From contig JAMOQG010000098.1 of assembly GCA_027064135.1 (NCBI GenBank), positions 1 through 40,342 on the forward strand: 40,342 nt of DNA, in the 5' to 3' direction. This DNA comes from Peptostreptococcaceae bacterium (GTDB lineage: Bacteria > Bacillota > Clostridia > Peptostreptococcales > Acidaminobacteraceae). Below the pieces are notes generated by a model that saw only the letters and a list, made by a program, of their open reading frames with translations, had not been told where the DNA came from and ran no database searches. Numbering within the stretch: the first letter of the stretch is position 1; the number at the start of each line of letters is the position of its first letter. This document shows positions 1 to 40,342 of the stretch, piece by piece. The translations under genes and the position numbers were made by a program.

Positions 1-65
1 ATTTCTCTTAAAGCATCATATGTTTCCTTATCTAAAGAGAGTTTTAGCTTCATTGTTAGTTTCAT
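1..65 (-). CDS. partial gene, N-terminus only (possibly TnpB-like)
   Basis: Only the first 21 codons are in the window and the gene continues past the left edge. The ATG at 63-65 is preceded by AGGAGG (75-80) at good spacing, so the start is secure. The peptide begins MKLTMKLKLSLDKETYDALRE. A basic beta-strand followed by a helix at the N-terminus recalls IS200/IS605-type TnpB (OrfB) proteins, but 21 residues do not decide it. Two LexA-like boxes lie over its promoter, which would be unusual for a transposon gene, so the identity stays open. Confidence 0.6.
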   Translation of the reverse strand, partial: MKLTMKLKLSLDKETYDALRE

Positions 66-92
66 GTTTTTCCACCTCCTTTCTTGGTTTTA

Positions 93-142
93 TTTATACC
101 CAGAAAGAACGTTCGAAAACATTTTTTTCGAAAATATGTTCT
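93..142 (-). promoter_or_regulatory. promoter region with two LexA-like boxes
   Basis: On the minus strand a TATAAA -10 element lies at 93-98. Two sequences resemble the Gram-positive LexA (DinR) box CGAAC-N4-GTTCG: CGAACGTTCTTTCT (102-115) and AGAACATATTTTCG (129-142), each matching 8 of the 10 fixed positions. The nearer one sits just upstream of the -10, where a repressor would block polymerase. The direct repeat TTCGAAAA(C/T)AT occurs at 112-122 and 127-137. The -35 hexamer is poor. Seen: the sequences. Inferred: SOS control. Confidence 0.4.
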
Positions 143-306
143 GTTTTATTTTAAATAGTCTTTCTCTATTTTTTTACTTCTGCATGGTACACTTTTCTAG
201 TCTTCCTATATCTAATTTCTTTTGCAAATGCTTCCAAATTTTACTAAAATATCTTTTGAATCAATCACATTTTAACCCTCATTTTTTTTGATTTCAATGC
301 ACTTTC

Positions 307-2328
307 CTAAGTAATAAAAAAATTATCTGGCAAAATGTCATAATATGAATTATTAGATGTTCTATTAGTTTCTTTATTCCAATCATATTCAACATTCTCA
401 TACATTCCACCAACATAAGATGTATAAGTTACTTCATCAACTAACTTAGTTTCAAGTTTTGTTTTATTTGTAACCTTTAAATTTTTCCCTGCTTTATTAA
501 ATGTAAAATCATTATTAAAAGTATATTGTTTCTCCTCATACCAATAACCATATCTTTTAAAAGTCTTTAATAAATCTCTATTTTTATCATTTGATACATG
601 TACGTCTCCACTGTTATTCCAAGAATAGTAGTTTACATATCCCTCTTCTAAAATAGATTTCTTGTTAGCCGGTGTTTTTTTAGTAACTGCTCTTATTCTA
701 ATTAAATAACTAGTATCAGTATCAATTGATGAACCTATTACTAGTCTGTTAGAATCTGCATTTTTAATATTAACTTCTTGATTAATAATTTTAAATCTAT
801 TAATATATGTTCCAGGATATTTTTTAACATCAAATAAAAATCCCATTATCGAAGCAATAGCATTATTAACACAACCATTATAATCATCTATGAAATATGC
901 TAATACAGTATCAACCACTAATACTGCCATTATAACCCATCCTACTGGACCAGCACTTATTAATAAACTATAAATATAAGCATTTAGCATTATTAAAATC
1001 CCATATGTCATTCCACCTAAAACCTCAAAAGTCGTTCCTCCAGCATCTGCCATATCCTTTCCATATAAATAACCAGAATGAATTGCAAAAGCAACAGTTA
1101 AACCTATACCAATTCCGCTGAAACCACTTTTAACTTTAGTAAATTTATTATATTTAGATAGACTTGCTTCATATTTCCAACCTACATTTCCAATTGTCTG
1201 AATAGGCTTTGATACAAAAAACTTATCTATTCCATAAACTGTAGCTCCAGGTAAAGCTAAATACTTATAAGTCATCAATTCTTCATCTTTTGGCAATTCT
1301 TTTTCGACATCACCTATTTTTGTAATTGAAGATAATCCAATATTTAAATGTGCAATGAATTCTTGAATTTCCTTTATACTTTCATCATCACCTTTAAAGC
1401 TTAAAATGTTTTCATCATTTTTAGCTATTACTTCATTTATTCCTTTTTGATCTAGAAATTTACCGTTTTTCACCCACTGCATTGTCATATTTTTTAATCC
1501 TACAACTTCTATTTCAGACATATCAAAATCATTATCTTTATTAGATAATTCATCTAAATTTAAATATTTATTTTCTTCATATGTTAATACAGTTACTGGT
1601 TTTGGCATATCATATAAAGGTGCAACATTCTCGTTTAATTTTTTACCAATATCCATAGTTGCTTCTAACAAATAATTATATACGCCTGATATAACTGCTA
1701 TATCATCCCCATTTTCTAAAACACTTTCCTTATAATTCGCAATTAAACTATCAATACTTATATTTCCGTTCATATATAATCTGCTAAATGCAAGATTCAT
1801 TTTTAATAATTGTTCAGTATTTTTACCATGAATAATTGCTGTATCTATACCATTTTTCTCTTCAATTTGTATACCAATTACTTTAAAACTATCATATTCA
1901 TTTATTATCGGAATAGTATTTGTATTAATATTATCTTTAATAGAAACTTTAAATTTTAAACTACCTTTACTTTCAAGTGCTTGCACAGCAACAAGATCTT
2001 TCAATTCATCATTATTAAAATCTAAAAATTCTACATTACTACTAAATTCATTCTTTCTATTTAGTTTTAAAGGAATTTCTATTAATTCTTCGCCCCATTT
2101 ATTACTGTTAATATTTTTATCAATATACATTCCACCAAAACCATCAGTTACTATCATAATTTCATTTTCATCATAATCGATTTTCCCAAAATCAAATGAT
2201 AAACCTTTACTATATTTAAAATTGAGTCTATTTAAATTGAGTATATTTAAACTGAGTATATTTAAACTGAAATCAGGCTCTAAATTATCTATTATTTTTT
2301 TTCGATTCAGTCTTATAACTAGAACCAC
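307..2328 (-). CDS. C-terminal part of secreted repeat protein (frameshifted)
   Basis: This 673-codon frame overlaps the 3' end of the upstream gene by 44 bases. Its only upstream start is a GTG at 2328 with no ribosome binding site, so it is very probably the continuation of that gene after a one-base shift at the A8 run (2295-2302). It opens with five-residue leucine/asparagine repeats. FG-GAP-like Asp/Asn-rich calcium-site segments follow (VEFLDFNNDELKDLVAVQ). Hydrophobic stretches lie around residues 401-421 and 441-478 (ending AGPVGWVIMAVLVVDTVLAY). After that comes a soluble tail of about 190 residues rich in Lys, Asn and Tyr. The hydrophobic hairpin is odd for a secreted protein and suggests membrane insertion or anchoring. 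No enzyme motif is recognised. Confidence 0.7.
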   Translation of the reverse strand: MVLVIRLNRKKIIDNLEPDFSLNILSLNILNLNRLNFKYSKGLSFDFGKIDYDENEIMIVTDGFGGMYIDKNINSNKWGEELIEIPLKLNRKNEFSSNVEFLDFNNDELKDLVAVQALESKGSLKFKVSIKDNINTNTIPIINEYDSFKVIGIQIEEKNGIDTAIIHGKNTEQLLKMNLAFSRLYMNGNISIDSLIANYKESVLENGDDIAVISGVYNYLLEATMDIGKKLNENVAPLYDMPKPVTVLTYEENKYLNLDELSNKDNDFDMSEIEVVGLKNMTMQWVKNGKFLDQKGINEVIAKNDENILSFKGDDESIKEIQEFIAHLNIGLSSITKIGDVEKELPKDEELMTYKYLALPGATVYGIDKFFVSKPIQTIGNVGWKYEASLSKYNKFTKVKSGFSGIGIGLTVAFAIHSGYLYGKDMADAGGTTFEVLGGMTYGILIMLNAYIYSLLISAGPVGWVIMAVLVVDTVLAYFIDDYNGCVNNAIASIMGFLFDVKKYPGTYINRFKIINQEVNIKNADSNRLVIGSSIDTDTSYLIRIRAVTKKTPANKKSILEEGYVNYYSWNNSGDVHVSNDKNRDLLKTFKRYGYWYEEKQYTFNNDFTFNKAGKNLKVTNKTKLETKLVDEVTYTSYVGGMYENVEYDWNKETNRTSNNSYYDILPDNFFIT
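2221..2274 (-). repeat. 15-bp tandem repeat, about 3.6 copies
   Basis: Units are ATTGAGTCTATTTAA, ATTGAGTATATTTAA and ACTGAGTATATTTAA (plus strand), followed by a partial ACTGAAATC. The length is a multiple of three, so copy changes keep the frame. It encodes SLNIL-like pentapeptides just after the frameshift site of the secreted repeat protein. Confidence 0.85.
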
Positions 2329-3886
2329 TTTTATAATTTTTCAATAAAAATATCTCATTCTTTTCAGCTTTAGGATTATATAATTTTATTAACATCCAGA
2401 TAACATCTCTTTCTTTATCATATTTAATATATGAATCTCTTAAATAACTCCTATATTCATAATCAGATATCTTATAAAAATCATGTTCTAAAATTGAAAA
2501 TTTTCTATTATCAATATCTTCTATTTTAGGATAAGATTTAATGTTTGAAGTTAATGAATTCTTACCACTAAATATATTCATAATATATCCATCATCTTCA
2601 ATATTTACGCTAAAATTTCCATCATATAGATTATATTCAGAGTTATTATAATCTGAATTTATAAGATTACAATCCGTTAAAATTTCATTATTATTATAAT
2701 AAATATAATTTCTTTCATCTTCAAAACTTCTTGCAGCATAAACATTATCTCCTAATTCTAAATCATAATAAACCATATTTTTAATAGAACTATATTTTTC
2801 TTCTGTTAGATATTTTGTGCTATTTTCAATATAATAAATTATTAAATCAGGAATTGAATTATTATTTACATCTTTAATTTGACTAGTTATAAATTGTTTT
2901 TTATTTAAATATTCTTCCGTAAAAGAAATCGGTTTATCTTTATAAACAACTAATCCTGAATTACTCCAATTTTTATTAATATTGTCATTCTTCATCATAG
3001 TTGTCCATAAAAGTTTATATTCTAAATTAACTTCATAATTATCCTTTATTTTTCTACCAGCATTTTCTGGAATTAAAACTTTTGCTTCTAATGCAATAAA
3101 TTCGCCATCTTGAACTATTCTTTGCAATGGAACCCAAAGTTGATTATCAATTAATGCATAACCAAATTTTATTCTGTCTTCTTCGTTTGGATAATCATCC
3201 ATTGTCACTTCTAACATTGGAACTATATTTATATCACCTTCACTACTATCATAATTTCTAACAGATCCATAATTATCTTTTGGCCAAGACATAATTTTAT
3301 TACTTTCATATAATTTATCAATATCAGAAGGTTGTATTTGAATAGTAATAAAAGTTTCTTTACCAGAAGTTGTAATAGTCATATTTTGTTTATCACTATC
3401 TTTAATATATTTAAATGGCGAAATATCTAAAGCATCATTAACACCATCATTATCATTATCGTTATCAAAAACATTATAAATCGAGTCATTATCAGTATCT
3501 CTTTTTACTAAATCTGCATTAATTTCAATATTTGAATCACCTTTAGTTAATTCATATAAATCTGATAAACCATCATCATTAGTATCATCTTTTAAAGGAT
3601 CTAAATTATTTTCCGCTTCAAATAAATCATCAAGCCCATCATTATCAGTGTCTTTACTATTAATATTTGTGTTAATTACTTTCTCTACTTTATCACTTAA
3701 GCCATCATTATCACTATCAGTTGATTCAACAAAAACATTTCTTAATTTATCTAAATTTACTATGGTTGAGCTATTTAACATTGTATTTTCTTCATTTGCA
3801 AAAGATACAATCGAATTTAGTGGTATAGAAACAGTAATTAAAGTTATTATAACAACTATGCTAATAAATGTTTTCATTTTTTTCAT
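2285..3886 (-). CDS. secreted protein with thrombospondin type-3-like calcium repeats (N-terminal part)
   Basis: The protein has 533 residues. An AGGAG site precedes the ATG. Residues 1-31 form a Sec signal peptide (two lysines, then a hydrophobic core ending in SFA-NEE). Residues 50-155 carry at least five Asp/Asn-rich calcium loops of the thrombospondin type-3 kind, such as DTDNDGLDDLFE and DNDNDGVNDALD. The rest is beta-rich and contains FG-GAP-like loops such as DVNNNSIPDLIIYY. The frame stops right after the A8 run. Removing one A would join it smoothly to the downstream frame and give a protein of about 1190 residues. The role is probably on the cell surface or in the exoproteome; no catalytic motif is seen. 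The frameshift may be a mutation, phase variation, transcriptional slippage or a sequencing error. Confidence 0.75.
   Translation of the reverse strand: MKKMKTFISIVVIITLITVSIPLNSIVSFANEENTMLNSSTIVNLDKLRNVFVESTDSDNDGLSDKVEKVINTNINSKDTDNDGLDDLFEAENNLDPLKDDTNDDGLSDLYELTKGDSNIEINADLVKRDTDNDSIYNVFDNDNDNDGVNDALDISPFKYIKDSDKQNMTITTSGKETFITIQIQPSDIDKLYESNKIMSWPKDNYGSVRNYDSSEGDINIVPMLEVTMDDYPNEEDRIKFGYALIDNQLWVPLQRIVQDGEFIALEAKVLIPENAGRKIKDNYEVNLEYKLLWTTMMKNDNINKNWSNSGLVVYKDKPISFTEEYLNKKQFITSQIKDVNNNSIPDLIIYYIENSTKYLTEEKYSSIKNMVYYDLELGDNVYAARSFEDERNYIYYNNNEILTDCNLINSDYNNSEYNLYDGNFSVNIEDDGYIMNIFSGKNSLTSNIKSYPKIEDIDNRKFSILEHDFYKISDYEYRSYLRDSYIKYDKERDVIWMLIKLYNPKAEKNEIFLLKNYKSGSSYKTESKKNNR
2295..2302 (-). 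other. A8 homopolymer at the frame break
   Basis: On the coding strand TCG is followed by eight A residues. The upstream frame reads S-K-K-N-N-R-stop. With seven A residues it would read S-K-K-I-I-D-N-L and continue into the downstream 673-codon frame. This short run is the only sequence needed to fuse the two halves. Confidence 0.75.
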
Positions 3887-3972
3887 AATTATTTTCTCCT
3901 ATTATAACAATCTATTTCATGTATACCTATTAGTATTTAAACTAAACATTTTTTAAAAAATCAGAAAAATAA

Positions 3973-5145
3973 TTATATTAATGCTTTCAATAATGTTCCT
4001 CTATGAATTCTACCAATAAATTCTTCATTATCATTAAGAACTGCTATTGGATACTTAGTATCTAAAGCTATTTCAATTATTTCTTTTATATATACATCCT
4101 TATGTACCGCTTTATAATCACTATGCATCAATTCTTCAATTGTTTTTTTCTGTTTAACTGCAAGTGCTAAATCATCTATTGTAATAATTCCTTCAAGTTT
4201 AGAAGTCTCTCTTTGAATAATAAATCCATAATCAACGTCTGCCTCCTCAAGCAAAGTTATTGCTATCTTAGGCTGTAATGCTTTACCAAATTTTATTGCG
4301 GCTTTTTTCATTACGTTTTCAGCTTTTAGTATTCTACTTCTATCAATATCTCTAACAAAATTTTTAATATAATCATTAGCTGGATTTTCAATTATTTCTT
4401 CCGGAGTATCAATTTGAACAATCTCACCATCTTTTAATACAGCAACTCTATCCCCTAATTTAAACGCTTCATTTACATCATGAGTTATAAAAACAATTGT
4501 TTTTTTCATTTTTGACTGTAAATCTAATAATTCTGAATGCATATCTCTTCTAATTAATGGGTCAAGAGCACTAAATGGTTCATCCATTAAGATGATTTCC
4601 GGATCATTTGCTAAAGCTCGTGCAAGTCCTACTCTCTGTTTCATTCCACCACTTAATTCACTTATTCTAAAGTTTTCCCATCCTTTAAGCCCCACAGCCT
4701 GTAGTGTTTCTTTACTAATATCATATCTTTCTTCCTTAGACAGTCCTTTTACTTCAAGACCAAATTCAACATTTTCAATTACAGTTTTATGACTAAATAG
4801 TCCAAAATGTTGAAATACCATTGCAATTTTGTTTCTTCTAAATTCTCTTAATTCTTTTTTATCATAATCAATAATATTTTCGTCATCAACAAATATTTTT
4901 CCAGCTGTTGGTTTATTCAATAAATTTAAACATCTTATTAAAGTTGATTTTCCACTACCAGATAAACCCATAATTACAAATGTTTCTCCCTCATTAACAG
5001 AAAAATTCACTTTTGAAATTCCTACCGTCTGCCCTGTCATCTTAAAAATTTCTTCTCTGGTCATACCTTTTTCAACATTTTGAAGAATTTTTTTAGGATG
5101 TTTACCAAATATTTTCGTTAAATTTTCTACTCTAATTTTACTCAA
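3973..5145 (-). CDS. opuAA: glycine betaine/proline betaine ABC transporter, ATPase with CBS domains
   Basis: This cytoplasmic ATPase drives osmoprotectant uptake (ProV/OpuAA family, 390 residues). Walker A is GLSGSGKST (60-68), the Q-loop is Q112, the signature is LSGGMKQ (164-170), Walker B is IILMDEP (184-190) and the H-loop is H222. Two CBS domains fill residues 278-390 and in relatives sense ionic strength or nucleotides. The N-terminal extension before Walker A (GKHPKKILQNVEKG) is typical of the family. The start is TTG at 5145, preceded by AGGAGGGTG that overlaps the permease stop, so the two genes are tightly coupled. It is the last gene of the operon. Confidence 0.93.
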   Translation of the reverse strand: MSKIRVENLTKIFGKHPKKILQNVEKGMTREEIFKMTGQTVGISKVNFSVNEGETFVIMGLSGSGKSTLIRCLNLLNKPTAGKIFVDDENIIDYDKKELREFRRNKIAMVFQHFGLFSHKTVIENVEFGLEVKGLSKEERYDISKETLQAVGLKGWENFRISELSGGMKQRVGLARALANDPEIILMDEPFSALDPLIRRDMHSELLDLQSKMKKTIVFITHDVNEAFKLGDRVAVLKDGEIVQIDTPEEIIENPANDYIKNFVRDIDRSRILKAENVMKKAAIKFGKALQPKIAITLLEEADVDYGFIIQRETSKLEGIITIDDLALAVKQKKTIEELMHSDYKAVHKDVYIKEIIEIALDTKYPIAVLNDNEEFIGRIHRGTLLKALI

Positions 5146-5159
5146 TTTACACCCTCCTA

Positions 5160-6008
5160 TTAATCATACTTATATTTAGTACCAATCGATTGCGTCAATC
5201 TATCGATAATAATTGCAAGAAAAACTATACTTAATCCAGATTCAAAACCCATTGCTATATCTGTTCTATTAATTGCAATTAACACACTGTATCCAAGACC
5301 TTTAGAACCAATCATAGATGCTACAACAACCATAGCCATAGCCATCATAGTTGTCTGATTAACCCCTGTCATTATTGTAGGCAAAGCTTGAGGTATTTCC
5401 ACCTTTATTAAAGTTTGTAAGGGAGTCGCTCCAAATGATTGTGATGCTTCCTTCATTTCCTTTGAAACACTATTTATAGCCAATGTTGTTAATCTAATTA
5501 CTGGCGGCAACGAATATATTGTTGTCGCAAAAACTGCCGGCACCATTCCTAGCCCAAACAACATAATTGCTGGAATTAAATATACAAAACTTGGCATTGT
5601 TTGCATAGCATCAAGCATTGGCCTTAATATTATATCAACTCTTTTTTTGTATGCTGAGATTATACCTAGAGGTATTCCAAGCACCAAAGATATTATAACT
5701 GCTGCTAAAACTATTGAAATTGTCATTATCATTTGATCCCAATAACCCATTACTCCAATTAAAAATAACATTATAGTATATGCAATTCCTGATTTCAGGC
5801 CTTTTACCTTCCAACCTACTAAAAAAACAATTCCTATAATAACAAACCAAGGTATCCACTCAAAAATCATTTGCATTTTTAATAAAACAAATAATATCCC
5901 TGTTTTAATACTATCAAAAAAGCCTGCATAATTTATTGTTAACCATTCGACAAAGCTTTCTACAACTTTTCCAATTTTAAATTCAAAAATTTGTGGAAAT
6001 TCAAACAT
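5160..6008 (-). CDS. opuAB: glycine betaine/proline betaine ABC transporter permease
   Basis: Membrane permease of 282 residues, ProW/OpuAB family (BPD_transp_1 fold). It has about six to seven hydrophobic segments. The coupling-loop region around EASQSFGATPLQTLIKVEIP carries the conserved EA...G motif that docks on the ATPase. It starts at an ATG after GGAAGGAG. It lies 14 bases upstream of the ATPase gene and 106 bases downstream of the binding-protein gene, with a stem-loop in that gap. The function follows from family and operon context. Which betaine is carried cannot be told. Confidence 0.92.
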   Translation of the reverse strand: MFEFPQIFEFKIGKVVESFVEWLTINYAGFFDSIKTGILFVLLKMQMIFEWIPWFVIIGIVFLVGWKVKGLKSGIAYTIMLFLIGVMGYWDQMIMTISIVLAAVIISLVLGIPLGIISAYKKRVDIILRPMLDAMQTMPSFVYLIPAIMLFGLGMVPAVFATTIYSLPPVIRLTTLAINSVSKEMKEASQSFGATPLQTLIKVEIPQALPTIMTGVNQTTMMAMAMVVVASMIGSKGLGYSVLIAINRTDIAMGFESGLSIVFLAIIIDRLTQSIGTKYKYD

Positions 6009-6055
6009 ATTTATTTACTCCTTCCACTACATTTAATTATTTCATTTAACGTGAA

Positions 6056-6085
6056 GAAAGACGCAATTTTCTAATAACGTCTTTC
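6056..6085 (-). promoter_or_regulatory. intercistronic stem-loop between binding-protein and permease genes
   Basis: Perfect 8-bp arms GAAAGACG (6056-6063) and CGTCTTTC (6078-6085) with a 14-nt loop. No T-tract follows on the minus strand, so it is less likely a full terminator. It is more likely an RNA-stabilising or partial-termination element that raises binding-protein expression over that of the permease and ATPase. Confidence 0.5.
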
Positions 6086-6114
6086 AAAACCAAAATCAAA
6101 ATAAAATTATATTT

Positions 6115-7146
6115 TTATTCTAACGCTGCCATTACTTTACTATAAACATCTTCTGGCACCCAATTTTTCCATAAATCTTCATTCTCACCAATAAACCATT
6201 TTGCAGCTTCATCTATACTAGCATCATTTTCTTGCATATATGCAAGTGCTTGAGCTGTTAATAATGATGAAGTCGTGTAATTAGTAAGAAACTCTATTAC
6301 CTCTGGATTTCTATCTGCAAATTCAGGGTTTACGGCAATAGTTACATCGCTAGATTTAAATTCACAAGCATAGCTTTCTTCTTCTGTCCAAAGTGATTCA
6401 TCAAAAGGTGCTTCTTCCAATAAAACCAAATCATATTTACCTGAAATCCATGTAGGTTCCCAATAATATCCTACCCATGGTTCACCTTTTACATAAGCTG
6501 CTGAAAGAGATGCTGCTAAAGCCGCAGATGTACCTGTGCCAACAATATTATAATCTTCTGTTAATCCATAAAATTCTGATTTGATATCAATAATAGTTGT
6601 TGCCTCCCATGAAGGTGGACCATTGTAAATAATTGCACGACCAGGATCTTCTGCATCAGGAAACAAATTTGCATATTTCTTTAAATCTTCAACAGTTTTC
6701 AAATCAGGAGCTAATGCTTTAATTCCTCTTTCAGCATCACCTTCGATTAAATATCTAGGTACATATAATCCTTGTGCATTATCATCAAAATTAGTTCCAA
6801 GTTCAATTACTTCTCCAATTTCTCTACTTTTTTTGTATGCAATAAAATTATCTTGCCACATTTCCATCATAACATTTATATCTCCACTAATCATCCCTTC
6901 AAGAAGATTAATTGATGAACCTGGCATTATTTCTGTTTCATACCCATACCCATTTTCTAAAATAAATCCTGCAATGGCATTATGTAAACGAATACTATCC
7001 CATCCAGCATCCCCGAAAATAACAGTATCTTTTTCAACTTCAACAACTTCCTTGTCAGCCTCAATACCACTGCTACATGCAGTCACTACCAAAATAAGAC
7101 TTAATACTAAAAAAAATAAAAAAAATCTTTTATTAAATTTTTTCAA
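6115..7146 (-). CDS. opuAC: glycine betaine-binding lipoprotein of the ABC transporter
   Basis: Extracytoplasmic substrate-binding lipoprotein (OpuAC/ProX-type, about 343 residues). The frame is open to 7212, but the best start is TTG at 7144-7146, with GGAGGAG a few bases upstream. This gives MKKFNKRFFLFF as the start of a lipoprotein signal with lipobox LVVTAC. Trp/Tyr-rich segments typical of the quaternary-amine cage are visible (DAGWDSIRLHNAI, MEMWQDNF, GEPWVGYYWEPTWI). It is the first gene of the operon, whereas in classical OpuA and ProU operons the ATPase comes first. The exact ligand (glycine betaine, proline betaine, choline or carnitine) is not determined. Confidence 0.92.
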   Translation of the reverse strand: MKKFNKRFFLFFLVLSLILVVTACSSGIEADKEVVEVEKDTVIFGDAGWDSIRLHNAIAGFILENGYGYETEIMPGSSINLLEGMISGDINVMMEMWQDNFIAYKKSREIGEVIELGTNFDDNAQGLYVPRYLIEGDAERGIKALAPDLKTVEDLKKYANLFPDAEDPGRAIIYNGPPSWEATTIIDIKSEFYGLTEDYNIVGTGTSAALAASLSAAYVKGEPWVGYYWEPTWISGKYDLVLLEEAPFDESLWTEEESYACEFKSSDVTIAVNPEFADRNPEVIEFLTNYTTSSLLTAQALAYMQENDASIDEAAKWFIGENEDLWKNWVPEDVYSKVMAALE

Positions 7147-7178
7147 AACTATCTCCTCCGTTTTTCTATTCAAAATTA

Positions 7179-7268
7179 ATTGCAGACTACAATAACCCCT
7201 GCAATACCACATTTTATTTTAAATATTTTGCTTGTCTTCTCACTCTAAAAGTATATATTGAATATATA
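7179..7268 (-). promoter_or_regulatory. leader/upstream region of the betaine operon with two inverted repeats
   Basis: Directly upstream of the operon are a stem with 7-bp arms ATTGCAG (7179-7185) and CTGCAAT (7199-7205), and a near-perfect palindrome TATATATT-G-AATATATA (7252-7268). The first would lie in the mRNA leader and the second where a promoter or operator is expected. No -35/-10 pair could be chosen with confidence. Confidence 0.35.
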
Positions 7269-7361
7269 AATTAGGAGAAAATTTATGCGAAATACTTATA
7301 ACCATTTTTTCACTTAAAATATTATTACCATGACAAAATCTATTAGTTAACACACTAATAA

Positions 7362-7521
7362 ATTTATTGTATTTTAGTTTCTGTTCTTATTTTTAATCCA
7401 ACTGATATTGAAAACTATATTACCGAAAACAATTCGATTTTCTATGAAATAAACTTTGAAAGGCTGAATTTTTAAAGATTTTGAATTTGATAACGAGCAA
7501 AACTATATTACTTTAAAGTAA
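7362..7521 (+). pseudogene. relic of an unidentified gene with one frameshift
   Basis: The 7213-7934 stretch has no intact gene. On the plus strand a start-less reading reads VLIFNPTDIENYITENNS and so on, then stops at 7475 after a run of T. Dropping one T lets it continue as LNFKDFEFDNEQNYITLK to a stop at 7519-7521. The protein-like composition on both sides of the shift suggests a decayed C-terminus. The family is not recognised. Confidence 0.4.
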
Positions 7522-7654
7522 TTCTAATAGAAATAGTATAACAATATGCTATTATAATAGCTCTTTAATTATAATTTGTGATAAATTCACTAAAGAAAAG
7601 AAAAATTCGATACAATTATCCTGAATAAAAAATCTAGAATTAATAAGGATATGC

Positions 7655-7694
7655 CATATGAATAAATAAAAAATTTATTTATTCATATGTTTTT
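7655..7694 (+). terminator. A/T-rich terminator-like hairpin
   Basis: Perfect 16-bp arms (7655-7670 and 7674-7689, beginning and ending CATATG) around AAA, followed by five T on the plus strand. It could end transcription of the relic upstream. The stem is almost entirely A/T apart from the CATATG ends, so its strength is doubtful. Confidence 0.5.
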
Positions 7695-7784
7695 GAAATG
7701 TTTGATTTTTAACTAAATATTTTATCGCCACTTACAAGAAGTAAGTAGCTTCTTCTATATGATATCATAAATATACATTATTTC

Positions 7785-7931
7785 CTATAAATCAATTAAA
7801 TCTTCTGTTAATTCAGCTAATGTTAAAATTACTACTTTTTCTACTTCAATATTTTTTAAACCTATATCAAACAATGAGTAGCAATAGCAGTTGTAATAAC
7901 ACCAAAATGTGGTAGTACAAAAAAATCAAAA
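7785..7931 (-). pseudogene. relic of an unidentified gene, C-terminal fragment
   Basis: On the minus strand, just downstream of the 354-residue gene, two frames join into protein-like sequence. The first contains FVLPHFGVITTAIATHC and then a stop. The other continues as FDIGLKNIEVEKVVILTLAE and ends at 7785-7787. There is no start codon and at least one frameshift. It is probably the tail of a lost gene; the family is not recognised. Confidence 0.4.
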
Positions 7932-7934
7932 CTT

Positions 7935-8999
7935 CTATTGAAGGTACTTTGAAGCAAGTAAATCCTTTAACATATTTTCAGAATTTTTGATATCATCTTT
8001 ATTTTTGATAAAAGATTTTTTTAAAGCTTCAGCATATTTTATTGCTAAATTTTTATTTTTTTTAAATCCAACAATATTTTTATTATTAAAATATCTTTCG
8101 CCTTTTTTAGTAATAATTACATTATTTATTTTAATTTCAAATTCTTTTTCCATTTCATATTCCATATCTAATTTAATATATTCATTTAAAACTAAATATA
8201 ATAAATTTGATATATAACTATTTTTAGTCATGAATATAAAAATATTTTCAAAATTATTAATTTTTATAGCATTTAAAATCATTTTAATTTCCATATTCTT
8301 TATAATTATATCTGAAAAAAATTGCTTTAACATGCTTTCTAATTGGTAAATCGTTCTACTATCAGTGAATTTAATAAAAGCTTTTTTATTATGGATTTCA
8401 ATTTTGCCTAAATATTTATCAAATTTAATATCACTATTAATATTAATACTAAAATCAAGAATTTTTAAATTAGTTGTTTCTTCTAAAATATTTTTGAAAA
8501 TAATTATTAAATTTTTCTTTGAAATAGACATAATATCAATATCTAAGATATATTCTTTACATTTTTTTATATACTGTTCTACTAATAAAGTTATATCTGC
8601 ATTTTCAATTTGATTAATAGATTTAAGAACTTCTATACCATTACTGGTAATATTTATTGAAAAAATTTCCATTTCAATAACTTTTTTATTAGCATCTAAT
8701 TTAATATCATATTTTCCATTAATCAATCTTTGTTTCATCAAAGCTCTTAACGCTAAATTCAATTCATTTAAAGAATTAGTAAAAGACACTTTTTTTGTTA
8801 AAAACAACTCTGGATACTCATTATCATTCAAATAATTTAATATTTGTTTAAAAAAATCTGATTTCTTATTATTAACATCAAAAGTAAGTCTATTAGTCAT
8901 TTCATTAATAGAAGTATTCTTTAATTCATAATAAAATTGAAAAGGATTTTCAATAATAATTTTTCTTTCTATAATATTATAACCTGCAACACCAATCAT
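7935..8999 (-). CDS. hypothetical protein, two winged-helix-like segments
   Basis: Unrecognised protein of 354 residues, extremely rich in Ile, Lys and Asn. It has no signal peptide and no clear membrane helix. Two places end in a beta-wing-like signature typical of winged-helix proteins: ITSNGIEVLKSI (near residue 122) and ITKKGERYFNNK (near residue 305). Each follows a short helical block. This suggests an N- and a C-terminal winged-helix module around a divergent middle, which is inference only. AGGAAGTGG precedes the ATG. It lies 15 bases after the ABM-domain gene and is probably cotranscribed with it and the AAA ATPase gene. A role as regulator or adaptor for the ATPase would be speculation. 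Confidence 0.65.
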   Translation of the reverse strand: MIGVAGYNIIERKIIIENPFQFYYELKNTSINEMTNRLTFDVNNKKSDFFKQILNYLNDNEYPELFLTKKVSFTNSLNELNLALRALMKQRLINGKYDIKLDANKKVIEMEIFSINITSNGIEVLKSINQIENADITLLVEQYIKKCKEYILDIDIMSISKKNLIIIFKNILEETTNLKILDFSININSDIKFDKYLGKIEIHNKKAFIKFTDSRTIYQLESMLKQFFSDIIIKNMEIKMILNAIKINNFENIFIFMTKNSYISNLLYLVLNEYIKLDMEYEMEKEFEIKINNVIITKKGERYFNNKNIVGFKKNKNLAIKYAEALKKSFIKNKDDIKNSENMLKDLLASKYLQ

Positions 9000-9014
9000 T
9001 CTACCACTTCCTAT

Positions 9015-9299
9015 TTATTTTAATAAAATATATTTTCTTACTTCTTTTTCTTCAACAAATTCACCTAATTTTGGTACAATTTCCTTAAAATGATCCGAAT
9101 TATTATGATTAAATATTGCTTCTTCATCATCCCAAGACTCAAGAAATGTTAAAACTGAACTATCATTAATATCTACATATAAATCATATGAAATACAACC
9201 TTTTTCTTTATTGCTTTTTATTATTAATTCTTCAGCAGTTTTTTTAAAATTATTAACCATACCATTTTTTATTTTATTTTTAGCAACTATTTTTATCAT
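9015..9299 (-). CDS. ABM-domain (YgiN-like) monooxygenase family protein
   Basis: Small dimeric alpha-beta-barrel protein of about 94 residues. The pattern MIKIVAKNKIKNGM, then KEKGCISYDLY, FLESWDDEEAIFNHNNS and HFKEIVPKL is the standard antibiotic-biosynthesis-monooxygenase (ABM) fold. Members act as cofactor-free oxygenases on quinone-like substrates or have unknown roles. The first ATG (9305) directly abuts GAGGG, so the second ATG (9299), six bases further, is preferred. It sits between the AAA ATPase gene and the hypothetical winged-helix-like gene. The substrate is not known. Confidence 0.85.
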   Translation of the reverse strand: MIKIVAKNKIKNGMVNNFKKTAEELIIKSNKEKGCISYDLYVDINDSSVLTFLESWDDEEAIFNHNNSDHFKEIVPKLGEFVEEKEVRKYILLK

Positions 9300-9323
9300 T
9301 TTCATCCCTCTTTTCGTAGCCTT

Positions 9324-10721
9324 CTAAAATTCTTTTATCATTAGATTCAAAGTAATCAACTTTAAATTTTTAGTAATATTTTCTAATTCTATTAAATTCT
9401 CAGTAAATCCATTTTTAGAAAACAAATAGTAATATGAATTTTCACATGAAATTAAATGAGATCTTTCCTTAAGTTTTTCATAAACATCGATTCCAATTTT
9501 ATCATTTGTATATTTACATTCTGCGAATAGAATATCATCTTCACCTAATCCAACAATATCAATTTCTTCTTGTCTTTTTTTTATTGGATTTGTACCCCAC
9601 CATTTACCTAATTTATAAATAATAAACGGTAATTCCATTTTTTTATTTTTTCTAATTAAATAATCCTTGCATACATCTTCAAATACTAATCCCTGATGTT
9701 CATTAAATTTGTTCTCAATTCTATTCTTATAAATAGACTCTCCAAGTTCTTGTTCAATTGCTGATATATATTTATTTACATAGCGATAATAGAACTTATA
9801 ATAATTATCACTAATTAAATATATAGTTTTTCTAGAATTTTCCTTTTCTGTAATTGGTACTATTTTTTTAATTATTTTTAATTCAATTAAAGATTTAATA
9901 TATATTGAAGTTTTTGACGTTGTTTCTCCAATCTTAGTTGCAATTTCATTTAACTTACTCGCACCATTTGCTACAGCTTCTATTATACTTTTATATACTA
10001 TTGGATTATTCAATTCTTGTTTTAACAATAATTCTGTTTCCAAATACAAATAAGTTGATTTATTATATATTTTGTTCATTATATTCTCATCAAATGATTT
10101 TTTAGCATCAAATTGCAACAGATATTGAGGAACTCCACCTAACACGCTATAAGCTCGCATTTTATCTTCATTTTCATAATTACCGAAAAATTTTATTGCA
10201 TCAAAAAAATCTAATGGTTCTATTAAAAATTGAGCAGTTCTCCGCCCAAATAATGGACTTTTATAAGAAAGCACTTCATTTTCAATAAAACTAATTGATG
10301 ATCCACAAATTATTAAAAATAATTTTGTGTTTATTAAATTATGGTCTATATTATTTTGAAGTATTGATAACATACTCTTATTTGCAGAAACCATATATGG
10401 AAATTCATCTAAAATTAGTACTATTTTCTCTGTTTTAGCTTTTTCTCCAATAAATTTAAATGCAATATCCCATGATTCAAATTTAGACATAAATTCGCTT
10501 AATCCAAAATGCTCTAAAACTAACTTTGAAAATTTTTCAAGTGATAACGCATCATTATGTTCTTCGCTAACATAAAATATTTTATTTTTATCTTTACTAA
10601 ATTCTGTAAGCAATCGTGTTTTTCCAACACGCCTTCTACCATACATAATTACACAATGAAATTTATCTTCAGTATATAATTCATTTAATTTATTTATTTC
10701 ATACTCTCTACCAATAAACAT
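9324..10721 (-). CDS. AAA ATPase with C-terminal DUF234/PD-(D/E)XK-like domain
   Basis: A cytoplasmic ATPase of 465 residues, of the STAND-related 'archaeal ATPase' kind. Walker A is GRRRVGKT (28-35) and Walker B is KIVLILDEFPYM. A winged-helix segment follows (NEIATKIGETTSKTSIYIKS, about residues 250-275). The C-terminal 130 residues carry EEIDIVGLGEDDILFAECK, which fits the D...E-x-K core of restriction-like nucleases seen in DUF234 proteins. AGGAGG precedes the ATG. These genes are common in archaea and anaerobes and often move between genomes; their function is unknown, with defence or toxin-like roles suggested. It is the first of three closely spaced genes. Confidence 0.88.
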   Translation of the reverse strand: MFIGREYEINKLNELYTEDKFHCVIMYGRRRVGKTRLLTEFSKDKNKIFYVSEEHNDALSLEKFSKLVLEHFGLSEFMSKFESWDIAFKFIGEKAKTEKIVLILDEFPYMVSANKSMLSILQNNIDHNLINTKLFLIICGSSISFIENEVLSYKSPLFGRRTAQFLIEPLDFFDAIKFFGNYENEDKMRAYSVLGGVPQYLLQFDAKKSFDENIMNKIYNKSTYLYLETELLLKQELNNPIVYKSIIEAVANGASKLNEIATKIGETTSKTSIYIKSLIELKIIKKIVPITEKENSRKTIYLISDNYYKFYYRYVNKYISAIEQELGESIYKNRIENKFNEHQGLVFEDVCKDYLIRKNKKMELPFIIYKLGKWWGTNPIKKRQEEIDIVGLGEDDILFAECKYTNDKIGIDVYEKLKERSHLISCENSYYYLFSKNGFTENLIELENITKNLKLITLNLMIKEF

Positions 10722-10865
10722 ATATACCTCCTGTAAACTACTTAATCTATATTTACTTATATTTTATTAAGTTAATTTTATCACTCCCACAAATTTTTGT
10801 CAATTTTCTAATTTTAACAGATAAAAAATATTAATTTCACTTTTTTTACATATACCGTCACATAA

Positions 10866-10969
10866 TTGTCACCATTCAGGTGTAACATAATAATCTGGTA
10901 GCAGATTTAATAGAAAATAAGTTTAAAAAAACACCTTATAATAGAGTAGGTTTTAAAGCAACTCTATTA
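10866..10969 (+). promoter_or_regulatory. possible promoter and leader hairpin of the ferredoxin/FMN gene
   Basis: TTGTCA (10866-10871) and TAATAA (10888-10893) are spaced 16 bp as a possible promoter. Just before the gene lies a perfect inverted repeat, TAATAGAGT (10939-10947) and ACTCTATTA (10961-10969), with a 13-nt loop. This ends 21 bases before the start codon and could be an operator or mRNA structure. No known riboswitch fold is seen. Confidence 0.35.
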
Positions 10970-10990
10970 ACATATACTGAAAGGACAAAA

Positions 10991-12280
10991 ATGAAAAAAT
11001 ATAAATTATTAAGCCATACCCCTTGGATAATATTTCCAATTTCGATTATTATTTTATTAATAATGAAAACAAATATCTTTTTTAAACTAGGCATAAATTT
11101 TGAATATATTCATAATTTATGTAGTTTTGCCGCAATTATAAGCTTCTTAAATAATTTAGGCACTGAATCCGCTCAAACTATCATAACTAAAGCACCAATT
11201 ATTGTTGGTATTGTCACTTTATTATTAACTATTTTATTTGGACCAATTTTTTGTTCATATATTTGTCCTTTTGGAACATTCCAAAAGCTTATTAGAAAAA
11301 TTGGCATTAAACTTGGAATTAAATCAAGAAAACTGCCGAATAACATTCATAAATTTCTTAAGCTTATAAAGTACATTTTCTTAATGTTTTTTATTTTACT
11401 TATTTCTTTTAAATCAGTCAGTTTATATATGAATCTTGATCCATATCATGCATTCATTAGAATATTTTATGGTGGAATCACTTTATCAGGTGGAATATAT
11501 TTATTAATAGTAACATTACTTTCACTTTCATATGATAGACCATTTTGTAATTATTTATGCCCTTACGGTGCTTTTTTCAATATAGTTTCTTTTAAAAGAG
11601 TTTTTAAAATTACAAGAAATCCTGATATATGTATCGATTGTAAAATTTGTGATAAAAGTTGTCCTGTAAATATTAATGTTTCATCACTTGATACTGTAGA
11701 TGATGTTAACTGTTTGGGATGTAATTCATGCATTAGTAATTGTCCTAAAGAAAATGCAATTGGTTTAAAAACTAACTTCACTAAAGTTGCCATTTTCACT
11801 GCATTAATTATTATCACTTTTTTCTCTATAACATTATTCTCTAATTTATCAAATATAACTACTGCAAATAATAATTTAGAAGTCGAAGAGCAAACAATGA
11901 ATTCATTTGGTAAACATAATGGAAAAGGTAAAAATAGAAAAGAAATTTCAGATGAAACATTAAATGCTGAAACAACTAAAATTGAAGAGCCAATTCCTAG
12001 CGATTCATTAATTTATAATGATGGAATATATAAGGCAACAGTTGATGCTTATAGACCTAATATGGTAGTTCAAGTAGAAATACTTAATAATACTATTATA
12101 GATATTGAAGTACTTGAACATAATGAAACAAAATCATATTTTGAATATGTTTCACCTAAAATAATAGAACAAATTCTATCTAATAATTCAACAGATGTTG
12201 ATACCGTTTCAAGAGCAACATATACAAGTAATGGTATAAAAAATGGAGTAGATGCATGTTTAGAGCAAGCAATAAAATAA
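10991..12280 (+). CDS. NapH/NosR-type membrane ferredoxin fused to FMN-binding domain
   Basis: Membrane electron-transfer protein of 429 residues. About five hydrophobic helices carry two membrane-proximal cysteine motifs, CSYICPFGTF and CNYLCPYGAF, as in NapH, NosR and CcoG. Two 4Fe-4S clusters follow: CIDCKICDKSCP and CLGCNSCISNCP. Then come one more helix (around 261-281), a charged linker and an RnfG/NqrC-like FMN-binding domain (335-429). The covalent-flavin site reads DTVSRATYTS, with Arg where the ApbE-type motif normally has Gly. By topology the clusters face the cytoplasm and the flavin domain the outside, so electrons could cross the membrane in one polypeptide. It stands alone, without Rnf, Nap or Nos partners. 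GAAAGGAC precedes the ATG. Confidence 0.88.
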   Translation: MKKYKLLSHTPWIIFPISIIILLIMKTNIFFKLGINFEYIHNLCSFAAIISFLNNLGTESAQTIITKAPIIVGIVTLLLTILFGPIFCSYICPFGTFQKLIRKIGIKLGIKSRKLPNNIHKFLKLIKYIFLMFFILLISFKSVSLYMNLDPYHAFIRIFYGGITLSGGIYLLIVTLLSLSYDRPFCNYLCPYGAFFNIVSFKRVFKITRNPDICIDCKICDKSCPVNINVSSLDTVDDVNCLGCNSCISNCPKENAIGLKTNFTKVAIFTALIIITFFSITLFSNLSNITTANNNLEVEEQTMNSFGKHNGKGKNRKEISDETLNAETTKIEEPIPSDSLIYNDGIYKATVDAYRPNMVVQVEILNNTIIDIEVLEHNETKSYFEYVSPKIIEQILSNNSTDVDTVSRATYTSNGIKNGVDACLEQAIK

Positions 12281-12295
12281 ATTACTTGCTCTAAA
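12259..12295. terminator. stem-loop between convergent genes
   Basis: Perfect 11-bp arms TTTAGAGCAAG (12259-12269) and CTTGCTCTAAA (12285-12295) span the stop codon of the plus-strand ferredoxin gene and lie just past the end of the minus-strand GGDEF gene. There is no T-tract on either strand, so it may be an mRNA 3'-end structure rather than an intrinsic terminator. Confidence 0.45.
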
Positions 12296-12315
12296 ACGGA
12301 ATATTCTTGCTGAAG

Positions 12316-13440
12316 TTAATAAATAATCTGCTTTTTGTTTTTCATTTCATACATATTTTTATCAACAACAGCAAGAACATCCGCGTAAGAAACCTTCTGA
12401 GGTTCTTCTATAAAATACGCTCCCATGCTCAATTTGATTTTATATGGTTTTACACTTTTATTATTATAAGCTGACAAATTAGCATTTACTCTGTCTATTA
12501 CATATCTACTAGTCCCCTCATCTGAAGATTCCAAAAGCAACATAAACTCATCTCCACCATATCTACTAGTCAAATCAATATGCTTAACCGAATTTTTCAA
12601 TACATTTGCTACAACTACAAGAGCCATATCGCCTTCTTTATGTCCATAAGTATCGTTAATCATTTTAAACTTATCAATATCAATCATAATCAATGAAAAA
12701 GCTTTAGCTTTTTTCAGTTTATTCTTTAGCCTTTGTTCAAACTGACCTCTTGTTACTAAGTTAGTCAATGTATCCTTCATCATATCTTCACGTTCAATAA
12801 AGATAAAAATGAATAAGTACAAAAGTGTAAACATAGTCCACATTGCAGGCACACCATAAAAATATGCTTGTATAATAGCACCTATAATTGGCATAATTGT
12901 AAAAGAAAACATAACACCCAAAAGACGCCCTTCTATGGTTCTCATATGTCTAAGCATCGAAATTCCGTAAAATAATAATACACTCAATGCAATTACAATA
13001 GTATAATACATTCCAGGCCCTCTACTGTAAACATTAGCATCACTTATCTTAAATAAAATACCTGTCCAATAATTACTAATATTTAATCCCCACATTATTA
13101 CTACTAAAAATGCATACAAAATACGTCTTCGTTTTCTTGCTAACTTTTCGTCAATTACTCTATAATCAAAATACAGAAATATTGAGATCATTGGTAATAA
13201 ATTAATACTGTATAAAATTGTATTTATTATAAAATTTAAATGAACTGCCCATACATCTGTATAATTCATAATTATCCAAGTTGAACCTTCAAAAATCAGC
13301 ACGGCAATATTACACAATATTGCACTAACAAAAATCCACATTGTTGGTGTTCGTTTTGATGTATTCCATAATGTATATCCCAACATAAATATAAGAATTA
13401 ACAAAGCATATACATATATATATAAGCGTGTTGCTAACAT
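12316..13440 (-). CDS. membrane-bound diguanylate cyclase (GGDEF)
   Basis: Protein of 374 residues that makes cyclic di-GMP from two GTP. Residues 1-215 form about seven hydrophobic helices (a histidine-kinase-like 7TM sensor). The GGDEF domain follows from about 217. It has MIDIDKFKMIND for metal and GTP binding and an intact RYGGDEF active site. Five residues upstream of the active-site motif the inhibitory site reads KHID, where RxxD is usual, so product inhibition may be weak. GGTGAGG lies close to the ATG. It is a single gene. The signal it senses is not known. Confidence 0.92.
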   Translation of the reverse strand: MLATRLYIYVYALLILIFMLGYTLWNTSKRTPTMWIFVSAILCNIAVLIFEGSTWIIMNYTDVWAVHLNFIINTILYSINLLPMISIFLYFDYRVIDEKLARKRRRILYAFLVVIMWGLNISNYWTGILFKISDANVYSRGPGMYYTIVIALSVLLFYGISMLRHMRTIEGRLLGVMFSFTIMPIIGAIIQAYFYGVPAMWTMFTLLYLFIFIFIEREDMMKDTLTNLVTRGQFEQRLKNKLKKAKAFSLIMIDIDKFKMINDTYGHKEGDMALVVVANVLKNSVKHIDLTSRYGGDEFMLLLESSDEGTSRYVIDRVNANLSAYNNKSVKPYKIKLSMGAYFIEEPQKVSYADVLAVVDKNMYEMKNKKQIIY

Positions 13441-13563
13441 ATCCTCACCTATTTTCTTTCTACTGAAATAAAAATAATCTTATCATATATAATTATACTA
13501 TAACTTCATATATTTACAAAATTATTAATCTTCACCGTTATTATTAAGTTATCAAATAGAACT

Positions 13564-13683
13564 TTTTTACAAAAAGCTGATTTCACACTTAATAGAATGA
13601 GTAATGCTGATGGATCTCAATTACAAGAAAAATTAGGTCAAAATAGTTCTAAAGGTAATGGTAGAGGTTTCAATAGAAAATAA
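13564..13683 (+). pseudogene. relic: C-terminal coding fragment
   Basis: Within the 13441-13736 gap the plus strand holds 39 open codons with no start. They read KADFTLNRMSNADGSQLQEK and end in Gly/Asn/Arg-rich GNGRGFNRK and a stop, followed by a proper terminator. Codon use looks protein-like, so this is probably the tail of a deleted gene. The family is not recognised. Confidence 0.4.
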
Positions 13684-13695
13684 TATATAGTGAAA

Positions 13696-13734
13696 AACGA
13701 GGTATCATATCATTAATAGATGCCTCGTTTTTTT
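13696..13734. terminator. bidirectional intrinsic terminator
   Basis: 11-bp stem AACGAGGTATC (13696-13706) with GATGCCTCGTT (13719-13729), one G-U pair and a 12-nt loop. Seven T follow on the plus strand, and five T on the minus strand just after the pucR-like gene. Confidence 0.85.
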
Positions 13735-13736
13735 AT

Positions 13737-14876
13737 TTATTTCGTCAATTTTTCACTTCTAATTGCAATTGATAATTGCTCATAAAAATCACCGTTTTTA
13801 GCTTTTAATATCTTTTCAAGATTTTTTATTCTATATCTAATTGTATTTTTATGTTGAAACATTTTTGAAGCTGTTTTACTAATATCCCCATTATTTTTAA
13901 TATAAATCCTTGCAGTTTCTAAAAGCTTCCCATTATCATAATTTTTTATTTTAATTAAAATTTCACTTGCAAACTGTTTTAACCATTTATCGTTTTTATA
14001 TGGTAAAAGTATTTTATAAATTCCTATATTCTCATAAGACTCTTCATTAAGATTTAATAGTTCACTTGTTTCCATAGCATATATACTTTCTTTAATTGAA
14101 ATATCCAATTGAGTTAAACATTTAAAAAATCTACTCTTTCCAATATAATAATCTTTTTTATCGATGCTTAATTGATTAAAAATATAATTTAAGTCAATTG
14201 TTACGTCCCTTTCTGTTATTTTTTCAAAAGTTATGATAATCATTAAACCTTCTAAATATTTAAAAACACTATGATGAATAGATCTTGATCTACTTCTATG
14301 AAATCTTTCAGATAATTTAAGAGTATTTTCATCAGATAAATATTTTCTTTCCTTTAAATAAATAACCATATACTCAGAAAAAAAATTAGGATTTAATTCA
14401 TAAGCAAGTTCTTTTACAATATTATCTTTTAAATCATTTTCAAATAATATTTTAATCTTTGAAGATATTATTTCCATTCTACTTCTTGATTGCATTCCAG
14501 ATAATAAATCTTCAATTATATCTTCAAAATAAACATTCTCTTCAAACATAAAAATTGGAAGTTTTTTCTTATTAGCTAATTCAATAATGTTTTCTGGTAA
14601 TTTTTTATAAAATATTTTTTTAATTGCTAAAGCAGAAATATCGCAAATAATTAAATCTTTAATTACTTCTAATAATTTCCTCTCATCATCTCTTATTGAA
14701 GTGAATGTTGTTATAACAAAATCCCCAATGGAAAAATTATCAATTACTCCTTCTACTATTTCATGATCTAAAATTCCTATTTTATCAATCATTTTACTTA
14801 GCCCATCTTTACCTGCAACTAATTCAAGATGTTTTAAATGTTTAATTTGCATAGCATCTGAAACTGAAATCGACAT
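13737..14876 (-). CDS. PucR-family transcriptional regulator
   Basis: Regulator of about 379 residues. The N-terminal PucR domain (1-125) contains VSDAMQIKHLKHLELVAG and a later FVITTFTSIRDDERK. A divergent middle follows, and the last 60 residues are a PucR-type helix-turn-helix (GDISKTASKMFQHKNTIRYR). The frame opens at a TTG (14903), but AGAGGTGG sits just before the ATG at 14874-14876, which is the better start. It is transcribed away from the OCD/PLP operon across a 124-bp region that holds a long palindrome. PucR proteins usually activate nearby catabolic genes for purines, amino acids or amines, so the divergent operon is the likely target. Confidence 0.9.
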   Translation of the reverse strand: MSISVSDAMQIKHLKHLELVAGKDGLSKMIDKIGILDHEIVEGVIDNFSIGDFVITTFTSIRDDERKLLEVIKDLIICDISALAIKKIFYKKLPENIIELANKKKLPIFMFEENVYFEDIIEDLLSGMQSRSRMEIISSKIKILFENDLKDNIVKELAYELNPNFFSEYMVIYLKERKYLSDENTLKLSERFHRSRSRSIHHSVFKYLEGLMIIITFEKITERDVTIDLNYIFNQLSIDKKDYYIGKSRFFKCLTQLDISIKESIYAMETSELLNLNEESYENIGIYKILLPYKNDKWLKQFASEILIKIKNYDNGKLLETARIYIKNNGDISKTASKMFQHKNTIRYRIKNLEKILKAKNGDFYEQLSIAIRSEKLTK

Positions 14877-14938
14877 ATTACCACCTCTTTGTATTTTGTA
14901 CAATAATAATATACTATTTTCTCGTTTTACACAAAGAC

Positions 14939-14960
14939 ATTATCTGAATTTTCAGATAAT
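14939..14960. promoter_or_regulatory. palindromic operator candidate between pucR-like gene and operon
   Basis: Perfect 10-bp arms ATTATCTGAA (14939-14948) and TTCAGATAAT (14951-14960) around TT, 40 bases before the first gene of the operon and 63 bases from the regulator start. The position suits autoregulation and control of the divergent operon. That PucR binds here is inferred. Confidence 0.55.
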
Positions 14961-15000
14961 ATATAAATATAGAAAAGCAGGTTAAAATTGGAGGTATAAA

Positions 15001-16014
15001 ATGTTAGATATTAAAGTATTAAATCAGGAAGTACTTAAAGAAACACTTGAAATGAAAGATGTTATTTTAGCTGTTGAAAAAGCATATATTTTAAAAGCTC
15101 AAAACAGAACAGAACTTTTCCCAATGGTTTTTCATGAATTTAACCCTGGCGTTGCAGATATGGATATTAAATCAGGCCATTTAAAAGATGAAAGTATATT
15201 CGGTCTAAAATTAGTTTCATGGTTTGGAGAAAACAAAGAAAAAAATTTACCATTATTATTTGGTACAACTCTTATTTTTGATGATAAAACTGGTATGCCT
15301 CTAGCACTATTAAATGCTGATTATATTACTGGGATGCGTACTGGTGCAGCTGGTGCAATTGGTGCAAAATATTTAGCAAAGAAAAATTCTAAATCCTTAT
15401 TAATGGTTGGTACAGGTCATGTTGCGCAATTTGAAATTCTTGCTACATTAATTGCTGTTCCATCAATTGAAAAAGTTAGAGTTTATAATCCAAGATCTGA
15501 AGAAAGAACTGCTACATATGCTAGCAAAATAAAAAATATTTTAAAAAATTCGTTTAATTTTGAAAGTGATGTTGAATTTGAAGCTGTAAGAGATATAAAA
15601 GATGCTGTATCGAACAGTGATATTATTATTACTGCTACTCCTTCAAGGGAACCTATGATTTTAAAAGATTGGGTTAAACCAGGAACACATTTTAGTTGCG
15701 TTGGTTCAGATATGGAAGGTAAACAAGAAATTGATGAAAATATATTCTTAGATGCAAAAGTAGTTGTAGACGATATTACTCAAGCAGTAAATGTTGGAGA
15801 AACTGAGACTGCAATTAAAAAGAATATTATAAAAGAATCCGATTTATTAGGTGAAATGGGAGAAATAATTTTAGGTAATATTAAAGGACGTACATCAGAT
15901 AATGATATTACTATTTTTGATTCAACTGGTATTGCTCTTCAGGATTTAATTACTTCAAAACTTGCTCTTGATCTTGCTGAGAAAAAGAATTTAGGAATTT
16001 CAATTAAACTATAA
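15001..16014 (+). CDS. ornithine cyclodeaminase/mu-crystallin family dehydrogenase
   Basis: NAD(P)-dependent imine/amino-acid reductase or cyclodeaminase of 337 residues. Family landmarks are the catalytic-region lysine in FGLKLV (K70), GMRTGAAGA (111-119), Rossmann loop VGTGHVAQ (136-143), CVGSDMEGKQE with the catalytic-type Asp (D237) and DSTGIALQD (307-315). GGAGG precedes the ATG. The family includes ornithine cyclodeaminase, alanine dehydrogenase, ketimine reductase and the EutC protein of ectoine-utilisation clusters, so the substrate cannot be named from sequence. It is the first gene of a three-gene operon with two PLP enzymes, nine bases before the next start. Confidence 0.9.
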   Translation: MLDIKVLNQEVLKETLEMKDVILAVEKAYILKAQNRTELFPMVFHEFNPGVADMDIKSGHLKDESIFGLKLVSWFGENKEKNLPLLFGTTLIFDDKTGMPLALLNADYITGMRTGAAGAIGAKYLAKKNSKSLLMVGTGHVAQFEILATLIAVPSIEKVRVYNPRSEERTATYASKIKNILKNSFNFESDVEFEAVRDIKDAVSNSDIIITATPSREPMILKDWVKPGTHFSCVGSDMEGKQEIDENIFLDAKVVVDDITQAVNVGETETAIKKNIIKESDLLGEMGEIILGNIKGRTSDNDITIFDSTGIALQDLITSKLALDLAEKKNLGISIKL

Positions 16015-16023
16015 GGAGGATTC

Positions 16024-17157
16024 ATGAAAATAAAAGATTTTGGTGTTGAAATATGGATGAATTTATATGAAAACAATTGTAAATATAATTTAGCTGAAAC
16101 ATGTGTAGATTCACTACATGTTAATGAATTACTAAATTTAACAAATAATAAAGATGAAATAATTGAAAACATTTTGAAAATGCAATTAAATTATGGCGCT
16201 ATAGAAGGTTCAAACCGACTTAAAAAAGCAGTTTCATCATTATTTAAAACAGTTGATATAAATCAAATCACAATTACTCATGGAGCTTCAGGTGCTAATG
16301 CACTTGCTATGTTTGCTTTAGTTGAACCAGGTGATGAAATAATTTCAGTTCTTCCGACTTATCAACAACATTATTCAATACCTGAAGCATATGGAGCAAC
16401 TGTTAAAATACTTAATCTTAAAGCTGAGGATAATTTTTTACCTGATTTAAATGAATTAAAAAAACTTACTTCTGATAAAACAAAACTTATATGTATTAAT
16501 AATCCAAATAATCCAACAGGAGCTTTAATTGATGAAGAATTGTTAAAAGAAATAGTTGAAATAGCAAAATCATGCAATGCTTATGTATTAAGTGATGAAG
16601 CCTATAGGGGATTAGATCATACTGGAAGTGGATTTACTACTTCAATTATTGATCTTTATGAAAAAGGAATTAGTAGCGGTAGTGTTTCAAAAACTTTTTC
16701 ACTTGCAGGACTTCGAATTGGTTGGTTAGTTGGAAATGAAGATTTTATAGGACTTGTTAATAGAAGAAGAGATTATACAATAATAAGTTGCGCAAAAATA
16801 GATGATTATCTTGCTTCTATTGCACTTGAACATAAAGATCAAATTATTAAAAGAAATCATAAAATCGTACGTCGAAATATTGAAATATTAGATAACTGGG
16901 TAATGAATGAAGATAAAATTTCATATGTTAAACCTAAATCTGGAACAACAGCCTTTTTAAAATATGATTTAAATATTAATTCTGAAACTTTTTGTATTAA
17001 ATTACTTGAGGAAAAAGGTGTTATGATTGTACCTGGAAAAGCACTTGATATGGAAGGATATTTAAGAATTGGATATGCATTTGATCCAAATGCTTTAAAA
17101 ATAGGACTTGAAAAAATATCCGAATTTCTTCATTCATATGGTGATAATAATGCTTAA
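16024..17157 (+). CDS. fold-type I PLP aminotransferase, capreomycidine-synthase-like
   Basis: PLP enzyme of 377 residues (aminotransferase class I/II). Motifs seen: YGAIEGSNRLKKAV (58-71), NNPNNPTG (159-166), SDEAY with the pyridine-binding Asp (D191), and SVSKTFSLAGLRIGW with Schiff-base Lys K223 and phosphate-binding Arg R231. The N-terminus (VEIWMNLYENNCKYNLAETC) resembles the subgroup often annotated capreomycidine synthase-like, some members of which catalyse beta-elimination or replacement rather than transamination; this comparison is from memory. AAGGAGG lies just before the ATG. It is the middle gene of the operon and overlaps the next gene by eight bases. The true reaction is unknown. 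Confidence 0.88.
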   Translation: MKIKDFGVEIWMNLYENNCKYNLAETCVDSLHVNELLNLTNNKDEIIENILKMQLNYGAIEGSNRLKKAVSSLFKTVDINQITITHGASGANALAMFALVEPGDEIISVLPTYQQHYSIPEAYGATVKILNLKAEDNFLPDLNELKKLTSDKTKLICINNPNNPTGALIDEELLKEIVEIAKSCNAYVLSDEAYRGLDHTGSGFTTSIIDLYEKGISSGSVSKTFSLAGLRIGWLVGNEDFIGLVNRRRDYTIISCAKIDDYLASIALEHKDQIIKRNHKIVRRNIEILDNWVMNEDKISYVKPKSGTTAFLKYDLNINSETFCIKLLEEKGVMIVPGKALDMEGYLRIGYAFDPNALKIGLEKISEFLHSYGDNNA

Positions 17158-18115
17158 TGATAAATTAATTATTGAAACTGCAGAACTGATTGGTGAGTAT
17201 ATAAACCATCCACCACTCGAAAAATCAATATATTTAAGTACTGAGAGAAGAAATGTATACTTAAAAAATGAAGGTTTACAATATACAAAAAGCTTTAAAA
17301 TGAGAGGTGCTTTCAGTAAAATATTAAGACTTACTAAAGAAGAAAAAAAACGCGGTATTGTTGCAATTTCATCTGGTAATCATGGTGTTGCCGTAAGTTA
17401 TGTTTGTAAAATTTTAAATATTGAAAATGTTTTAATTTTCATTCCAAAAAATACACCAAACTCTAAAATTGAGCGAATTAAATATTTTGGAGCAAAATTA
17501 ATAATTGATGGTGATACATATGATGATGCTCATTCAATTGGAATGAACTATGTAAAAAAACACAATATGATATTTGTAGATGCATATTATGATGATCCAT
17601 ATATTTATGCTGGACAAGGCACAATAGGACTAGAAATACTAAATGAAAACAAAAATATTAATTCTATTTTAGTTCCAATAGGCGGTGGAGGTCTTATCAC
17701 TGGAATTGCAACTATTATAAAATCAATTAATCCTAATATTAAAATTATAGGTGTTCAAACAGAAGCATGTCCTGCCATGAAAGCTGCTTTGAATGACAAT
17801 ACACATTATATCGAATATCCATCAGATGATTCAATATGCGATGCTTTAATTGGTGGCGTTGGAAAATTAGCATTTGAAAAAGCTTCAACTTTAATTGATG
17901 ATATTTTGATTGTAAAAGAAACAACTATTAGAAAAGCCACTAATCATATGATTACAAAAGAAAAATATATATCTGAACCTTCTAGTTGCGTAGTAATAGC
18001 CGCTTTAATGGACTATGATGATTATGATTTCGGAAAAAATGTCGTAACTGTAATGTCAGGAAGCAATATAAATGAGAATTTAATGTTAGATATTTTAAAT
18101 GAATACTCAAAATAA
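17150..18115 (+). CDS. threonine/serine dehydratase family PLP enzyme
   Basis: Fold-type II PLP enzyme of about 321 residues (threonine dehydratase/serine racemase family). The Schiff-base lysine is in YTKSFKMRGAF (K50 from the chosen start). SSGNHGVA (74-81) binds the substrate and PIGGGGLITGI the PLP phosphate. There is no ACT regulatory domain, so it resembles catabolic or racemase types. The frame is open from 17108, but ATG 17150, which overlaps the preceding stop (ATGCTTAA), suits translational coupling better. The family includes EutB of ectoine clusters and hydroxyaspartate dehydratases. With the OCD-like and aminotransferase-like genes it suggests one pathway for a hydroxy- or diamino-acid. 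Confidence 0.88.
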   Translation: MLNDKLIIETAELIGEYINHPPLEKSIYLSTERRNVYLKNEGLQYTKSFKMRGAFSKILRLTKEEKKRGIVAISSGNHGVAVSYVCKILNIENVLIFIPKNTPNSKIERIKYFGAKLIIDGDTYDDAHSIGMNYVKKHNMIFVDAYYDDPYIYAGQGTIGLEILNENKNINSILVPIGGGGLITGIATIIKSINPNIKIIGVQTEACPAMKAALNDNTHYIEYPSDDSICDALIGGVGKLAFEKASTLIDDILIVKETTIRKATNHMITKEKYISEPSSCVVIAALMDYDDYDFGKNVVTVMSGSNINENLMLDILNEYSK

Positions 18116-18117
18116 TT

Positions 18118-18163
18118 ATAAAAGTAAAAGAATATATCAATCGATATATTCTTTTACTTTTAT
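18118..18163. terminator. bidirectional terminator hairpin
   Basis: Perfect 21-bp A/T-rich arms (18118-18138 and 18143-18163) with a 4-nt loop, containing AGTAAAAGAATATATC and its complement. It lies between the convergent dehydratase and vWA genes. Confidence 0.75.
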
Positions 18164-18168
18164 AGTAT

Positions 18169-18732
18169 TTATAATTTTCTACTCATATTTTCACTTGCTT
18201 TTTCAAAAACATCTGAATAGCTTTCTTCACATTTTGAATATAATATTGCATCTTCATTAGCTATTCCAAAACCTTTTGCTTCTTTCACGGATTCCAAACT
18301 TGCTCCTAAAAAAATGAACTTCCAATCGTGAATTTCTTTTTGCTTATTAATTAATTCCTTAATTTGAGAAGCTGTAAATTCTCTACTTGCATTTTCTAAA
18401 CCATCTGTCATAATAACAAAATACACATCTCTTTCTTCTTCATATTTTGAATTACGAATTCCAGTTTCTAATATTGAATTTCCAATTGCATCAAGAAGAG
18501 CTGTTGTTCCTTCAACTTGATAATTTTCACTATTTAACATAGCTTTTTTTGCACTTACATTCTCTTTAATTACTTCGTAAGATTCATTAAAAAGAACTAC
18601 TGTTATTTTTAAATTTTCATTAATCTTATCTTGTTTCCTAATAAATGAATTCACACCTCCAATAGTATCAAGTTCATATCCAGCCATTGATCCACTTTTG
18701 TCCACTATTGCAATTATCTCAGTTTTTTTCAT
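18169..18732 (-). CDS. von Willebrand factor A domain protein
   Basis: Soluble single-domain vWA protein of 187 residues. The metal-ion-dependent adhesion site is intact: DKSGSM (11-16), the Thr in EGTTALLDA and the Asp in MTDGLEN. No signal peptide or membrane helix is seen, so it is cytoplasmic. Similar stand-alone vWA proteins accompany tellurite-resistance, macro-domain or chaperone-like genes. Here it is divergent from a small putative HTH protein whose start lies 91 bases away. The function is unknown beyond metal-dependent protein binding. Confidence 0.88.
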   Translation of the reverse strand: MKKTEIIAIVDKSGSMAGYELDTIGGVNSFIRKQDKINENLKITVVLFNESYEVIKENVSAKKAMLNSENYQVEGTTALLDAIGNSILETGIRNSKYEEERDVYFVIMTDGLENASREFTASQIKELINKQKEIHDWKFIFLGASLESVKEAKGFGIANEDAILYSKCEESYSDVFEKASENMSRKL

Positions 18733-18823
18733 AGTATCGTCTCCTTATATTCTTCTTTTATGTTACAATTATATAAGAAAGTCATTTTAATTGGTCGCAT
18801 CTCAAGTGACAAAAGGAGCTTTT

Positions 18824-19309
18824 ATGATAACGGATAAAAAATTAATTGAACTTAAAAAATTTATAGATAAAAATTTAATTGATTTATTAGTACTATGTGA
18901 ATCAAAAATGATTTACGCTGATTCAAAAGAGAATTTTATTGATATTGAAACATTTATTAAAAACAATAAAAAACCTTCATTTAAAAAAATCCTTTTTAAT
19001 TTTATTGATAAAAAAAATTTAGAAGATTCAGTTGTATATAAAAAAGCACTGATTACTAGAAAACACTTTTCAAAAATCAGATGTAATGATGATTATCATC
19101 CAAATAAAAAAACAGTAATTCAATTTGCTTTAGCTCTTGAATTAAATGACGATGATTGTAATTCTTTACTTGAATCAGCAAGTTATTCACTTTCTTCAAA
19201 TAATGAATTTGATTTAATTATTAAATTCTGCATCCAAAATAAAATATATAATTTAATTGATGTAAATTATGCACTAGATTATTTCAACATTACTCCACTA
19301 GGATTTTAA
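18824..19309 (+). CDS. putative helix-turn-helix-like protein paired with vWA gene
   Basis: Protein of about 161 residues. The ATG at 18824 has AAAGGAG five bases before it, so the longer frame from 18791 is not used. The middle part, VVYKKALITRKHFSKIRCND then KKTVIQFALALELNDDDCNS, looks like an XRE-like helical domain: a recognition-type helix, then 'ALALEL' and a 'LLESASYSLS' stretch. The end (DLIIKFCIQNKIYNLIDVN) is alpha-helical. This protein type is common in Firmicutes beside vWA or macro-domain genes, from memory. DNA binding is inferred. Confidence 0.75.
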   Translation: MITDKKLIELKKFIDKNLIDLLVLCESKMIYADSKENFIDIETFIKNNKKPSFKKILFNFIDKKNLEDSVVYKKALITRKHFSKIRCNDDYHPNKKTVIQFALALELNDDDCNSLLESASYSLSSNNEFDLIIKFCIQNKIYNLIDVNYALDYFNITPLGF

Positions 19310-19318
19310 TTATTTTTT

Positions 19319-19906
19319 AATAAATTAAAAGATAAAATTGAGGGAATTGAAACATTAAATCAAGATATAGAGCTTGATTTAGTAAAAATAACTTTAGATG
19401 ATGCAAATATATATGTTAGAAATAAAATAGAAATGTCAAAAATACTGCTATCGGTTCTGTAATTCCACTATTATTCTTAATAGCGATATCTGGAGGCGAA
19501 AATTCAAGGTTATCATCAAACATTACTGTTGCAATAGGATTAGTAGGATTATTTGTATTGATTTCAATCGGAGTTAGATTTTTTTGCAAAATTCACAATA
19601 TGGAAGTGATTTTAGAAAATTAGAAGAAGATTATTTTGAACTTGATTATGAAGTGAAAAATATATTTAAAGAAAAAGCAGAAAAATATAAAAGTATTTAT
19701 ACTTCAAGAGTATTATTAAGTATTTCAATGATTCTTATTAGTGTAGCTCCAATGCTAATCGCTTCAATATTAGGAGGATCAAGTAAATTAGTTGTTTTAA
19801 TGTTAGTTCTTTTAATTAGTATTGTTGGACTATGAATTGGCATATCACTTGGATAATATGGCCATTTGCTGGGTTAATTATTTTTGTTGGTTCAAATAGA
19901 AAATAA
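19319..19906 (+). pseudogene. decayed gene for XRE-family-associated membrane protein
   Basis: The 19310-19990 gap is a broken gene. Three frames join in order. The first is IEGIETLNQDIELDLVKITL (19325 on). The second is a membrane segment, IGSVIPLLFLIAISGG, then VAIGLVGLFVLISIGV. The third is SDFRKLEEDYFELDYEVKNI with a second membrane segment to a stop at 19835. The tail WHITWIIWPFAGLIIFVG, in another frame, ends at 19906. At least three indels are needed and no start is left. The pattern fits the C-terminal membrane half of Firmicute XRE-family proteins with predicted membrane segments. It is surely non-functional as one protein. Confidence 0.7.
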
Positions 19907-19927
19907 TAAATATTATCTTAATATAAT

Positions 19928-19981
19928 AAAACACCTCCTGTAATGATCTAATAAATCAGATTGATACTAGGAGGTGTTTTT
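19928..19981. terminator. bidirectional terminator after htpG
   Basis: 12-bp stem AAAACACCTCCT (19928-19939) with AGGAGGTGTTTT (19969-19980) and a 29-nt loop that can fold further. T-tracts follow on both strands. It lies 10 bases past the htpG stop on the minus strand. Confidence 0.85.
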
Positions 19982-19990
19982 CTTATTTTC

Positions 19991-21871
19991 TTATTTTGTC
20001 ATTAATTTTGAAATTTGATTAGCAAATTTTGTTGGGTTTTCAATTTCTAATCCCTCCATAATTAATGCTTGATTTAAAAGGATTTCACTATATTCTTTAA
20101 TCATTTCTGAATTACCATTTTCTTCAAATTCTTTTTTTAATTTTTCAAATACTTCATGATTTGGATTTATTTCAAGTATTTTCTTTGAATTCATTGGCAT
20201 ATCCTGCATTTTCTTAAGTAACTCTTCAGTATGAAGTGAAATTCCCAAACTATCAGTTACAAGACAAACAGCAGTATTTTTTAATTTAGTACTAATTGCA
20301 ATCTCATCAATTTTATTATCAAGATTTTCTTTTAAAGCATCTAATAAATCACTGTTTTCCTCTTTTATTTCTTTAGTGTCTTCACTATTATCGCTTTCAT
20401 CACTCTTATTTAATGAACTTAATTTTTTACCATCATATTCATTTAAAAAATTAACCATAAATTCATCAACTGGATCTGTGAAGAATAACACTTCATAATC
20501 ACTATCTTGAATTTTTTCTAATTGTGGTAAATTCATTGCTCTTTCTTTATCCATAGTAACTACATAATAGATTTTATCTTGATCGTCTTTCATATTTTCT
20601 ACATACTCTTTTAAAGAAACAAGTTTTTCACCAGATTTATTTGAATGAAATAATAATAAATCTACTAATTTATCTTTTTTGTCTGGATTTTGATAAATTC
20701 CATTTTTTATAGCTATTCCAAATTCACTCCACCATAATTCATATTCTTCTCTCTCTTTTTCTAATTTACTAGAAAGAGCTTTTAATATTTTCTTTTCTAA
20801 ATTTTTTCCAATAGTTTTTATTAATCTATCTTTTTGTAAAACCTCTCTAGAAATATTTAAGTTGAAATCTGGAGAATCTACTATTCCTTTAACAAAACTT
20901 AAATATTCAGGTAATAAATTATCTACATTTTTCATAATAAAAATTTGTTTTGAATATAAATCTACTCCATCTTTTTCATTAGACATTAAAAAATTAAAAG
21001 CTGGTTTTGATGGAATAAAAAGCATTGCATTATACGAAACCATACCTTCAACTTTAGTATGAATAACTTCTAAAGGATTGGTAAATTCATGAAATTTATT
21101 TTTATAAAATTCATAATATTCTTCTTCAGTTATTTCATTTTTTGCTTTTCTCCATATTGGAATCATTGAATTTAACACTTTTTTTTCAATAACAGTTATC
21201 ATTTTATATTCATCTTCTGAGTCTTCATCCGGAACTTGTTTTTCTACATCCATTTTAATTGGAAAAGAAATATAGTTTGAATGCGTTTTTACGAGATTTT
21301 CTATTTTATAAGTATCTAATAACTCATCAAATTCTTCGCCTTCTCTTAAATGAAGTATAATTTTTGTACCATTTTTTTCTTTATCACATTGTTCAATCGT
21401 ATAATCGTCCATTCCTTCAGAATGCCAATAAACAGATTCGTCATTAATTCTTTTTGTAAAAATTTCTACTTCATTTGCCACCATAAATGATGAATAAAAT
21501 CCTACACCAAATTGTCCAATAATTTCTAAAGCATCATTTTTATTTTCAAGAGCTTTAACAAATTTCTCTGAACCGGATTTTGCAACTGTACCAATATTTT
21601 CAATAACTTCAGATTCACTCATTCCGATTCCATTATCTTCAATTGTAATCGTTCTATTTTTCTTATCAAGATAAATATTAATTTCAAGTTCATCTTCTAA
21701 TTTTATTTCTTCATTTGATAACGATTCAAATCTTATTTTATTTAATGCATCAGCACTATTAGAAATTAATTCTCTTAGAAAAATTTCCTTATGAGTATAA
21801 ATTGAATGAATCATTATATCTAGCATTTTTTTTGTTTCAGTTTGAAACGTACGTGTTTTTTTATTTTCCAT
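19991..21871 (-). CDS. htpG: molecular chaperone HtpG (Hsp90)
   Basis: Cytoplasmic ATP-dependent chaperone of 626 residues, full length for bacterial Hsp90. The GHKL ATPase motifs are intact: ELISNSADALNKIR, DNGIGMSESEVIENIGTVAK and GQFGVGFYSSFMVA. The middle domain has the conserved NISREVLQ segment, whose Arg contacts the ATP gamma phosphate. The C-terminal dimerisation part contains LNQALIMEGLEI. An acidic stretch lies near residues 490-515. AAGGAG precedes the ATG. It has no CIRCE element upstream and is probably a single gene between two terminators. Confidence 0.97.
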   Translation of the reverse strand: MENKKTRTFQTETKKMLDIMIHSIYTHKEIFLRELISNSADALNKIRFESLSNEEIKLEDELEINIYLDKKNRTITIEDNGIGMSESEVIENIGTVAKSGSEKFVKALENKNDALEIIGQFGVGFYSSFMVANEVEIFTKRINDESVYWHSEGMDDYTIEQCDKEKNGTKIILHLREGEEFDELLDTYKIENLVKTHSNYISFPIKMDVEKQVPDEDSEDEYKMITVIEKKVLNSMIPIWRKAKNEITEEEYYEFYKNKFHEFTNPLEVIHTKVEGMVSYNAMLFIPSKPAFNFLMSNEKDGVDLYSKQIFIMKNVDNLLPEYLSFVKGIVDSPDFNLNISREVLQKDRLIKTIGKNLEKKILKALSSKLEKEREEYELWWSEFGIAIKNGIYQNPDKKDKLVDLLLFHSNKSGEKLVSLKEYVENMKDDQDKIYYVVTMDKERAMNLPQLEKIQDSDYEVLFFTDPVDEFMVNFLNEYDGKKLSSLNKSDESDNSEDTKEIKEENSDLLDALKENLDNKIDEIAISTKLKNTAVCLVTDSLGISLHTEELLKKMQDMPMNSKKILEINPNHEVFEKLKKEFEENGNSEMIKEYSEILLNQALIMEGLEIENPTKFANQISKLMTK

Positions 21872-21922
21872 AATATCACTCCTTATATTTTAATCCACTG
21901 ACTATTATAACACATTAAAAGC

Positions 21923-21953
21923 AAAAAAAAAAGAATCAACATTTAGTCAATTC
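21923..21953 (-). terminator. intrinsic terminator after RelA-like gene
   Basis: On the minus strand an 8-bp stem, GAATTGAC with GTTGATTC (two G-U pairs, 5-nt loop), is followed by ten T. It lies directly after the RelA-like stop and before the htpG promoter region. Confidence 0.7.
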
Positions 21954-21955
21954 TA

Positions 21956-23449
21956 TTATATAGCATTATCTTTATTTAAAAATCTATATACATCCTTACG
22001 AGAAATAACATCATCTTTGGTATTTTTAATTAAATATTTAACTATTTGTTGAATTTGATTAATATCACTATTTTTATCAAAACATGCTTCAATTTCAACT
22101 TCGATTAAATACAATAATGTTTCAGAATTCGATTTAAACACTTCAAAATCTTCAGTTTTAGTATAAAACAATTCCATTAATTCGCTTATTATATTGTTAA
22201 TTAATTCAAGATTTGAATCATATAAAAAATCTAATTTATCAACATTTAAGAATGCATCACATATTTTTTCTAATACTTGTTTAGTCAACTCATCTTTATA
22301 TTTATGACCAAATTTATCTCCAATTACCGTAAGTTGTGATGTTGCAGAAAATCTATATTTTAAAAATTCTAGATAAGTTTCAAAATCTTCAACATTATTT
22401 CCGGGTTCAATTTCAAATAATATTCTAAAAAAAACAACCCAATCAAATTCCGACTCTATTTTCGTAAGTATTCTATTCCCAACACGTTTTGTGAAATCAC
22501 CCACGAAAATTGGCTTTCTTTCTAAAAATAATTTTTTCTTGAAATCAACATCTAATGTTTCCAATTCATTTAATGTAGAAAAAGTTTTTGAAAACGTCTT
22601 ATGATACTTGCTTAAATTATTAGCTCCTTGTGATCTGAATAAATATTTAACTATTGAATCACATGATTTATTAAAATTAACAACAAATCCAATACTTCTT
22701 TTCATTTTACTAGAAAACATTGTATAAACCATCTGAGATAAATTCTTTTCAAGTGCAAGTTGTCTACTTGGTAAATCTTCTGTTCCTGCTTTATTAAAAT
22801 GATCATCTAAAATATTAAGCTGTTGATCAATCATAGCTAAATTTTGCTTTATTGAACCTAGTATTTCTTCAAATAAATTATCCCAAATATTATAATCATT
22901 ATTTTTATAAATTATTTCATGCTCAATCTCACTCCAAAATACATTTACTAATGATTTTATTTGCAGCTCAAAATTTATTCTTATATTATCTTTTTTATAT
23001 CTTCCATCAATTTTATATATAAGAAATCCATTATTTTGAACTTGCGGTTGTTTTTCCTGTAAATTTAAAGATATATGTGGTTCTTCTTCAGCAAAATAAT
23101 AATATTCTTCATCTATCAAATCAAAATGCTCTGTTAACGTATTATATATAGCTTCTTCATCATTATTAAATCTACATTGAATTCTAACACCTATCAAATC
23201 AGACAAATTATCTATAACATCAATAGGATTAGCATATTTTTTAAAATATTTATCTCTAAATATTTTACCTTTTAAACTTTTTTTTGATTTAATTCTTGTA
23301 ATAATACCAATTTGTGTTCTATCACTTTCTTTTAATATTCTCTTAAAATGTTCTCTTATTTCTAAAGATGCTGATTTTAGATCATCTTGCATATTGTCTA
23401 AAATATCAATTACTTGGTTACTATATTCAAAAACTCCTAATTCTTTCAT
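21956..23449 (-). CDS. RelA/SpoT-domain protein, non-canonical synthetase family
   Basis: Protein of 497 residues. Residues 15-185 hold a RelA/SpoT nucleotidyltransferase domain: TRIKSKKSLKGKI (51-63), DLIGVRIQCRF (84-94), ELQIKS (161-166) and EIEHEIIYK (174-182). It has no HD hydrolase, TGS or ACT domain. The substrate loop that reads NGYxSLH in classical (p)ppGpp synthetases is NGFLIYK (140-146) here, so the stacking Tyr is Phe and the Ser and His are absent. The 300-residue C-terminal helical region matches no domain I know. It is longer than small alarmone synthetases (about 210) and shorter than Rel (about 730). AGGAGGT-type ribosome binding; own promoter. It may make another alarmone or modify another substrate. 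Confidence 0.82.
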   Translation of the reverse strand: MKELGVFEYSNQVIDILDNMQDDLKSASLEIREHFKRILKESDRTQIGIITRIKSKKSLKGKIFRDKYFKKYANPIDVIDNLSDLIGVRIQCRFNNDEEAIYNTLTEHFDLIDEEYYYFAEEEPHISLNLQEKQPQVQNNGFLIYKIDGRYKKDNIRINFELQIKSLVNVFWSEIEHEIIYKNNDYNIWDNLFEEILGSIKQNLAMIDQQLNILDDHFNKAGTEDLPSRQLALEKNLSQMVYTMFSSKMKRSIGFVVNFNKSCDSIVKYLFRSQGANNLSKYHKTFSKTFSTLNELETLDVDFKKKLFLERKPIFVGDFTKRVGNRILTKIESEFDWVVFFRILFEIEPGNNVEDFETYLEFLKYRFSATSQLTVIGDKFGHKYKDELTKQVLEKICDAFLNVDKLDFLYDSNLELINNIISELMELFYTKTEDFEVFKSNSETLLYLIEVEIEACFDKNSDINQIQQIVKYLIKNTKDDVISRKDVYRFLNKDNAI

Positions 23450-23481
23450 ATTACCTCCAAATGAGTATATTAACTACTTTA

Positions 23482-23509
23482 ATTATATCGTTTTCTAAAT
23501 ATTTTTCAA
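23482..23509 (-). promoter_or_regulatory. sigma-A-type promoter for the RelA-like gene
   Basis: On the minus strand TTGAAA (-35, 23504-23509) and TATAAT (-10, 23482-23487) are spaced 16 bp, about 35 bases upstream of the ATG. The -10 is perfect. This indicates transcription separate from proS. Confidence 0.7.
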
Positions 23510-23556
23510 ATAAAAAATCACAATTCAATTATAAATCATGATTTTTAATAATTTTT

Positions 23557-25266
23557 TTAAATTTCTAAAGCTTTTAAAACTCTTTCAATGGCCTCATCAG
23601 AAGTGATTTCTTCTTTTTCCATATTTTTTCTTGTTGAATACTCTACAATTTTTTCATTTGCTTTTCTTCCAACAACAATTCTTAAAGGAATTCCAATAAG
23701 ATCCATTTCACTAAATTTTACTCCTGCTCTTTCTCTTCTATCGTCAATTAAAGCATCAACACCTTTTTTCTTAAGTGTTTCATATATTTCATTTCCAAGA
23801 TCAGTCATTTCTTGATTTTTAGAATTAACTACTGTTACAATAGCTTTATATGGTGCCACACATAATGGCCATATAATTCCTCTATCATCATGATTTTGTT
23901 CAACTAATGCTGCAATTATTCTTGAAACTCCAATTCCATGAGATCCCATCCAAAAATGTTGTGCTTTTCCATTTTTATCCAAATATGTTGCATCTAGAGC
24001 TTTAGAATATTTTGTTCCTAATTGGAAAATATTTCCAATTTCTATTCCAGTATTAATATAGATTTTTTCTCCACAAGATGGACAAATATCTCCTACTCTT
24101 GCATTTAATAAATCTTTTGCAATTTCACATTCGAAATCATCTGCAATATTTACATTTTTTAAATGATAATCTATTTCGTTTGCGCCAACTATAAAATTCT
24201 TCATTGATTTTATTCTTGAATCAATAATTACTCTAACAGATTCTTTTAATCCGAATGGTCCAACAAAACCTAAATAACTACCTGTTAATTTATTTATTTC
24301 ATGTTCCTCTAACATTTCTATACTATCAGGATGAACATTAATAAATTTTGAAAATTTAACTAAATTAAGTTCTCTATCACCAGGAATCATAACAGCAATA
24401 ACTTCTTCATCAGCTTTATATAATAATGTTTTAACAAATTTTTTCTTTGGTAAATTAAAATACTCATTTAACTCTTGTATTGTTTTTACATTTGGAGTAG
24501 AAACTTTTTCTATTTCAAGTTTGTCTCCTATTTCATTATATTCATTAGTAATACATTCAGCAACTTCATCAGTTGCTGCAAAATCACAATTTTTACAATA
24601 TGCAATTTGTGCTTCTCCACCTGAAGTAATAGCTATAAATTCATGAGAAACTTTTCCACCCATATTTCCGCTATCACCTTGAACTACTTTATAATCAAAT
24701 CCAAGTCTATCAAATATTTTAATATATGAATCCCAAACTAATTCGTATGATTTTTTCATACCTTCTTCATCAGCATCAAAATTATATGCGTCTTTCATAA
24801 GAAATTCTCTACCTCTAATAAGACCAGCTCTTGGACGTCTTTCATCTCTATATTTATTTTGAATCTGATAAATAATTAAAGGTAATTGTTTATATGAATT
24901 AAGTTCATTTTTAATGAAATTAGTAAAATACTCTTCATGAGTTGGTCCTAAACAAAATTCTCTGCCTTTCCTATCTTCAAGTTTAAACATTTCAGGTCCA
25001 AAATCTGCCCATCTGCCTGATTGTTCCCATAACTCTCTTGGTTGTAATGCAGACATTAAAACTTCCTGAAATCCTGCAGCATCCTGTTCTTCCCTAACTA
25101 TTCTTTCAACATTTTTAAGCACTCTATTTCCAAGCGGCATATAAGAGTACACTCCAGAAACTAATTGTCTTACCATTCCCGCTCTTACCAATAATTTGCT
25201 AGAAATTACATCAGCATTAGTTGGATCTTCTTTAATTGTTGGCATATATAATTTTGACATTCTCAT
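23557..25266 (-). CDS. proS: prolyl-tRNA synthetase, bacterial type with insertion domain
   Basis: Charges tRNA-Pro with proline; 569 residues. Class II motifs are clear: YMPLGNRVLKNVERIVREEQ (motif 1 region), YRDERRPRAGLIRGREFLMK (motif 2) and the late GSHGIGVSRIIAALVEQ (motif 3). Between motifs 2 and 3 lies the YbaK-like editing insertion (about 225-385, with FVKTLLYKADEEVIAVMIPG), which hydrolyses mischarged Ala-tRNA-Pro. The anticodon-binding domain follows motif 3 (VDALIDDRRERAGVKFSEMD). AAGGAG precedes the ATG. No T-box leader is visible in the 68 bases between it and the ROK gene end. Confidence 0.97.
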   Translation of the reverse strand: MRMSKLYMPTIKEDPTNADVISSKLLVRAGMVRQLVSGVYSYMPLGNRVLKNVERIVREEQDAAGFQEVLMSALQPRELWEQSGRWADFGPEMFKLEDRKGREFCLGPTHEEYFTNFIKNELNSYKQLPLIIYQIQNKYRDERRPRAGLIRGREFLMKDAYNFDADEEGMKKSYELVWDSYIKIFDRLGFDYKVVQGDSGNMGGKVSHEFIAITSGGEAQIAYCKNCDFAATDEVAECITNEYNEIGDKLEIEKVSTPNVKTIQELNEYFNLPKKKFVKTLLYKADEEVIAVMIPGDRELNLVKFSKFINVHPDSIEMLEEHEINKLTGSYLGFVGPFGLKESVRVIIDSRIKSMKNFIVGANEIDYHLKNVNIADDFECEIAKDLLNARVGDICPSCGEKIYINTGIEIGNIFQLGTKYSKALDATYLDKNGKAQHFWMGSHGIGVSRIIAALVEQNHDDRGIIWPLCVAPYKAIVTVVNSKNQEMTDLGNEIYETLKKKGVDALIDDRRERAGVKFSEMDLIGIPLRIVVGRKANEKIVEYSTRKNMEKEEITSDEAIERVLKALEI

Positions 25267-25334
25267 AATTTATCTCCTTGCTATATTCACACTAACACAT
25301 ATTATACAATATGATTAAATAATTAACAACTATT

Positions 25335-26261
25335 TTAAAGTTTCTTTGCCATAAAAGCCGCACCTACAATGCCAGCATCATTTTGCAATTTTGCTAGCAT
25401 TATTTTAGCAATTTCAACATCTTTAGAATAAAGCGATTTTTTTATTTCATCGTTTAATAAATCAATTAAATACTGTCCTGCATGTGATACTCCACCGCCA
25501 AAAGCAATTGCTTCTGGATCAAAAATATTAATAAAATTTACGACACCAATTGATAAATATTTTATAAATCTATCTACAGCATTTTTAGCTAATTTGTCAC
25601 CAATTTTAGAAGCATCAAAAATATTTTTTGTTGTAATTTTTTCGTAATTTCTTAAAATACTGTCTTCATCACTTTCTTTTAAAAGCTTTTCAGTGTACTT
25701 TCCAATACCTGTTGCAGATGAAAATGTTTCTAAACAACCATTTCTTCCACAATTACAATCATAAAAATTTTCGCCAACAACCATGTGCCCAATTTCAGCA
25801 CCCGCTCCATGCGAGCCTCTTACGACATTACCATCAATAATTATTCCACCGCCAACTCCAGTTCCTAAAGTTATTAAAATTGCGCTGTTATAGTCTTTTA
25901 AAGCACCAATTTCATATTCAGCAATTGCAGCAACATTAGCGTCATTATCAACATAAGTTTCAATACCAATAAGTTGTTCTAACTCTTTTTTTAAATCTAT
26001 TTGCTCAAGATTAATGTTTGCACATTTTTCTAAAAATGCATTATTATGACTTACAATTCCAGGAACTCCAACACCAACAATCTCAATTTTTTCTTCTGAT
26101 TCTTTTTTTAACATATCTATTACTCTAGCAATATCAAGTATAATTTCTTCGGGCTTTCTCCACGCACCTGTGGGTAATGATTTTTTTATAATAATCTTAC
26201 CATCTTCATTTATCAGTCCACCTTTAATACTCATACCACCTAAATCAATGCCTATTAACAT
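25335..26261 (-). CDS. glcK: ROK-family sugar kinase (glucokinase-like)
   Basis: Phosphorylates glucose or a related hexose or amino sugar; 308 residues. It shows the N-terminal phosphate loop GIDLGGMSIKGG (Met in place of the usual Thr), the GTGVGGGIIIDG segment and the zinc site CNCGRNGCLE, preceded by GHMVVGE. No N-terminal DNA-binding domain is present, so it is a kinase and not a ROK repressor. GGAGG precedes the ATG. It lies 14 bases after the response-regulator gene as the last gene of the sugar-sensing unit, which suggests it acts on the sugar that is sensed. The exact sugar is unknown. Confidence 0.9.
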   Translation of the reverse strand: MLIGIDLGGMSIKGGLINEDGKIIIKKSLPTGAWRKPEEIILDIARVIDMLKKESEEKIEIVGVGVPGIVSHNNAFLEKCANINLEQIDLKKELEQLIGIETYVDNDANVAAIAEYEIGALKDYNSAILITLGTGVGGGIIIDGNVVRGSHGAGAEIGHMVVGENFYDCNCGRNGCLETFSSATGIGKYTEKLLKESDEDSILRNYEKITTKNIFDASKIGDKLAKNAVDRFIKYLSIGVVNFINIFDPEAIAFGGGVSHAGQYLIDLLNDEIKKSLYSKDVEIAKIMLAKLQNDAGIVGAAFMAKKL

Positions 26262-26275
26262 ATTGCCTCCTCTTT

Positions 26276-27754
26276 CTATATCTTTTTATATGCACTAGGA
26301 GAATATCCTGTACTTTTTTTAAATACTCTTGAAAAATAATTCGAATCATTATACCCAACATCTCCAGATATTTGCTTAATACTCTTATTAGTATTTCTTA
26401 TTAAATATTTTGCGTTATCTATTCTTTCTTTTGTTAAATAATCAATAAAATTAATACCCGCTTCTTTTTTAAATAATTTTGAAAAATAATATGTACTTAC
26501 ACACATTTCAGTTGCAACCATATCCAAAGTAATATCTTTCATATAATTATTTGAAATATAAAATTTAGCACTATTTATAATATCTTCAATATTTGAATTG
26601 TTTTCATGCAACGATTTATTAATATAATAAGATAATTTTTTCTTAATATTATTCTTCATATATATTATATTCGCTATATCTGTTAACTCAATTTGTATAA
26701 CAGGTTTTAAAATATCACTATCATTTAATTTTTCAAATAATATTCTATTAATTAAAACTTCAAGCTCAGTTAAATACCTTAATTTAAAACTATCTTCTAA
26801 AATATTTGCATCAATCCAAGAAAATATACTCTCTAAAATATTCATACTTTCTTCTAAAATATTTAAATTAACTTTCTCAATTAATTTATTTTCCAATTCT
26901 ATTGGGTAAACATTCTTATTTTCTATATTATTTTGATAATAAATCTTTCTTAAATTATTCTGATATACTTTATTAATTTCTTCCATTTTATTATATTCAC
27001 TAAAAACCATATTAATTTCAATATCGAATTTTTCCAATATATTTTTATACAAATTTTTCAATTTATTTTTGTATAAATCATTATTTCTTTCAATAAAAAA
27101 CATAAAATAATTATTTTTTATCTTCAGTAAATGTCTATTATAATTTTTATCAAAATAATCTTGAATATACATTGAAATTTGATTGTTAAATTCAGGAATT
27201 TCAATAATAAGTGATACTCCTTTTCTTAAATTAATAATATTCACATTTAAATCCTCAATTTTTTTAATTTTATCGATTTCATTTCTAATAATATAATCAA
27301 ATACATTTTCTTTAATCAAATTTATCGATTTAATATTTGAATTTTCCATTAATTCTTTTTTTATTTGATTCCTTTTTTCTTCATCATAAAACTTAATAAT
27401 TCTATTTATACAATTTATTATTTTTTCTCTTTTAACAGGTTTTAATAGATATTCATACGCTCCAACATTTATAGCTTCTTGAGCATATTTAAAAGAATCA
27501 AAGGCAGAAATTATAACAACATTAACATTAAGCTGATCTTTTCGTATCTCTTTTATTGCATCAATTCCACTCATACCAGGCATTTTAATATCCATAAAAA
27601 TTATATCAGGTAAAAATTGTTTTGCCATTTCAATTGCCATTTTACCATTTGAAGCAGATTGAATCTCAACCATTTTTTTGAATTTCTTTTCAATTATTTT
27701 CGTGAGTCCTTTTCTTTCTATCAATTCATCGTCTACAATTAATATTTTATACAT
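26276..27754 (-). CDS. AraC-type response regulator (YesN-like)
   Basis: Two-component response regulator of 492 residues. The receiver domain has the acidic pocket VDDE (8-10), phospho-acceptor Asp D55 in FMDIKMPG and Lys in YEYLLKPVK. A long low-complexity Ile/Asn/Lys-rich middle follows. The C-terminal AraC domain has two HTHs: ISNNYMKDITLDMVATEMCV, and the final QISGDVGYNDSNYFSRVFKK with GYSPSAYKK. Its ATG overlaps the kinase stop by eight bases, so the two proteins are translationally coupled. It probably activates carbohydrate genes elsewhere or its own operon. Confidence 0.93.
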   Translation of the reverse strand: MYKILIVDDELIERKGLTKIIEKKFKKMVEIQSASNGKMAIEMAKQFLPDIIFMDIKMPGMSGIDAIKEIRKDQLNVNVVIISAFDSFKYAQEAINVGAYEYLLKPVKREKIINCINRIIKFYDEEKRNQIKKELMENSNIKSINLIKENVFDYIIRNEIDKIKKIEDLNVNIINLRKGVSLIIEIPEFNNQISMYIQDYFDKNYNRHLLKIKNNYFMFFIERNNDLYKNKLKNLYKNILEKFDIEINMVFSEYNKMEEINKVYQNNLRKIYYQNNIENKNVYPIELENKLIEKVNLNILEESMNILESIFSWIDANILEDSFKLRYLTELEVLINRILFEKLNDSDILKPVIQIELTDIANIIYMKNNIKKKLSYYINKSLHENNSNIEDIINSAKFYISNNYMKDITLDMVATEMCVSTYYFSKLFKKEAGINFIDYLTKERIDNAKYLIRNTNKSIKQISGDVGYNDSNYFSRVFKKSTGYSPSAYKKI

Positions 27755-29225
27755 TCCTCACCCCCAAATTTTCTTTCAATTTAATAAGCACTTTAGTTCC
27801 AACTCCAACTTGACTTTCAATAAATATTGTATCAGTTGAATTATAAAAAAGTTCCAATCTTCTTTTAACATTACTAATACCAATTCCTGTTGAATGACTT
27901 GTCATAGTATTATCTGTAAGCAAACTATTAATTGTATCTTCATCCATTCCATTGCCATTATCTTCAACAATTAAATATTTTTTATGTTCAACATTTAAAG
28001 AATATACTTTAATTATTCCACCCTCCTCTAAATCTTCAACTCCATGCATAAATGCATTTTCCACTATTGGTTGAAGTGTTAAAAAAGGTATTTTGAAATT
28101 TAAAACTTCATTTTCAATATCAATCTCAAATTTTACTCTTTCACCAAATCGTGCTTTTTGTATTAATATATAATTTTGTAAATTTATTAGCTCTTCATTT
28201 ATTGTAATAACAGTATCAATATTTTTAAGATTATATCTAAGCATATCTGATACACTTTCAATCAATATACATGTATCATCCGCATCCTCTAAAATTGCAG
28301 TTTTTGCAATTACATTTAATGTGTTAAATAAAAAATGAGGATTTATTTGAGCTTGTAGGCCTTTTAATTTAGCTTGATTTAAAAGAACTTCAACTTTTGC
28401 TTTTTCACTTTCTTCCCTATGAAGCATAACTTCAAAATCAGCATTTTCTTTAATTTTTATAATCAAAAGTTTTGTATTTTCAATTAATTTATTAAATGCT
28501 TCTGCTAAAAGCGCAGTTTCATCATCAGAATTAAGTTCAATTTTCTCAACATTAAAATTTCCTCCTGATACTTCCTCAGCAACATCTGTCAATTTTTTTA
28601 AATTTGCAAGTAATCTTCTGCCATATGAAATGCCAATAAAAAAAATGAAAAATAAACTTATAAATAATAATAGTATAATTCTAAGATTTATTTGTGCTGC
28701 AATTTTATCCATATCTAATGCAACTTTTCTTGAATACTCAAGTTCTTTTTCAAATAAAAGATCAAAATATATATTAACATATTGATTTAATTTCTTAAAT
28801 TCATAATAATTATTTTGAATCATATCTTCATTAACACCACGAATAGACCAAATAGTAGCTTCTAATGTATTATAATATTCATTATCAAGAATATATTCAA
28901 TGTTCTCTAAATATAAACAAGATTTTCTATCATATACTTCATTTTGATATTCCTTAATTAAACTTTTTAAATCCTGATAATTGTTAAAAATTACATCCAT
29001 ATATGATGTATCTTTTGAAAGTGCAAAATTTGATAAAGCAATATCAATATTTGAATTAGTTTTTACCATATCTTTAATTTCATAAACTCTTTCATTTACT
29101 TTTTTTGATACTGAATTAAATTTTCTATAACTTATATATGAAAATAAATTACCTACAACTAATGAAATTATTATTAAAATAGATATTAAAAACAAGCTCC
29201 GCTTTATTGAATGTTTTCTATTCAT
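27747..29225 (-). CDS. sensor histidine kinase, YesM/LytS type
   Basis: Membrane kinase of about 492 residues. One helix near the N-terminus and another at about 182-202 bracket a 145-residue extracytoplasmic domain. A HAMP segment follows, then the His_kinase domain with phospho-acceptor His in LQAQINPHFLFNTLN (about H297) and ATPase motifs DNGNGMDE and STGIGISNVKRRLEL. The frame opens at 29237, but the ATG at 29225, which overlaps the upstream stop (ATGAATAG), has GGTGA at good spacing. It lies directly after the membrane-anchored sugar-binding protein gene, with which it probably forms a sensing complex as in XylFII-LytS. Confidence 0.93.
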   Translation of the reverse strand: MNRKHSIKRSLFLISILIIISLVVGNLFSYISYRKFNSVSKKVNERVYEIKDMVKTNSNIDIALSNFALSKDTSYMDVIFNNYQDLKSLIKEYQNEVYDRKSCLYLENIEYILDNEYYNTLEATIWSIRGVNEDMIQNNYYEFKKLNQYVNIYFDLLFEKELEYSRKVALDMDKIAAQINLRIILLLFISLFFIFFIGISYGRRLLANLKKLTDVAEEVSGGNFNVEKIELNSDDETALLAEAFNKLIENTKLLIIKIKENADFEVMLHREESEKAKVEVLLNQAKLKGLQAQINPHFLFNTLNVIAKTAILEDADDTCILIESVSDMLRYNLKNIDTVITINEELINLQNYILIQKARFGERVKFEIDIENEVLNFKIPFLTLQPIVENAFMHGVEDLEEGGIIKVYSLNVEHKKYLIVEDNGNGMDEDTINSLLTDNTMTSHSTGIGISNVKRRLELFYNSTDTIFIESQVGVGTKVLIKLKENLGVRNV

Positions 29226-30186
29226 TAGATTCACCATCCAAATAAGTTTTTAAATTATATTTATTTAAAATTGTAGTTGGTACGTAAAATACATCTAAAC
29301 TGATATTATCTTCATTTATTGAATTTAAAGTATTTACAGCTTCTTCTCCAACTAAATATCCATCTGTAAACAATGTTGCGGTAATAATTCCTTTTTGAAT
29401 ATATTCTATAGTCATTTCAGAATTATCATATGCAATTATATATACTTCACCAACTTTATTCATGCTAACAATTGCTTTTGCTATATTTAATCCATCATAA
29501 ATACCTGTCCCAATTATTACATTTATCTCAGGATGTAAATCTAATTCTTTTCTTAAATTGTTTTCAAAATTAAATCTAGTATTTATTGAAACTATTTCAG
29601 TTAAATTTATATTTTCTTCATTATTAATTTCGCTAATCATTCCATCAATTAAAAGATTCCTATTCTCCGAATTATATTCATCAATTACTAATATATTCAA
29701 TACTTCATTTGATTTTTTAGATATTTCTTGAATTGATTTTTGACCTTTCTGATAATTATTAGGTCCAACATAAGTATCTCTTAATCTACTTGCTCCATCT
29801 TCATTTATAAAAACAATAGGAATTTTCTTATCTTCAGCTTTTTTTAACAATTCTTCCATTTCATTTGAGTTATATCCACTAAGAATAATTCCATTAGAAT
29901 TTCCAGCTACTGCCATCTCAAAAAGTTCTTTCTGTGATAATAAACCAGTATTATCAGAATTCAATATTTGAATAGCAATATTATTTGTTTCACAATTATC
30001 AACAATTCCTTTTTCAATATTGTTCCACAAATAATTATTACTTTCACTTTTTATTAAAATATAACTTTTAGAGTAATCTTTCTCATAATTATTATAATCC
30101 CTATTAATTAACTGAAATGAATTAAAAATGAAAAATGAAATCATTAAAAATACAATAACAATTACAACATAATTATTGCTTTTCAT
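29218..30186 (-). CDS. membrane-anchored periplasmic-binding-like sensor protein (XylFII-like)
   Basis: Protein of about 322 residues with a type-1 periplasmic binding fold (Peripla_BP_4). An N-terminal hydrophobic helix (VVIVIVFLMISFFIFNSF) has no lipobox Cys and no cleavage site, so the domain is anchored by an uncleaved helix. Fold landmarks are GIILSGYNSNEMEELLKKAE, IPIVFINED, DTYVGPNNYQKGQK and VIIGTGIYDGLNIAKAI. The true start is ATG 30186, preceded by GGAGGGG; the longer frame begins at a TTG inside that site. It lies between a sugar-binding lipoprotein and a YesM-type kinase. A membrane-tethered binding protein that presents a ligand to the kinase is the best reading. Confidence 0.85.
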   Translation of the reverse strand: MKSNNYVVIVIVFLMISFFIFNSFQLINRDYNNYEKDYSKSYILIKSESNNYLWNNIEKGIVDNCETNNIAIQILNSDNTGLLSQKELFEMAVAGNSNGIILSGYNSNEMEELLKKAEDKKIPIVFINEDGASRLRDTYVGPNNYQKGQKSIQEISKKSNEVLNILVIDEYNSENRNLLIDGMISEINNEENINLTEIVSINTRFNFENNLRKELDLHPEINVIIGTGIYDGLNIAKAIVSMNKVGEVYIIAYDNSEMTIEYIQKGIITATLFTDGYLVGEEAVNTLNSINEDNISLDVFYVPTTILNKYNLKTYLDGESNE

Positions 30187-30204
30187 AAACCCCTCCAATT
30201 TTTA

Positions 30205-31254
30205 CTAATAATTAGGTCTATCATCTGGCCTAATATTTCTATATACATCTTCAAATTTATGAAAACCACTTTTAATAATAAGCTCCATCATATTATCCTT
30301 ATCTACAATAACAGGATCTAATAATATTGAATTAACATCTTTAAAATCATTTTGAATTACTCGAGTCACATTTATCTCTTTATTATTAACAATATCAATA
30401 ACCATCTTAGCAGCATTTGTAGCAAGAAGTCTAACATCTTTGTAAACTGTCATAGTCTGTTTACCCTCAACAATTCTTTGACATGCAGATATTTCAGCAT
30501 CTTGCCCCATTAAAACTGATTTCATCTTTTTTTCTGCCAAAAGCGAGTATATTGCTCCTACAATAGCATCATTTGCACATATTACTGCATCAATCTTTTC
30601 ATCAGTTGTATTTAATACAGATTCCATATGTTCTCTTGCAACGCTTGTATTCCAATCATAAGTATATTCATCATATAAAATATTAATTTCATCATAATTC
30701 TCTAATACATTAATCACACCATCTCTAAATTGATGCGCATTGTTATCAGTATTAGCACCACCAATATATACCACATTTCCTTCTGTAATTTTTAAATTTT
30801 CAATAAGATAATTTCCTTGAAGTTCTCCAACTTTCTCATTATCAAAAGAAATATAATAATCTACATCTCCTTCAATCATCCTATCATAAGCAATTACTTT
30901 TACATTATCTTTATGAGCTATATCGACTATTTCCTTTGCAACTACTGCATCATGTGGTACTACAACTAAAATATCTACACCTTTATTCAATAAATATTTA
31001 GCTTGCTTTATTTGTTTCTCATCATCTCCATTTGCAGCAATAACTAAAACTTCTGCACCTAATTTTTCGGTTTCTGTAACAAATATATCTCTATCTCTTT
31101 GCCATCTTTCCTCTTTTAAAGTATCCATTAAAAAACCAACAACAATTTTATCATCTTTTTTAATAACCTCTAATTTATCATTTCCACCACAAGACGAAAA
31201 AATAATAGCAATGAATACTAACAATATTATATAAAACATAGATTTTTTAATCAT
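30205..31254 (-). CDS. sugar-binding lipoprotein (XylF/ChvE-like)
   Basis: Substrate-binding lipoprotein of 349 residues, first gene of the sensing operon. The lipoprotein signal ends in lipobox FSSC (Cys 22). A Peripla_BP_4 domain follows, with VGFLMDTLKEERWQRDRD near the start, NKGVDILVVVPHDAVVAKEI and KVIAYDRMIEGDVDYYISFD, as in xylose- and multiple-sugar-binding proteins. AGAGGTGAG precedes the ATG. No ABC permease or ATPase gene is adjacent in this window, so it may serve sensing, or feed a transporter encoded elsewhere. The name xylF-like is by resemblance; the sugar is undetermined. Confidence 0.9.
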   Translation of the reverse strand: MIKKSMFYIILLVFIAIIFSSCGGNDKLEVIKKDDKIVVGFLMDTLKEERWQRDRDIFVTETEKLGAEVLVIAANGDDEKQIKQAKYLLNKGVDILVVVPHDAVVAKEIVDIAHKDNVKVIAYDRMIEGDVDYYISFDNEKVGELQGNYLIENLKITEGNVVYIGGANTDNNAHQFRDGVINVLENYDEINILYDEYTYDWNTSVAREHMESVLNTTDEKIDAVICANDAIVGAIYSLLAEKKMKSVLMGQDAEISACQRIVEGKQTMTVYKDVRLLATNAAKMVIDIVNNKEINVTRVIQNDFKDVNSILLDPVIVDKDNMMELIIKSGFHKFEDVYRNIRPDDRPNY

Positions 31255-31269
31255 TTCTCACCTCTTTAA

Positions 31270-31340
31270 TATACTCTTCATTTTATCATTTTTGATACTT
31301 TCAACAAAGAAAAATTATAGAAAAGCAATAAAAGAGTATA
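31270..31340 (-). promoter_or_regulatory. promoter and flanking inverted repeat of the sugar-sensing operon
   Basis: On the minus strand TTGTTG (31302-31307) and TAAAAT (31280-31285) with 16-bp spacing form a plausible promoter. A perfect 9-bp inverted pair, TATACTCTT (31270-31278) and AAGAGTATA (31332-31340), brackets it at 53-bp separation. The pair may be two sites for the operon's AraC-type regulator. Binding is inferred. Confidence 0.4.
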
Positions 31341-31440
31341 ATTGCAAATAAATGCTACTTAATACTCAATTAAAATAATGTCTTTTTTAGCTTTACTTTT
31401 GCTTTTTTTCTTATATACTAGGTATTTGAGAGGAGTTTTT

Positions 31441-32289
31441 ATGAATAATAAAACTAAAGGAATACTATATATTTCACTATCTTCACTTTTTTTCTCAATA
31501 ATGGCAATAGCAGTTAAACTTACACCTGATATACCTGTTGTAGAAAAAATATTTTTCAGAAATTCAATTGGGCTTATTCCAATATTAATAACCACTTATA
31601 AAAGTAAATTATCCTTAAAACCTAATAACACTAAACTTATACTTATAAGATCACTTTTAGGCATTTTAGGAATATTTTTTTACTATAGTGCTCTCTCAAC
31701 ACTTAATTTAGCAGATGCAGTTATTTTAAATAAACTTTCACCATTTTTTGTGCTTATACTATCTTTTCTTTTTTTAAAAGAAAAAATTTCAAAAAAACAA
31801 GTTATATCATTATTCTTAGCTCTTTTAGGCGCGATATTAATAATTAGACCTGCATTTAATTTATCAATTATTCCAACTTTATTAGGCTTATTATCTGCTT
31901 TTTTTGCTGGTTCTGCATATACAATTGTTCGCAAATTAAGTGAAACTGATAAACCACTTGTTATTGTATTTTACTTTGCACTTGTAACTACAATAATCAC
32001 TATTACATATATGATAGTAACAAAAAATTATGTATATCCGTCACTTTATGAATTAATGGTTTTAACAGTGCTTGCTATTTCAGCTCTTATAGCTCAACTT
32101 TTTATGACTACGGCATATAGTTATGCACCAGCTGGTGAATTAGCGATATATACATATCTAAATATTATTTTTTCAATAACATTCGGAATTATCATTTGGT
32201 CTGAAATTCCAGATATAATAACTATTAGCGGTGCAAGTTTGATAATTATTGGTGGTTATATTAATTATATTTCAAAAAAAAATGCTTAA
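31441..32289 (+). CDS. EamA/DMT-superfamily membrane transporter
   Basis: Membrane exporter of about 282 residues with ten predicted helices in two EamA repeats (drug/metabolite transporter superfamily). Landmarks are the first-repeat KIFFRNSIGLIPIL and SALSTLNLADAVILNKLSPF, and the second-repeat end AYSYAPAGELAIYTYLNIIF. The frame is open from 31378, but the ATG at 31441 has AGAGGAG just before it and gives the usual length. It is a single gene on the opposite strand from the sugar-sensing operon. Such proteins export amino acids or metabolites; the substrate is unknown. Confidence 0.9.
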   Translation: MNNKTKGILYISLSSLFFSIMAIAVKLTPDIPVVEKIFFRNSIGLIPILITTYKSKLSLKPNNTKLILIRSLLGILGIFFYYSALSTLNLADAVILNKLSPFFVLILSFLFLKEKISKKQVISLFLALLGAILIIRPAFNLSIIPTLLGLLSAFFAGSAYTIVRKLSETDKPLVIVFYFALVTTIITITYMIVTKNYVYPSLYELMVLTVLAISALIAQLFMTTAYSYAPAGELAIYTYLNIIFSITFGIIIWSEIPDIITISGASLIIIGGYINYISKKNA

Positions 32290-32315
32290 TAGTTTTTAAA
32301 CCTTTAAGCATTTTT
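32278..32315 (+). terminator. intrinsic terminator overlapping the transporter stop
   Basis: 12-bp stem AAAAATGCTTAA (32278-32289) with TTAAGCATTTTT (32304-32315) and a 14-nt loop. The stop codon of the EamA gene is inside the left arm. Confidence 0.75.
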
Positions 32316-32712
32316 AATATTAAATATTTTTTTTAGAAAAAAACATTGTACCTTAAGACATTAGATAAATCTATATCTTGTTTTCCGTCTTTTTTTACCT
32401 CTTAAATTTATATTATATCTAAATCAAAATAAACAAACATCAATCGTCAAAACAATAGGTCTTGTCATTATATTCCATACCTTGGCTTAAAGAAATTAAT
32501 TTCACAGCACTTCAAACTATGTTAAGACATTTATAACTCTTCAAAGAACTGTCGATGACATAAGAATCTCGCAACTTTAGTCGTAAGTATTTCAAAAAGG
32601 TGTGAACAGTAACACAAATATTAATAAAAATTAACATTATATATCATTATATGTTCTAAATATTCTGTCAAAATATAGTATAATAAATTATAACATAAAT
32701 TAGGGAGGCGTT
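32316..32712. other. gene-free stretch upstream of pepF
   Basis: No convincing coding sequence on either strand. Short minus-strand open pieces (for example YNDKTYCFDD) are interrupted by stops. The 10-bp direct repeat TTAAGACATT occurs at 32353-32362 and 32522-32531. The middle (32440-32600) is less A/T-rich than its surroundings and may be a remnant of something foreign. A TATAAT (32679-32684) close to pepF is a probable -10 without a good -35. Confidence 0.35.
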
Positions 32713-34512
32713 ATGAAAAAAATATTAAAACGTGAAGATGTTAATATTAATTCAACTTGGGACTTATCATCATTATTTAAATCAAAAGAAGATTTTTATA
32801 ATTCTTTAAAAGATATTCAAGAAAAAACTGAAAAATTAAAAAGCTATAAAGGTAAATTACGTGAAAATACTACTATTTTATTTGAAGCAATTGAAGCTCT
32901 TGAAAACTTAATGATTCAACTAAATGCATTAGATACATATGCAGGATTATTGCTATCTGTAGATGGAACCAACACAAAAAATCAAGAATTATATATGAAT
33001 TTCAATGCTATTTCTACTGAAATACAAGCAGATTTAACTTTCTTCAATAACGAAATTATGTCTTTTACTGATAAAGAATTTAATCTTCTAATACAAAACG
33101 AACCAAAACTAGAAATATATCGTACTTTTCTTGAAGATATTTTTGAAGAAAAAAAGTATAAACTTTCCGATGATACTGAAGAAGCTCTTGCTACTTTAGG
33201 CGAAGTTACAGAAGCACCTTATAATATATATTCAGTTAGTAAATCCACTGATATGATTTTCGATTCTTTTATTGACGGTAATGGAAATACTTTACCTAAT
33301 TCATTTGCTTTATTTGAAGGAAAATACGAATTTAGCGAAGATCCAGTTATTAGAAAAAATGCTTATGCTTCATTCAATAAAACATTAAATCAATATAAAA
33401 ACACATATGCTGCTATTTATAATACAGAAGTAAAAAAACAAGTATTACTTAGTAAATTAAGAGGATACTCTTCTGTTACTGAAATGCTTTTAAAGCCACA
33501 AAAAGTTACACTCGAAATGTATCATCGCCAAATAGATATTATTTATAAAGATTTAGCTCCTCATATGAGAAAATTTGCAAAACTTATTAAAGAACAATTA
33601 AATTTAGAAAAAGTTTCATTTTACGATTTAAAAGCACCTATTGATACAAGTTATAATCCTTCTGCTAGTTACGAAGAAGCAAAAGACATAGTACTTAAAT
33701 CTTTAGCAATTATGGGCGAAGATTATTTAAATATTATTAAAAGAGGATTTAATGAACGTTGGATTGATTATTCTGATAACATCGGTAAATCAACTGGAGC
33801 TTTTTGTGCATCGCCTTATGCTGCTCATCCATATATTTTGGTTACTTTTCAAAATAATATGAGAGATGCTTTTACACTTGCGCACGAATTAGGTCATGCA
33901 GGACATTTCTTCTTAGCAAATAAAGAACAAAATTTCTTTAATACTGAACCATCAATGTTTAATGTAGAAGCTCCATCTACAATGAATGAAATGTTATTAG
34001 GAAGACATTTATTAAAAAATAATGATGATCCTAAAACAAAAAAATGGGTTATACTTCAGTTTTTAGGAACTTATTATCACAATTTTGTTACACATTTATT
34101 AGAAGCAGCATTCCAGAGAGAAATTTATAAATTTGCCGAAGAAGGAACTCCACTTACTGCAAAACTACTTTGCGATACTAAATTAGAAATTCTTAAAGGT
34201 TTTTGGGGTGATTCAGTCGAAATTGACGAATTTGCAGGTATGACTTGGATGAGACAACCACATTATTATATGGGTTTATATCCTTACACATATTCAGCAG
34301 GTCTTACAGCAGCAACTACTGTTTCAGAAATGATTTTTGAAGAAGGTAAACCTGCAGTTGATCGTTGGATTGAAGTTTTAAAAACAGGTGGTAAACTTAA
34401 ACCTCTAGATTTGCTAAAAATTGCTGGCATGGACTTTACAACAGATGAACCACTTAAAAAAACAGTTTCATACATCGGATCATTAATTGATCAACTAATA
34501 GAATTATCATAA
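32713..34512 (+). CDS. pepF: oligoendopeptidase F
   Basis: Cytoplasmic zinc metallopeptidase of 599 residues (M3B family, usual PepF length) that cuts short peptides. The zinc site is LAHELGHAGHF (H391, H395), with the downstream NVEAPSTMNEMLL supplying the third ligand Glu. The C-terminal PHYYMGLYPYTYSAG segment is typical of substrate-binding loops. GGGAGG precedes the ATG. It stands alone between terminators. Role: peptide recycling and use of imported peptides. Confidence 0.96.
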   Translation: MKKILKREDVNINSTWDLSSLFKSKEDFYNSLKDIQEKTEKLKSYKGKLRENTTILFEAIEALENLMIQLNALDTYAGLLLSVDGTNTKNQELYMNFNAISTEIQADLTFFNNEIMSFTDKEFNLLIQNEPKLEIYRTFLEDIFEEKKYKLSDDTEEALATLGEVTEAPYNIYSVSKSTDMIFDSFIDGNGNTLPNSFALFEGKYEFSEDPVIRKNAYASFNKTLNQYKNTYAAIYNTEVKKQVLLSKLRGYSSVTEMLLKPQKVTLEMYHRQIDIIYKDLAPHMRKFAKLIKEQLNLEKVSFYDLKAPIDTSYNPSASYEEAKDIVLKSLAIMGEDYLNIIKRGFNERWIDYSDNIGKSTGAFCASPYAAHPYILVTFQNNMRDAFTLAHELGHAGHFFLANKEQNFFNTEPSMFNVEAPSTMNEMLLGRHLLKNNDDPKTKKWVILQFLGTYYHNFVTHLLEAAFQREIYKFAEEGTPLTAKLLCDTKLEILKGFWGDSVEIDEFAGMTWMRQPHYYMGLYPYTYSAGLTAATTVSEMIFEEGKPAVDRWIEVLKTGGKLKPLDLLKIAGMDFTTDEPLKKTVSYIGSLIDQLIELS

Positions 34513-34519
34513 ATCAAAT

Positions 34520-34568
34520 AAAAAGGCACATCAAGTAGGAATATCATTCTTACTCAATGTGCCTTTTT
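34520..34568. terminator. bidirectional terminator after pepF
   Basis: 12-bp stem AAAAAGGCACAT (34520-34531) with ATGTGCCTTTTT (34557-34568) and an inner part that can extend the stem. It has A/T tracts on both sides. It serves pepF and the leucine-rich-repeat relic on the other strand. Confidence 0.9.
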
Positions 34569-34587
34569 ATAATATAAATCTCTTTTC

Positions 34588-34851
34588 TTATTCAGTATAA
34601 CTTACATCTACCCCTTTATCTTGCATCTTTTTAATACTTTCTCGACTAATTAATCTATAATCTAACTCTTCGTAAATGAGTAACTCCTCTAAATTCTCTA
34701 AATTAAAAAGTGGCTCAATATTTGTAAGATTATTATATGATAAATTCAGATTAACTAAACTCTCACCTGTTGACAACACTCCTATCTCTGTTATTTCATT
34801 TCCATGTAAATTTAACCATTCTAAAATTAATTCATTATGTATTTTACTTTC
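34588..34851 (-). pseudogene. leucine-rich-repeat protein relic
   Basis: Open minus-strand reading of about 87 codons that begins right after a stop and has no ATG with a ribosome binding site. It carries three leucine-rich repeats (LILEWLNLHGNEITEIGVL, LVNLNLSYNNLTNIEPL and FNLENLEELLIYEEL), then SRESIKKMQDKGVDVSYTE and a stop. This is the C-terminal end typical of internalin-like or cytoplasmic LRR proteins. The 5' part is missing, so it is a truncated remnant. Confidence 0.65.
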
Positions 34852-34874
34852 TCAAGAAAAAGTTTGATAATTTC

Positions 34875-34929
34875 TTGACAATATCTAAAATGGGGTATAT
34901 TATACCAATATACCCCCCTACTAAGGGGT
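34875..34929 (+). promoter_or_regulatory. promoter with CsoR/CstR-like operator for CoA-disulfide reductase
   Basis: TTGACA (34875-34880) and TATTAT (34898-34903) at 17-bp spacing form a near-consensus promoter. Overlapping the -10 are perfect arms GGGGTATAT (34892-34900) and ATATACCCC (34908-34916). A second G/C-tract pair, ACCCC (34912-34916) and GGGGT (34925-34929), follows. TACCC/GGGTA-type repeats are the known operator style of CsoR-family repressors, including the persulfide sensor CstR. Regulation by such a repressor is inferred; no csoR or cstR gene is in the window. Confidence 0.65.
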
Positions 34930-34967
34930 GACTTTGTGAATTTTTTAATAATTTAAGGAGGATAGAT

Positions 34968-37481
34968 ATGACTAAAAAAATATTGATTATTGGTGGTGTT
35001 GCTGGTGGAGCATCTGCAGCTGCTAGATTAAGAAGAAATGATGAATTTGCTGAAATAATATTGTTTGAAAGAGGCGAATATATCTCATTTGCAAATTGTG
35101 GATTACCATATTATATTGGTGGTGCAATTGAAGAACGTGATGCTTTATTAGTACAAACTCCAGAAGATATGACTGCTAGATTTAACATTGATGTTCGTGT
35201 ACAAAATGAAGTAATGTCTATTGATAAAGAAAATAAAAAAGTAATCGTTAAAGATTTAAAAAATAACAAAGAATATGAAGAAAACTATGACACTTTAATT
35301 ATGTCACCTGGATCTACTCCACTAGTGCCACCTATTCCTGGAATAGATGGAAAAAATATTTTTACTTTATGGACTATTCCAGATACTGATAAAATTAAAT
35401 CATTTATAAACGAAAACAAACCAAAATCTGCAATAGTAGTAGGTGGAGGATTTATTGGTATTGAAATGGCTGAAAATCTTCATGAACTTGGACTTGATGT
35501 ATCAATAATAGAAATGCAAAATCAAGTAATGGCTCCAGTTGACTTTGAAATAGCTCAAGAAATTCATAAACATATTAAATCTAAAAATGTTAATTTAATT
35601 TTAGAAGATGGAGTTAAAACATTTGAAGATGAAAATGGTAAAAAGAAAATCACTTTACAAAGTGGTAAAACAGTTGTTGCAGATATGATAATGTTATCAA
35701 TTGGAGTTAGAGCAAATAGCAAACTTGCAAAAGATGCAAATCTTGAAGTTAATCAACGTGGCGGAATTATCGTTAATGAATATCTTCAAACAAGTGATGA
35801 AAATATTTATGCATTAGGCGATGCAATTGAAGTAGTAGACCACATTGATGGCACTAAAGCAATGATTCCTTTAGCCGGACCTGCTAATAAACAAGGTAGA
35901 ATTGTAGCGAATAATGTATGCGGCGCAAAAGAAAAGTATAAAGGAACTCAAGGAACTTCAATTGCTAAAGTATTTGACTTAACAGTTGCTTCTACTGGAA
36001 ATAATGAAAAAACACTTATAAGAAAAGGTTTAGAATATAAAAAAGATTATCATATATCAATTATTCATCCTAAATCAAATGCTGGATATTATCCAGGTGC
36101 AATACCAATGGTTATAAAAACAATATTTAATACAAAAGGCAAAGTTCTTGGAGCTCAAATAGTTGGATATACTGGTGTTGATAAAAGAATTGACGTATTT
36201 GCAACTGCAATTAGAGCAAATATGACTGTATATGATTTAAAGGAATTAGAACTTGCTTACGCTCCTCCATTTGGTTCTGCAAAAGAAGCTGTAAATATGG
36301 CAGGATTCGTAGGAGATAATATTCTTGAAGGTTCTGTCAAAGTATTTAATTGGAATGAATTTGATAAAATCGATGATTCATATGTAATTCTTGATATTAG
36401 AGAAGATGAAGAATTAAACTTAGGTTCAATAACAAATTCAGTTCATATTCCACTTGATGATTTAAGAAAACGTCTTAATGAACTTGATAAAAACAAAAAA
36501 ATTATTACTTATTGTGCAATAGGCGTTCGTGGCTATATTGCAGCAAGAATATTAATGCAAAATGGCTTTAGAGAAGTTTATAACTTAAATGGAGGTTATC
36601 ACACTTATTCAGCAGTTTTTTGTCAAGATGATGATAGTAAATGTGGTGGAGTTGCATTTGATCCATCTGCCGAAGTTGATGAATTTGGTAATCCCGAAAC
36701 AAGTAGTCAACAAGCTAAAACTGTCAATTTTGATATGACTAAAGATGTTATTCAATTAAATGCTTGTGGTTTAAGCTGTCCTGGCCCTATTATGAAAGTA
36801 TCAAAAGCTTTAAAAGATATGGATAATGGCGAGGTTATAAAAGTACGAACTACAGATCCTGGATTTGTTGCTGATATTGGTTCATGGTGTAAAAGAACAA
36901 ATAATACATTATTAAATTCAGGTAAAGAAAACAATGAATTTATTGCTATAATTGGAAAAGGACAAAATGTTAAATTAAATACTGAAGTTAAAACTCAACA
37001 AGTAGCTACAAAAGACAATAAAACAATGGTTGTTTTCAGTGGCGATATGGATAAAGCAATTGCTTCATTGATTATTGCAAACGGTGCTCTTGCTATGGAT
37101 AGAAAAGTTACAATGTTCTTTACTTTCTGGGGATTAAATATTTTAAGAAAACCTAAAGCTCCAAAAGTAAAAAAAGATATCATTGCAAAAGCATTTGGAA
37201 TGATGATGCCAACTGGAATTCCAAAATTGAAACTTTCAAATATGAATATGGCTGGAATTGGTCCAAAAATGATTGCTGGAATAATGAAAAAAAACAATGT
37301 TCCATCTTTACAAGAATTATTAGAAACTGCAATTGAAAATGGGGTTGAAATAATAGCTTGTCAAATGTCAATGGATTTAATGGGTATTAGAAGAGAAGAA
37401 TTAATTGACGGTGTTGGTATTGGTGGAGTTGCAAATTATCTTGATGCAACAGAAGATGCAGGAACAAACTTATTTATTTAA
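34968..37481 (+). CDS. cdr: CoA-disulfide/polysulfide reductase with rhodanese, TusA and DsrE-like domains
   Basis: Four-domain sulfur enzyme of 837 residues. Residues 1-445 form an FAD/NAD(P)H pyridine nucleotide-disulfide reductase of the CoADR/NPSR type. It has GGVAGGASAA and the single active-site Cys in SFANCGLPYY (C44). A rhodanese domain follows (about 455-545) with catalytic Cys in YCAIGVRG (C516). Next is a TusA domain with ACGLSCPGPIMK (C600, C604). Last is a DsrE/DsrF/PF13686-type domain (about 665-837) with a conserved Cys in IIACQMSMDLMG (C798). The chain of Cys sites suggests sulfane sulfur is passed along one polypeptide and reduced at the flavin. GGAGG precedes the ATG. Confidence 0.94.
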   Translation: MTKKILIIGGVAGGASAAARLRRNDEFAEIILFERGEYISFANCGLPYYIGGAIEERDALLVQTPEDMTARFNIDVRVQNEVMSIDKENKKVIVKDLKNNKEYEENYDTLIMSPGSTPLVPPIPGIDGKNIFTLWTIPDTDKIKSFINENKPKSAIVVGGGFIGIEMAENLHELGLDVSIIEMQNQVMAPVDFEIAQEIHKHIKSKNVNLILEDGVKTFEDENGKKKITLQSGKTVVADMIMLSIGVRANSKLAKDANLEVNQRGGIIVNEYLQTSDENIYALGDAIEVVDHIDGTKAMIPLAGPANKQGRIVANNVCGAKEKYKGTQGTSIAKVFDLTVASTGNNEKTLIRKGLEYKKDYHISIIHPKSNAGYYPGAIPMVIKTIFNTKGKVLGAQIVGYTGVDKRIDVFATAIRANMTVYDLKELELAYAPPFGSAKEAVNMAGFVGDNILEGSVKVFNWNEFDKIDDSYVILDIREDEELNLGSITNSVHIPLDDLRKRLNELDKNKKIITYCAIGVRGYIAARILMQNGFREVYNLNGGYHTYSAVFCQDDDSKCGGVAFDPSAEVDEFGNPETSSQQAKTVNFDMTKDVIQLNACGLSCPGPIMKVSKALKDMDNGEVIKVRTTDPGFVADIGSWCKRTNNTLLNSGKENNEFIAIIGKGQNVKLNTEVKTQQVATKDNKTMVVFSGDMDKAIASLIIANGALAMDRKVTMFFTFWGLNILRKPKAPKVKKDIIAKAFGMMMPTGIPKLKLSNMNMAGIGPKMIAGIMKKNNVPSLQELLETAIENGVEIIACQMSMDLMGIRREELIDGVGIGGVANYLDATEDAGTNLFI

Positions 37482-37485
37482 ATAT

Positions 37486-37512
37486 ATCGGCAGAATAACT
37501 CTGCCGATTTTT
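37486..37512 (+). terminator. intrinsic terminator after CoA-disulfide reductase
   Basis: 9-bp G/C-containing stem ATCGGCAGA (37486-37494) with TCTGCCGAT (37500-37508), a 5-nt loop and five T. Confidence 0.92.
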
Positions 37513-37550
37513 ATTGCTCGTTTATTATCACCTGGTCTTAACATCTGCTA

Positions 37551-37590
37551 TTGACAACAGTGGAAACATCCTCTATACTTACATGTATAG
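37551..37590 (+). promoter_or_regulatory. strong promoter of the nitronate monooxygenase gene
   Basis: TTGACA (37551-37556) and TATACT (37574-37579) are 17 bp apart. Overlapping the -10 is an inverted repeat, CTATAC (37573-37578) and GTATAG (37585-37590), a possible operator. The TTG inside the -35 should not be read as a start codon. Confidence 0.75.
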
Positions 37591-37601
37591 GGGTGATAAT
37601 T

Positions 37602-38669
37602 ATGAATTTACCAAAATTAAAAATTGGAAATTTAGAAGCAAAATTTCCAATAATACAAGGTGGAATGGGCATTGGTATTTCAATGTCAAAATTAGCAAGT
37701 GCTGTTGCAAATGAAGGCGGAATAGGAATTATTTCAGGAGCTCAAACAGGATACAGAGAAAATGATTTTAAAACAAATAATAACAATGCAAATATCAATG
37801 GAATAAAAAAAGAAATAAGATTAGCAAAGGAACTTAGCCCTAATGGAATAATTGGAATTAACTTTCTTCAAGCGTCATATAATTATATTGAACTTGTAAA
37901 AACTGCAGTTGAAGAAAAAATAGATTTAATTATTTCAGGTGCAGGACTTCCTAAAACACTTCCGGAATATGTTAAAGGAACAAATACAAAAATTGCACCA
38001 ATTGTTTCATCTGGGAGAGCTGCAAAACTTCTTGCAAAACTATGGAAGAAAAAATATGATTACTTACCTGATTTAATAGTTGTTGAAGGGCCTAGAGCTG
38101 GAGGCCATTTAGGTTTTAGCAGAGAAGATTTGGAATCTAATAATGTAAAAAACTTAAAAGAATTAGTTGTTGAAGTCCTTGAAGCAATAAAACCTTTCGA
38201 AGAAAAATATAATCAAAAAATTCCTGTTGTAGCTGCTGGTGGAATTTACACAGGACAAGAAATTAAAGAATTTATTGATCTTGGTGCTGCAGGAGTCCAA
38301 ATGGCTACTAGATTCGTAGCTACTAATGAATGTGATGCACACATTAATTTTAAAACCGCATATATAAATGCAACAGAAAAAGATATTCAATTAATAAAAA
38401 GTCCTGTTGGTTTACCAGGTAGAGTAATTACTAACACTTTAACTAAACAAATTGAAGCAAATTCACTTAAAATTAAAGGTTGTTATAAATGTTTAAAAGG
38501 ATGTAATCCTGTTGTTGCACCCTTTTGTATAACCGAAGCATTAATTAAAGCGGTTAAAGGTGATATTGTAAATGGACTAATCTTCATTGGCTCAAACGGA
38601 TATAAAATCAATAAAATTATTTCTGTAAAAGAACTTTTTAATGAACTTATAAATGAATATTTTGAGTAA
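37602..38669 (+). CDS. nitronate monooxygenase (2-nitropropane dioxygenase family)
   Basis: FMN-dependent TIM-barrel enzyme of about 355 residues that oxidises alkyl nitronates. Landmarks are the start FPIIQGGMGIGIS, the substrate-side His in GPRAGGHLGFS, IPVVAAGGIYTGQEI and GAAGVQMATRFVATNEC. A C-terminal Cys-rich segment, KGCYKCLKGCNP, is usual in the anaerobe subgroup of this family. The ATG at 37602 follows AGGGGTGA; the longer frame from 37551 starts inside the promoter. Relatives include enoyl-ACP reductase FabK, but no fatty-acid genes are nearby, so nitronate monooxygenase-like is the safer name. Confidence 0.9.
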   Translation: MNLPKLKIGNLEAKFPIIQGGMGIGISMSKLASAVANEGGIGIISGAQTGYRENDFKTNNNNANINGIKKEIRLAKELSPNGIIGINFLQASYNYIELVKTAVEEKIDLIISGAGLPKTLPEYVKGTNTKIAPIVSSGRAAKLLAKLWKKKYDYLPDLIVVEGPRAGGHLGFSREDLESNNVKNLKELVVEVLEAIKPFEEKYNQKIPVVAAGGIYTGQEIKEFIDLGAAGVQMATRFVATNECDAHINFKTAYINATEKDIQLIKSPVGLPGRVITNTLTKQIEANSLKIKGCYKCLKGCNPVVAPFCITEALIKAVKGDIVNGLIFIGSNGYKINKIISVKELFNELINEYFE

Positions 38670-38670
38670 T

Positions 38671-38702
38671 AAAAAAATAACACGAAATCGTGTTATTTTT
38701 TT
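38671..38702. terminator. bidirectional terminator
   Basis: 15-bp stem (38671-38685 and 38688-38702) with core ATAACACGA and TCGTGTTAT, a 2-base gap at the apex and A7/T7 tracts. It lies between the convergent monooxygenase and zinc-ribbon genes. Confidence 0.9.
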
Positions 38703-38727
38703 ATTTTGTATTCATATATATTTTTTC

Positions 38728-38889
38728 TTAATAATTCATATCTTTAATTGCATAAAGCATTCCGTATTCATGATCTACTTCAGTTTGACAAGTTTTGCAT
38801 AAACCAAATTTATTTATCTCTTTTTCATCATGACATCTTTTGCAAATTCCTAATTTATTATTTGAACTTTTAATTACTTTATTTTCCAT
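38728..38889 (-). CDS. small zinc-ribbon-like protein
   Basis: Protein of about 53 residues with two CxxC pairs, LGICKRCHDEKE and FGLCKTCQTEVD, that would bind one zinc ion. The ATG at 38889 follows AAGGGGGAT; the frame from 38910 is less likely. It is a single gene between terminator-like sequences. Tiny zinc ribbons of this kind act in nucleic-acid or protein binding; no specific role can be given. Confidence 0.7.
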   Translation of the reverse strand: MENKVIKSSNNKLGICKRCHDEKEINKFGLCKTCQTEVDHEYGMLYAIKDMNY

Positions 38890-39043
38890 ATTATCCCCCT
38901 TAAAATCCATTCCGTATGATTGTATACCATTATGTAATTATATTATAACGCATTTTTTAAAATTTTACAACATTTTTTTAATTTTTTTTAATTCTTACAA
39001 AAAAAACACAAATAATTTACTAATTTTGCGTTTTTTTCTATTC

Positions 39044-40342
39044 CTATTTCATATATATATCTACTAAATCGTAGTAATAACTTTCCTCGTACCCTTTTCT
39101 CCAACCAGCTATTCCTTTTAAATTATATTCATTAATTAAATTGATTCTTTTAATTAACGATTCCTTGTCTTCAATCCATATTTTAATTGTATTTCCTTTT
39201 TTTGTAGTTTCAATATAATTTTGCCCAGATGCTTCATCATATATTATTTCATAATCTATTTTTTCCAAATAACTTCCAATGTTTTTAATTGCATATGCTT
39301 CAGATGAAAGAACTTTTCTATTCTTCTCTGTCCATACTCTCATATAAAGTGGGACCCCTAAAACTAATTTATCATTATTTACAGTTTCTAATGTCCCTTC
39401 AATTCCTTTTATTACCCATGGAATTGATGCTACAGATCCACTTTTAGGAGAACTGCTCCAATGCTCATCATATGCCATAAGCATAAAATAATCAACATAA
39501 TCAATAATAGCTTCTCTATCAATTACTTTTGAATATTGATCAGATCCACCTGGTACAACAGCATCAATAGATAAAGTAAGATTTTGCATTTTAGTATATT
39601 TCCTAAGCTTTCTTACATAATCAGTTAATGCATCTTTATTCTTTAAATAAATATTCTCAAAATCAATATTTATTCCATCAACATTATAAAGTGATGAATA
39701 AAAAACAATTTGTGCTATCGACTTATCAATATATTCTTCATTGGTTAATAATTGATTAGTCCAAACTGGATCAAAACTGTTTTTATAAAGTGCCCATACT
39801 TGATAGCCATTTTTATGTGAATCATCTATATATTTAAGGCTTGCTTCATTAATAACAATTCCATCAATATTTAAAGCAAACCAAGTTGGAGATATTACAT
39901 TTAAATTTTCTATTTTATCAACATTGAAATTTTTTAAATCACTATATTTAGAAATACTATCCCACATTAAACTGATAGTATCAAGCTGTTCTGCTTCTCT
40001 AACTTCATTTAATCTATTTTCTTTTGAAAAATTCTCATCAATTAAATTAGTATTTTCAGCTATAATATATCCTATTTCACCTTTTGAAGTAATTATTTTG
40101 CTATATTTATCACTTTTAATAACTTTATTATCAAGATAAATAAATTCACTATTTTTCCCAAGTTCATCGAATTTGATAAGTAGATCTTCTTCTAAATAGT
40201 AAACATTTTTATTATTATTTGAACTATATTTTTTTATCTTTTCGATATTCGTGTTTATATATAAAACATTTTCACTTTCATAATAATTATAAAATATTGG
40301 ATATAATTTACTTAAAAGATCTAAATTAATATATTTTTTTTC
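39044..40342 (-). CDS. family-18 glycosyl hydrolase (YaaH/YdhD-like), 5' end beyond window
   Basis: The reading frame stays open from 40342 to the stop at 39044, so the internal ATG at 39967 is not the start. The GH18 domain occupies the last 300 or so codons. It has the catalytic motif VDGINIDFEN (the DxxDxDxE pattern), DYFMLMAYDEHW, LGVPLYMRVW and the ending GLKGIAGWRKGYE. The N-terminal part in the window (KSDKYSKIITSKGEIGYI) looks like an SH3-like or copper-amine-oxidase-type surface module. Relatives cut chitin or peptidoglycan glycans, some in the spore or cell envelope. A signal peptide is probably present outside the window. Confidence 0.88.
   Translation of the reverse strand, partial: EKKYINLDLLSKLYPIFYNYYESENVLYINTNIEKIKKYSSNNNKNVYYLEEDLLIKFDELGKNSEFIYLDNKVIKSDKYSKIITSKGEIGYIIAENTNLIDENFSKENRLNEVREAEQLDTISLMWDSISKYSDLKNFNVDKIENLNVISPTWFALNIDGIVINEASLKYIDDSHKNGYQVWALYKNSFDPVWTNQLLTNEEYIDKSIAQIVFYSSLYNVDGINIDFENIYLKNKDALTDYVRKLRKYTKMQNLTLSIDAVVPGGSDQYSKVIDREAIIDYVDYFMLMAYDEHWSSSPKSGSVASIPWVIKGIEGTLETVNNDKLVLGVPLYMRVWTEKNRKVLSSEAYAIKNIGSYLEKIDYEIIYDEASGQNYIETTKKGNTIKIWIEDKESLIKRINLINEYNLKGIAGWRKGYEESYYYDLVDIYMK

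Follow-up and report, generated by a model that had tools for sequence, protein, structure and literature searches.

The window, as we call the whole stretch of DNA analysed here (40,342 nucleotides from a Peptostreptococcaceae bacterium), carries a PucR-family regulator gene that diverges from a three-gene operon encoding an ornithine cyclodeaminase-family enzyme (OCD) and two PLP enzymes, one of fold type I (AT) and one of fold type II that resembles threonine dehydratase (TD). The trio recurs in other genomes, and RNAs of the guanidine-IV type precede the genes in some relatives. We give even chances to the view that OCD, AT and TD act in a single pathway that breaks down or detoxifies a guanidine-like amino acid, most likely an arginine-like (guanidino) one.

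The locus and its recurrence in relatives

The ORF list and the sequence place the PucR gene opposite the gene order OCD, AT, TD (Table 1). OCD and AT lie on the same strand with a 9-base gap. TD probably begins at the ATG at 17150, where its start overlaps the stop of AT; its mechanical ORF runs from the TTG at 17108, and that of PucR (13737–14903) likewise from a TTG. At about 13694–13732, an inverted repeat and a T run were read by eye. The regulator carries the Pfam domains PucR (79.3 bits) and HTH_30 (51.9 bits), and the three enzymes carry OCD_Mu_crystall, Aminotran_1_2 and PALP, respectively. A sequence-only reading of this DNA had described a PucR gene facing an OCD gene and two PLP enzyme genes without the hydrolase and other genes of the ectoine pathway; the ORFs and domains lie where it put them, and no such ectoine gene was recognised when the other window ORFs were scanned with profiles. 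Nor did the NCBIfam and Pfam profiles recognise any other arginine-type gene among the window ORFs scanned. The inverted repeat between the divergent genes is a putative operator. A CodY box at 14947–14961 was dropped, as the window holds 2 matches versus 2.65 expected by chance.

Table 1 Features of the PucR–OCD–AT–TD locus, in window positions
Feature	Position	Strand	Basis
PucR-family regulator	13737..14876	-	likely ATG start at 14876, AGGTGG site before start, read by eye
Gap with inverted repeat ATTATCTGA-4-TCAGATAAT (14939-14960)	14877..15000 (124 bases)		sequence
OCD/mu-crystallin-family enzyme (OCD), Firmicutes clade	15001..16014	+	Pfam 231.4 bits; quick tree
Fold-type I PLP enzyme (AT), PRK07324 family	16024..17157	+	NF005593 551.1 bits
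Fold-type II threonine-dehydratase-like PLP enzyme (TD)	17150..18115	+	Pfam PALP 227.6 bits
Terminator-like hairpin, 20-pair stem, end of operon	18119..18162	both (bidirectional)	sequence

The genes are co-conserved, a point on which the sequence-only reading had staked its case. AT is adjacent to OCD at 53 of the 77 countable OCD loci, the trio occurs at 13 and the trio with PucR at 10; among the 13 named trio loci, PucR is near OCD in 10. Because the same arrangement recurs in other genomes, the trio is more than a chance association. Four OCD–TD loci (L126, L137, L138 and L148) have no AT match, and their TDs form one clade with that of the window; conversely, for 15 of the 38 AT genes no OCD lies closer than 5 kb. 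In 7 of the 8 annotated regions read around proteobacterial AT relatives (51–59% identity), an OCD gene is adjacent or close by. These OCDs belong to two other deep clades in a quick tree, and therefore the pairing seems to have arisen more than once. A deacylase gene is often near in relatives.

AT and the guanidine-IV-type RNAs

Among the curated models listed, only AT of the trio passes one, that of PRK07324 (NF005593, cut-off 476). The next-best models are GntC (NF041364, 332.3 bits, cut-off 415) and VioD (TIGR03947, 255.6 bits, cut-off 390.9), and the nearest solved structures are 3op7 and GntC 8fft. What had been read as a capreomycidine-synthase-like protein is thus a PRK07324 protein and not a capreomycidine synthase. 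A GntC identity was likewise rejected on the score and on the residues: E9 is kept, while S25/S26, N52 (tyrosine in AT), T84 and H250 are replaced, T84 and H250 being the residues linked to the guanidinium. Glu9 is invariant in 24 of 24 AT rows, and its OrfR counterpart is credited with guanidine tuning.

The orphan riboswitch Gd4v, a guanidine-IV variant, chiefly precedes PRK07324 genes, sometimes with OCD (COG2423), and the two share common operons under it (PMC9788692). Its ligand was unknown as of 2022; guanidine binding to one Gd4v RNA was no more than weak, and no change was seen with arginine or agmatine (PMC9788692). In the literature searched, only this paper uses Gd4v as the name of an RNA. 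The label "undescribed" given earlier to the candidate pathway does not hold for the AT–OCD pair, which is already in print as the main Gd4v cargo.

Of the 80 named loci, 9 have a Gd4v-like RNA directly ahead of a full-length AT gene, with OCD. All four OCD–TD loci that have no AT match follow a related RNA with the loop CCCCGGG. At L190 the CCCCGGG type stands ahead of a GNAT gene and at L192 of a MATE gene; both classes also occur under Gd4v. Across 17 RNAs, 30 of 34 pairs changed on both sides. Neither RNA was found in the window by our R1 and R2 searches, which gave no match above chance and no Gd4v-like RNA in the 124-base gap, or in the window's genome as far as searched, where the R1 search was empty and was run without a control; R1 also returned no match in 28 further relative loci. 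At the gathering threshold, Rfam matched neither guanidine-IV nor Gd4v in the window and 32 relative loci. A scan at E 0.1, which covered one new locus and four of the earlier ones, was likewise empty. Because an R1 or R2 site is present in 9 of the 33 Rfam-scanned loci, this blank says nothing against the RNA.

A proposed guanidino amino acid pathway and its alternatives

We infer the substrate class, the chemistry, the direction of the redox step and the PucR ligand as follows. Both PLP enzymes, AT with fold I and TD with fold II, would form a PLP aldimine with an amino acid and make a 2-oxo or 2-imino acid from it through transamination or beta/gamma-elimination. OCD would reduce the C=N bond with NAD(P)H or run in reverse. 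OCD would be the shared partner, with AT and TD as alternative or successive imine makers. Judging from the published RNA work, the Gd4v-like or related guanidine-IV-like RNA should switch on those relatives' operons that it precedes; here the divergent PucR occupies its place, with the substrate or an intermediate as the probable signal. The elimination and imine-reduction idea of the sequence-only reading survives in this scheme, which agrees with the gene content, and the curated models make none of the three a plain ornithine, aromatic or threonine enzyme. OCD lies below the cut-offs of all 15 NCBIfam models listed, EutC, BhcD and alanine dehydrogenase (AlaDH) among them, and TD below those of the 25 listed of 38 matched models.

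The gene neighbourhoods of relatives are arginine-like in several respects, each weak alone. YfcC-type antiporters make up 7 of 131 neighbours, an arginine/ornithine-type antiporter occurs at L076, and one binding protein, at L152, is annotated as Lys/Arg/Orn; the sole ABC binding protein scored, that of L089, fits a cystine model (190.8 bits, cut-off 312) better than Lys/Arg/Orn (169, cut-off 256). ArgH accounts for 4 of 131 neighbours, two of them from near-identical loci. Ureohydrolase-like genes, identified by motif scan and eye and not by profile, occur at 4 of 80 loci, and the ureohydrolase matches listed come within 6 kb at only 2 of the 38 AT loci. Two L118 genes were rejected as arginases, having no NCBIfam match at 1e-30 and resembling rows labelled EamA. 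Stand-alone B3/4 proteins, generally common, lie near the OCD–AT pair in three genomes.

These neighbours, the conserved pair and trio, the proteobacterial pairing, the place of AT and OCD in the Gd4v regulon, the covarying RNAs before AT–OCD and OCD–TD loci with their GNAT and MATE classes and the invariant Glu9 all favour a guanidino substrate. Against it stand the poor response of the one Gd4v RNA to guanidine and its indifference to arginine and agmatine, the replaced T84, H250 and N52, the commonness of B3/4 and the small number of ArgH and ureohydrolase neighbours, the cystine-like protein of L089, the AT genes that lack a nearby OCD, the empty RNA searches and the lack of any other recognised arginine-type gene among the window ORFs scanned.

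A tentative extension, to which we give clearly less weight, is that the trio degrades the Gd4v ligand or its parent compound, that PucR is a protein sensor of the same compound, and that the guanidine-IV fold has yet another ligand variant in the CCCCGGG-loop RNA before OCD–TD operons. If so, the PucR branch would be a second, protein-based route to the ligand of an orphan riboswitch, and lineages in which PucR replaces the RNA would offer an independent means of screening for the inducer. The trio would be a small testable enzyme set for the Gd4v pathway, with TD new beside the AT and OCD already noted. Were a toxic arginine-like amino acid from the gut the substrate, gut metabolism would gain a new chemical, and current annotation would hide such chemistry under transaminase, ornithine cyclodeaminase and threonine dehydratase.

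The OCD scores also bear on other substrates. Its top model is archaeal AlaDH (TIGR02371, 278 bits), its best-scoring solved relatives are the AlaDHs 1omo and 1vll, and PucR weakly matches the AdeR model (26 bits, cut-off 700), as would suit a deamination couple in which AT passes the amino group to pyruvate, OCD is an archaeal-type alanine dehydrogenase freeing ammonia, TD deaminates serine or threonine and PucR is an AdeR-like activator. Membership in the AlaDH family was rejected since its cut-off is 409 bits; the quick tree sets OCD beside BhcD and not AlaDH (97 SH-aLRT, with long branches flagged), and the RNA association is left unexplained. We regard this couple as unlikely, if the least so of the alternatives.

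The grouping with BhcD, together with the OCD–TD loci that have no AT match and the TD motif SSGNHG, which resembles SSGNHA of BhcB and STGNHG of EutB (compare SAGNHA in TdcB), would suit a beta-hydroxy amino acid route of the EutB/EutC or BhcB/BhcD kind, in which TD dehydrates, OCD reduces the imine and AT then transaminates. All scores are far under the cut-offs, both for OCD (EutC TIGR02992, 187/472; BhcD NF045643, 224/500) and for TD (EutB TIGR02991 and NF005680, 206/413 and 234/413; BhcB NF045641, 158/550). TD forms its own clade outside BhcB and EutB in a quick TD tree, and no BhcA/BhcC or ectoine hydrolase or deacetylase gene is among the window ORFs scanned; membership in the beta-hydroxyaspartate cycle and in the ectoine EutB/EutC system was rejected on the scores and the missing partner genes. 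This route comes next in our ranking and is also improbable; beta-hydroxy chemistry may nonetheless act on a hydroxylated arginine-like substrate. SbnA/SbnB membership was rejected as well (TIGR03944, 131 bits, cut-off 326.9).

Ranked just after the beta-hydroxy route, and similarly doubtful, is a cyclic-imine route, put forward in general terms in PMC9788692, in which AT alpha-transaminates ornithine, lysine or a relative to pyrroline- or piperideine-2-carboxylate and OCD reduces this to proline or pipecolate. The pyrroline-2-carboxylate reductase 6t3e is another good solved relative of OCD, and YfcC-type and other basic amino acid antiporters lie nearby in relatives. Against this, OCD is under the cut-offs of PRK06141 (206.6/322) and LhpI (70.5/400), TD would have no role and a guanidine-type RNA no reason.

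Canavanine breakdown with AT as canavanine gamma-lyase would draw on the B3/4 proteins near three OCD–AT loci, of which the L095 and L121 types are 44% identical to that of L198, which follows a guanidine-IV-like RNA, on a known B3/4 protein that edits canavanyl-tRNA (PMC10018355), and on the GNATs of both RNA regulons, which acetylate canavanine (PMC9788692). It is very improbable: an R. leguminosarum operon agrees with the published canavanine operon, and its presumed gamma-lyase, assigned from the neighbouring genes, is a Cys/Met-type PLP enzyme that does not match the window AT at E 1e-3; the second PLP gene there matches AT only over 117 aa at 25%. AT was accordingly rejected from that family. 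Canavanine could still be a substrate through other chemistry.

Comparison with known systems

EutB/EutC of hydroxyectoine use are the same superfamily pair as TD and OCD; in Sinorhizobium the cluster includes genes for an ectoine transporter, a hydrolase and a deacetylase, none of which was recognised among the window ORFs scanned. BhcB/BhcD similarly join a fold-II PLP dehydratase to an OCD-family imine reductase. Archaeal AlaDH is the best-scoring model and structure for OCD, although its cut-off is missed. The hydroxyarginine cyclases GntC, VioD and OrfR share with AT the conserved Glu9, PLP lysine and carboxylate Arg; in contrast, AT is under the GntC and VioD cut-offs, with T84, H250, N52 and the SS pair replaced. 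The Gd4v regulon has the same AT family, here over its cut-off, and AT and OCD in one operon. TD and PucR are not mentioned with that regulon in the passages of PMC9788692 covered here; the window differs from it in having PucR instead of the RNA and TD as a third enzyme.

Operon organization and conservation

The window operon encodes an OCD/mu-crystallin-family enzyme (OCD), a fold-I PLP enzyme (AT) and a fold-II threonine-dehydratase-like PLP enzyme (TD), faces a PucR regulator and ends in a bidirectional hairpin downstream of TD. Its neighbours are a GGDEF protein, a protein of NapH/FMN-binding type and one resembling VWA proteins that scores below the VWA model cut-off; none has an evident link to the operon. 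A family scan covering the near neighbours and two upstream ORFs gave no match for the two upstream ORFs. The PucR–OCD gap holds a perfect 9-base inverted repeat, only partly retained in the nearest relative, that is a possible candidate for the PucR operator.

Coordinates of the window features and of elements in related loci
Feature	Locus	Position	Strand	Remark
PucR regulator	window		minus	124 bases from OCD, divergent
Inverted repeat	window	14939-14960		PucR–OCD gap
OCD	window	15001-16014	plus
AT	window	16024-17157	plus
TD	window	17150-18115	plus	start overlaps AT stop
Upstream ORF	window	7935-8999
Upstream ORF	window	9324-10721
CCCCGGG-loop RNA	L148	6880-6973		before OCD-TD
CCCCGGG-loop RNA	L137	6858-6954		before OCD-TD
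CCCCGGG-loop RNA	L138	1106-1202		before OCD-TD
CCCCGGG-loop RNA	L126	6885-6978		before OCD-TD
RNA, OCD, TD, AlaX-like gene	L126	6885-10141		Streptococcus massiliensis
ArgH, PuuE-like genes, OCD-AT	L129	3872-9170		Lachnospiraceae
Second OCD locus	L087	573-2640		Clostridiaceae bacterium HSG29

AT is the sole member of the trio to exceed the cut-off of any curated model (PRK07324, 551.1 bits; cut-off 476). OCD scores best against archaeal alanine dehydrogenase (278; cut-off 409) and TD against TdcB (270; cut-off 453), and the cut-offs of the EutC, EutB, BhcD, BhcB, SbnB and pyrroline reductase models were missed as well, the scores covering the best 25 of 75 models for AT and the best 25 of 38 for TD. 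Among solved structures, 3op7 from Streptococcus suis and GntC (8fft) lie closest to AT. Glu9 of AT, kept in all 24 rows of an alignment of its relatives, shares a column with GntC E9 and with OrfR E15, which PMC10367076 credits with tuning the guanidine. GntC T84, H250 and N52 are other residues in AT.

The sequence-only reading had proposed that PucR and the three enzymes serve one amino-acid pathway, and neighbourhood analysis bears out their co-conservation, with the full trio in 13 and the trio plus PucR in 10 of 77 OCD loci. These are the loci with a countable OCD ORF among the best 80 named loci out of 334, picked irrespective of AT (L105, L114 and L144 have none in the ORF calls used); this and all other locus and genome counts are raw, uncorrected for relatedness. 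AT is adjacent in 53, while 20 have TD and 15 have PucR; both AT and TD are missing under the limits used in 17, some of these only through the ORF calling or the 45% threshold. A tblastn search placed an AT match of 40% identity or more in 65 of the 80 loci. Hosts include Acidaminobacter, Tepidibacter, Emergencia, Brevibacillus, Enterococcus and one Dethiosulfovibrio. Starting instead from 38 AT genes of related genomes (identity at least 45%, picked irrespective of OCD), OCD adjoins AT on the same strand in 21, lies within 5 kb in 23 and is absent from that distance in 15; TD and PucR are each near AT in 13. In the portions of the literature searched, we met no description of the PucR/TD form.

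Guanidine-IV-like RNAs in the leaders of relatives

A strongly conserved RNA was seen on reading the leaders of 17 named loci, and it lies directly 5′ of full-length AT in nine of 80 loci (L123, L127, L133, L135, L139, L140, L143, L144, L151). These nine RNAs have two hairpins, the second a terminator with an extra top hairpin, matching the description of Gd4v, reported as an orphan guanidine-IV variant; in that account, a transaminase gene follows more than half of the members, PRK07324 is the commonest domain and COG2423 (OCD) occurs in common operons (PMC9788692). We label them Gd4v-like by likeness to that description, not by comparison with the published alignment. A search of 93 sources with a model built from the nine (R1) also matched L148, L137 and L177 at E values of 1.1e-4 or better; 28 further loci gave no match. 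Of the three, L148 and L137 pair OCD with TD, and L177 is an OCD-AT locus with an interrupted OCD frame.

TD occurs without an adjacent AT in seven loci; an AT match is present in three of them (L083, L110, L120) and is absent from L126, L137, L138 and L148, although AT may lie past the contig end in L138 because that contig is 3.6 kb. By reading, L138 and L126 carry the same element as L148 and L137, and all four RNAs share a CCCCGGG loop and a TTAGGGC/CTAGGGC core; relative to Gd4v, the L148 and L137 RNAs have a shorter top part. R2, built from these four, recovers eight of the nine Gd4v-like sites and matches in 11 of 148 related genomes: Fusibacter again, one GNAT gene, seven MATE genes (L194 by visual judgement), a B3/4 gene beyond a short ORF and one weak site. 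The CCCCGGG loop also precedes the GNAT gene (L190) and the L192 MATE gene; by eye, other MATE leaders have A/GCCGG-type or near loops and TTAGGTC- or TTAGGCC-type cores. This subtype may be a further ligand variant.

Across 17 RNAs, 30 of 34 base pairs have changes on both sides, and pairing cells reach 93.2% against at most 53.4% when slid, in an alignment fitted to the model, which favours pairing. Neither model matched the 15 PucR loci, including the 10 with trio and PucR, or the window; the window's own genome gave no match in a search without a positive control there. In Streptococcus massiliensis the OCD-TD genes are followed by an AlaX-like protein similar to the AlaRS editing part (tRNA_SAD), perhaps another trans-editing factor beside the module.

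Neighbours and proteobacterial relatives

The family scan covered 131 of 178 operon neighbours (88 loci), the 131 coming from 55 loci; the families met most often were PucR (14), M20 peptidase (11), DcuC/YfcC-type antiporter (7), EamA (6), PRK06348, which is a further aminotransferase (5), ArgH (4) and PhzF (4). Among the matches listed, a ureohydrolase match lies within 6 kb of AT in 2 of 38 AT loci. B3/4 proteins, common generally as stand-alone proteins, occur near the OCD-AT pair in three genomes (L041/L082, L095, L121). The Lachnospiraceae locus has ArgH and two PuuE/polysaccharide-deacetylase-like genes immediately 5′ of OCD-AT, and three contigs with AT (G002:C62, G022:C19, G016:C4) carry a second ArgH copy of lower score at a distance of about 11-41 kb from it. 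MocR-OCD-PhzF loci (L131, L132, L141, L145, L149) have their own OCD subclade and neither AT nor TD, and in the second OCD locus of HSG29 a D-cysteate-lyase/ACC-deaminase-like PLP gene, scoring below the model cut-off, replaces AT.

Proteobacterial plasmids carry AT relatives of 51-59% identity. An OCD gene is adjacent or within about 2 kb in seven of eight annotated regions inspected, the Ruegeria region having none; four of the eight hold a binding or ABC protein for amino acids, annotated as Lys/Arg/Orn in one case, and four an M20 or AstE-type deacylase. The three of these OCDs that were compared are 24-30% identical to the window OCD, and in a quick tree with flagged long branches six form a separate deep clade and the Sulfitobacter OCD, whose region also holds a fold-II PLP gene and an argE-type gene, clusters with EutC. 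Pairing of AT with an OCD thus appears to have happened on more than one occasion, each time with a different OCD enzyme.

A proposed pathway with a guanidine-like inducer

RNAs of the guanidine-IV kind precede AT-OCD and OCD-TD separately, and AT-OCD-TD stands under PucR. The simplest account would be a single pathway whose inducer is shaped like guanidine. Antiporters for basic amino acids, neighbours of the ArgH and ureohydrolase-like kinds, Glu9 and the nearby B3/4 proteins would all agree with an arginine-like amino acid, each weak alone.

AT was also considered as a member of the Rhizobium canavanine-lyase family. It falls outside that family, since a different PLP type is found in the enzyme of an R. 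leguminosarum operon that was chosen as fitting the known canavanine operon.

The L095 and L121 B3/4 proteins share 44% identity with the L198 B3/4 protein encoded behind a guanidine-IV-like RNA, and guanidine riboswitches control a canavanyl-tRNA-editing B3/4 protein according to PMC10018355.
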